From: Paracyclopina nana
Lineage: Eukaryota > Arthropoda > Copepoda > Cyclopoida > Cyclopettidae
Direction of reading: 5' to 3'
NCBI GenBank assembly: GCA_019096065.1
Contig: JAGUCH010000001.1
Span: 3,720,001 to 3,784,000 of the forward strand
Length of the DNA: 64,000 bases
A program made the position numbers and the translations under genes. Of this stretch, positions 1-64,000 are shown piece by piece. Each line of letters begins with the position of its first letter. Within the stretch, counting starts at the first letter, position 1. Below the pieces are notes generated by a model. That model was not told where the DNA came from, did not search any database, and was given only the letters and a program-made list of their open reading frames with translations.

Positions 1-955
1 TATTCATGCAGATTCCTCCTCGATAGACACTCGTGCGCAGCGGATTGATCCTGCCTAAAACATAATGAGGTAGCCTTGATGAATTGAAGCCATTTACATT
101 TTCACCCCTTAATTAATCGGCTCTTAGCTATTGGTCCAACTTGTGATTTTCCTCAAGATGGTTTTTGCTTCTCATTCTGCTGTGGCCGGGCCCAAATTGA
201 AAACTGGATGGTGAATTTTGAATGAATGATGTCCGTTAAGACAGCAGTCAACTGTCAGAGAAAATCACAGTGATTTTGTGGCATGTCTTGAGACTTTTGC
301 ATGATGGCATCTGCCGGTGGTTTGTGGACAATAATAATAAAAGTGTGATGGGCACGCGCTCACCATGATGTGCCTGTCATCGCAGCAGAAGGCGCTTGGA
401 AGCAACATGATGCATTTTAGGGGCAAAAAGAGCCTACAATTTGCGATGCACGACGAAAAAACGGCACATCAATTGCGGAAATGCAGATGAAATATTGTAT
501 ACAGTTTCTCAATGTAGAGCACTCCGTGCCACCTCGTGCGCATGAGGTCAAGCGTTTTGAACAATGCTCAAGATGGACACCTCGGCGTTCCCCATTTTGA
601 CACACTTGAGCCTGGGGTTGTTTTTTCCGACATATAGGGGTTTCCGAACCCTTGGGGGCCCATGGTCATCCATCATTTCGAGTCATATACGCCCCATCAT
701 CATCTTCATATCCTAAGATGATGATCATCATGATGTGCCAGCACTTGAATTTTCACGTGAGCTATTGCCAAGAGGAGCGAAATTTGTGTGCCGCCGCCGC
801 TCAAAATCCCGGCAGCAGCCTTCCCTTGACGTAATTGAAACTGGCACTCATTTCACCTCCAGATCTGATATTGGCTGATAAAAATCTAATAGCTGCCGCC
901 ACGTGAGGGCCAACTGGATGAAGATCTCCTGGCAGTTCAGTCATTTCAAAATACT
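1..955. other. upstream flank of the POU gene, no gene seen
   Basis: No coding exon with family similarity is visible on either strand. The short open frames here lack codon bias and splice context. The stretch is probably 5' regulatory DNA of the POU gene that starts at 1395, but I recognise no specific site upstream of the TATA-like motif at 956. Confidence 0.5.
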
Positions 956-964
956 TATAAAAAG
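956..964 (+). promoter_or_regulatory. TATA-like motif upstream of the POU gene
   Basis: The sequence TATAAAAAG lies 439 bases before the chosen ATG. A CCAAT motif lies at about 1032-1036, downstream of it. If this is the core promoter, the transcript would start near 985-990 and have a leader of about 400 nt. This is inferred from sequence only; a TATA match by chance is quite possible in this AT-rich DNA. Confidence 0.35.
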
Positions 965-1124
965 AGTAGGAAAAACGGATCTAAAAATGGGAGCTAGCAC
1001 GGTGTCGATGATCCGCGAATCGTGTGTCATCGGCCAATAAGTGAGAACGTGGACTTGAAGCTCTCTGCTGCTATTGCGGGCAGCAGCAGCAGAGAGATCG
1101 AGAGCTGCTACAGCAGAAGCATAC

Positions 1125-1325
1125 ATGCGGGCAAAAGGCGCGCATCTGCGGCCGCCGCATCCACATGAGCCAGGGTCCCTTCAGTGTACAGGACTCCAGT
1201 CGAGCCAAAGCTCTCGAGCGCCACGCACGTCACATCGCTCACATTGCCATAAATCCCGAGTCAGTCAGCAGTCGCCGCTCCTCTACCGAGCCTCGACGTA
1301 GTAGAAAAGTGCGGTCACAGTGCTG
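1125..1325 (+). other. two overlapping upstream ORFs in the presumed POU-gene leader
   Basis: An ATG near 1125 opens a 58-codon frame that closes at 1301. A second ATG near 1164 opens a frame that closes at 1325. Both end before the main ATG at 1395. If the leader is transcribed as proposed, ribosomes would meet both first, which could dampen translation of the main protein. Neither peptide resembles a known family. Confidence 0.35.
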
Positions 1326-1394
1326 AGTCCAATAGTAAATGTGGAGGGCCTCAATTTGGCTGAGGACGCCCCGAGGTCGCTGCCGCCACCCCAA

Positions 1395-2838
1395 ATGGCC
1401 ACGACATACTTAAGCGCCGCCGCCGCCGCTGCTGCCGCTGCCAACTACCATCACTACGATCAAGAAGCAGCCGTCGCCATGAACCTGGCCTCCAACCCGG
1501 GGGCCGCCGCGGGCTACTGCTCACCCCGCGAGGCCATGCACGAGATGAAGTACAACCCGCCCATTTCCAGCAACTCGAGCACCCCGACGCCCGTTTCCGC
1601 GGCCTCGGCCGTATCGGCCTCAGCCCTCCACAACGGCCTGCCCCTGGCCCACAACCCCTGGGGGCTGCCCACACACGACCCCTGGGCCATGCACCACCAT
1701 GCCGGCCTCTACTCCTCCTCCGCAGCCTCGGCTGACCTCAAACCGCAGGACATAAAGCCGCACAGTCCGGGTGACTTTTCCAGCGTGCGCCAGCAGATGG
1801 CCGTGCCCTGGCAGCACCCTCCGGTGTCCTCTCCGTACCTCTCGATGCCCCAGTCGGCCAGCACCCCGGGGGCGCCCCCACTCGCACCCAACTCGCCGTC
1901 GCCCCACCACCCTTACGGTCTGAACGGCGTGATGCCACCTCACCACTACGTAGACCGCTACAGTCGGGAAAGTCACAATTCCAGTCCGCGGAGTGGGACC
2001 GACGAGGACCCCATGCAACCCAGCTCAGGTACTATTCCAAATCTACCTAGTATGAGAATCTGTAGCTGCGCGAGCTTCCGGCGGCCTCGCAGTGACATTA
2101 ACCTTATCCGCATAATAAGATCCAGCAGACGCTTGCTTTTCAGATGACTTGGAGTCGTTCGCGAAGCAGTTCAAGCAGCGGCGCATCAAGTTGGGCTTCA
2201 CGCAGGCCGACGTCGGCCTCGCCCTGGGGACGCTGTACGGCAACGTGTTCTCGCAGACGACAATCTGCCGCTTCGAGGCCCTCCAGCTGAGCTTCAAGAA
2301 CATGTGCAAGCTGATGCCTCTGCTGAAAAAGTGGCTGGCGGAGGCCGACTCGACGACTGGCACGTCGGCCTCCATAGACAAGATCGCCGCCCAGGGCCGC
2401 AAGCGCAAGAAAAGGACCTCCATCGAGGTCAGTATCAAAGGCGCACTTGAACAGCATTTCAATAAGAACCCAAAGCCCTCCGCACAGGAGATCACGAGCC
2501 TGGCCGACAGCCTCCAGTTGGAGAAGGAGGTGGTTCGGGTGTGGTTCTGCAATCGGAGGCAGAAGGAGAAGCGGATGACGCCGCCCAACTGCGGCTCCGA
2601 GTACCCTGGCTCAGGGCTCGACGACCAAAGCAATTCCGGGCCAGGCTCGGGCGGCCTCTACGACCAGCCCCCGCAGCAGCCCTCGCACCACGAAATCCCC
2701 CCTCACATGCAGCACATGGGACAGTGCAGCCCTCTCCATCCCCACCACCAACCTCAGCACAGCCCGCCCATGATGTCGCCCTCTCAGCACATGGTCCAAC
2801 AGCCGCCGCCGCCACACATGGGCGGCCAGGGACACTGA
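1395..2838 (+). CDS. vvl: class III POU-homeodomain transcription factor (ventral veins lacking / drifter type)
   Basis: Sequence-specific nuclear transcription factor of the POU3 class. In arthropods the vvl/drifter member acts in tracheal, neural and endocrine development. Two exons, 1395-2028 and 2144-2838, are joined by a 115-bp GT-AG intron (donor 2029, acceptor AG at 2142-2143). The junction makes Asp212, just before the POU-specific domain, and the short form is 442 aa. The N-terminus ([11 protein letters not shown]) is the family start, followed by Ala-, His-, Ser- and Pro-rich sequence. The POU-specific domain is about residues 208-281, with the motif [18 protein letters not shown] short linker precedes the homeodomain at about 297-356, whose recognition helix reads [13 protein letters not shown]. 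The tail is rich in His, Pro and Gln and ends MGGQGH. Reading through the intron meets a stop, so splicing is required. Codon use is strongly GC-rich against the AT-rich surroundings. The TGA at 2836-2838 may be leaky (see the next entry). Confidence 0.95.
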
Positions 2839-3288
2839 CGGTTAGCCGAGGCCGCTGCCGCAGCAGCCTCCACCACCAATGCCCGCCTCGAAAGCACGCC
2901 CTCGCCGTCGGCCTCGTCCGCGGCCTCGGGCCGACCGCCCCCCTCGCCGGGGGGATCCTCCGAGGCCGGTGGAGGCATCAACAATAGTGCGACCAGCAAT
3001 GGCGGCGTGACCTCGACTAACTACAACCCAATTTCGTCTAGCTGCTGTGATTTCAAAAATTGGACAAATTCTACTAGCTGTGATTACTCCTCCGGAGGTC
3101 ACCAGGGGGCGGTGACTTCAATGACCTCAATGGCAGCCTCGGCGGCCGCAGCTGAGAGCCTCTACTATAGTGCATCCAATTACTACGGTAACAACAACCT
3201 ATTGTTGCTGGCAGCCTCCAGCTCGGCGGCGGCCGCAAAGTGGGCGGCCTCCAATCACCACCACGGACCTCACGGGGGCCCCAGATAA
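2839..3288 (+). CDS. vvl: in-frame C-terminal extension of the POU protein (candidate stop-codon readthrough)
   Basis: After TGA (2836-2838) the same frame stays open for 149 codons and closes with TAA at 3286-3288. The decoded sequence looks like genuine transcription-factor tail: Ala runs, Ser/Pro/Gly-rich stretches, then Asn/Tyr-rich blocks such as TSTNYNPISSSCCDFKNW, and a His-rich end. Codon choice (GCC, TCG, GGC) matches the body of the gene. The stop context is UGA-CGG, a known leaky type, and a hairpin can form at 2848-2870. Readthrough of the drifter/vvl stop has been reported in Drosophila, so a conserved mechanism is plausible. The long form would be 592 aa. Alternatives are selenocysteine insertion, an unseen splice that removes the TGA, a single-base assembly error, or a recent nonsense mutation. 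Confidence 0.68.
   Translation, partial: RLAEAAAAAASTTNARLESTPSPSASSAASGRPPPSPGGSSEAGGGINNSATSNGGVTSTNYNPISSSCCDFKNWTNSTSCDYSSGGHQGAVTSMTSMAASAAAAESLYYSASNYYGNNNLLLLAASSSAAAAKWAASNHHHGPHGGPR
2848..2870 (+). promoter_or_regulatory. possible readthrough-stimulating RNA hairpin
   Basis: Nine bases after the TGA, GAGGC (2848-2852) can pair with GCCTC (2866-2870) and GCTG (2854-2857) with CAGC (2861-2864). This leaves one mismatch and a 3-nt loop. The spacing suits stem-loops that stimulate readthrough of UGA-C stops. GC-rich coding DNA often forms hairpins by chance, so this is supportive but not decisive. Confidence 0.4.
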
Positions 3289-3306
3289 CTGAATGTGTAC
3301 AGTGTG

Positions 3307-3480
3307 TACTACTACTACTACTACTACTCGTCGTCGTCGTCTACGTGTCGCCTGTCGATTTAGAACTACTTTACAAAGAAGCCAAATTTTGGATCATGAA
3401 GAAGAAGAAACCCACTCCAAGTTCCTCGTGTATCAACTATAATTATTACTATTATTATTATCATTACTATTGCCACCAAA
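3307..3480 (+). repeat. trinucleotide microsatellites in the POU gene 3' UTR
   Basis: A run of TAC triplets (about 3307-3329) passes into TCG triplets, and a TAT/ATT-rich triplet stretch lies near 3438-3472. Both fall in the 3' untranslated region after the TAA at 3288. Confidence 0.8.
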
Positions 3481-3671
3481 TTCATCCGGGAAAAAAGAAG
3501 AGTTTTTGATTTTCCACCCTATCACCACAACAACAAACGACAACATCAACCTTTAGCAAGAAATTTTAACTGTTTAGCAAACGTTAGCGCAGTCATCTGC
3601 TGCTGATCTTTATTATTAATTAATTATATGATCATCGTGTAATCTATCATCAGCCCTACCCAAACATCAGA

Positions 3672-3677
3672 AATAAA
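3672..3677 (+). other. polyadenylation signal of the POU gene
   Basis: AATAAA lies 384 bases past the TAA at 3288 and 834 bases past the TGA at 2838. It is the first good signal downstream and would define a 3' UTR of about 0.4 kb for the long form. Confidence 0.5.
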
Positions 3678-6600
3678 CTAGAAATCTGTACAAAAAAAGG
3701 GTATTACTAAGATTGTCTTCCATGGTAATCAACCCAATCATGGTCAGTGATGATGGGATGCATAATTTACGAGGTAATTGCTCCCTGCATCACAAAATAA
3801 TTCCATTTGCGTAGCCAGCTCATGATGGCAAATTAGCTAGTTTACTTATTGCTATCCACTCAGGTTGTATATGGAAAAGACCTTTGCAGCTAGCTAGCTC
3901 TCCAGCTACGAAGATCTGATCACCTATTACGACATGGTAACAGTCCACAACATGCTCATTGTCACGTAAGTTTTCGATTGTATCTCTTACTACAAACTCT
4001 GCTCTATTCACCCTCGTAACTGATTGAATAATAAGTGAAAAAGAAAAGGTACTACTGATTTTCTTGCAGATCGGACATGCCTCCCTAACGATTTGGAAGC
4101 TGTAACTGTCGAGGATTTTTTGGGGGGCAAAACGCAAGCTACATATTAACCATTACTTAATTGATCTGTTTAGCGAGGATGACACAAAAAAGGTCACTAC
4201 TCATAATAATTCACCAAGCTCCAGCAAAATGACGTCAAGCTACAAAAAGCCAACTGCAGCACAAAAACCCACCCAAAAGTGGAATTAAAGCGCGAAGTAA
4301 AGAGGTAACCCTGAAAATCAAAATCTTTTCAACTAAGCTCTAACTGTTTTTGTTGGCATACACACCCTGTTGCCCTATGTACATATAGTAAGTACGGGCA
4401 AATTCAGCTAAGCTGCAGCCCTAATACCGTGGGCGCTAGCCTGCATATACTACTGCGTCTAGGCTGCAACAGCGTGGCAAAGTTCCATCTTTTTAGGTTT
4501 GGCATTCGAACCTATTAGAATTGACTCCTTTTGCGATCCATTTGATTGCTTCCAAATGATGACACTGAGCCATGCACATGTGGTTATATGCTGCAGCAGC
4601 GGTGCGCCAAAGTAGTAAAAGGGGTTATGAGACGAGTTGCAGAAGAAGGTTTGGGTTGACAGTTCTTCCAAGATTCAAACCTTGAAAAAGAGGATCATCA
4701 TGGGCACAAAAAAGGCAAGCAACGAAGCCGGGAGAGAGAGAGTTACATAGTAGTAGTCTTAGTAGTATAATAGGAGAGCTAGCTATAGCTAGCTAACTTA
4801 ACTGCAGGAGTGGCCCGAGAAACGTGCCGGAATCCAACTTGGGCAGATCTGATCCACAGCAAACTCCACAGCAGCAGAACACATTCAAAAATCTCACACA
4901 CAGAGAGAACCCAAGTCAGTATTGTACAGGAAAAAAGAATACCAACACCCTAGGATAAGAAGTCATGTTGCCAATTGGCAATTTTGACAAGGAAGCATGA
5001 GCAACTGACGGCCAAATGTGGGCCATCAAGGGAAATTAGGTAACTTTTTTGCAACCTGGAATTTTTCATTCATTCGGCTGGGTCTCTTTTTTGGGATGTA
5101 TATGGAAATGCATCCCTAATTTATGCCTTTGCACTCACTCAGCAGTCACCGCTCAAAAAAGGTTTAAAATTTCCGCCTGCTCGAGTAGCGCAGACGAGGA
5201 TCAACAGTTGTCAAGAGAGAAAAAACCTGATTTCAGCACCTGCTCCAATTTTCTTGTGGGCAAATTTTCCTGCATCCACCTCGATTAAAATTCAAAACTA
5301 AACCAGTGAGAGGATGATATCAACCGAGAGCTCAGCGCGCTACTGTTTTGACAAGGAGCATTGGAATTTGAGACGGGTGCCTAAGGTTATTCCAACGGAA
5401 TGTTTGACACGAGAAAGTATTTGAGGGTCTCGTCGTGGTTAGTGGCACTTTTGTGAATTATGGACTTCGCTTCAGATCACCAACCACTTGGTCCTCCGAG
5501 TTGGTATAATTAATTTATGCTCAAGGTTATGCCAACAGAGCGCAACTACTTGAAATATTTGGCTTGCCAAAATAGCTCTTTGCTTTGATTTTCGCTGCTG
5601 CTGCTGTTATTGTAAGCGCGAGAGTTGAGAGTGCTTTCACTCCAAATAGTGAAGCCTGAGAAAATTTCAAGCCAACAGCTTCCAAAAGCAGATTAGATTA
5701 ATTTTTCTCAGTGTGACCATAGACCAAAGCAGATGGGGGTATAAAGATCTGAAAGGGTTGGCTTCGGGTTGCATTTTTTTAGCACCACCACCTGCCCCCT
5801 TGGGGCGTTGTCACCATTTTTTCAATAGGGATCCAAACCCTGGGAGTCGGAGAAAATGGCAATAAAACACTACTGACTGAGGGGAATGAGAGCATTTTTT
5901 ATGCTGCCATGGGGAACATTTCTAAACAGTACATGCGAGCTAAGCTGCTTTTGTGCTTGGCCAGCGAAGCCATCACACCGGAACCAAAGCCTAAGCTCTA
6001 TATATGAAGTTCATACGCACTAGTATTTCGGTATCCAGTGCACTGTGTGGGAATCCGAAATGGAAGCACACTATTTATGCCATCACTCATTCAGCTGCAG
6101 AAAACTTGAGATCATATCTTGGCTTGGATGCATGAACGTGGAAGAATCTTATGGATGTGATTTTGGTCAAGCTCAAAGTTTTGGTGGTTGGGCAGGAGGA
6201 AAATATGCTGCGCTTTTCCCACCGTGCTCGTATCACTTCTGCATTGATATCATGAGCTAAGGGGTTTGCTTGCATCTGCTCAAAATGTGGATCGACTGTT
6301 GCTTTGCTTGGGAAAGAATCCGAAATTACAGGGTGTCCTCATCATGCTGAGCGAGCTGGATTACAATCAAATATGGGAGGATTTAAAACCGCAAAAAAAG
6401 TGATCAGTCCAAATTCCACGAGCAACAGCAGCTTTTCAGTCTAATGAGGCAGCAACTACTAAATAATGAAGCTGCTCATTTTACACTGATGATCGACAGC
6501 AGCCAAGCACATGTCAAAATCAAAATAGATGGCTCAATTTGAATCAGAAAGGGGGCGAAAAAATGCATGTAATAGTTATCATCTTTCATTGATTAAAAAG

Positions 6601-9600
6601 CCCAACCGCCAAAAGCCAACAATTTAAAACTGTCCTTATTTTGTGCATTGAAGCCTGATATTTCAAAGCCATCCATCATTGTGTAGAAAGTCTGAATAGA
6701 GATCGTCATGAGATCAAAACCGACCCTGAAATTCTTTTTATTCAACGGCACACCAAGAAATGACATCTTTTTCCCAATCAAGTTTCCCCACTTTTTTCAG
6801 CCTCAGATGTCAGCCTTAATTCATTTTGTAAATAGCCATAGCTATCCAGGACACATGGATCTATTGCCGTGAAAAAGAGAAAAATGCCCAAGAGCGCAAT
6901 AGTGCATCCATTCTGGGTGAAAGCAGAATATGCACACTCAGTGGCTTTTCATAGCACAATCGCCCACTGTGAAATGGGGAGCTTGTTACATTCCTCTGGA
7001 TCACTATCTCGGTACCATTAGTATCACATTTCCACTCATGGCAATTCATTTGGAGACACAAGACCATTCTCAACCATATTTTTTCCTCCTCCTTCAAATG
7101 ACAGGATAGGACAGTGGCTGGAGAAGTGAGAGCATTTTATTGGCTTCTAATCTGGATTTAGTTATTGATCGACTCCCTCCGCGACTCGGGAAACGGATCA
7201 TCTGTTTGCTCTTTTTAGATTGAGCAAACAATCCTCTTAGTTATTCCAGAGCTGCTAAAAAGTCTCGAGCTCTGTTTTCATATCTAAAAAAAGGGACTGT
7301 GTGGATGATGATCAGGTTGAGCACCTACTACAATTTAAGCTTTTTTGCTGGAGTTACGTCAAGTACAATTTTCGGGTTAGCAGATGATTCTCGCCTCGAC
7401 CAAAAGCGTGATGAGGATTTACAGCTCCTCTCTACTTCTTCCAGTCCATTCAGAGTTCCTTTACGGTAATTTTAGAGGATGATGCGGGGAGATCGGCAAG
7501 GGAAAATGGCATGATCACACAAGTCAAAACAGAGGCGACCATGTGATACATCATCGAGACGCGGACAGACAGCCCAGAAATTCGAATTTTGGTCCTCATA
7601 CGAGTCTGATCGCGTCACGATTTCGCCTTCGAGCTCTTATTACTTGACAAGGCAAAAATGCTTGAAAAACATGTATAAATGTACACGAAGCAAGTGGTGG
7701 TACAACAATAATATCTGATTTTGAAATCTGGCAGGCTCGCTTATCTTATGCCAAAATACGGGGAATTGACATGTTGAGATTAGAGAACGTTAACAAGAAG
7801 CTACTTGAGTGCGGTCAAGATAGCTCGTCTGATTGATGGCTAATGAAGTGCTGAAAAGTTGATATTGTGCTCTGAAATGTACTCGCAAGAATTAATAGGC
7901 TTCTTTCCCGTGGCTGGCGCTATTTGTGAATTCAGCAAAGCTGGTCACGAGCTCAGTAGTTCTTAACAGATGTGACAATCAATCGCTGACTTGCGTGTTT
8001 CCTCAAGATCATCTTAAATTCAGCAGGGCGAGCAAAATTTTCAAGCTGCATGTCAAGTGCCTCGGAAAACAAAATCCATATGCCATTGACCCTGAATAGC
8101 AACCCTGCTCGTGGGGTCAAGACTCGGCCACCATTATATCATGGACAGCCATCAGTACTACACACATATTCCAAGATTTGTCATAGGACAAATCCTGAAT
8201 ACAGTTACTAATCTTGTTTCCAACCAGGTAATCACTCAGATGATCTACGGTTAATGCTCCCATGGCTCCAAAAAATGGACTAAAGAACGTATTTCAATTT
8301 ACCGATGGGCCGTATGGCAACCGTCTAATATTTTACACAAGGCTTTTAAATATAGCTCTGCACTAATGGCTACAGTTGAACATCATTGCTCCGGAGCAGC
8401 ACAAGTCCAATACTGACAAACAAAGGGAAGGGAAAAAAGGATTTTTTGTTTCTTTCTTCGAAACAAAGTAGCCTGCTTTTGATCTCATAATGAGCACGAG
8501 CTATATGAACATATTGGCATCTCTCATGCTAGAAATAGCTTGAGCACTCACACTGTGGCATTGATCCTTTGAAAAGTCACACTCTGCACCAAGACCAGCA
8601 AATAAAACGGCAAATGGCGCACTTTGCGGAATTTTCATTAGGGCTCATTATGACAGCCTTGATTCCCCCATGTGAATGTACTTGAGATAGAAGAAATGGA
8701 GGCCATTATGAGAAGGTAGAAGAAGAACTGAAGAAGAGAAACATTATACAGTGCCAATAGCTGGGCTTTACCACCTGAGGGCGACACTAAAACGCGCGTA
8801 TATAATGCACAATGGGTAGTTTTCGTCAAGAAAGGTATCAAACCCATAAAAATTCTGCTCTATTGCAAACTCAGCCGTTACGCGCGCGCGCGCAACTGTT
8901 AGCTTTAAAAAGTATTAAACTGTGCGTATCACTCAGTGGGTCGGCAGATCGAATAGCCGAATGTGGCTCTCATCTTCAAACCTTGAATTGCATGGCCTTT
9001 TCCCAAGTGACCATCACCATAATTGTTTTAAAATCATTCGAGTAGTGCACCGCAACATTTGAATGGAGTGGCTTTTGAGCTATGCGCGCGCGCGCGGTTT
9101 AGTACTTTATGAGCAGCATTAAAAAAGGTGCAATAAATTGCTTGATAGAGCAAAATCACTGTACGCTATTCAAGATGTTGGTGCCTTGAGCAGCCAGAAC
9201 TGTAAAGTTCCATCTATCTGCATGTGGGTATAACAGCTCACGTACACATTTGAGAGATTGAGACTCGCCCCTAGTTCTGAAGATGCCAGGGGTTCCCTCC
9301 TCCTCCTCCACCACCACCAAAATGTTGTAGAGTCATAAGTACCCAGCTCTATTCTTTTTACCCATAAAATTCAATACAAAAAGTGGTCCAGCAACATTAG
9401 AATAGCAACACTGCTGCTGACCGAGCACAGTGGGCTATCTTATTTACAAATCACCTCGCGTAACAACAAACACCAGAATTTCAATGCGCGCAAGCTGAGC
9501 TAAGTGATACCTTCTTTTCTCACAGGAATGCGAGAGGTTTTTAATAGGACAATGCCACACGGTGAGGGCTGACATAGCGTGTGCTTTCTTGGCATGTCCA

Positions 9601-10005
9601 CTGCAATTACTAACTGAGAATATGATATGGTTAGTATGTGGTTGCTTACGTAGCAGCAGTTACCGATTGAAATCTAGTTTTTGTTGCTTCGCAGGTTGAT
9701 TGAACTCAAAAGTGCAAGCATAAATCTTCACCAACGATGGTCGGGTAGAACACCAAGCAAACAGGTGAAAAAGTGCTGCTGCCTCTCGAATTCGGGCCTG
9801 AGAGGAACAAAAAAATGCGTCAGTTTAAAAAGAGGGCCATTCACAAAAGTAGCATATTTCGCGTTTGTTTCTTAGTAGCATGCTGCGGGACGAGCCAGCA
9901 ACTCTTACCAATTGTGTAGGATACGTAAAAAAGCTACAAAGACCACTTTGGGTCGACCACTAGGCTCCGTGACATTTTTATGCATGTGGTGTTCCTCATA
10001 TGACG
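3678..10005. other. gene desert, no gene seen
   Basis: AT-rich noncoding DNA. I see no exon with family similarity on either strand. There are only small patches of simple sequence, such as alternating CG runs near 8881-8892 and 9084-9095, and TAG/CTAG-rich sequence near 4750-4790. By position it may hold enhancers of the POU gene. No RNA gene was recognised. Confidence 0.5.
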
Positions 10006-10509
10006 GTTACTGGGACATGGCGTCCTAATAGCGCTACATAAAAAATGCGATCTTGGGCTATTGGGACGGGCTATTGGGACATTTTCTAAAAACGTGTTTT
10101 TCTGGCTATTTGGACCCCCCTGATTAATTTAAACCTAAAACTAAAATGTCCCAATAGTGTCATGAAAATTGCAAAAAATGCACATGCTCTATTTTTAATT
10201 TTTGATTATCACGCAACCTTTCCCACTAAAACGTGTGCATTTGTCCCAATAAAGCATGTGCATTTTTGAAATAAACATGAATTATTAGGACTTAATGTAG
10301 ACTCATGAAATTAAGTCAAATTAAGTATTAAGGATAAAAAGGGACAAATAAGCTCACTAAAACATAGGTTTATTAATTAAAAAGTCTTGAAGCTTTAGAA
10401 TAACTGGAATTTTTAAAATATCCCAACAAGGAGTGTGCATTATTTGCCTTGAACAAGTTACTCAAGCCATACAGCTGACATAGCAGAACTGACACAAATT
10501 ATGCTCAGT

Positions 10510-13395
10510 AACTTTTAGTGACTCATTTTTTGACTAAGGGACCATTTTGGATTATCTTTGAACATAATGTCAAGTCCACTTGAGGCAAAAAGGCTCTTTG
10601 AAGGAATGTCCCAACAAAGAGTGTGCATTTTCCTACTTGTCCAAGCTAGCAACTCAAACTTCAGAAATGTTTCTGGTACTTGAGTCAAGTTTGCCTAAAT
10701 GACTCAAATTGAAGACTTTGACCATCTATGACTCATTTTATGACTCAGGGACCATTTTGGACCATCTTTTAACATTATGTTAAGTATACTTGAGGCAAAA
10801 AGGCTCTTTGAAGGAATGTCCCAACAAAGAGTGTGCATTTTTCTACTTGTCCAAGCTAGCAACTCAAACTTCAGAAATGTTTCTGGTACTTGAGTCAAGT
10901 TTGCCTAAATGACTCAAATTGAAGACTTTGACCATCTATGACTCATTTTATGACTCAGGGACCATTTTGGACCATCTTTTAACATTATGTTAAGTATACT
11001 TGAGGCAAAAAGGCTCTTTGAAGGAATGTCCCAACAAAGAGTGTGCATTTTTCTACTTGTCCAAGCTAGCAACTCAAACTTCAGAAATGTCTCTGGTACT
11101 TGAGTCAAGTTTACATAAATGACTCAAATTGAAGACTTTGACCATCTATGACTCATTTTATGACTCAGGGACCATTTTGGACCATCTTTTAACATTATGT
11201 TAAGTCTACTTGAGGCAAAAAGGCTCTTTGAAGGAATGTCCCAACAAAGAGTGTGCATTTTCCTACTTGTCCAAGCTAGCAACTCAAACTTCAGAAATGT
11301 TTCTGGTACTTGAGTCAAGTTTGCCTAAATGACTCAAATTGAAGACTTTGACCATCTATGACTCATTTTATGACTCAGGGACCATTTTGGACCATCTTTT
11401 AACATTATGTTAAGTATACTTGAGGCAAAGAGGCTCTTTGAAGGAATGTCCCAACAAAGAGTGTGCATTTTTCTACTTGTCCAAGCTAGCAACTCAAACT
11501 TCAGAAATGTCTCTGGTACTTGAGTCAAGTTTACATAAATGACTCAAATTGAAGACTTTGACCATCTATGACTCATTTTATGACTCAGGGACCATTTTGG
11601 ACCATCTTTTAACATTATGTTAAGTCTACTTGAGGCAAAAAGGCTCTTTGAAGGAATGTCCCAACAAAGAGTGTGCATTTTTCTACTTGGCCCAGCTAGA
11701 AACTCAAATTTCAGAAATGATTCTGGTACATGAGTCAAGTTTGCCTAAATAGCTCAAATTGAAGACTTTGGCCATCTATGACTCATTTTATGACTCAGGG
11801 ACCATTTTGGACCATCTTTTAACATTATGTTAAGTATACTTGAGGCAAAAAGGCTCTTTGAAGTAATGTCCCAACAAAGAGTGTGCATTTTCCTACTTGT
11901 CCAAGCTAGCAACTCAAACTTCAGAAATGTTTCTGGTACTTGAGTCAAGTTTGCCTAAATGACTCAAATTGAAGACTTTGACCATCTATGACTCATTTTA
12001 TGACTCTGGGACCATTTTGGACCATCTTTTAACATTATGTTAAGTCTACTTGAGGCAAAAAGGCTCTTTGAAGGAATGTCCCAACAAAGAGTGTGCATTT
12101 TTCTACTTGTCCAAGCTAGCAACTCAAACTTCAGAAATGTCTCTGGTACTTGAGTCAAGTTTACATAAATGACTCAAATTGAAGACTTTGACCATCTATG
12201 ACTCATTTTATGACTCAGGGACCATTTTGGACCATCTTTTAACATTATGTTAAGTCTACTTGAGGCAAAAAGGCTCTTTGAAGGAATGTCCCAACAAAGA
12301 GTGTGCATTTTTCTACTTGGCCCAGCTAGAAACTCAAATTTCAGAAATGATTCTGGTACATGACTCAAGTTTGCCTAAATAGCTCAAATTGAAGACTTTG
12401 GCCATCTATGACTCATTTTATGACTCAGGGACCATTTTGGACCATCTTTTAACATTATGTTAAGTATACTTGAGGCAAAAAGGCTCTTTGAAGTAATGTC
12501 CCAACAAAGAGTGTGCATTTTCCTACTTGTCCAAGCTAGCAACTCAAACTTCAGAAATGTTTCTGGTACTTGAGTCAAGTTTGCCTAAATGACTCAAATT
12601 GAAGACTTTGACCATCTATGACTCATTTTATGACTCTGGGACCATTTTGGACCATCTTTTAACATAATGTCAAGTACACTTGAGGCAAAAAGGCTCTTTG
12701 AAGGAATGTCCCAACAAAGAGTGTGCATTTTCCTACTTGTCCAAGCTAGCAACTCAAACTTCAGAAATGTTTCTGGTACTTGAGTCAAGTTTGCCTAAAT
12801 GACTCAAATTGAAGACTTTGACCATCTATGACTCATTTTATGACTCTGGGACCATTTTGGACCATCTTTTAACATTATGTTAAGTATACTTGAGGCAAAA
12901 AGGCTCTTTGAAGGAATGTCCCAACAAAGAGTGTGCATTTTCCTACTTGTCCAAGCTAGCAACTCAAACTTCAGAAATGTTTCTGGTACTTGAGTCAAGT
13001 TTGTCTAAATGACTCAAATTGAAGACTTTGACCATCTATGACTCATTTTATGACTCAGGGACCATTTTGGACCATCTTTTAACATTATGTCAAGTCCACT
13101 CGAGGCAAAAAGGCTCTTTGAAGTAATGTCCCAACAAAGAGTGTGCATTTTTCTACTTGGCCAAGCTAGAAACTCAAACTTCAGAAATGTTTCTGGTACA
13201 TGAGTCAAGTTTGCCTAAATGACTCAAATTGAAGACTTTGACCATCTATGACTCATTTTATGACTCAGGGAACATTTTGGGCCACCTTTTAACAATATGT
13301 CAAGTCTACTTGAGGCAAAAAGGCTCTTTGAAGGAATGTCCCAACAAAGAGTGTGCAATTTTTCTACTTGGCCAAGCAACCAACTCAAAATTCAA
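10510..13395. repeat. 210-bp satellite array (about 13 units)
   Basis: Twelve full units keep an exact 210-bp register from about 10700 to 13210, with diverged partial units on both sides. Each unit carries TGACTCA or TGAGTCA about four times and a TGTCCCAACAAAGAGTGTGC segment. Two adjacent variant units at about 11544-11963 reappear almost unchanged at 12174-12593, a 630-bp shift, so a three-unit block was duplicated inside the array. Because 210 is a multiple of three, a 64-codon frame on the - strand recurs in each unit. It is stop-bounded and I treat it as noncoding. Confidence 0.95.
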
Positions 13396-13439
13396 AAAAC
13401 TAGAGCAAAAGCTTGCGCATCACGTAACTCATAAGAAAA

Positions 13440-16400
13440 CACGAAAGGTCTTGAGTCAAACTGTTGGTTGTGGCTGATAGTTTGAGGCAATAGGATTCTA
13501 ACTTTTGACTCATGATTGGTTTGCAAGAGCCAAAACTTGCGCATCGCGGAATTCCATTAATGTGCTGCTAAGAAAACGCGAAATTCCTGATAAGGTCAAT
13601 TTTGAGTCAAAATGTCAGTAGTTGCTGATAATTTGAGGCAATTGGACCCAAAATGTGAGGCAAAGTCACACTTTTGACACATTCTGATTTATGCTAGAGG
13701 CAAATCTTTCAAGATCGCGTAATTCAACTAATGTGCTGCTAAGAAAACGCGAAATTCTGATAAGGTCAATTTTGAGTCAAAATGTCAGTAGTGGCTGATA
13801 TTTTGAGGCAATTGGACCCAAAATGTGAGGCAAACTCATACTTTTGACACATTCTGATTTTGTTAGAGCCAGATCTTGCGCATCGCGTAATTCTGCTAAT
13901 AAAACGCGAAATCCCTGATAAGGTCAATTTTGAGTCAAAATGTCAGTAGTGGCTGATAATTTGAGGTAATTGGACTCAAAATGTGAGGCAAAGTCATACT
14001 TTTGACACATTCTGATTTTGTTAGAGGCAAAGTCAAACTTTTGACTCATCATTGGTTTGCAAGAGCGTAAAACTTGCGCATCGCGTAATTCTACTAATGT
14101 ACTGCTAAGAAAACGCGAAATCCCTGATAAGGTCAATTTTGAGTCAAAATGTCAGTAGTGGCTAATAATTTGAGGCAAAAGGATTCTAAATGTGAGGCAA
14201 AGTCATACTTTGACACATTCTGATTTTGTTAGAGCCAAATCTTGCGCATCGGGTAATTTGCTAATGTACTGCTAAGAAAACGCCAAATCCCTGATAAGGT
14301 CAATTTTGAGTCAAAATGTCAGTGGTGACTGATAATTTGAGGCAATAGGATTCTAAATGTGAGGCAAAGTCAAACTTTGACTCATGATTGGTTTGCAAGA
14401 GCAAAACTGGCGCATCGCGTAATTCTACTAATGTACTGCTAAGAAAACGCGAAATCCCTGATAAGGTCAATTTTGAGTCAAAATGTCAGTAGTGGCTAAT
14501 AATTTGAGGCAAAAGGATTCTAAATGTGAGGCAAAGTCAAACTTTTGACTCATGATTGGTTTGCAAGAGCAAATCACTGGCGCACGCGTAATTCTACTAA
14601 TGTACTGCTAAGAAAAACACGAAATCCCTGATAAGGTCAATTTTGAGTCAAAATGTCAGTAGTGGCTAATAATTTGAGGCAAAAGGATTCTAAATGTGAG
14701 GCAAAGTCAAACTTTTGACTCATGATTGGTTTGGCATAAGAGCAAAACTGGCGCATCGCTGTAATTCTACTAATGTACTGCTAAGAAAACACGAAATCCC
14801 TGATAAGGTCAATTTTGAGTCAAAATGTCAGTAGTGGCTAATAATTTGAGGCAAAAGGATTCTAAATGTGAGGCAAAGTCAAACTTTTGACTCATGATTG
14901 GTTTGCAAGAGCAAAACTGGCGCATCGCTGCGTAATCTCTACTAATGTACTGCTAAGAAAACACAAAATCCCTGATAAGGTCAATTTTGAGTCAAAATGT
15001 CAGTAGTGGCTAATAATTTGAGGCAAAAGGATTCTAAATGTGAGGCAAAGTCAAACTTTTGACTCATGATTGGTTTGCAAGAGCAAAACTGGCGCATCGC
15101 GTAATTCTACTAATGTACTGCTAAGAAAACGCGAAATCCCTGATAAGGTCAATTTTGAGTCAAAATGTCAGTAGTGGCTAATAATTTGAGGCAAAAAGGA
15201 TTCTAAATGTGAGGCAAAGTCAAACTTTGACTCATGATTGGTTTGCAAGAGCAAAACTGGCGATCGCGTAATTCTACTAATGTACTGCTAAGAAAACGCG
15301 AAATCCCTGATAAGGTCAATTTTGAGTCAAAATGTCAGTAGTGGCTAATAATTTGAGGCAAAAGGATTCTAAATGTGAGGCAAAGTCAAACTTTGACTCA
15401 TGATTGGTTTGGCAAGAGCAAAACTGGCGCATCGCGTAATTCTACTAATGTACTGCTAAGAAAACGCAAATCCCTGATAAGGTCAATTTTGAGTCAAAAT
15501 GTCAGTAGTGGCTAATAATTTGAGGCAAAAGGATTCTAAATGTGAGGCAAAGTCAAACTTTTGACTCATGATTGGTTTGCAAGAGCAAAATCATGGCGCA
15601 TCGCGTAATTCTACTAATGTACTGCTAAGAAAACGCCAAATCCCTGATAAGGTCAATTTTGAGTCAAAATGTCAGTAGTGGCTAATAATTTGAGGCAAAA
15701 AGATTCTAAATGTGAGGCAAAGTCAAACTTTTGACTCATGATTGGTTTGCAAGAGCAAAACTGGCGCATCGCGTAATTCTACTAATGTACTGCTAAGAAA
15801 ACGCGAAATCCCTGATAAGGTCAATTTTGAGTCAAAATGTCAGTAGTGGCTAATAATTTGAGGCAAAAGGATTCTAAATGTGAGGCAAAGTCAAACTTTT
15901 GACTCATGATTGGTTTGCAAGAGCAAAACTGGCGCATCGCGTAATTCTACTAATGTACTGCTAAGAAAACGCGAAATCCCTGATAAGGTCAATTTTGAGT
16001 CAAAATGTCAGTAGTGGCTAATAATTTGAGGCAAAAGGATTCTAAATGTGAGGCAAAGTCAAACTTTGACTCATGATTGGTTTGCAAGAGCAAACTGGCG
16101 CATCGCGTAATCTCTACTAATGTACTGCTAAGAAAACGCGAAATCCCTGATAAGGTCAATTTTGAGTCAAAATGTCAGTAGTGGCTAATAATTTGAGGCA
16201 AAAGGATTCTAAATGTGAGGCAAAGTCAAACTTTGACTCATGATTGGTTTGCAAGAGCAAACTGGCGCATCGTTGCAATTCTACTAATGTACTGCTAAGA
16301 AAACGCGAAATCCCTGATAAGGTCAATTTTGAGTCAAAATGTCAGTAGTGGCTAATAATTTGAGGCAAAAGGATTCTAAATGTGAGGCAAAGTCAAACTT

Positions 16401-18090
16401 TTGACTCATGATTGGTTTGCAAGAGCAAAACTGGCGCATCGCGTAATTCTACTAATGTACTGCTAAGAAAACGCGAAATCCCTGATAAGGTCAATTTTGA
16501 GTCAAAATGTCAGTAGTGGCTAATAATTTGAGGCAAAAGGATTCTAAATGTGAGGCAAAGTCAAACTTTTGACTCATGATTGGTTTGCAAGAGCAAACTG
16601 GCGCATCGCGTAATTCTACTAATGTACTGCTAAGAAAACTAAATCCCTGATAAGGTCAATTTTGAGTCAAAATGTCAGTAGTGGCTAATAATTTGAGGCA
16701 AAAGGATTCTAAATGTGAGGCAAAGTCAAACTTTTGACTCATGATTGGTTTGCAAGAGCAAAACTGGCGCATCGCAGAATTTACCTAATGTACTGCTAAG
16801 AAAACGCGAAATCCCTGATAAGGTCAATTTTGAGTCAAAATGTCAGTAGTGGCTAATAATTTGAGGCAAAAGGATTCTAAATGTGAGGCAAAGTCAAACT
16901 TTTGACTCATGATTGGTTTGCAAGAGCAAAACTGGCGCATCGCGTAATTCTACTAATGTACTGCTAAGAAAACGCGAAATCCCTGATAAGGTCAATTTTG
17001 AGTCAAAATGTCAGTAGTGGCTAATAATTTGAGGCAAAAGGATTCTAAATGTGAGGCAAAAGTCAAACTTTTGACTCATGATTGGTTTGCAAGAGCAAAA
17101 CTGGCGCATCGCAATTCTACTAATGTACTGCTAAGAAAACGCGAAATCCCTGATAAGGTCAATTTTGAGTCAAAATGTCAGTAGTGGCTAATAATTTGAG
17201 GCAAAAGGATTCTAAATGTGAGGCAAAGTCAAACTTTTGACTCATGATTGGTTTGCAAGAGCAAAACTGGCGCATCGCGCGTAATTCTACTAATGTACTG
17301 CTAAGAAAACGCGAAATCCCTGATAAGGTCAATTTTGAGTCAAAATGTCAGTAGTGGCTAATAATTTGAGGCAAAAGGATTCTAATGTGAGGCAAAGTCA
17401 AACTTTTGACTCATGATTGGTTTGCAAGAGCAAAAATCAAGCGCATCGCGTAATTCTACTAATGTACTGCTAAGAAAACGCGAAATCCCTGATAAGGTCA
17501 ATTTTGAGTCAAAATGTCAGTAGTGGCTAATAATTTGAGGCAAAAGGATTCTAAATGTGAGGCAAAGTCAAACTTTTGACTCATGATTGGTTTGGTAAGA
17601 GCAAACTGGCGCATCGCAGAATTCTACCAATGTACTGCTAAGAAAACGCGAAATCCCTGATAAGGTCAATTTTGAGTCAAAATGTCAGTAGTGGCTAATA
17701 ATTTGAGGCAAAAGGATTCTAAATGTGAGGCAAAGTCAAACTTTTGACTCATGATTGGTTTGCAAGAGCGAAAACTTGCGCATCGCGGAATTCTACTAAT
17801 GTACTGCTAAGAAAACGCGAATTCCTGATAAGGCCAATTTTGAGTCAAAATGTCATTAGTGACTGATAATTTGAGGCAATTGGACCCAAAATGTGAGGCA
17901 AAGTCAAACTTTTGACTCATGATTGGTTTGCAAGAGCGAAAACTTGCGCATCGCGTAATTCTACTTATAAACTGCTAAGGAAACTCGGAATTCTTGATAG
18001 GGTCAACTTTGAGTCAAAATGTCAGTTGTGGCTGATAATTTGAGGCAGCTTGACTTCTAGTGTGAGGCAAAGTAAATCGTTTTACCCCAT
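13440..18090. repeat. about 168-bp satellite array (about 26 units)
   Basis: A second tandem family directly follows the first. Unit landmarks are TACTAATGTACTGCTAAGAA, CTGATAAGGTCAATTTTGAG, TTTGAGGCAAAAGGATTC and TTTTGACTCATGATTGG. Central units are nearly identical, with small indels at the GCGCATCGCG site, while the first and last few units are diverged. This is the usual pattern of a homogenised centre and older edges. Shared pieces with the 210-bp family (TGAGGCAAA, TGACTCA) suggest a common origin. Confidence 0.95.
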
Positions 18091-18169
18091 ATTGTGGGGA
18101 TTTGTTGAGGTAATTAAATGATTGGCTATTTATGGCTCCTCCTTAATATCTATAGCTTTTCTTATTGGT

Positions 18170-18295
18170 ACAAAAGCACACTTTTTATTGGGACAAAAGC
18201 ACACTTTTTATTGGGACAAAAGCACACTTTTTATTGGGACAAAAGCACTCTTTCTATTGGGAGAAAAGCCCTCTTTCTATTGGGACAAAAATGCA
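18170..18295. repeat. about 22-bp minisatellite (5 copies)
   Basis: Tandem copies of AAAGCACACTTTTTATTGGG followed by AC. The last two copies are altered (CTCTTTCTATTGGGA). The unit contains the TATTGGGAC motif found across the surrounding element. Confidence 0.85.
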
Positions 18296-18330
18296 CAGTT
18301 CAGTGATATTCAGCTCCTTTAAGCTTGTTT

Positions 18331-18540
18331 GCCCAAAGTCTACTGGCCCAAAGTCTACTGGCCCAAAGTCTACTGGCCCAAAGTCTACTGGCCCAAAGTC
18401 TACTGGCCCAAAGTCTACTGGCCCAAAGTCTACTGGCCCAAAGTCTACTGGCACCAAAGTCTACTGGCCCAAAGTCTACTGGCCCAAAGTCTACTGGCCC
18501 AAAGTCTACTGGCCCAAAGCCTACTGGCCACTGGCCCAAA
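18331..18540. repeat. 15-bp minisatellite (about 14 copies)
   Basis: Tandem CCCAAAGTCTACTGG, first eight perfect copies, then a CACC interruption, then further copies decaying at the right end. It yields spurious repeat proteins in several frames. I see no sign that it is coding. Confidence 0.93.
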
Positions 18541-18944
18541 GTGTTAATTTTTGTCACAATAGTGCATGTTCATTTCAGTCCCAATAGCATTTCATAATGT
18601 TGGTCTCAATAGTGCATGTGGATTGATGTCCCACTAACAATTTGCACATTTTGGTCCCAATAGTGCATGTTCATATATGTCCCAATAGCAATTTGCACAT
18701 TTTTGTCCCAACAGTGCATGTGGATTGATGTCCCAATAGCAATTTGCACATGCTCATGTCCCAATAAAACATGAAAAAAATGAAGGCCTTGGATTTTTAT
18801 GAAATTTGGCCCAGAGGGGCCTGAAGGCCTATATTTTATGAAAAAAATTTAAAAAGTTGAAATTTCTAGGCCTAAGGGCCTTAAAATTGATCGTGTTCAT
18901 TCGGGTCCCAATAGCCCGGGTGTGCAATTCTATGTCCCAGTAAC

Positions 18945-21900
18945 GTTATATATACCGCGCATGGAGGTGTTGATAAAAAACACACTTAGGTGGCCACAGA
19001 AATGTATAGCCACGAGTTGAAACCCCCAAGACCGGTTAAAGAAAATCACTCCAAAGAAATCTCGTCATCACGATGAGCAAGGTGCTGCATCCTTTTCAAT
19101 TCTCAAGTTAACCAACTCGTAGTACAATGAAGATCACAGTAAAGGGGAAATTCCCACAAAAACGCTCTCTTGTCGGTGGCACACAACATGGGCTTGTGGA
19201 AAAAAATCACCCTGCTAATTCCAAAATGCTTTTTTGGCTAATCTTTTTGAGCATGTACTTGATGGCAACGTGGATTTCCAAGCCAAGCAGAACCTGATGT
19301 GGTTGCGGTCTGTTTTGAACTGGCAGCATCATAAAGTAAGCGCGATAAAAAAAGCTGTTAAGCCAAGTGAGATTCTACCATTTTTTCGCGTAAGTTCAAG
19401 ATGCTAATAATAAAAGGTTTTCTTTAAAAAATGCTTTTCAACTCCTTTTTTTTTAAAAAAAAATACTGAATGCAATCAATTCCTACACACCTCAGTCACA
19501 ATGTTCTCCCTTTTTTCTAACCGCTTCAGTTGACAATAGTAGGCGGTTTTTGACTGCACTTTGGGGACGATTTTGGAGGACAATGGCTTCCAGTCGATCA
19601 AAACCAATATGTAGGAGCCCAAAAATCTGTTCACACTCGCGTGTTGTACTGTAGTAGTCTGCATATGCACAGAGGGAAAAAAACTGCTACCACTACAATC
19701 ATCATAAGTAAAAACGGTCATGTGGACTGGGGAAAAAACTGGTTGATCACAAGTGCTGATTGGAAACAGGGCAAAAACTCTTTTATGTAAAGTGACACAA
19801 AAGAGGACTAGGGAAAATCAGTCATTCATGGCAAAATCTCCAGAATTGGTGCAGCAGCTGGAGCGCGTCCACCTATGCCATTCTAGTACATGTGCAAGCA
19901 CACCTCGATCCAAATACAAAAGGAATAGTGTTCATTTGCTCGGCATTTATACTATAACACAGAAATAAGCTTTAAAGATACACTCAGTTGAGCCAGCACA
20001 GTCCATTGACGTCCAAATGAAGCCAGCTCGGCGCGGAGGAGAAGAAAGGGTCATCATTCCATCTACAATTCCGTTGACACCGGATAAATGGACGACACAG
20101 GCCATGTAACAAACAAGCAAGCCTTTCGTTGTTATCCCCTTAGCGAGGCTCGAGCCAGCAGCAAAAAGTTGAGAGATGAAGTTATCATCAGCCAAAAGTT
20201 TTGGGCGACTCAAATTATTAACAGGGATGACTGGCTAAATGGAGATAAGCAAAGCTCAGGGCTAGCTCACCTTTTTCTCGAGCAGAGAACGAGCTAAACT
20301 GGTCTCTTTCCCTTTTGGATGTTTTAGCAATCCATTCCATCCATCCAGCTGTAGAACTATGCACCACTTTGTTGCCTCGAGCTTGAAACGGTCGTCCCTA
20401 GTTGTAGAAAACCCACGCAAATTTTCAGAAGGGAGAAAGAAATACGGACAAACTACAGCCAAAAAATACACTTGCATTGTAAAAAATGCCTCAAAGACAG
20501 TTATTAATCGAGTCGAGATGACCTCTGAATTTTTAGAGTCATCTAGCCACCGTTTAACACTTAGCCACACACTGGGAGAAATGAAAGGGAAAAATCCCTA
20601 CTTGATAGTCAACTTCATTTATAGTAGTGTGCAAAGTTGATTTTAGGGGTATACGCAGGAAGATGCGCTAAGAGGCTAGCTCATTTTATGTTGTAAGAAT
20701 CAACCGAGAAGAGTAAAATATCCACTTGGAGGGAAGCAAAATGTTGGAAGTCAGGGATATTTTGTCCAACATGGTGGTCACACCGTGCATCACATCAGAT
20801 ATAGTAAGAGTCAGTCATGTTGCACACATAAGTGAGTGCCATTATGATGCCCCTTGGAAGACTCCTACTGGGGTCTCGAACATTGTTCACTCTTTTCCTC
20901 TTACACACGTACGAACGTAAGTTATATCCACACAACAAAGGATCTTTCTGACTGCTGCTGCTGCTGTGGCTTCAACTCTGGGATGCAACCTAAAAATACT
21001 AGATGAACCCGACTGAAACCTTTTATTACTACTCGGTGGTGTGCCAATCAAAAGGTGCAATCTAAGAGCTGTGCATTCTGTCACCTCTACTTTGACATGG
21101 GATGCACAATAACTGATTGCAGCCACACTCTTATTAGAGAGCTTAAAAATTAATTTGCGTTTTCCATGGCTACGACCAAACACTTGCTTGTATGGAGTTG
21201 TCTAGGTCAAGTTCAATGCTCGTGTGTACAAGCGCGGCATTTTTAACATAATTGAATTTCTCAGTGATTTCGTAATGCGATGCAACTGAGAAAGCGAGAG
21301 GAATTCAAATTCAAATTTCCAACAACGCCACGTGACCTTCAGAGAGGAGGTGCAACAACCCTGTTTTTGCTGAAGCCACTTGAATCGAGATGATGATGAT
21401 ATCACACGGGTCGGCTTTTTATAGCGCTATATGCCTCTCGCAGTCCCATTTTAAGAGTGAGCAGTTAGAGGCACTAATTACCCATCTTCTGCTAACTATG
21501 CAGCCAAAAATATCGAGGTGCGGCTCCGGAGCATCAATAATATGGGCCTAAATTTGGGCATAGTGGCATTTCTGGAAGAAGCTCGGCCCCAGCCGTCAAA
21601 TTGTGAAAATTGAACAAAAATGTACACTCACATTCTTGGCGGCGATGAAGGTCCTAAAAAGGCCGGGGCTGATGGTGTTTTTGTGCGTCATGGCAATCGT
21701 TCAACAGGTGGGAGTCCACGGCGGCCGAGCAAGACCAATATGAGGCCGAATGGCCGCAGAGTCGACTTTTCGACTCGGGGGAGCCTCGCAGTCGGACTTC
21801 GTGCCGGTCACAGTAGGAGATCCAGCCAGCTTCCCTGAGCTCCCCGACAATATGATGAATTTCATGACATATTTCGTGGTGCACTAACAACTCTCCTCAG

Positions 21901-22637
21901 CTCCGATCCGAGCTCGCTAACGTTTAGCCAAAACCGCACCGCAGCTAAGCTGAGCTGAGCCAGCAGCAGCGAGTTGATTTTGATGAGATCAAAACAAACT
22001 GAGATTCTTCCGCCAAATGGCAACAAACAAATGTAAACAAAACACGCCGCTGCGGCCGAGCTGCCGGGGCTGCTCATTAGCCAAATTGACTTCGCAGCTT
22101 TCATGAAAAAGAACAAATGCGGAAAAATTACACATTCAGGCAATCGAAGTGACATACTTAGGATGTCTGTCTGAGCTGTCCGTCCAACCTTGTGGCAGCA
22201 GACAACCGTGGGGAAGGTCCCTCCCGCTGAGACAAGAAGACTTCAAACTTGAACGTGTGTCACAAGAAGAACCCACAAAATCGACTCAATACCAACAACA
22301 ATTTGACTATGGCCGCTTCTGATGATGATAGTAGTTGGGTTCCAGCCCCACGAGAAGTCTTTGTCTGCCATTTCCCTTAAAACGACCCGTTTTATTTGGT
22401 CTCGTGGATTCAGTCTATCGATCAAGTTGTCAACTCGCAAACCCTGGACCGTCAACCCTTCATTATTGACCGGGCGGAATTCCAGCAGACAATTTTGGGA
22501 ACTTGCTTGGCTGCTTGTGTCACCATCTGGCGAGTGAGATGTTTATTTTCACTACTTATCCCTCCAATTACTCCCGATGGGCGATTTGACTGGCTGAAAA
22601 AACCTGGAACGATCGCTAGTGCGTGGGAAATAATATA
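18945..22637. other. intergenic, no gene seen
   Basis: AT-rich noncoding DNA between the satellite element and the hairpin element. Open frames are short and without family similarity or plausible splice partners. Confidence 0.5.
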
Positions 22638-22783
22638 GGATTATACACCTCTAGGCTGGAGGATAACACGAATTATTTTTTAGTGTCAAGTGACAGATCA
22701 CGAGTGAGCGGAGCGAACGAGTGATTGGCACGCGACACTAAAAAATAATGAGTGTTATCCGACAGCCTAGAGGTGTATAATCC
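22638..22783. mobile_element. hairpin MITE flanked by TA
   Basis: The segment folds back on itself: GGATTATACACCTCTAGGCT at the left end matches the reverse complement of the right end, and the stem continues through GATAACAC and ATTATTTTTTAGTGTC. The arms join through a GC-rich loop near CGAGTGAGCGGAGCGAACG. TA dinucleotides flank both sides (22636-22637 and 22784-22785), as expected for a Tc1/mariner-type target duplication. It has no coding capacity. Confidence 0.75.
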
Positions 22784-22879
22784 TATTACTATTAGCTACC
22801 CCCAACATTTCAAGCATGGCTAAAATTGAATTAAGGAAAGTGTTTTTTGACTTGATTTTTGAAAAAAATGCCTTAAATA

Positions 22880-23200
22880 TTGCGACTCGCTTTATTGCAG
22901 ATAGGAGCAAAAGCTCATCAAAGTTGACCCAGCGGTCTAGCCTGCAACTTGTGCATGCGCTTGTTGCCCTTGCATCCTGCCACCATGCCGCGCCGGCCAG
23001 TACGAGCGCTCGCCAGTTGCTATTTGTTTTTGACCCGGCGAGCCGCTTTGTTGCAGAAGTAAGCATGAGCTCATCAAAGTTGACCCAGCTGTCTATCCTG
23101 CCAGCCACTTGTTGTCGCTTGCAGCCGCGCGTGCCAGCCAGTCTGGCCATGTATTTGCAGTGATCGATAGGCGCTATTTGACCCGGCACTTAAGCATACA
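22880..23200. repeat. tandem duplication of about 157 bp
   Basis: The block containing CTCATCAAAGTTGACCCAG at about 22913 is repeated at about 23070 with the same flanking words (CGCTTT-TTGCAG). A partial third copy seems to start near 23170. Frames open on both strands across it, but I treat these as chance. Confidence 0.7.
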
Positions 23201-23208
23201 TGTATCTA

Positions 23209-23280
23209 ACAATTCATTGGCTCAGAGGTAGAGCATCGGCGCACTAATCAGGTGCCCTGAGTTCGATTCTTGCTAATTCT
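23209..23280 (+). tRNA. tRNA-like remnant or SINE head (probably not functional)
   Basis: A perfect D-arm-like A box (TGGCTCAGAGGTAGAGC) is followed by CTAATCA, which could be an anticodon loop with AAT, and a B-box-like GAGTTCGATTCTTG. The T stem pairs poorly and the flanks do not form a 7-bp acceptor stem. A tRNA-derived SINE promoter or a decayed tRNA pseudogene is more likely than a working tRNA-Ile. Confidence 0.4.
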
Positions 23281-26200
23281 TCCATTTTTTACTATGTTAT
23301 GCAAATGAAATAGATGGCGCAAGGATCAAATAAGGTATAATGATCATTATCCACTTGTAGATCGATAATGTTCATTATCCTCCTCTAGATCGAACAAAAT
23401 CATGGATATTATATTGTCAGAGCTTATGTACTGCTCAGCCGTCTCAGCTAATAGTAATATTCAATTAATTGATGCAATTTCATGCCATGCCACTTATCAG
23501 TTCAGTGACCGGATAGCATGCGCCCGAATTGACTCTTATCCAGAGACGATCAAGGATGGATCTGGAGAAATGTAAGTAATTTTCAAACATATCATTTTTT
23601 GATGCTTGGAATGAGCATTTGTGCCAATTAAGGTCAATGTGATATGAAAAGGCTAAATGGCCTTGGTTCCCATGGGTTCAACCCCTTTAAGCTGTAAAAA
23701 ATGTAGCAATACGGACGCTATCCTGGGGGACATTAAAACGCCACTGCACAGTGGGGACTAGCTTTGAAAAAAGCGATTTTCATATTCAGTTCCCGATTCA
23801 CGTTCATCTATTGTCGGTGTGGCATTGGTGATGAAAAGGAAATGCTCAGTTTTTCCTGGTTTAACCCAGAGTGAGAGTAGCAGCCCCTTCCTATATGTAG
23901 CTTTGTATGATACATACGGCCTATTGTTTGAAATCGGTGCAAAAGGATTGAAAAGCTTTTGAAAAGTCCCGACCCGTTGGGGCTTTGAAGTCGCACGGAG
24001 TTATTTGATACTTTTTTCTCACACGCATCTCTTCGAGCGTCAGGATCTCTAATTGTCATGATTTTTTGGCGGCATCGGCCAGCACCGTGATAGCTGGTGT
24101 CGGTAGTTATCCTGACGCTCGGTTCAGTTCATTTCTACAATTCTCGCTCCCCTAGGTTCAGAAATACCCACGATTGTCAACTGCATTGTGTCAGCCTATC
24201 AGGCAGTGAAATCTGCATTCGGAAATTACAGCTAAGATGAATTATGGGCAAATGTGGGACGACAGCAGCTAGCTCTGAATGTCATTGCTTAGTTCAATAG
24301 ACAGAAATAGTAAAACTCGGTATGCTCCACTGTAATGTCCGGGAAACACTATTTAGGCATAAAAACTCTGACCAATTGTGTCGCCGCGCTGCAGACCCCC
24401 GTGTGCGTGAGGGGAACGAGCAGCCTCGAGAATCATCAATCAGCGTCGTTAATTTTTGCCAAATGAGTCTTGTGCTTCCTTTGTCATTTGGCTCAAAAAG
24501 CACAATGCTCGCGGACGGTCAGTCTCCGCCTCTTCTGCCTAAGACAGGATAATAATGAGAATAGAATAAGTAGTATGACTGCAGTTAGGCTTTGGTTTAA
24601 ATACGCATCAAATATTGGCTGAGGCTCGCAATAATGTGAGCCCAGCCCAACGTGATATCAGTTTGATCCCATTTTGAAATACCAGCTGGCTTTTTCAAAA
24701 CAAATCACCCCATGCTTGGAAACCAGTGGTGGGTCCACCACGCAAAACCAGCAGGTTATTATATGACTGACTGGCTGAAGCTTTCTTCTCATGCCATGGG
24801 ATTAGCATTGATTTTATACTCTGTTTGTCTTCTCACATCAATCATTAAAAGATGACTGGCCAAAGTTTGCAATGGGATGTAGCTGCTGCAGATGAATCAT
24901 ATGGGTTTCAGCTTCTATGTCCCTGGTTTTTACATTCCAACGCAGGAGGGGGAAAGCAGAACTGGATGAGGCATGAGAAAATAATAATCGATGACCAGGG
25001 ATGTAGCATTAGTCATGTAGGGGTTGGATCGCAGCGTTAACTTTCATGAGATACTATGTGCGATGCGCTGATCAGCTTTAATGGGGTGAAATTTTACAAA
25101 ATGCGAGCTGCACTACCCAGTGTGCCTTATTGTTACGTTATACTACATATACACATCGTGTTCAGTAAAGCCAACTTTACATGGCGTAGCCAATTTAATT
25201 TGCCAGCAACTGAATTCACGGAACATTGCTCAAATCGCTGAATATACGGCATTTCGTCTGAAACACAAACCCCTGCTAACTTTTCACTTCTCATGCATGT
25301 CATCGAGCATTAATATTAATTTTTGAAGTTAGTAGCTGGCCTCAAAAGATTGCTCTCGCGAAATCGCAGGCTCAAAATGGACTAATGCACTGCTTTGCTG
25401 CCACAGTCGAATACTTTTGAGCAGCAGCCTGGGAAAAAAGCCTCTTTTTAAAGCCATCTGCAGATGATTTGAACCATGCGTGTTGCAACGGATTTCCACT
25501 TTGTACCTTTGGACAGTAATATTCTGATGGCTAAGGTTACTCAAAAAATCCCCTTGCTCATTCAATACTGCTTATTTACTGTTGAGATCGTTTAATATTT
25601 TTTCGTCGGCTGCTTGAGGAGATTATTGCATGTGTTTGTGAGGCTCTGGCAGCCATTGAGGAATGCCATATCTCATTAAGCTTGCGATGATCACGAAGTG
25701 TTAACCAATGTTTTTGCCCGTGGAATTTGGGCAGTGATTGTGATCTCATCAGAACAGTAGTAGTTTTCTTCTTCCTCGTATACTCGTGGGAGTTGGTGGC
25801 TACTCACAGTTCTGACTTTATCGACACGAGCCATCTTGATTGGGATATCAAGAAGAAATAACAGAAGACAAAGCAAATGAAGTGGAAGCAGCTAATTTTC
25901 CAACCTGTCATCTCACACCATTGAGCTGTCAGATAGACGTTGTTGGCAATCTAATGGCTATTTTTGTTGTCACCAGCCAACGACAAATGTTGTTTTCCTT
26001 TCTCTTCTCCGCAACCGCAATGCGCACGTACTTTCTAGAATTTCGGGCAATGAAACGCAGGAAATAAATTACGTCTTATTGGCGTAGAAAGCTTTTTAAA
26101 ATAACTAAATGTTAGTTTATTAAGTTTCCCTTTTTTGCTGCTAGCTAAAAAGATACGCAAGGAACATTAATCCGGTTTTTTTTCAAATTCACATTGTTAC

Positions 26201-29200
26201 TAAATGCTACAATTTATTTGACAAATTATCCATTGTGCGAGCAGTGAAGTATAGCATAATAGTTGCTTTCTGTTGTCATCATCATCATCGTCGTCGTCAT
26301 TGAGGGGCGGGGAAAGCCAGTCTAGTATGCGCAAATAGATGAGCAAGAAAGCAGCAGTCGAGTTGGAAAGCAGTGAAGACGACTCCTTTGCGCATGTTTT
26401 GGCTAATCTAGCTTCCAAGGCAACGCAGCCAAAACCTTTTTAACCAGATTTCGACATTGCCATTCGAAGCTCAAAAGTTTTGCATTTGTCCTGCTTGGTT
26501 ACTGACAAAGACCCTCTCGATCTCACCACCCCATGATTTCTTACCCTTTCTTCCCTGTTATTCTTGAGACTCAAAGCGTCCCCTGAACAAACCTTTTTGA
26601 CGGGAAATTCTCCTCAGGAACAAAGACAATCAATGGATTAAAATGACATCTCATTTGGTAGCATGCTCTTTTGCTCGTGTCGCATAATCAGAATTCTCAG
26701 CTTCATATTTAAACTAAGAGGACAAATTCCTCTCGAGTTGTAAATCGTTTGGCTATGGTGTGAGTTAGCAGGCTCTTTTTATCCTCACTTGAAAATGAGC
26801 CGTGCGAGCATTTTCAGTCCCTCGTCGTCGTCGTCGTCGTCGTGTACTAAGTAAAGATGTTGAAACATGATCCAGAGTTTCCTTTAAAAGTTCTTTAGTA
26901 GCTCTGGGGAAAAAATGAGAGCATGTCTGCATTGTCTGGGCACAAAGGCGTGTGTGCAAACGACATGTCACGCTGGGACATGTACTTGAATGGCGCATAA
27001 AATCCAAAAAGACTAGCAAGACCTGATTTGGACAAGGATAAGAAATTGGTCTTGTCCCCTACAAAACGGCTAGCAATCTATATTTTTCGCCTCGGTGAGC
27101 ATCTACTTGATTTCCGGCAATTTACTGGGCGCAATTATCATAATATCCCTGCTGACTTTCGAGTTTCGCGAGGGTCTCGCCCCAGCATGATGAATATGGA
27201 CAAATTAGACCGAAAATGATCCTTACAATATTCTCATCATGTGGGCCGGGAGCTGGGAGGGTCAGGCGGAAAATGGGACAGTTTTTCATGCTTGGATAAT
27301 GCGCTCATCAATATTAAAGATACCACGAAGCAAAAGATAAATGTTTCATTTTTGGGGCAAAGCAGCAAGGAGCAGCAAAAAACGATCACATCGAATAGAG
27401 TCCAAGATCATTGAGTGGTACGATGGACATGGAGGACTTTTTTAACTCTTCGCCGAGAAAAGTTATGCCTGGCTAAAACTTCTTCCAACAGGAAGTTCCT
27501 TCCTTGCGCATAGTATATCGCCTAGCTCAAAATGAGAAACTTCGAGTCGTCGCTGATTATTTGCAATATCAACTATAAAGTGGTAGCAAGAGCTGTAGTA
27601 TAGGATATTGTCTCTGCTAGGGAAAAAACGAGGCCATGATCCACTTCCAAGGATATGATTTTGGCACGGAGGAGCTTTGTCCAAGAGAAGATGGAGTAGT
27701 AGCTGGGCGCAGGCAAATTGCCAAGAGACGTCAAAAGATGCAAAGTGTCAATATTTTATTGGAGATTTGTGCCATGTACTACGTATCGGAATAGAAAAGG
27801 CAGCTTGAATCGAGGATGGCACTGCATCAAATCTCCTGAGTTCGCTTTCTGCTTTTTCGCCAAATGGACTCGTTTTTGCATCTCTTGGCCACTGCTGGCG
27901 GGCCGCAGTTGGCCATTCTCCGCAAGAAGTCGAAGAAGTCCGAATTCTTGTAATGCTGGTTTGGGGAGGAGACTAAGAAAAAGGCTGACAGTTCGGGTGA
28001 TGGAGCATGGGAACCCGCAGAGCGTTTTCTGTAGGGAACCACTCCTCCATTGCAGCATTAGGAAAGCAGCAGCAGTCGCATACATTTCGTATCCTGATGC
28101 CAGGCATCAATCCTCTTGTGGCCACACCACGGCGAAATGCGAGAACAGCGTGAAGCCCCCACCACCTCAGAATAGATGGTGTGAATTTTTCACAAGCACC
28201 ACCAAGTAGGCCGCGGCTCTAATAACGGGCTACCGTCGACGGGTCCGCGCTAAAAGCATCTATTTTTCACTCTTTCCAGTCACGAGAAAAAGGCTCTGAT
28301 TTTGATGCACCACACCGCGCACTTTGACTTTTTTTTCATTAGAGCGATGCTTTCCGCGCCCGGCCGCCAATCCATTAACCAGTTTCCAATCAAGGAAACC
28401 AAAGAGAGTCCATTCGGTGATGGAAAAAAGGGGAAGTTGTTTCGCAAAATGCACCGCCGACAAACGTGGAGCTAGCAAAAGGAGATTGATGCTCCTCTTG
28501 CTTGCTGGTGGAAGCTAAAAGCAGCAAAAAACTAACTGGTCAGAGTGGGCAAAAAATGGGGGTTCCATCGGAAATGGACTCGGGATGATGGATGGCTCTT
28601 TTATTACTGCCCCAGGTGGAAAACGCGCGCGCGCAACGGTCGCTCGCGTCAGCTGACTTCTACGCTCGGAGTGGGGAAAATCGAAAAGTTTAGCCATTTT
28701 TGTGTCTCGAGGCTGTGTTGGATCCTTTTGGCGCTTGGAATGTCTTATCCCTCCCTCCTCCTTCCATTTTGTGTTCTTAGTGCGTGTGTTCGTGTCTCGC
28801 TTTGTAGTAAGTAGTGTAGTAGTGGCAACCACATGCCGAGCTAGCGATCGAGACGAGAGCTGGCGAACGTAGTAGTCGTCTTCTTCGTAGCAAGAGAGGA
28901 AAGCGACAACCCCAAGAGGACCAGAGGCGGGATTACGCAGCCGTTCTCGCCGACCCAAACCCAAATCCCAGATTGACCAACTTTATACTCTACTTTCCAC
29001 CAAAACCACTAACATGACTAAATAAATGATGCACTAATGACGCTCCCAATCCAACCCGGCTCCTCTTGTTGACACACACACAAACCACACCGCACGCCAC
29101 TTGCCCTCTTCCAAAAAGTAAAACGAAAAACACTCGCGGAATTATAATGAGATGGGCTCGCCGGCATCACTTGGTGGCCTCCGTTGCCAATTCAAAGGCC

Positions 29201-32200
29201 CTAAATAATTTATTTCAGCTAGGCCCACCAGTCAGCTATCGCGAGCACACACGTTCCCGGCGCGCCTTTGCGTTTGCTCCGCCTACTCCCACGGTGCCGC
29301 ATTTATGCTGAGGCCAACAACAGCAACGACGACATTCGCATGAAAAAGTGATTTGAAAAAGCCAGGAGCAACACGTGTTTATGGAAATAAATGCGTCATT
29401 TTGAGTCGGCAGCAGCGGCTGCGTTTGGAGGCCAAGGTCGGGATGATCGCGAGGGAACTCTTCTTTCATTGTGTTAAGTAGCTGCATTTCATGAATACAG
29501 ATTCCATTTAGTCTGGGCCAGCCAGGATGAATAATAATTTTCATAGTATACAGACTGATTAGGAAGTCAGCAGCTCGGCTAGAGTAGTAAAAGGGGGTTT
29601 CCCAAAAGCAGCTCCAGCGGCACCGGCCTCCAAACTTTCCGTGGCAACTATCCTAGTCATATCATTATGAGCTCTTTGGGAATCTCCCAAAGTGCACCAG
29701 CTGAATTCAAAGCACGTGCCAGGAAAAAATCCTGGACAGATTTTTTGTTGTCACTCAACCCATAATAACCACCACTGGATCAGCGGTCGGAGGACGACTT
29801 TTTAATTGGGTCCACAAAATGCTCGTCTTCGTCCACACCCATCCGAGATTTGTCTCAATTACCTAAATGGCCATCGTCATCATTGTTTGTTGGCTGTTGA
29901 CTGCAACAAATTCAACAACGCAAATTGGCGTTGCACAATTAAAAATCCATCATGAGCAAGCCGTTGACCTTTTGCTGCCGGCCGTGGTCCCATTTTGCAG
30001 TATTCTTCCTATTTTAGCGCCGTTTGACCTGGCTCGTGCTTTTCATTCATGCAAAACTTCATCATGCTTCCTGGGAAAAATTAAAAAGTCGAAATCACTT
30101 CACGTTTCATTATTCCAAAGAGGAAGCTGAATTTCATTTGTGCACACAATTGCCCAGAGAAATTATTCCAGAATCGATCCACGTTCCTTATTGTTGCCTT
30201 CTATAGTATACCTGAGCTAAATGAAATGCAAAAAATGGTGACATTTCAATTTTCTACGTTGCCACGTTTCCTTACTAGATGAGAGGCTCTCTCCTTGGTG
30301 CCTTTCAAATACGACAGTCAGCTAGTGATAAACTTTTGTCCCGTGGCTCCTATTTTAATTTTGGGGGAGATTTTGAGGTCTCGTAGTGCAGCGACGTCAA
30401 ATTCTATGATTTTCGTCACGTTCAAATCGCGCTTCGCCATTTTGGTCCTTTGAGCACGTGCCACGCGTGAGTGTGTGTGTGTTTTAGCACTAAAAAGCAT
30501 TTGCAAGGCTAATGAATGGGAAGTCGTGCTTGTTCCATTGACAGACATGTTGCTTTTTAGCAGCTCATCTCGTGGCCTGTAATTCACGACAGTGTCCACT
30601 CGAAAAGATCTTGGCGAAAAATGGCTTCACGCTACATGCTCATCAAGTAGTCAAGTATTTTGCTGCGAATGCCACCACCGTGGCTGCAGTTGGAGGCAAT
30701 GCCTAAAATGTTCCCCCACTTCAATTCATCGTTGGCCGCCATTGTTCCAACGCCAAGATGTTCCGCGAGGAATTGATAGATTTTTGAGGTCATGCTTATC
30801 CACTATGATGTTGGCGGAGGAGTAGTTCTTTGAAAATTCCTTTGAGACATCCGTCAAGAGCCTTCAGGACAAGTCAAGTTTTTTGAAGAAAAGGAACAAC
30901 CAAGTAATAATAAGATGCTTTAAAAAGCGGAACGTGAACTTACATCAACTTGGATGCATAATGTACCACAAAGCATATAGTACTTCTGTGTGGTCTCTTG
31001 ACGAAAAAAGAGGTTCAACCTGCTGCTGATGACGGAAAAATCTTATCATCCAACTTTTATGATCATGGAGGTGTGTCAAGTGCTCAAGTCGTTAGTTTTT
31101 TAAAGAAAAAAATTGATGACGCTTGTTCGCGTTTTTTTGCTGCAGTCGACGCGCAAGCCGAAAACTATTAATCCGCGAGCAAAAGGGTATTTAGCCAGTG
31201 ATTAGTATTTTTTATCGGACCAAAAATTACGACCTTTTGATTGGCTCGATCAATCATGAAAAATTAGTAATTACGCATTCAAGAGATCACCCGCGTGAAC
31301 AGCTCATCAAATAAGCGAGAAATCAATCATGGTTTTTTTCGAATGCCATGTGAGCCATGGCTTGACTACTGCAGCCAGAATAAATATTTACGTTGCCTTT
31401 TTTGCCGTGACGAGTCGAGGCTAATTACGCGTCCCTGTTCAGTGATCATCCTCGCGGTCCTTACAGTGACTGGCGTGGAAGTAGTACGAGTCCACGTGCT
31501 TCTGCTGCTCATCTTAATGGCGGGGCACAAAAGAATATAATAACAGCTTTTTACCTCCCTCAATCTTGTGCAATTCTGTGGTGAGATGTCGTGCTAAGAA
31601 GAGGCAAAATCTTGAGCATAAAGTGCCTCGAGAATAAAAGATCCAACGGTTTTTACTACCTCCATTGCCCATAAGCCACATCAAGCAGTAGTCAAAGAAA
31701 GAGAAATTTGGGACTTTGCCTCGTAATAGGCTTGGCCTGAAAGCTTGTCTAGAAGTAGTAGCAATTTAGTCCGCCGGTCGAGTCATTAGCTTTTTTGTCC
31801 CTGGGTATGAAACCACTTAGTCACATTTTTCACATATTTTCCAGACACAAGACCTGAGGTTACACGTGCTGCTGCCCAACGTTTAACCTAGCATGATTGG
31901 CCACAAGGTGTAATTAACTCCAATATGGACTCGCCCGTGGACAGGGTGATATGGGGATTATAGGCTGATTGTCTCTACGCGTTTCACCTGATCTTTTCAC
32001 CACCATCACCACCCTGTCAATCTGGTACGAGACAGCATGGAGAAAAGTAGGTGAGCAGTCCACCAAATTCTAGAAATTTTCCAATATTTCGACAACTGGA
32101 ATGGCAATTGCCTTGGCAATTAACCCTGCTATATCCTATAGTAGCATACTGGTATAATGGTACGTAGGGTGTTAATGGTGATCACTTTAACTCGTAGCTC

Positions 32201-33140
32201 AGAGCTACATTTGCTCAATTGAATTCTCTTATCGCGTGGAGGATGAAATCGAAAGTTCTGAAGCAGCACCTTTACGAGAAATCTTTCGCGTTTTGTTCAA
32301 AGTCAGATGTCAGCCGACGAATTTGCATAACAGAGAGGCGACAACAGTTGTTTGGATTGCATCCACACCTAATTTGAACTGCTTGCTGCTACTATATTGG
32401 ATTCTATTTTTGAGAGACCGTTTCCAAATGTATGAATGCACCTTTTTCAATGCCTTATCTGTTTCGAACGAAGGCTAGATATCAAAGATTAGTCTGGATG
32501 TCAAATAAAGGATCTATGTGGTCCTATAAGTATTTTGAGCGGTTTTTTTTGTGAGTTCAGTCCGTATCGAAAGCTAGCCGAAATAGTAGCCAAAATGCGA
32601 GCCCACATATTCCGCGATCATTAATTATGCTTTTGATCTATTAAGATTTGTGACATCGAGAATTGAGATGCCAAGGTGAAAATTCATCATCATTCATCTT
32701 GGGTCCAATCAGGTTGGAATTACTCATCCTCTTCTTCAGTGTATCGTGGGCTGCTGCTTCAAACTTGTGGGTGGATTTTTGTGTCGATTGGAAGGTAATC
32801 GTCATTCCTTGCCAAATTCTAATCTACTCCTTGTTTGCTGCAACCCAAAACATTAATTTTGACTTACTGACCCATTTGAGGAAAATCGATTTTGAAGGCA
32901 ACCCCACGAAAGTCGATGCAAGTCGAGATGCCAATTGAATACTAATAAGGCTGGACTAAACGCGCTCTTTTCAAGTAGAGGTTGCGCGACAAAACGAACA
33001 ATAACTTCCGTTTAGTTCAATGCTGGGTCCTCTTCATGACGCAAAGTATTAGCCGAATGATAATTAAGGCAGCAAACTAAACTAAGAATTTGAAAAATGT
33101 TCGTATTTCATCAATGGAACACACGCTTATTTACGATGTT
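23281..33140. other. gene desert, no gene seen
   Basis: Nearly 10 kb without a recognisable exon. Simple repeats of CGT/CAT triplets lie near 26275-26300 and 26822-26842, and a CG run near 28622. Octamer-like words ATGCAAAT (about 23300) and ATTTGCAT (about 32321) are potential POU sites, but two matches over this length carry little weight. A 163-codon frame at 27718-28209 resembles nothing I know. Confidence 0.5.
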
Positions 33141-36100
33141 TTAGGTAAACTTCCGCTTTTTCGCACACGCATTCCAAGACTTTTCAAAGGTGGCCATCGC
33201 GAGTCCCAAAATCAAGCCAATTAGCAGGACTAGGAAAATTCCGCCAACGTTAATTAGATTCAGCGCCTCGACTCCAGATCCTGAATTTTCTTCTTCCTGA
33301 TTCGTGATGGAAATATTTAAAAACATTTTCCACGCTTGCCTTTTTCAGGCTGCTATATCGAGTAGCCTGAATTGGCTTTCCCGAGAAGTGGCATTCAAAG
33401 CAACTACTTACCTCGCATGTGCCTCCACCCCTCTCCTTTTTCCACCACTTATTTTTCAAGGCAGGTATTCTGCCCATTTCATTGAGCTTAATTATAGCAT
33501 GGCTGAGAGGACCTCTTAGAGGAGAGCCTAAAAAGCAAAATCACTCAAAAACTTTATGATACATGACTACCATTAATTTTCACCATGCTGCACTGCTATT
33601 CCGTAGGACTTGGAGTCGAGTAGTCCTCCCACTTGTTGAAGCTGGCAATACCTTTCGATCACGTATTCGATGGTGGTGGACTCCATGAAAAATGCATAAC
33701 CGCCTTGTTCCGTCAAAACTTTGTCTATTCCCTCCTTGTTTGAGTTCATCATGACTTCGTCGGAGTCTCGAGACATCACACGGTACAACTTTTGGTACAG
33801 TTCATCGTTTGATTCCTTCGGAAGAAGTTATGTATGTTTAGCTAATCACGACTCTTCAAGCCACGTGGACCGTGAAATGATGCTTTACACAACTGCGGAA
33901 TTGGAAAAAGGCCGAAATGTTTGCTTTCCCGTAATAGAAATCGATTTTCAACGATGCTTATAAATGTCATCTTCGAGGATTGCTTGAGATTCGAGAATAT
34001 CCAGAATGACCACTCGAAATAATATATCTAACCTTAAAGAATGAGTTTGTTGATCCCGATTGGAGACATCCATACTTTATCTTGCTCTGCTTGGCCAAAT
34101 CGTCGACTGAATTGATAGGAGCCTCCATCCTCTCAATCGTAAGAAAGGCAGCCAAATTTGCCGTGTAAGAGGAGATCATAATCAGGGTAAAAAACCACCA
34201 GAAACTGGCCACTGTCCGTCCAGATATTGCTCTGTTATTTAATATGAACTATCAGCTAACACAGCACAGTCGCTTTTGATTATTGAATCTGGTTAAGGTT
34301 AACTCTAGAAGGTCAGTGCCTAGCAGGAAACCAATTCACAAAATGTTAATTAGGTTTGCTTATGACATTAACAGACTTAATTGGACATCTGTAGCCACTG
34401 CGTTTTTTATAGTGTGAAAAAGCTGGCGTTGAATGGCTAAAAGGCAAACTAGAAAAGTTTCTCCATCAATTGTGCATAGCTAGGACGTTTATTATGGGGT
34501 ATACTGGTAAAAGGCACCATTATTATTTGGCACCCTTCTCAAATATAAAATGGTAATTTGTTCAAAATTATTTTGGATGAAAAATATTCTATGTATTTTG
34601 CCAGAAACAGTTGGTTTTCCCAGGCCCGTCCACCAAGGCATGCCTTGACGCAACTTTTTTAAGCCTCAAGCAACCAAGATTCTGTCATTAGTTGAGGGCG
34701 CCACAGTAGTCCAAGTATAAAAAAAAGCGCTAAATTCAAAATCAGATTCAGATTTTTTTCTAATCAAAAAGAGTAGCTCTGCCTGGTTAATTTCCACAGA
34801 ATTCTATTTATTCTGTCAGAAGTAGGGTTCTTGATATTCCTCCGGGACTTCGTTTTACTACGTAAAAGGGTTACGCGTAGAGGCATCAGCTGACCCCATT
34901 TTGTTCAGTTCATGGGGATTTCTATGAAGCAAATTGAACAAAATGAGTACAGCTGATTTTCTCTAGTAACAAGTCGATGAAGGAACGCACTTTACAGGAT
35001 ATAAGATATTGGCTCGTTCTTGGGCTTATTATCTTATGTGGCTTGAATCGTAGGATAGAAGCGGTTATTATTGGTTCTTATTTACTGACGAGGTTGCGAT
35101 GTTAGCAAATAAGAAGCGAAGCAATAAAAAAGTGCCTTTTACCAGCAGAGCCAAATAATGTACCTGGGCACAAAGTCACTCCCCTGTTGAACCCACGACG
35201 CTATGGAGAACCACAGACAGTGATGGAAAGATTTGAAAGGAGTTTCTCCCTCATCGGTGGAAGTCAGCTCCAAAGTTTCGTAGGGACTCAATCTACATAA
35301 AAACGCAAAAAACAAATAGCGACCAAGTATCTTAGCAAAGGAATATTACTTGGCAATAACAAACATGGCCAGTGAGACAGCAATTCCAGCCATGATCATT
35401 AAAAGCCACACGTTGGCGGAAAGTGGAGACAAAAATGCAAATAAACTGACAGCTTTCTCGGGAGCTTTCACGTAAAGCACGCTAATGCCTGAGATGAAAG
35501 ATTTCGCTATGAAATGACGGAATTTCGCTCAAGTTCGAGTTCCTCACCCAAATCCAGAAAAGGCATTGTAAAGTCTACCACCATTTCCCTTTGGTAGTTA
35601 ATCGTCAAATCTGCCATTGCCATATCTGCTCTCTGAAAAGCTCAACTAATTAGACGCGTGATCGTAGTAGTAATTGACTTGATCTTACCTCTTCGAGAAT
35701 CTCCCTGATCATGCCATTCCACCGCCCATTCTTATCGACAGACCCATGAGAATTGGTGGGCACAATGGTATAATTGAACCCAACTATGGAGGCAATTTCC
35801 CTGGCCAAATCAACGACAAAGCCTTCATATTTATCGTTGCCTTCAAGCTTTTCTGACGTCTTTTTCAGCATTGCGTACGGTTCACTCTAGGGAGAAAAAG
35901 CAACCCTCGAGGTGTGATCAACTTTTCACGTTTTAAACTGTAGTGCAACCAACGAACAACTTTCACAAAAGTTCATTTTCAAGTAAGAGAGCTGAAACCC
36001 CACTGAAACGTATTATGCAGGATTATAAAGGATAATAGGAAGTTATTTTTTTGGCTCTGTCAAGTTATGTAATTGCGCTATCTCTACCTTTTAAGGCCCC

Positions 36101-39100
36101 TTATAAAAGCTTAAACTTTGCAGAAGATAGCATCAAGAGTTAATTGCGGCAGCCGTTTCATTTCGGCTAGGTCTCAAGATATTCTACCTTACAAGTTTCA
36201 AAGCTATCAGATTTAGGTAAAAGGCACACGTGGAAATGTTTTGCTATCTGAATCACGCGTAAGCTGTTGGGAGTAATTTGCCTCTTAAATTATTTTGCTC
36301 ATTGAAAAGGCAAAAAGAACATCCTTACCAAGACAGTAGTAATAATCAAAGAGTGTTTTTCTGAGGTTCCAAGCAGTCTTGGCATTTTTCTATGGCCTCG
36401 ATTGGACTCCTTCCACATCAAACCACTTGTGGCACTCCATGAACCAAGGATAGCTGGATGGCTTTCTTTTTCCTCATTCAGTTCCTTGATGACTAATTCT
36501 ACATCGGCGCGGTCTCCATATTGGTCAATGTTGACCACACCAGTCCTGCCAAGGAATTGGGTCTGGAATTTCATAAAAGAGCCCATATGCTGTACTATGA
36601 TGGTTGAATGCTATGGTAATGGCGAGCGAAGCTCTCTTAAAAGCGCGGCAAGTGCGACCGACCTTGCTTTCTCTTTGAAGCAGGCCTCTCGCCGAGCTTA
36701 CTGTCTAGTTCACAGTCGCTGGAGTTTGCAGTCGCACTTGAATTAAAACACATCTTAACTGGACAGAGGCCAAATACTCGCAATAACACGATAGGTAAGT
36801 CAAGCGTTTTCGTATTTTAAATTCTTTTTCGTTTATGGAAATTTCCAGCCTTTCATGAATTTGTCTAGTCATTTGCCAAATTTTGAACTGCTGCAGCCCT
36901 ACAAAAATGTGTATATTCAGTAGACTAGAAAAACTGTAGCAAGAAAGTATTTTAAAAGAAACCATGCTTGTATCAACATCATAACTGGAATAACCCACAC
37001 CAGCTTTTAGGTTGGCAGCGAAATGAAGATGTCCATCTTGACATTTGCCTTGATCTTTTATTTACAGCCGACCAGCTCAGCTAGGAAAAAGCACTCCTAA
37101 TTGGTAGCAAAAGGAAAATAAAAGTATCTAGTTAAAAGCTGGCAAAAGATAAAGCTGCAAAAAGTAAAGTGCTGTTATCTGGACAGCAAGTAATTGGATA
37201 CACACGAATAATGTCCAGGGGAAGCAGCTAAAATGCACAAAGAAATCAACGCGATTTTTTTCAGTCACACATGCTAACGTAGTGGATCAAGAAAAAGAGA
37301 AAGTCCGGGCTGAAAAATGGAACTATTGCTTCACAGCATTAACTAGGCCTTGAATTGCTGACATTTTTGTGCCTACAAGTTCAAAATGTTACGTCGTGGA
37401 CATCGCTTGCACTCTATAGGAGGATTCGGGGATCTTGACTTAGTGCGGTAAAGTTCACGAGAATGCGCGCGTGTATTGTTAGTGTATCCTAAATGACACC
37501 GCAAATACATCGCAGGTTCGGTCGAACTAACTCGAGTAATGCACCAACGAACCAACAAGAGGCGGACTTCAAGGAGCTCGAGTCGAAATTTTTGGACCAC
37601 GTTCGTTTTGGCGAAGCGGATGCCATTCATGAGTTGGTCAAAGATTATCCCAAGCCGAACCCTTTGTCACAAAATTGGGACTTGATCAAACGCTGCGCAA
37701 AGGAGGTCATGTCGAGCTCGGATAACGGCGAAGTCCTCAAGTAAGTAGCCGGGATATTTAATATTTGTTTATTTGTTTGTAGATATTTCATAGAATGCTA
37801 CACGGGCTTTACTTAATCCCGCTAAGCCCTGCGAGAGTAAACGTTTTGTCTTTCTTAATAACAGTGAAGCACGCTCGCTGCTAAGCTATTACGTCGCTGA
37901 GTTGCTAAGTGAAACAACGCGTTCAATGTTACGCTGACAGCAGGATACTTCAATTCCAATTACGCTGAAGTATCTCATTGATTCTGACTTGTTTTCTCTT
38001 CTCTCACCAATTTTAGGGCTGTTCTGGAGCTGCTAGCCGATTCTAATCATCATGCCTTCAAAGTGGGAGAAATATTCATCCTAGAGGGCATGGTCAATGG
38101 CAACAGCGACATGATTGTATCAGTTCTTCAATACTGGGCCGTCAATAAGGCAAATACATATTCCATAAGCATGACGCTACATGGTTAGAGAAATGAGCTC
38201 AAAGCAGAACTTACGAGTAGCTTTCATGCTCAAAATGTGCTATTGGCCTAAGCAGCTGTTTCCCCTTACAGGGAGTTTTTACCTCACTGGATATCATCCA
38301 CACCTCAGTGTATTTTCCAGCCAACCGAAAAATCAAAGACTCTGAATCTTTGGCACTAGTTGAAACTGCAATTTACTGCGCAACGGTGGACCAGCAGCAA
38401 AAGGTTCTGGAGGTAATTCAACTTTGAAGTCAAAAGGAGCTCAGTATTGGTACTACACGATACTTTTTTACAAAGGATGTGCTCAAGTGGCATGAAGATC
38501 ATGTGGATTTGGTGGGGGCGAGCATCAAATTAAATGCAGACTGCATGATCCACGCAGCCCTGGAGGATGACAAGGAGAGACTCAAAGTCCTCTATTCATT
38601 TGGATACAGATTGGGCCCAGATACAGACAGGTAAACTTGCAATTATTCCCAAAACGCAAATTAGGGGCTCTTCTTTGTGCATTTTCAAGGCGTGTGAACA
38701 AGGATTATCTTAAGCGAATCAAGCTGTTCAGAGCGAGGGCAAGTCCAGTGTACAGCATAGTGGCTTTCGAAGACACGCACGACATTCACGAGAATGACCC
38801 GCTGAAAAGGTCCTTTGAATATGCGCGAAAGGCGCGATCACTAGCTGGCAAAATTCAGGACTTCACCACCGAGTACTCGGACATTGCTTGCAAGTGCGAG
38901 GACTTTGCGAAAGGCTTGCTAGACAAATGTACCACGAAGCACGAGGTGCAGACGCTGTTGCAAACCAGGTCCTACCTCGGCCACACCGATGCCAACTTCA
39001 ATATCGCCATTTTGGACGGACACAAAGAGTTTGTGGCTCATGAAAAGTTCCAGCAAATGTTGCACAAGAAGTGGGGCCAGCGAGACCGATTGCAATGGAA

Positions 39101-42100
39101 AGATACTCCAAGCTATAACATCTTTTGGTCCGAGATGAACGGATTAGCCAAGATTGCCCACATTCTGAAGCAAGTGTTGATCTTCCTCCTTTTGCCGCTC
39201 GTTGTGATGGCCTCGACCATCAGCCGCAGCTTCGAGGGCTGTTTCCCCTGCAACTATCTCATCAAGCAGAGCCAAATTCCAGTCAACCGATTTCTTTACT
39301 GGGAAATGTCCAAATTAGTATTCTACGGTATTGTCATGTGTACGCTCGTAGACGACTCTGACGTGGTGTGGTATGACATGATTACCGTATTTTGGATAGC
39401 CGCATACCTTTTGGAAAACCTCAGAACCATCCACAGGTATATTAGTGCAACTAGCTTCATTGCAAATTGCTTCTTTAAGCTATTTCAACTTTTTCGTGCA
39501 AACATTTAACAGACTGATTTTTTTGGCCAGGGCTTCGTTTGATACATCGATTCGGGTTTGATTTTTCAATTTTGGGCCCAAACCCCTTGTCACCATGTGG
39601 TTTGATGGGGTTTCAAGTTTGGCGGCCCCCAGGATGCTCTAAGGGGGTCAAATGGGGCCTGGTCTTATCAGCTGATTGAAACAAGGCAAATCTTTGCGGG
39701 GGCGTGGCTGGAGGAGTGGAGGGCAGCCAAAATCAACTATGCCCCAATTCTTGAGGCCCCTGGGGGGTGTCCAGATGTCAGGGGAAAAAAGTTGGAAAAA
39801 GTCCTCGTCAAGGCCAAAAAAAGCCAAAATTTGCGTTTTTGGACCCGACTTTGAGGCTGATTATCTCCAAAGGCCACGGATGGATTTTGGATTTTTTTGC
39901 TCCAAATGGCAGATAAAGATCCAAATTAGTACCAAGAAAAAATTTGGGAGGGTGTTATTCCTCGTTTGTCCGCTACGAGCTCTCAAAGTTGGACAAAATT
40001 CACTTTTTCACAGTAGTAACAAAATGGCTACTTTTCTTCTGTCAAAAATTCTCGATTGGTCACAGTGGCCAAGTTGATGGCTGGAGTGTGGGCCATTTGG
40101 TCTGGAGGACACCTCTAGGGTCTCAGTGGTTGGTATCAGGTCCAACTTCCTTGGTAGGGCTAGGCCAGGCCCAGCCAGGAGCCTTGGAGCCGAGCCATCG
40201 CGACGGCCATTTCGATTCAGTGGCAATTCCAAGGGCCTTGCTGCCAATTCTGGGGACAGATTGTTGACCATTTGGCCTTGATCACTCCTTTAGGGTCCCA
40301 ACAGATGATTTCAAGGCTAACAGTCAAGGTACAGCAAGGCCAGCTTGATCCAGGGGGCTTGGAGTTCACTTGTGGCATTGGTGATTTGGCTACAGAAAGT
40401 CTTCGAGGGTCTCGATGGCCAAGTTCTCGGATCAAGTGAGGATTTTTTGAGCTGTATCACTCCTTTGACATCCCAAGAGATGATTTCAGGTTCAACTTTG
40501 ATGGTGATCATCAGCTGACTGCTTCCAGGGCTACCAGAGCTTATTTGCCAACTCAGCTGCCAATGGTTCAATGAAAGGCAGCATGGATCACATCCAAGAC
40601 CAAGGCTGGAGAGTGGATTTTTTAGGCTGAATCAACTCAAATGGAAGCAAGGAGATGAAAGACAGTCTATTTTTCATGGTGTTATGCTCCCTTCTTCAAC
40701 CAGGAGTGCCAAAGCTTCATGGGAACAAAAGTCGAAAATGGCTTCAATAAAGAGCTCCATTGATTGCAGCCAAGACGAGCGATGACAAGTCACTTTTTTG
40801 CTCCAGCTCAGCTCAGGGGGTGCCAAAGAGAATTTAGAAGGTGTAAACTGTCAGGTGTTGTGCACCTTTCATGGTTCTGGATGCGCAAAACTTTCATGTG
40901 ATAGCCAGAGCTCAAATAATAACAACTGCTACTCACGGATGAAAAAGGCTCGTGCTCGACAAATCGCGGATTGAACTTGACTTTTTTGGTCCAGCTCACC
41001 TCCATTGGTGCCAAAGAGGCTGTGGAATGTGAAAAATTTCGGGTGTTCTCCATATTTCATGATTCTGGACTGGGCAAAGTTTTATGGAGTGACAGCCACT
41101 ATTATGCTAAGTGCTACTACTCGCGGATGAAAATGGGCTCGCGCACAGCAAATCGCGGATTGAACTTGACTTTTTTGGTCCAGCTCAACTCCATTGGTGC
41201 CAAAGAGGCTGTGGAATGTGAAAAATTTCGGGTGTTCTCCATATTTCATGATTCTGGACTGGGCAAAGTTTTATGGAGTGATGGCCACTATTATACTCCT
41301 ATAATAATAAATATACTGCATACTCGCAAACGGAAAACGCCTTGCGCTAAAAAATTCACGGATGGAACTCGACTTTTTTGGCCTGGATCACCTCAGTGGG
41401 GGCCAAAGAGAATTTAGAAGGTGTAAAATTTCAGGTGTGCGCGAGCCCATTTTCATCCGCGAGTAGTAGCACTTAGCATAATAGTGGCTGTCACTCCATA
41501 AAACTTTGCCCAGTCCAGAATCATGAAATATGGAGAACACCTGAAATTTTTCACCTTCTACAGCCTCTTTGGCACCAATGGAGTTGAGCTGGACAAAAAA
41601 AGTCAAGTTCAATCCGCGATTTACCGCGCGCGAGCCCATTTTCATCCGCGAGTAGCAGCATATAGTATAATAGTGGCCATCACTCCATAAAACTTTGCCC
41701 AGTCCAGAATCATGAAATATGGAGAACACCCGAAATTTTTCACATTCCACAGCCTCTTTGGCACCAATGGAGGTGAGCTGGACCAAAAAAGTCAAGTTCA
41801 ATCCGCGATTTGTCGAGCACGAGCCTTTTTCATCCGTGAGTAGCAGTTGTTATTATTTGAGCTCTGGCTATCACATGAAAGTTTTGCGCATCCAGAACCA
41901 TGAAAGGTGCACAACACCTGACAGTTTACACCTTCTAAATTCTCTTTGGCACCCCCTGAGCTGAGCTGGAGCAAAAAAGTGACTTGTCATCGCTCGTCTT
42001 GGCTGCAATCAATGGAGCTCTTTATTGAAGCCATTTTCGACTTTTGTTCCCATGAAGCTTTGGCACTCCTGGTTGAAGAAGGGAGCATAACACCATGAAA

Positions 42101-45100
42101 AATAGACTGTCTTTCATCTCCTTGCTTCCATTTGAGTTGATTCAGCCTAAAAAATCCACTCTCCAGCCTTGGTCTTGGATGTGATCCATGCTGCCTTTCA
42201 TTGAACCATTGGCAGCTGAGTTGGCAAATAAGCTCTGGTAGCCCTGGAAGCAGTCAGCTGATGATCACCATCAAAGTTGAACCTGAAATCATCTCTTGGG
42301 ATGTCAAAGGAGTGATACAGCTCAAAAAATCCTCACTTGATCCGAGAACTTGGCCATCGAGACCCTCGAAGACTTTCTGTAGCCAAATCACCAATGCCAC
42401 AAGTGAACTCCAAGCCCCCTGGATCAAGCTGGCCTTGCTGTACCTTGACTGTTAGCCTTGAAATCATCTGTTGGGACCCTAAAGGAGTGATCAAGGCCAA
42501 ATGGTCAACAATCTGTCCCCAGAATTGGCAGCAAGGCCCTTGGAATTGCCACTGAATCGAAATGGCCGTCGCGATGGCTCGGCTCCAAGGCTCCTGGCTG
42601 GGCCTGGCCTAGCCCTACCAAGGAAGTTGGACCTGATACCAACCACTGAGACCCTAGAGGTGTCCTCCAGACCAAATGGCCCACACTCCAGCCATCAACT
42701 TGGCCACTGTGACCAATCGAGAATTTTTGACAGAAGAAAAGTAGCCATTTTGTTACTACTGTGAAAAAGTGAATTTTGTCCAACTTTGAGAGCTCGTAGC
42801 GGACAAACGAGGAATAACACCCTCCCAAATTTTTTCTTGGTACTAATTTGGATCTTTATCTGCCATTTGGAGCAAAAAAATCCAAAATCCATCCGTGGCC
42901 TTTGGAGATAATCAGCCTCAAAGTCGGGTCCAAAAACGCAAATTTTGGCTTTTTTTGGCCTTGACGAGGACTTTTTCCAACTTTTTTCCCCTGACATCTG
43001 GACACCCCCCAGGGGCCTCAAGAATTGGGGCATAGTTGATTTTGGCTGCCCTCCACTCCTCCAGCCACGCCCCCGCAAAGATTTGCCTTGTTTCAATCAG
43101 CTGATAAGACCAGGCCCCATTTGACCCCCTTAGAGCATCCTGGGGGCCGCCAAACTTGAAACCCCATCAAACCACATGGTGACAAGGGGTTTGGGCCCAA
43201 AATTGAAAAATCAAACCCGAATCGATGTATCAAACGAAGCCCTGGCCAAAAAAATCAGTCTGTTAAGGCATCGTTGAAATGCAGCTCTCGTTAGACTAGG
43301 GACAGCAATCTTTTAACACGAGATGAAAGCCGAAATTGAGAAGGCCAAGCTTGAAAAGTCATTTCTCGCAACAAGTTTTTCAATGTACATAACCTCAAAC
43401 TTATTTGAAATGGAAGCCATACGTACACATCAGGGCTTAAAACGAACGAAAAGTTCCGCAATTCCATATTTATAGAAGCTATCTAGTGCAAGCGAGCTGT
43501 CGGCTTTTCATATTTGCTAAATTTAGTTTTTTTCCCCGACAGGCTCTACCGATTCTCAGGAGAGAAAACTGTGAAGCGGATTTTCAAACGGTGGTTCACC
43601 TTTCGCAACTTGTACATTCTCTCCACTGATGTCGTGTTTTTGGTTGCGTTCATCCTGAGATGCGTGGGCTACTTCAACGACCAGTGCCGCCAAAATTGCC
43701 CTTATGAGGGCAACGAAATCGCTTTTATAGCGGGAGCAATGTGGAGCTTTGCAGCCTTGTTGGCCTTTTTGAGGTCCATCCAGGGTGGTCTCATGTGGCG
43801 GCAAACAGGGCCAATCATTATTAGCATGAGCTACATGATGTTGGACGTCATGGTTTTCCTCTTCATCTTTGTGATCGTGTACATCTCGTTCACGCTCAGC
43901 ATGGTTCACGTCTACAACGTCTACTCCATGGATCGCACCGAGCACTTTAATACCCACAGAATGGCCTTCAAGCTCTTCTTCTGGGCTCTCATAAGGACGG
44001 GAAACCCGCAATTTGCAGGTGATTATTTGAAAATGCACTTTCTGCCATCTACCATAAAGTACCATAAGTGCACTTGACAAACGTGCCTTTAATGATGATC
44101 AAAGGAAAGCAGACTAATTGCCAAATGTTTCAGATATCCGAGTTTTCAATGCCAGCCAAACTTTCAATAAGACTTGTTTGTCATCGGTTATCGATTCCGG
44201 AGAACTCATCGGTTCCTCCGAGGTGAAAAAATGTGCACTGGGCAATAGCGAAACGGCCATCGAGGAGGGAATTCCCTACATTGCGGGCAACACACTATGG
44301 GCTTTTTACCAGTTCACTGTATTCATTGTGTTGCTTTCCATTTTGAGGGCCAGAATGGTCAACACCTACCATCGAATTTTCAAGGAGGCCGATGTCCAAT
44401 GGAAGTTTTTCAGGTACTCCAAGCCAGAGTGAAAGCTGTCCATATAAAGTTGGGTTGACAGCAGTTAATTATGTGCCTAAATGAGTATTCAGACTATACT
44501 TAATGAGGCTTTTCTTACGCTGCAGGGCCAGCATATGGTGGAAGTACTTAGATGGTGAAAGCGTTTTGCCACCACCATTCACCATTTTCTATTTGGCTCA
44601 CAAATTGCTCCAACTCATCTACGGAAAAATAGCTGAGGTTGTCGTGACGAGAACTGCAAAATTCCGCCACGGATCATCTGCTGACATTGAGTCGCCAACG
44701 TTAAGAAAGCGACGGGAAATTGAGCTTAAGCTAGCTGCTGACAAGCGACTTTTCGAAAAAAGATATACCCAGCTGATGCTCATGCTCACTAACGCACCCG
44801 AAAAGGACAAACTCGCTGTGAGCTGACGAAAGGAAATGGAGGACCCGAATTTCACAAATTGGGACTCGTTTCTCGATTTGGACGAAAAACCTCCCCTACT
44901 TGGCAGAAAACCATAACAGATAAAATCACCACTCTCTTTACATACCTTCCTCACCTATATCGCTAACATTCGCACCATTTTACAAAAAATCTTAATATTA
45001 CATTAATGACTGGAGATGATATACGAAACTAATGGCTATTAAATCTATAATATACAACTTTGGCATCATTTCTATAAAGCGCAACGATAGCGTTGGCTTC

Positions 45101-46767
45101 TTTGCAACCTCTCCTATTCTACGTTGCATCGCAACTTTCCGACGGAGTGGGGCTTTCTATTTGAAAAAAGTAATCAAGTTGGGAATCCATTAAAAGCCTA
45201 TCCATCAAATCAAATCAGAGCGCGATGGGAGGCTGAGAGTGAAAGATGATCGATGATCTGCTTTTTACGGATCATCCCAGGATTGGAAATGAAATTGTCT
45301 GTCCTTACCTCTCGCATCAGGTTCTGAAGCTGAGATCCATGAGGCCAAGCTTGATTCTTCAAGCACGACAGATTGGTAGGAAAATTCTCTATCAATCCCG
45401 AACCGAGGTTGAGCACGAGGAGCTTCAGTGCATCATGTATCAAGTCACCAAGGAAGTCGCCCTGTAACAATAGAATTTTTAATAGATTTTCAAGTTGGCT
45501 AAACAAAAATTGCCTCATAATTCTCCCTGATGGAATAGATGTCATTTGCCAGGCCGAGGTATGAGATGTTTGCTCCCGAGTACATGTAAGGCTTCAGAAC
45601 CCTTTGAGTTAATCCCTAAGAATTAAGACTTTTTAACACACAATTTGTTGTAGATCAATGTAAAAACAACACTATTCAGACCAATATGCGGATTATGCAA
45701 AGTGAAGCCACTCAGTGGCTCATTAACAAATCGAAGGGTTGAGAAAAATTACAAGCGTTAATCCTTGAGAGAGCTGCTGCCATATAGCATGTAGCCATAA
45801 ACAGATAGACTTACTAAGCTGCTGATCAATAGATTGCTGTTCGTGTTTAACAGACCAGATGTCTGACATGCAGACAGAAATTGAGTGGACAAATCCACAC
45901 TCTCCACAAAGAGGACCATGTTATGCTGCTCAGTGTAGGCTGCACTATGCTTCAGGTTCACCAGCATTGACACCATTTCGACCTCAGTCTGGGGCAACTT
46001 TATGTACATAGGCAACAATGTTCCATAGGCCTTGGGCTTGCCCAAGAAATTCCGCCATAGAAGCAAGTCTTGGTCGTACTGATAAAATATAGAGATTGGT
46101 TCCCATTTTAGGTCATGCACTATATCGACAAGTAGCTGAAAAAAGGTTCTATGGTAATAAAAGAGGAAGGAACTTTGCAAGCTACGAGGCGAGCTATTAC
46201 TTCCGATATAACTCTCCGAGATGGATAGAGGTTAATTGAAGAGTTGAACTGAGTAATTTGGTTTTCCCACAGAATTGAGGGGTTCACTTGCAGCAATGGA
46301 ATACCATGATAGTTCAATATTGATGCGACTTGATTGTCCAAGTGCTCAAGATTGATGGCAATCACTGCCAAAACGTCTTTTTCAATCAGTTGGCACACTG
46401 CAAAACAGCTGAATTTATGTCTGCTGATCATAGCTGAGATTTGGAGCGGTTACCAGACTTTGTTGTGAGAAATGAATCGTTGTGGCTTATGTCAGCCATA
46501 ACTGGCTCAAACACTAACGTCCGATCTGGCGCAGCTGAACCCATTTGCTGTTTGACTGAGAAACCCTCTACTGCCTTTAACAGCAATTTCTCAGTTTTCA
46601 AGCGATTTCTTGTCAAAGGCACGAGTAATCCTCATGGACAAAGTGATATAATTTGAACCAAGCAAACAACTAAACGGAGCAAGGTAAGATTTACCTATTT
46701 TTATGCTGAGTCCGTTGACAATTATGACGTTTAGCCACAAAATGGTCACGCATAGTATAATTTTCAT
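33141..46767 (-). CDS. ionotropic glutamate receptor, kainate type
   Basis: Cation channel subunit gated by glutamate at synaptic membranes. Fifteen exons on - give 834 aa: 46767-46695, 46630-46454, 46397-46201, 46135-45815, 45615-45505, 45461-45309, 36562-36329, 35886-35689, 35632-35548, 35488-35350, 35292-35164, 34231-34033, 33815-33584, 33512-33412, 33296-33141. All phases close. A signal peptide ([19 protein letters not shown]) starts the protein, and the amino-terminal domain runs to about residue 344. Ligand-binding residues are canonical: Arg in LTINYQR, the GST turn in [10 protein letters not shown], and Glu in [11 protein letters not shown]1 is about 543-563, the pore loop reads [10 protein letters not shown] with Gln at the Q/R site, M3 has SYTANLAAF, and M4 lies near 797-820. 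Intron 6 (36563-45308) holds a whole TRPC gene on the other strand. The exon 5 donor is weak: GT after 45505, or a GC donor six bases earlier in the transcript direction. A start 14 codons upstream (ATG at 46809) is possible. Confidence 0.9.
34504..35145. mobile_element. MITE-like insertion in a glutamate-receptor intron
   Basis: CTGGTAAAAGGCAC (34504-34517) is repeated in inverse orientation at 35132-35145, 642 bp end to end, inside receptor intron 11. No open frame of note lies between. A related GGTAAAAGGCAC word occurs near 36213 in another intron. No clear target duplication is visible. Confidence 0.4.
37493..44826 (+). CDS. TRPC-type cation channel nested in a glutamate-receptor intron
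   Basis: Nonselective cation channel of the canonical TRP class, plasma membrane, typically opened downstream of phospholipase C. Eight exons give 826 aa: 37493-37740, 38017-38149, 38272-38412, 38476-38630, 38690-39436, 43543-44018, 44134-44413, 44526-44826. The N-terminus ([20 protein letters not shown]) is the ankyrin start of TRPC proteins, the ankyrin/TRP_2 region reaches about residue 230, and six membrane spans follow. The TRP box is QWKFFR (family EWKFAR), followed by [10 protein letters not shown], a strong TRPC hallmark. The protein is divergent overall. Exon 2 seems to end at a GC donor (AAG|GCAAAT), since the available GT donors nearby are weak or break the frame; this boundary is the least certain. 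The ATG at 37493 is the first in frame. Intron 5 (39437-43542) carries a large foldback element. The gene lies wholly inside intron 6 of the receptor gene on the opposite strand. Confidence 0.9.
39510..43262. mobile_element. 3.75-kb palindromic foldback element flanked by TTAA
   Basis: Two inverted arms meet at about 41386. Paired landmarks on the two arms keep coordinates that sum to 82772 over their whole length, so no indel separates them. They look identical for roughly 1.58 kb, from 39510 inward to about 41090. The ends read CAGACTGATT inward from TTAA at 39506-39509, and the mirror image ends in TTAA at 43263-43266. A TTAA target duplication would fit piggyBac-type mobilisation. The diverged centre holds tandem copies of about 190 bp with CATTTTCATCCGCGAGTAG. 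No transposase is seen; open frames are mirrored on both arms and look noncoding. It sits in intron 5 of the TRPC gene. Confidence 0.85.
45035..45040 (+). other. possible polyadenylation signal of the TRPC gene
   Basis: ATTAAA, a common variant signal, lies about 210 bases after the TGA at 44824-44826. It falls before the next receptor exon on the other strand (45309), so both transcription units could end or splice without exon overlap. Confidence 0.35.
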
Positions 46768-48774
46768 ATTTTCGACCAAAATCACAAGACTTTGATTGAA
46801 GACTGCCATGCACAACCCTCAAAATTTAATAATTCACAGTGGACCACCCGCCATTGACAATAGTGGTAAAATCTGAGCTTTGTTCAAACGTTAGCCAAGC
46901 ATTGCTTATAATAAATCTAAAAGATAATTCGTTCTGAAGATTGGGGCTTAAGCTCTATTTAATCCTGTGTGAGCCTTAACCTGAGACCAGTTTGCTGATT
47001 GATCAATGAGAAATGCAATTCTGAAATCCTGCGGACACATTTGATGCTCGTCCATACACGTTCGTGTGTGATGAGATGTCAACCACGGTTTTCCAGGCGA
47101 ATTGTCAATTTTGTGTGTAGGAGATAAGCTCATAAGGAGGTTAAACTCTAAAATTGCTCATTAACTATTGAATTTTGGAAGCTTTTAAGCTCAACTTTGC
47201 AATTAGTAGTAAGTAGGCAAGGTTGGCTAATAGTTTCGCTTTCTGGCCCCTCCCGAAAGCTCTATGATCTCTTGGGACCTTGATGATCATAATGCTTTCA
47301 ATACAAACTTTGATTCTCTCTAAGAGCTTTTTTATGAAAGCGCCATATGATCATCACAATAAAGAATGGAGCCACAACATAATGGAAACGCGTCCTCTGG
47401 GAATATCCATCTTTTTCAGCACCATTTTCTCGCTATCAAAGGCGGCTTGCCTGTTGACTGCGTTTGCTATTAACTTTAGAGCTTCAACCGAGAAGGTAAA
47501 AAAATGACTCAAAGTTTACAGCCAGTCGAAGTATTTTTAGAACACGTACTTTTATCCCTACTCTCGACAATACATTGATACTGAGTGGGCACATTTCGAG
47601 CAAAGTTTAATGTTGGTTAATTAAGCACTAATTAATTTGAGCTTTCTCTCGAATGGTAGTTGGTGGTTTTGTGCTCTTTTGGACAACACATGTGCGGTGT
47701 GTCCATTAACTGGGTCCTCTCCAATGTAATTATTCTCCGGAGAAAGATAGGGATCAGCAAAGAGGCTTATTGTGTCTTTATATATCCTGAATGAACAAAT
47801 AGCTTTCACCTCTCAATTATCTCCCCATATCATGGGCTTTTGGTCATCTATCGATGTAACAGATGCCATTTCCCTTTGATTCTACTCCGTGGCCTCTTAT
47901 TTTCCTCTTAGGATTTTTCATTTTTCTGCGAGGATTTTTGCTCCCCTAAAACGACTTTTCCATTATTCTGAGTAGTGACAAAAAGTAATGATCAAACTTT
48001 AAACAAGAGCTTTTCTTGGAAAGCGCCTCAAGACTTTTTTGTGCTGCTATACTCGAGAACAAAAGGATCTTTTGTTGTGAAGAAGATGTGACTTTTCTCT
48101 TTAGTCTGCTACCACAGGGTATTTCAAAAAGGGATTCACGTCCTCTTGCAACATAGTACGAAAAAGTGCATTTTCTAAATGGACTTTCGTAACTCAAAGT
48201 ATGACACCAAAACATCTTATTTTCCCCCTTTTCAAAATTTACCTGGAGATGCTATACTTTTTAAACTGTCTAAAAAATTAAATTTATATTTATTCTAAAC
48301 TAGACATTATATAAGATTTAGAAACATAACATAAGTGAGGGCCTTTCCTTTATTGATCACAATTTCTAAATAAAATTCAGGGTCAAAGTTGTATTTTGTT
48401 GTTTATACTTTTTGAAAACAAATTCCCCGTAAAGGCTTTTTTTGATGAAGTACCCTGACATTGCCATATGCAATATCCTCTAGCATTGGGAATCTTGGTG
48501 GCATCATCACAACATTAGGAGCTAGCAGCAAATGGGCTTGGTTTCCCAAGGGAGATTTTGGAGCTGAGTTCTTTGTCGACAAGGGTCTACTTTACCAAGT
48601 CTAAGGAGGTGGGCGGTTCCAAAAGGAAAGTCGGCACCAATGGCAGATCTCCCTGGACGATCTCACAGATTTTTTCCGAGTAGTCTATCCAAATTGAGAA
48701 TCGAGAGAAGCGCTTTCACCAAAAACCGCGCGCACACCGCTTAAGTGAGAACAATTTTCATAAACACCAGTACA
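46768..48774. other. divergent intergenic region between the receptor and Hmx
   Basis: Two kilobases separate the start of the glutamate receptor (-) from the first Hmx exon (+), so both promoters should lie here. I find no convincing core promoter motif and no further exon. Confidence 0.5.
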
Positions 48775-51700
48775 ATGGACTCCATCATCGCAAGCATGAA
48801 CAACAACCAGGACTTGGAGGAAAAGGACATGGAAGACCAAGATATCATCGAAGAAGACTCCAAGAAGAAGTCAGGAGGAGGGCAAGTGTCATCCTTCCTC
48901 AAGTTCAGCATTCACAACATTTTGCAGCATGCAGCCCAGGCCTCGTCGAATGGGTCAGGCTCAGCAGCTGCAGCGGCTGCTGCTGTTGCTGCTGCGGCCT
49001 CAGCTGCTGCTGTACGCCGGTCAACAGCCAGTGACTTTATGAGCCAGGCAGATGTGGCGGCAGCGATAACTGATTTCGACATGAAACGAGCCATGGGATC
49101 TTTGCCATTCTGGTAAGTGAAAAAAAATCCCCTTTTTATTTATTTGCTAGAGCACAGCTATGAATTTGTCGCTTTTCACTCTCTTGATGCTCGACTCTGA
49201 GCCATTTCCAACCGAAATGAAACTGGACTCCATATCTTGTGAGTCAGTAGAGCCAAGCCTCGACCAAATTGACGAGCTGGCTGGCAAAGTTTTTTGGCTC
49301 ATGAGCTTCTTCAAATCGTCTTCGGTTCTTTTCATGCACAGTGCAACTTCTTCAGCCTCTTGCTCGCTGATCAAAATCGAGGCTCTCGACATGCCTGAAA
49401 TGCAAATAACTTAACGAAATGTATCTATGAAAAAATAGAAAAACTACTTCTCTGCTTCTTTTGCAAATTGCTGAAATTTTTCAGCATGTCGTCCAACTCG
49501 CTGGAATTGGACCTCGAATTGATGCTTTTTTTAGAGTCGATTTTCACAAATACCAGGAGCGAGGCCAGGCAATTTTCCACCTCACCAAATCCATTTCTCA
49601 TTCTCACTGACCTAAAGTCAATTTGATTTTTGAACGTATTGCGATAAAACGAGCATACCTGTAGCCCTGTCTTATGTAGTCTACGGGGAGCGTTGCTTGA
49701 CAAAGAAGCTCATTTTGCGGCACGGGGTTTTTGATTTGATTGTAGACGCTAATTCTGAGAACCGCCAATGAGGGAACGTGAATCAGCCCCAAATTGAACC
49801 TTTCATCCCAAGATGGGTTGAACGCATTGTTGGCGCAAATCTTGCTTGTAACGCCGTAGCAACAATCTATCGGACATCCAATCACTTCCACTTTGACAAA
49901 AGTGTTGCAATCCGCTCCCTTTTTGATGTCAGGATGTAAATGGCGGCCAGACAATATGGCAATCGAAAGATGGAGGCTTTTATCTACCAGCGCTGTGTCA
50001 AAGGGATCAAAACCTCCTTAAAGAAAAACAGCGCGAGATTAGAGTGTAATCCGAGAGTCATAAAGTGTGATGAAAGCTCGGGGGAAAAAATAACCTTTTC
50101 TCCGCAAGCATTCTGGCTTAAGGACGTAGCCGCAGCTTCCGTTGCGCAGAAACCATCCTTGATTGATTTGCAGCTCTTTATCAGGGGTCTGGAAGTTCAA
50201 AGCCACAAGTTGGGCCCCAGAGATCCAAAAGGGGACGGGATTATAGTTGGATGAATCTGTTCGCGTGGCCTGAGAGAACAAAAATCAGTTTTGACACAAA
50301 TTTCCATTCAAATCGAAAATTACAGGGCACAGGCTATATAGTGAACAATTCTCATTTAGTGGTCTCGTCGACCTTTATTATCGACGGGCGACCATTTCTA
50401 TGGCTTCTATAGCTATAGTAGTTCACAGTGTGGGAACATTAAAAAGTACCTTAGGATAAATCCGGCTGAGGCATTTTTGGTGGTGGGCTTGGAACTTTTG
50501 CACGTTGCTCTCGACCATCAACGTTTTGGCTCTTGACTCGTTGAAGGAGCTCATTTTTTCGCATCCAGCCGCTTCTGCTTCATTGGCCAAATTTGCAAGC
50601 TTGAGCGGAGTGAATGGAGTGGCGACACAGTAAACAACCAGATCAGACAGCTCCTGGGCAATTTTGACCTTCTTCGAGCTGAGTTGACTGTTGGCCAAGG
50701 TGGGGTCTTTATGATCCTGGTAGCAGAGGAAAAATCAGCGTGAGGTCTATTTGAATGATTTCTGAGCCTATTGGGGTGGACATAATAGGTAAATTAGAGG
50801 TCGCTATTTTGCTTTACAAATTAGAGCAGCAGCGACTAGGGCTATTACATGCACATATACAGCGACCAAATATGATATGGTAAATGATCTACTTTAATAT
50901 TGGAAGTCCTGCTGGTGGCTACTCCAATTACACATATCTAGCATATACCTGGATAATTGAGTCGTTTGTTATTGGGGAGACCCAGTTTCCCAGCATGGTA
51001 TCTAATTGGATCCACTCAGATTTGTCATTGGGAGCCAGAAAAACTTCCTGGCCTGTGGAAGTCATCAATAGCTTGACGATTGGGATGTTTCCTAGCATAT
51101 CAGGATTTTTCATAAACTCCATGGCCACTTCTTGCCCAATGCTTAGGGTGAGGCTCTTGTCCTCAATTCCCTTGAGGTTCAAATCGTGGCCAATCAGATA
51201 CTTTGAGCCACTAAAGTATTTAAATATTTTTTTAACGCACAATACGAAAAGAGAAAATGTGGCTCTCACGTGATTCCATCAAGCCCTTGGGATGTGCCTT
51301 CATCTGCCCATAAACCAGGTCCTGTTGTCAGTCTGACATGCCCATAAATTGGCTCAGTTTTAAAGTAGTCCACCATTTCAGATACGTCTGATAGTACAAT
51401 TGGGACTCCGCCCAGCTCGAGAAGTCCATTCGAAAGTTGAACAACATTAACATGGTAGACCATTTGGCTAATGACAAAAGACAAAACGAAATTGTCCTCT
51501 TTTTCGGGGGAATGTTCTCGCCTCCTCACTAGAAATGTCCCGTCTTCTGATCTGTTCCCCAAAGCTCTAAAAAAGGCGCAGTGGTGCGTGAAAAGTCCCT
51601 CTAATTTACTAGCATAAACTATAGCAATTACTGGATTGTCATGTGCTCACTCAAGTGTGGCAAATACCATTCTTGGAGCTGGAAAAAGTCCTTCAGGCTC

Positions 51701-54700
51701 AATGGATTTCCCAAGACGGCGCATTTTTGAGCGATTGGCATCTCATTCCTCTTGTAATATGCCACCGTTTCAGCCAAGCTCTTGAATTCTTGGCCGAACA
51801 GTTGGAAATTGCCAGTTGTAGTTTCTGCGATTGGGAACGCGAGCATTTCGCCGTTGAGGCAAACAGTCAGTATAAATTCGCCACTTTCATGGCGACATCT
51901 CCTGATGAAGAAAGCGCCGTCCTCGCATTGGCCACTTTTACTTAATTTTTCGAGGCATGAAGCATCACTAATTGTGGAGACAAAAAACTCTTCTTGGCGT
52001 ATCGTCGAGAGTCGGGTAAATTTCAGAGAGCCCATTTTGCGATCAAGGTGCACATTGGTGCGTTTCCAAACCCCATTTTCGCCAATTTTTACAAGAAAGC
52101 CCTGGAAGAAAGGGGAAAAATAAAGGATGCAAGAGTGGCAAAAAAATCTTCTGCCTGCAGCCAGGCTTCTACAGAGGAGCCCAGATGTGCTGAAAGGATC
52201 TTCAATATAGTACATTGCAGCAAGCTTAAGGTTAGGCAGCAATCGTGGCTCCATTTGTAGAACCCTGCAAGTTGCAGAAGAAAGCAGTTGCTCTCTCCCT
52301 TCGGACCTTTTCTTGGAGAGTGAAAGCACTGCTGCTGCTGCTGCCATTGTTGTCTGTGGCAGAAGGAGTGGCCAACTTTTTGTGCTTAAGGATGATTTTT
52401 CCACAAAGTTGTGCAGGGCTTGGTAACTCGTTTTTATCTTCTTGCTCAACTTTGCCTACGAGCAACTTTCCGCCAAACCCTTCGCGAAAAATGGCTGCGG
52501 CTTTCACCTGCTGTGCCAAACTGCAATGATCTTCCAAGCTCAAAATGACTGGAAATGGATTGCCACTAGCGAAAGCATTGTCTGCAATGACTTTAACAAT
52601 GTCCACGAGGCGAATTTTGCTGCAGAGCGTATTCCCATGGGTCACTACAGGGCAACCATCCACCCCATCCCACATATCGATTTCCACGCAGCGAACGCCT
52701 TTATGGAGTAGCTTGGCATACACTTCAGCACTCGAATCACATTTCAGCTGGTGCCCTTTTTTAAAATTATGATTTGTTTTTAAAAAATGAAGCTAGTGTT
52801 TCTTTCATCAGTTTTACCTGTGAGGAAGGTGTTGTGAGAAGAATTGATGAAGTAATGAGAAAGGGGCTCGTTTGCTTCAGACCAGTCAATCTCGAGCCTT
52901 CTGGGGTCAAGTATATCATTTTCCACTGAGAACATGTAGGACAAAAAGTCTTGGAATGAAAAGTGGCTATGCTCAAGACGAGTCCGCTTGGTCGACCTGC
53001 ATATTATCAAGGCGGATGAATAATTGAGGCCAATGTGTTTTAAAAAGGAGAGTCGTCCTACTTTGTGATAAAGGCTTGCATCCGAGCACTGAGCCTGTTT
53101 TGCTGCTCCTCGTCAACTTTTTCTTGTTGAACCTTAACTAGAAAAGTTTTAAGAGAGTCGAATCCCAAGAGCCCGTGTTTTCTGTCACCACCTTGAGACA
53201 AACTTTTGTTGAAAACCTCGGTCAGAGCCTCGCTCTGGAACTTTTGCAAATCCAACAGAGCCCGGTAGATGGCGCGAAAGTCCTCCTCAATCATGCTAGA
53301 TTTGTTGAGATAATTTTTGATGTCTTTGCTCGAAATATGACCCGAAATGGATTTCATCAATGCGGTGAACACATCGCGGCACATGCTCTTGTTTCCATTG
53401 TGGCTGTAGAGGTTGAATTGATGGCTCAAGAACATATCCAGCGCCGAGTTGTAGGGGGCCTTCAGCACATATTTCTGCACCTCTTCAAACTCGGCCTTCA
53501 TCTCCATTGCCACTGACTGCGAGAGTCCGCTGAAAACTGCACATCAAAATTAGCATAAAAAGGAGGCAAGTTGTGTTATTTGTGTACTCAGTTCATTGGG
53601 CAGGAAATGGGTTCCATAGAGGAGCCTAATTTCAAATTGGCCCGACTTCTCCTCCAAGATTTCCACATATTGAACATGAATGGGATTAATCGTCAGCGGT
53701 TGGGTGTCATCTTTGAACATGACAGAGATTTTCATCGACTGAAATCAGAAATTAATCGGATTTGAGTATGCCATTGAAGCCTGCCTACCTCGTCGAGGAC
53801 CATGAGAAAAACTGTCGATTTTTGATCATCTCCAGCAGCAGCAGCAGCAGCCCGTTTCAGGCATAATGAAATCCCTGCCAAAAGTCGTGGAAAGAGTTCC
53901 GAAGGATTCATCTCAGTGATGACAGAAAATCGAAGTGGATCCTCCTCCTGCTTCTCATGATTAATTAAAGTAGAGCAACAGCAGCAGCCGGAAGCCCAAG
54001 TAAAATATGATTACAAAACGAATCTCGAGCAGCAGCAGCAGCGACTTTAAGGCTGATTCTTTTTGACATCTGCCATTATCATTTTAGCCGGAAAATAGAG
54101 TCTATTAAAAAGAGGTTCCATCTGGCAGATAGCAAATCAATCTTACTTTCCGCCCATTTTTATTGTGAGTGGGAAACATGCAAAACACATTTCTAGTTAA
54201 AAAGCCGCTTTGCATATGTTCAACGCCAAAAACAGTTGCCCACTGACTAGATTGGCATGCTTCGAGGGCAACGCCCATCTCTCCTCCAAGTGCATATGAC
54301 AGTACTTGAGCAAAAAAGCTATTACCTCCTTGTTCTACACAATTGCTAATGAATTGTGGCTCATTCACCAAAGTGCTTTTCCCTATCAGCGCGCATGCAT
54401 CATTAGAAAGCAAGTGAAGGCAAAAAGAAGCTGCGATAGATAATAATTGAGTCGTCAGCCCTGTTCAATGAGCCCAATTAAATCTGAATTTTACGATGTT
54501 ACCCTCGATTTATCTTCCAATCATTGGCACCATCTGTGCAACAACGAGAGATGAGAAGATCATTATCGCGTATAGTATATACCCTGCACTGCTCTCCCAT
54601 GAGACCTGAAGCTTTCAGTTTACCACTCCGCTGCCGCCATTTTATGTTAAACAACTGCCAGATAGTAGCATCCAAGTGGATAATTGAGGTTTCAAAACAT

Positions 54701-56568
54701 AATGCAGAGGTTTTGCCATAAAGGATTCCCACTGTGCGTCAATGAGGCGTTTTTAGCAATTACCAGGGTGTGCAGCATGAGGCGAAAAGTGCGAAATTGA
54801 CTCCATTTTTTTATGATTGCAGGCCACCACCTCTCACATCGTACCACCATTTATTCGATCCAGCCTCTGCTGCCGCGGCCACACGGCCTTTATTGCTCGC
54901 GGCCGGCCTTTATGGAGCGATTCCCGCGCCGCCACTTCCGCCACATGCGGCAATTCCAGGATTGACCTCGGCAAATAATGAGGAGCACCATAGGAAAATG
55001 TCTACACCAACTACGGGATCGGGCATCGGAGGGCCTCTTGACCTTTCACACTTGACGGCCTCGCAGTACGACCAACTTGGCGGGAACGGCGGCAAAATGC
55101 ATGGCAGCAACTCCGTTCACAGCATTCTGCAGCTGCACAAATCCGCAGGTGAAATCCTATTAGAGTTATCGCGACGAGCATATTTACCAGCAAAGAGCCC
55201 TTCTCGGGTGCTTATTTGGCATTAACAGCTTAAAAAATCGATGCGGTTTCCATTTTGGGTGGTCCAATACATAAGTACAATGAGAACATGTTAACTGACT
55301 TTACGGCTTCGCCACAGAGTTTATATTACTACTGAAGACTCATTGCTAGTTTTGACAGTCGTATAGCTTTAGCTTATTAAAATGTATGTTTTAGGTGATT
55401 CTTGCAAATATTTCATTTGTGTGAGCCATTTCAATGATGTGACGATGAAATGCGCCCAAAAAACTGAATCACAGTCAAAACAATTCATTAATCATCATCT
55501 AAAAGGAAAAAGACTCAAAACGGAGTTAATTACGACGCCCAGAGCCAGTTTGATGCTATTGAAAAATAACCATAAGAATTCATAGGAGCTTAACGCAAGG
55601 AACTTGTAATTTCTCGCGCAACCTACCCTTTAAGGAGCTCACATTCCACTAAAAAGAATTGGTGTTTCTAAAGAATGTTTCAGAATATTTATTTTCAGGA
55701 TATTCTGGGCCACCGCATACAGCCGCAAGCCTCTTACAACCCCATTTACGAGCAGCTGCTGCAGCAGCCGCGGCCTCGGCAGCAGCCTCAGATTCCAGAG
55801 CAAGACAAATGGGCAATGTTTCTCGAGATCTTAGCAATGATTCTATCGGCCACAATTCTGACGACGACACCGTTCTCAGCGGGCCCGAAGACGAAGACGG
55901 CAACAACACTGATCCAAATGGAGGCCAGGGCGACGGAAAGCAAAAAGCCCGCAAGAAAAAGACGAGGACTGTTTTCAGCCGGTCTCAGGTACTCGAACAT
56001 TTCCTCGAGAACAACTCCGGGAAATCCGGACGCTCTCCTTCGCTTGGCTTGTTTTTCAACCTACTTGCATATTTTTTCAGGTGTTCCAATTGGAATCTAC
56101 ATTCGACATCAAACGTTACTTGTCCAGCTCGGAGAGAGCTGGTTTAGCCGCATCGCTTCAGCTCACGGAGACTCAAGTAAAAATACTGATATGATCAAAG
56201 TCTTACAGACAGAATGACCCTTTTAATCGTAGGTGAAAATTTGGTTCCAAAATCGAAGGAACAAGTGGAAACGTCAATTGGCAGCTGACAACGAGGCCTC
56301 AAACTTGCGAGCATTTTCTGGCGTTCCTTTGTTCTTGCAGAGCAACATGGCAAACTTGCACGCAGCCGCGGCCGCTGCAGCCTCCAACGCGAAAAATGCG
56401 GGAGGAGGACCTTTGTGCCCCAATACGTCCTCCACCTCATCCGAGTCAACACCGACCACGCCCTTCTTGGCCACGCCCACGCCTTCGCACCCGCACCCAA
56501 TCTACTTTCCCACCTCCATTGCAACCACCCTGGCCTCATCGGCCTCGGTGACCTCTGCCTTTGTTTGA
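48775..56568 (+). CDS. Hmx: Hmx (NK5) homeodomain transcription factor
   Basis: Nuclear DNA-binding regulator, in animals used mainly in neural and sensory development. Five exons give 461 aa: 48775-49112, 54823-55148, 55699-55988, 56081-56176, 56233-56568. All are GT-AG with matching phases. Exon 1 encodes an acidic start, the repressor-type TN/eh1-like motif LKFSIHNIL, and a long Ala run. Exons 2-3 add a Pro/Ala-rich part and an acidic stretch ([20 protein letters not shown]). The homeodomain, about 307-366, spans exons 3-5: [12 protein letters not shown], then [20 protein letters not shown], then [18 protein letters not shown]. This matches vertebrate HMX almost residue for residue. The [12 protein letters not shown] stretch after it is also a family trait. 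Intron 1 (49113-54822) contains the whole PLC-gamma gene on the opposite strand. Confidence 0.95.
49135..49144 (-). other. overlapping polyadenylation signals of PLC-gamma
   Basis: Read on -, two overlapping AATAAA words follow the PLC-gamma TAG (49149-49147) almost at once. Cleavage 10-30 nt further on would fall at about 49105-49125, that is on the Hmx exon 1 splice donor at 49113 of the other strand. Confidence 0.6.
49147..53911 (-). CDS. sl: phospholipase C gamma without a visible SH3 domain, nested in Hmx intron 1
   Basis: Cleaves PIP2 to IP3 and diacylglycerol downstream of receptor tyrosine kinases. Thirteen exons on - give 1198 aa: 53911-53789, 53738-53588, 53536-53062, 52996-52818, 52755-52307, 52101-51651, 51564-51270, 51210-50949, 50716-50450, 50269-50095, 50016-49659, 49611-49448, 49394-49147. 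Order: N-terminal PH (about 1-100), EF-hand region, X domain with both catalytic histidines ([12 protein letters not shown] and [12 protein letters not shown]), first half of the split PH ([14 protein letters not shown]), SH2 (FFIRR), SH2 (FLVRRR), second half of the PH, Y domain ([20 protein letters not shown]), C2, and a short tail. The PLC-gamma SH3 that normally follows the second SH2 is not found; the frame passes from the SH2 straight to [12 protein letters not shown]. The exon 5 donor (52307) is weak. The start at 53911 is the best family fit, but the frame stays open upstream. Confidence 0.92.
53912..54822. other. upstream flank of PLC-gamma inside Hmx intron 1
   Basis: Presumably contains the PLC-gamma promoter. 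CAG/CTG triplet tracts lie near 53978-53992 and 54029-54041, and another (53831-53848) encodes an Ala run in PLC-gamma exon 1. No further exon is recognised. Confidence 0.5.
55149..55698. other. Hmx intron 2, nothing further seen
   Basis: A 550-bp GT-AG intron. Short AT-rich open frames inside it show no family similarity. Confidence 0.6.
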
Positions 56569-56736
56569 AACGATCTCCATTTTCCACTCAATGTTGTGTC
56601 TCGCTCCAAGGCGAGTTTTCAATGTATATATCACACCAACTTAAATGCTGCTGCTTCATTAGAGACTTATTGATTTAACTAGGTCATATTTACCGCACAA
56701 TTATCAATTTAGTGATATCATGTAGAGTTGCAGTTG

Positions 56737-56742
56737 AATAAA
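56737..56742 (+). other. polyadenylation signal of Hmx
   Basis: AATAAA 169 bases past the Hmx TGA (56566-56568), in AT-rich sequence and ahead of the next gene at 56939. Confidence 0.5.
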
Positions 56743-56938
56743 AGGAAATCGTTAATTGAGAATCAGCTCTTTTTTGTGTCACTCATCTTGTGCCAATCAT
56801 GTCATTGTTCTACCAGGTGTTGCTATCTAAATTGTTTCTCCAATAAAATAGCTTACCCATAAGTAGGCAATAATCAAGTCAGAGTTGACAATGTTGAGTT
56901 ACCTTCAATAGTTGAACATCGATCGAGTAGAGAAGACT

Positions 56939-59354
56939 ATGAAGCAGCTCATATTTGGAATCCATTGTTTTCTGGCCGAAACCTCATTGCACGGCTTCAA
57001 ATACTTGACGTATCAAAATGGCGTCATATTCAAGATTCTTTGGGTAATAATCCATGGCAAAATAAAATAAATAATCAGCACATCACCTGTTCCAGGCATT
57101 GGTTCTGATTGCTGGATTTTTAACAGCTAGTAAAATGATATCAGATTCTTTTGCTGAATGGGAAAAGAATCCTGTGATAACCAGCTTGGACAGCATTGAT
57201 AGCCCTTTGAACGACATTCAATTTCCCTCAATAACCGTTTGCCATGAACAAGAATACCAAATGGATAATTGGGCAATTCCAGAGCTTGTTCTCAACTACA
57301 TAGATTTTTCCAGCTGCCAGCAGAAAAAGTGCCCCTTCAACCTAAACCCCGAAGAAATTGCTTTAATGCTAATAAGCCACATAGAAAAAATGATTGAGAA
57401 GACTGTTTCAAAAAATGACAAGAAGCTGGATTTAATTGGATTTGCTTTTGAGGAAGTGCAATCAGCAATTTTATCTAACGCAACAAGCATTGAAAAATTG
57501 AAAGAACTCGTGGCTGAAAACATAGGTTACATTCATGCCGGCAATTTCATCAAGTCTTTGAATTTCTCCAGTAAGGAGAGCCTTGTTTGCAAGAATAATT
57601 GCACAGAACTGAAAACAAAAATTGAAAATATTCTGATCCTGGTGGAAGCTATGATCCTAAGAAAAATGGCGGACGGATTCGGAAGTTTTCTTAGGCTGAT
57701 GTCACCACTTTTGGGACTAACTTTTGACATTGACACTTTAATGGGAGTAACATCAAGCAGAAAACTGGAACTCTGTTCTAAGATGACACCATTTGAAAGA
57801 AACTTTCATGACCTACTAACTAAAGTTTCAGTTGCTTATGGATTGAAAAATGTATCCATTTATGATTTGCCAAGCTTTTACAAAATTCTCCCGCATAAGT
57901 TCGAAAATCCTGAACCGAGAAACACATACCCTTTGTTCAGCATTTGTAACTCTGGATTTCAAGAGGCTACTTTACCCTCATGTCCTCCCATTTGGAAGGA
58001 CTTTTTTGCAACTCACAACATCTCTCAAAACCCTTACAATTCGAGGAAAGGAGAGTTTTGCGGGGGGAAAACTCCCGATATTACTGGCAATAATCTAACA
58101 GCAATCATGGAAGTTATGAAGTTTGCTTACCACATGGCCTCATTGGATGATTACAAAGACCTGCATAAAAAAATGGCATCCATAGTTCAAACAAATTTAG
58201 GAAACTCAGCTGCAATATTTGATTCAAGGTGGTACATGGATAGATTTGGACGAAAGTTTACGTCGCTGGATGATCCGGATTTCACAGAAATTTTTCAGCC
58301 AGCAATCACCAACAAGGGGCTTTGTTATGCATGGAATCATGAAAACATTTTCGACATATTTCAAGATTTGCCATATTTGGATTCATTCAAAAGGGCATTC
58401 AACATCGGAAATGGTCCAAACAAAGTTGCCAGTGCAGCTATGAAATCAATATCAATTGTTTTAGACAAGAATGAGCATTACCTAACAGATCGACATAAAG
58501 CTGAAAAGGGCTTCTTGCTAGGCATTAATTCTGGCCAATCTTACTTTGACATGATGTCCAACCCTACGCTAATTCAAAGGGGCTACAAGACCATTATCAC
58601 TGTAAAACCTTTGTCAGTTGTGTCAGATGCCAACACGGAATCTTTGTCTGTGGTTCAACGAAAATGTAGATTTGAAAATGAGGTTCCGGAGAATATGACC
58701 TTTTTCAAAAAATACTCAATTGCAAGCTGCAAATTTGACTGCATGCTTAAATATAGCACTCAGCAATGCCTGTGCATTCCATGGAGCTTTCCGAGGCCGA
58801 ACAATGATACAATACCAATATGTGACAGTGCTGGTAACTTTTGCTTTCATTCAAAGATGAACAATTATTCTTATCAAGGGGACTCGTGCTTTTGTCTGCC
58901 AAGCTGCAACTCAATTAAATTCTCCTACGTAGAAAAGCCAATTCTCATCAACTTAAAAAGCCATTGTTTTGCATCATCTCCTGGATATTTGCGAACTTTA
59001 AGGAAATATGACTACACCAGACAGAATAGCGTAATATTGAGCTCGTATTCAAATGCGTATAAAAATGGTACACCTACTGATTGGAATGATTTATTCGGAA
59101 ACATCCCTTTTGTCAACATATGCGAGCACCTATACTCTAAAGATATTGCAATTGTCCAGATACTAATTGAAGGACAGTCGTACATGAAAATGAGGCAGTC
59201 ATTAAAAGTTACTTTCACTGACAAGCTTGGCACAATTGGAGGAACGCTAGGATTCCTCACAGGTTTTTCAGTCATGGCCTTGGTGGAGATAGTATATTGG
59301 TCATTCATGCTGGTCAAACGAATGAAAGGAAATACTGGCGGAATGATTAAGTAA
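56939..59354 (+). CDS. DEG/ENaC family sodium channel subunit (pickpocket-like)
   Basis: Amiloride-type sodium channel subunit in the plasma membrane; arthropod members serve taste, touch and fluid transport. Two exons, about 56939-57043 and 57096-59354, give about 787 aa, with a roughly 52-bp intron (edges good to one or two bases). The cytoplasmic start has the family motif AETSLHGFKYL, and TM1 covers about 28-50. A large extracellular loop carries the Cys-rich core, with CKFDC, CLCIPWSFPRP and CFCLPSCNSIKFSY. TM2, about 750-775, is led by GTIGGTLGFLTGFSVMALVE. The usual Gly-X-Ser filter reads Gly-Phe-Ser, where Gly-Ala-Ser or Gly-Ser-Ser is typical. The loop is longer than in many relatives; much of residues 90-330 has no Cys pattern I recognise. 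The ligand or stimulus cannot be told. Confidence 0.93.
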
Positions 59355-59445
59355 GCCACAACAAGAAGCTGAAAGCGATCATACCTGTTATTTCAAATTT
59401 GTTGGTCAATGACAAAATATAAATGGCATAATTGTACCAGCAAAA

Positions 59446-59451
59446 AATAAA
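59446..59451 (+). other. polyadenylation signal of the DEG/ENaC gene
   Basis: AATAAA about 92 bases after the TAA at 59352-59354. Confidence 0.45.
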
Positions 59452-60338
59452 TGCTCTCCATGGATCTTATTAACTAGAAACGCTAAGAATCTTAAATCAT
59501 TTGATATCTCGATTTGCGCTAAAATCCCACCTGAAATCACGGAACCTTTCTCTGAGCGTGGTATGCGAACAAAAATCAATTCCAGCCGACAGACAAGAAT
59601 TTGGCTAACAAAGAGCTCTTCACATTCCATCGACATAAATACCAAATGGGAGCTTTTAGATCTGTCTTATTGCATTAACCAACTCATCTCAACAACATAT
59701 GAACAACAATCGATCAAACTTATTTTGTCAAAGGCTTTGCATAGCACTCATGCATATGAACATGAGCAGATCCTGGTTGGTTATTTAGCCGTTGACTTAA
59801 TTCAGTCAGAAACCTTTGTTCGCTGACTATTCTGGTCTGACTATGCTTTTCAACAAAAATTGAACGTTGTGTTTTTTTCTTTCATTTTGATGGCCATACA
59901 CCAAACAGGTATCCATAACCACAAATACAGTCTCAAAAAATCGAAACGTACAATAACATCTTAAAGGACAACAGATTAATGAAGTGTTTGCAAATTCCTT
60001 GATAAACCTCAAAAATGCCGGGAGCGAAAATATGTCCCAACATTTTCACATTTAGTAACTTTAGGAAATAGGTAGTCGGAGAGGAGCAGAAGTGAAAAAC
60101 TCCCGCTGTATCCGCCGCTAGCGTGGCGCTAGCGCACAAAAGCGCACTCTGATTGGCCGAAAATCGCCGGACTCGTGAAGTTCTTGGATTTTCACCAAAG
60201 ACTTTCAGTCACCAGTTGTTGCTTCATCTCAAGACAAGTCTTTTAAAACTTATTCGCATACTACTGCTCTCAGACAAAAAAGTGCCCAGAAAAACATTAA
60301 TACACCGCTACTTACATATCAAATATGGTGGAGTAAAT
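59452..60338. other. intergenic and vestigial upstream region
   Basis: No exon is recognised. A CCAAT box in reverse (GATTGG, near 60151) sits among GCGCTAGCGC-like GC-rich words at 60115-60145, some 190 bases before the vestigial ATG, and may mark its promoter. Confidence 0.4.
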
Positions 60339-62137
60339 ATGAGTTGTGCCGTGATGTATACACCATATCCAAGTTCGCCATACTTGCTACCATCGGGGCC
60401 GCCAGGTCCGGTCTCGACCCCGAACCACCATCATCATCAGTTGCCCGTACCAAGTTTTGACCGGCACGCGCATACGCCAGTCTCCTCTGCCATTGCTGGA
60501 TCGCCAGTAAACCACCACTCTCCGCAATCGCCGCAAAACCAGCAAAGATTATTGGGCCATAATTTGCCCAATTCGACAGTGGAGCCTAAGTTAGAAAAGG
60601 TTAGAGTGAAAGCAACGAAACTTATGCATTAAATGCATCCTAACTTAATAATAATATTAATTCATAGCAAGACAGACTAAAATGAGGTTGCCGCCTTATT
60701 ATAATAATGAAAAAGCAAGGCAGGAGAAAGTAACTTCTTGGTAATTCACCGACATTGTATTCAGTTCTTGCGAGCCATATTTTATTTCTATGTCATAATG
60801 TCGATGAATTTTATTAATTTATTTTTTTTTGCAAAAATTCAACGGAAGCCTAGAACTGTATCCGGTATAATATTTCAATGGTATCTAATCAAGTGTTTTT
60901 TATGTTGTTTTCCCACTTGCCAAACTTGCGCGAAACAGCAGCATAAAAAAAACTGTTTAAGGGGCAAATTCCAAGCCGAGGATGTTTGTTTCAAACCAAA
61001 TAATCACTGTGTGGTTGTTAATTGGCAAAGAAAATTCTAGGGAATTCCAAAAATGCATACGTTTTGTTGGCTGTTCCATAGGTGAAAATCTTGATCAAGA
61101 AGTTAAAAGTAGCCAGCAAGGCGGCAATTAACAAACGTGGATTTTCTGCATTTTTTCACCCTGACTTGGAATTTTTCTTTCGGTAATTGGGCTTCAACAA
61201 CAGCAAACGTCTTAGGTGACCAAGGTCCCATTCTGGAGCACCAACTCATCTGACTCTCGAATTTGAAAAACCAGTTAGCGCGTTCAAAATAAACTTTGAG
61301 TTGTGGTGGTGCTTACTGAAAAAGGATGTTGCTTTTCAAGAGCGCATGTTTTACTTAACGATAAACGATTTCTCGGGAAATGGCAGGAGTTGATACGCAA
61401 ATTTTCAATCCATAAAAACAAAGAGTCTCTGGTAGCTATTTTTCATTTTAATTTTTTATTTAAAGTATTTTTAGCTTTAAAATTACTTAAGCATTAAATA
61501 TATGCAATCTATGATTATGTGCATGACATAGTTTTGGAACCATCATAAACTTCTCACACGATTTGGCTTTTCTCGAGGCAATTCGATCTTACGCTCTGTA
61601 AACAACATATCAACGTGCATCTGAAAAGTGAGTTTTAAGCTCCCTGCTTTCTTACTAGCAGATGAAATGGGCTTTTATTTATTTTCGGCTTGAGGTGACC
61701 AGAAGTAGATTACTAAAAGTAGCCACAGCAGCATCCCCCTGAGTTATGACCCGAGAAGAATTTCGGACCACCATGATCAACGTGACTTGAATCCAAAATC
61801 TTCTTTCAGAACCTAGATGCCGTTGCTGCTACCAATGTTTGTGATGCTTATGGCCAGCTCTTAGCGGCCTCCTCCAGAGCCTCTGAGAATGCTGGGCCTC
61901 CACCCTCAACCCCACCTTCAGCCACATCGAGGCCAGGCTCGTCCGTGTGTGGCCAGCGTAGGGACTCGGAGGCAAACCCCGAGGGCAAAGAGGAGGCCAG
62001 TGAGAAGTCGGGCAACGCTCAATATTTGGCCTCGAATCGGGTCCTCATCACCAACTACGACAGAGATGCTCAAAGTGCTGTGGAAGAACATTTTAACCGA
62101 GCTCTCAGCTACGCCAACAGCGAAGCTCCAGAAAAAG
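60339..62137 (+). CDS. vg: vestigial, TEAD/Scalloped cofactor (3' part missing from the window)
   Basis: Transcription cofactor that binds the TEAD protein Scalloped; in insects it is the wing selector and also acts in muscle. Two exons are visible, 60339-60599 and 61810-62137, joined in phase 0. The second ends in phase 1 at a GT donor, so at least one further exon must follow. The N-terminus MSCAVMYTPYPSSPYLL matches the start of insect vestigial. Exon 2 holds the Scalloped-interaction domain: AQYLASNRVLITNYDRDAQ, then the TDU core VEEHFNRALSYAN. These 196 codons are about the first half of a typical protein. I did not find the C-terminal Trp/Asn-rich motif in the remaining 1.9 kb, so it probably lies beyond 64000. 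Orthology to vestigial rather than Vgl4/Tgi rests on the sequence before the TDU. Confidence 0.9.
60600..61809. other. vestigial intron 1, nothing further seen
   Basis: A 1.2-kb GT-AG intron (donor AAG|GTTAGA, acceptor TTTCAG). AT-rich, with no exon-like sequence. Confidence 0.6.
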
Positions 62138-63879
62138 GTATTTCGCATTTGACACTTTTTCTTTAGCGACCGTTTTTGCTCATCTATCATTACTCATCAC
62201 TACGCTGCACCGTTAGCTTCCTTAAAAGACGCCTAGACAAACATTTGGCCAGCATTTGGAACTAGATCGGATGCGGAAAAACAAAAACTGTCTCGTCAAT
62301 GTCTACTAGTAGTTCTGCCGAAAGTTAAGGATACTCATGGCTCAAAGGGTCAAGCCGCGTATGAGCGGAGCTAGCTCTTGCGACACTTTTGATAAAATTG
62401 GCGGAAGTTCTGTCTGACGAACCATAGTGCCGAGGTCGAAGTTGTCGTCTTCAGAGAGCTCAGATTTCTCATTTTCAAGTGCACCCTCTGAAGAGTCATA
62501 GGAGCGCCATTTTTAAGGAGCTTCTCTAGAAGAGTTAACTTTTCATTTACTACTCAATTGGAAGCGAGACCTCAGGATAGAGTGGCTGAGCAACCACTAG
62601 TTCTGTAAGAGCTTATCGTGAATGCACTTTTTGTGGCAATTACACGATGATAAATTAATGAAGGATTGTCAAAAATTGTCCCCCATGCGAAGAGACGACT
62701 TAATCTGGAGTCGTTTGTTCTGAGCACCACCCCCACTCATGTTTTTTAGCATGAAGACTACGAGAAGAAAAATCGTTGTCTAGTAAACTGCACTCTACTT
62801 ACTAAAAGAGTCTTGCATTTTCGGCCACCAATGAGTGTGAAATCCTAAAATCATTTGCGGGAATCCGATTCTTCACACTACAGTGGCTCTCTTTCTGTCA
62901 CCTTGACTTGAGAAAAAATTCCTCAATGTGGGTGAAAAATGACTTACTTTGCTATCAAGGATAAGGAGTATCTCTTCCACATGTAGAACATGCATCTGTC
63001 CCGCGTTGAGAAAAGCCAAGCTGAGCAGAAATGGGAAGTGTCTGAGGAAGTGATTTGGCAGCCAGACAATTAGAATTGGTCAGACCAAACTTTTCGCTGT
63101 CAAGTCTGCAAAATGTCTTCGGCGAAGAACTAGCTCTCATTTTTTCCAGTGTATTTCTCGTCGAGCTCATTTACACCTGCTCTTGGTGGTCTAGTTCAAC
63201 ATCTGCACTTTTATGGACTCCCAGCTTTACAAAGTAATGATGACCTTCACCCAGAAACCCTAGTGAGGATCACATTACTTGTCTTCTTCCAAATTTGATA
63301 AGATGAGCAGCTTCAGAGCTTGCAAGCAAAAAAAAACTTGCTGAAGAGGAGCTCCTCAATATTAGCAAAGTGTTTCGATTATATAGTAGTAGATCGACAA
63401 ATTACGAGACGACATAGTTGTCATGCCCTCCTCATGTTTTTCAGCATTTTTCGCATTTCCAAGCCAATTAAGGAATTGAATAGGTGGCTGCTAATAGTTC
63501 AACCGGTTCATGTTCTACACAAAAAATACCATTTGAGCCATAAGGTTGTCTACACCTAAAAACAACTCAAAATTCCAGAACCGTCGTTGATTTGTTGATT
63601 TTCATCTTTTGCTGATATGGTGCTTATCAGCAAACCCAGTGTTAAGCACTTTAGGCAAGCTGGGCAAGGTTTGGAGTAAACACATTTTTGGCTCTCAAGT
63701 TTTCCACGATAGCTAGTAGAGCTCACCCCAAATACTATATGCTTCGTCTGCTCAAGACTGATGAATGTTAGGCGAAATTATCAGTGACACGCCCATAAAA
63801 TTCGAGTTGAATAAACAAAGGTGAAATTCCACCAATAGTCAGGCGAAGAAGAAGGTCGGAGCGAGGAGCGCAAATCGCC
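62138..63879. other. vestigial intron 2 (part) or 3' flank, no exon found
   Basis: No acceptor followed by vestigial-like coding sequence is apparent on + and nothing convincing on -. Confidence 0.45.
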
Positions 63880-64000
63880 ATGTTTTATCAGATAACTATT
63901 TCTGCCGAGTTTCTCGTTATTCTTTTCAGCTTGAACGGGTCCAGCAGCTTCATGGCTGGAAAAATGCGAAATGCAAAGAGTGTACCTGCTGTCAGGCCTA
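63880..64000 (+). CDS. possible start of a secreted protein, cut by the window end
   Basis: An ATG in good context (CGCCATG) opens a frame that is still open at the last base, 40 codons. It starts with a hydrophobic stretch that could be a signal peptide (ISAEFLVILFSLNGSSS), followed by a basic segment. I recognise no family. It could equally be noise in vestigial intron 2: an AG acceptor sits inside it, but the phase left by the last vestigial exon runs into a stop there. Confidence 0.3.
   Translation, partial: MFYQITISAEFLVILFSLNGSSSFMAGKMRNAKSVPAVRP

Follow-up and report, generated by a model that had tools for sequence, protein, structure and literature searches.

The POU gene at the left end of the window (the whole 64-kb stretch of DNA analyzed, C1:3720001-3784000 in an assembly of 92 Mb and 10 contigs) raises the question of whether its TGA codon always ends the protein or whether some ribosomes pass it and translate the open frame that follows. 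The gene is of POU class III (vvl/drifter-like) and has two coding exons and one intron. As the first-pass annotation had claimed and the coordinates confirm, a single TGA splits the POU protein from an extension in the same frame that ends in TAA. The product up to this TGA is 442 aa long, and the long form made by readthrough would be 592 aa. The gene is laid out as follows.

1395 to 2028, + strand: coding exon 1, with the presumed start codon at the first in-frame ATG
2029 to 2143, + strand: GT-AG intron of 115 nt (generic splice matrix: donor 0.65, acceptor 2.51, sum 3.16)
2144 to 2835, + strand: coding exon 2, with the POU-specific domain, the homeodomain, and the short-form tail (Pfam Pou 9.3e-37, Homeodomain 1.5e-20)
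2836 to 2838, + strand: first stop, TGA, the candidate for a leaky stop
2839 to 3285, + strand: extension of 149 codons that continues the POU frame (open frame and codon tests)
3286 to 3288, + strand: second stop, TAA, at which the long form would end
3672 to 3677, + strand: possible poly(A) signal (pattern match only)

Among the POU classes, the POU domain and homeodomain are nearest to class 3. The closest solved structures were 7xrc_C ("POU domain protein") at 287.6 bits and 2xsd_C (POU class 3 factor 1) at 274.7 bits, compared to 200.1 bits for the best class 2 chain. The vvl/drifter name was given because of this class and because of the tail before the TGA, which we take to resemble the end of Drosophila Dfr-S. 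A POU search of the genome gave eight matches, read as five genes. Two POU genes at C8:1789979-1790256 (+) and C8:1800344-1800701 (-) have the same exon split and lie ∼10 kb apart in opposite orientation, arranged as after an inverted duplication. When exon 2 was used as the query, no related loci were found in the viral or genome contig collections searched. The sequence TATAAAAA was noticed by eye at positions 956 to 963 of the window, ∼430 nt 5′ of the presumed ATG.

Several other features of the window and the genome were recorded. Identical 133-codon ORFs lie in opposite orientation ∼3 kb apart at 39676-40077 (+) and 42695-43096 (-) of the window, and since 40923-41417 (+) and 41388-41849 (-) share more sequence, the ORF pair is part of a long inverted repeat. 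A single-exon ORF of 759 aa at 57075-59354 encodes an amiloride-sensitive sodium channel (DEG/ENaC; Pfam ASC E 3.3e-51), and an ORF at 18156-18587 carries a tandem repeat of the STGPK/KVYWP type. Many TTAGG repeats were seen at two of the five contig ends examined, the C2 start and the C1 end, and the opposite ends of these contigs, the C1 start (L043) and the C2 end (L047), carry arrays of a GGCCT-like five-base repeat. TTAGG ends are in keeping with an arthropod. COX1 had no match in the assembly, and neither did 7tm_6 odorant receptors or pacifastin, for which the control genomes were negative as well. The four homeobox matches on the small contig C10 (C10:79732-155660) pair with C6 matches of equal score (C6:6961780-7048266), so that C10 may represent an alternative haplotype or a copy left unmerged.

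The coding tests on the extension were all made within this single genome. The frame was open over its 447 nt in 36 to 38 of 2,000 dinucleotide shuffles, and openness says little over the first ∼150 nt past the TGA because one more forward frame and one reverse frame are likewise open there. Both observations are in keeping with a frame that is open by chance in a GC-rich, untranslated 3′ UTR. The openness of the 149-codon frame is modest evidence; codon usage is stronger. A codon model was trained on the gene's first ORF (ORF1), and 2,000 dinucleotide shuffles served as the null. The score of the extension was reached by none of the shuffles (by 2 with a slightly different model using other smoothing), and when its halves were scored separately, the first was reached by 6 and the second by 8. 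Among the other forward frames of the extension, +1 was reached by all 2,000 shuffles and +2 by 202. The 447 nt past the TAA, used as a 3′ UTR control, were reached by 447 of 2,000, and the tail before the TGA, a positive control excluded from training, was reached by none, like the extension. Scores as high as that of the extension were found in 37 of 7,680 overlapping 447-nt segments from both strands of 20 sampled loci, and 31 of these 37 were open frames, most of which are probably exons. Under codon usage estimated genome-wide from 27 training ORFs, the extension was reached by 1 of 2,000 shuffles; one result that counts against it is that an antisense frame with nine stops scored slightly higher under this usage (-0.063 compared to -0.141).

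The composition of the extension bears on two further claims of the first-pass annotation. The extension was said to have the gene's own codon bias, and the bias is indeed similar but not equal (GC3 of 0.68 compared to 0.83 in ORF1). It was also said to be rich in Ala, Ser, and His, which is right for Ala (19%) and Ser (20%) but not for His (3%); with 10% Gly, 9% Asn, and 1% Gln, it is in fact rich in Ala, Ser, Gly, and Asn. The 149 extra residues make up a low-complexity tail that is probably disordered. In 150-nt steps, the GC content goes from 0.73 to 0.51 inside the extension, is 0.61 in its final 150 nt, and is 0.42 and then 0.31 past the TAA, which means that the composition shifts near the second stop, not the first. 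A search of the genome found the extension once, with no second copy. An independent start for the extension was considered and rejected, as the only in-frame Met codons are codons 95 and 98.

Other homeobox genes of this genome provided a comparison. The control covered 18 loci (L001-L008 and L030-L039), nine of which, the POU gene included, could be scored; the remaining nine lacked either a motif match or a stop beyond it. At the eight other scored loci, the stop was followed by 7 to 41 open codons compared to 149 in the POU gene, and the GC content past the stop was 0.31 to 0.45 compared to 0.62. (The ORF at L039 stops 4 aa past the homeobox motif, perhaps inside an intron.) The short open stretches at these loci, the codon fit that is found only in frame, and the change in composition after the second stop all argue against an untranslated frame kept open by chance, which we consider highly improbable. 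Overall, the single-genome tests favor real coding past the TGA.

Long open frames past a stop are infrequent in the sampled sequence. Of the 341 ORFs of at least 100 codons found in 264 kb, only four, the POU gene included, are followed by at least 149 in-frame codons past the stop. Strong in-frame introns (scores of 9.77 and 9.35) account for two of the other three cases; the remaining one is in a repetitive stretch, with a best score of 2.71. At L011 on the minus strand, in a presumably copine-like gene named from its residues, a 60-nt intron with an in-frame stop (position 1307 of the reverse complement) mimics readthrough. Short introns such as this one are a trap for readthrough detection in this genome. 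Headcase, another gene known for readthrough, gave three matches in the genome, with its exons split.

As the two intron cases illustrate for splicing, some of the mRNAs could lose the TGA through alternative splicing or have it changed by RNA editing. Introns of the GT-AG type were scanned using a generic splice matrix. An in-frame pair over the TGA, 2428-3105, scored 2.08, not far below the 3.16 of the gene's real intron. However, the donor of this pair and those of the next two (2539 and 2530) lie inside the homeodomain, so that splicing at any of the top three pairs would destroy the DNA-binding domain, and among donors 3′ of the homeodomain, the best pair scored -5.38. A splice removing the TGA had been raised at first pass as a challenge to readthrough; the genomic scan with the generic matrix found no well-scoring GT-AG intron of this kind that spares the homeodomain. 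As for editing, the A of the UGA is preceded by G, and a G directly 5′ of the A is a poor context for ADAR. Splicing or editing as the source of a longer product is therefore very unlikely.

The sequence that follows the TGA has two features that bear directly on readthrough.

2839 to 2844, + strand: CGGTTA, bases +4 to +9, starting with the CGG of type II readthrough signals (as defined in PMC11166343)
2848 to 2870, + strand: predicted hairpin of 23 nt, -12.9 kcal/mol, starting 9 nt past the stop (+13 to +35)

Type II signals, described for viruses in the available text of PMC11166343, consist of UGA CGG or UGA CUA, often with a stem-loop 6 to 12 nt downstream. The POU gene, with UGA CGG UUA, matches this layout, and its leakiness is predicted from the motif. 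In common with the viral signals, it has UGA CGG followed 9 nt later by a predicted hairpin; it differs from them in being an animal nuclear gene. The first-pass annotation had called a UGA followed by C leaky; the C is present, but as part of the specific UGA CGG motif, so that the context was understated, and the type II-like layout of motif and hairpin was missed altogether. The hairpin by itself is only borderline unusual. An equally good one was found at 33 of 592 in-frame positions when the spacing was 5 to 9 nt (23 at 7 to 9 nt, 47 at 4 to 10 nt, and 60 at 3 to 12 nt), and 351 of 2,000 synonymous resamplings had a hairpin as stable. Longer stretches around the stop fold no better than shuffles (z values of -0.59, 0.13, -0.39, and 0.17), and the +9 to +59 stretch that is critical in Drosophila ranks 522 of 2,121 here. 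A rank of 6 of 1,776 for the hairpin was set aside because the stretch had been picked after the hairpin was seen, and the wider spacing scan was preferred. The UGA CGG motif is taken as good evidence for readthrough, and the hairpin as suggestive.

The same context helps to weigh a recent nonsense mutation in the individual or an assembly mistake, with a normal protein of ∼592 aa. A same-frame extension that looks coding is what would be expected in that case. Yet a TGA arising by chance would fall in a random context, and CGG follows only 63 of the 11,954 TGA triplets in the sampled sequence (CGG or CTA follows 157). The presumed likeness of the tail before the TGA to the end of Dfr-S also argues against a mutation or mistake. 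So does the length of the short form, 442 aa, near the 427 aa given for Drosophila Dfr-S in the available text of PMC8417969. A mutation or an assembly mistake is hence an unlikely explanation. Decoding of the UGA as selenocysteine would suit the identity of the stop, but this reading was rejected because the scan of the 3′ UTR gave no SECIS match. Rfam families, SECIS included, gave nothing above threshold in the 64-kb window, and at E values up to 10, the 2836-4300 region gave only two unrelated weak matches. A selenoprotein is exceedingly improbable.

The first-pass annotation had stated that the drifter/vvl stop codon is read through in Drosophila, and the available text of PMC8417969 bears this out, with readthrough of dfr/vvl proven. 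According to the same text, ORF2 of dfr is conserved among Drosophila, Lucilia, and Glossina and poorly in mosquitoes, and in three non-dipteran insects, Tribolium, Rhodnius, and Heliconius, it is short, with no predicted readthrough. The result for these three insects counts against readthrough in the present gene and bears on the first-pass suggestion that the switch may be ancient in arthropods. According to the accessible part of PMC13170385, readthrough in Drosophila is driven by the stop codon, by the CAA UCA that follows it, and by a stem-loop spanning +9 to +59; shifting this stem-loop by 3 to 9 nt weakened readthrough, and replacing the UAG by UGA raised it. The gene studied here is like dfr in that it is of POU class III, has a short form of similar length (442 aa compared to 427 aa in PMC8417969), and has a same-frame low-complexity extension, a C after the stop, and a predicted hairpin close 3′ of the stop. 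It is unlike dfr in several respects. First, the stop context is UGA CGG UUA instead of UAG CAA UCA. Second, the extension is 149 aa long, compared to 286 aa with more His, Gln, and Pro in Drosophila. Third, the predicted structure is a 23-nt hairpin at +13 to +35 instead of a stem-loop at +9 to +59. Finally, the Drosophila gene is intronless, whereas this one has one intron. These differences of stop, signal, hairpin, composition, and intron fit deep ancestry with turnover of the parts or a separate origin.

Readthrough has been reported more widely in this part of the animal kingdom. In the available text of PMC5100048, abundant readthrough is described for most of the insects tested and for one crustacean, Daphnia pulex, but for no tested species outside Pancrustacea. 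The POU gene has coding-like sequence past the stop in common with these cases; the calls in PMC5100048 rest on many-genome alignments or annotation-wide tests, compared to one gene in one genome here. Among the open-licence PMC papers listed, no report of vvl readthrough was found outside flies and mosquitoes.

The best explanation, and a likely one, is programmed stop codon readthrough of the mRNA from this vvl/drifter-like POU class III gene: the frame past the stop looks coding, the stop has a type II context and a suitably spaced predicted hairpin, no good intron lies outside the homeodomain, and a proven counterpart exists in dfr. Most ribosomes would terminate at the UGA at 2836 and give the 442-aa short form, and some would decode it as an amino acid, aided by the 3′-adjacent CGG and perhaps by the hairpin 9 nt downstream, and give the 592-aa form with its 149-residue tail. 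The analogy with Drosophila Dfr-L suggests that the tail would alter transactivation and that the ratio of short to long form would be set by tissue and stage. The first-pass annotation had inferred that the long isoform is made. The open frame, its coding-like statistics, the stop context, the predicted hairpin, and the shortage of good competing introns can be read from the sequence; the occurrence of readthrough, its rate and regulation, and the function of the tail are inferred.

One tentative possibility is that vvl readthrough is an old device of the arthropods, maintained because selection favored having some long form, while its parts were replaced over time. The stop codon would be UGA in one lineage and UAG in another, stimulation would come from a type II CGG plus a short hairpin or from CAA plus a long stem-loop, and the tail would differ in sequence, so that leakiness and a disordered tail, and no sequence, would be what is conserved. 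If readthrough is real here, a gene model that stops at the TGA lacks 149 of the 592 residues of the long protein, or one-quarter. The developmental switch that is proven in Drosophila and has been proposed in Anopheles would then be present in a further arthropod, working with another stop codon and another signal, and the question of ancestral or repeated origin would become directly testable from the stop regions of vvl genes across arthropods.
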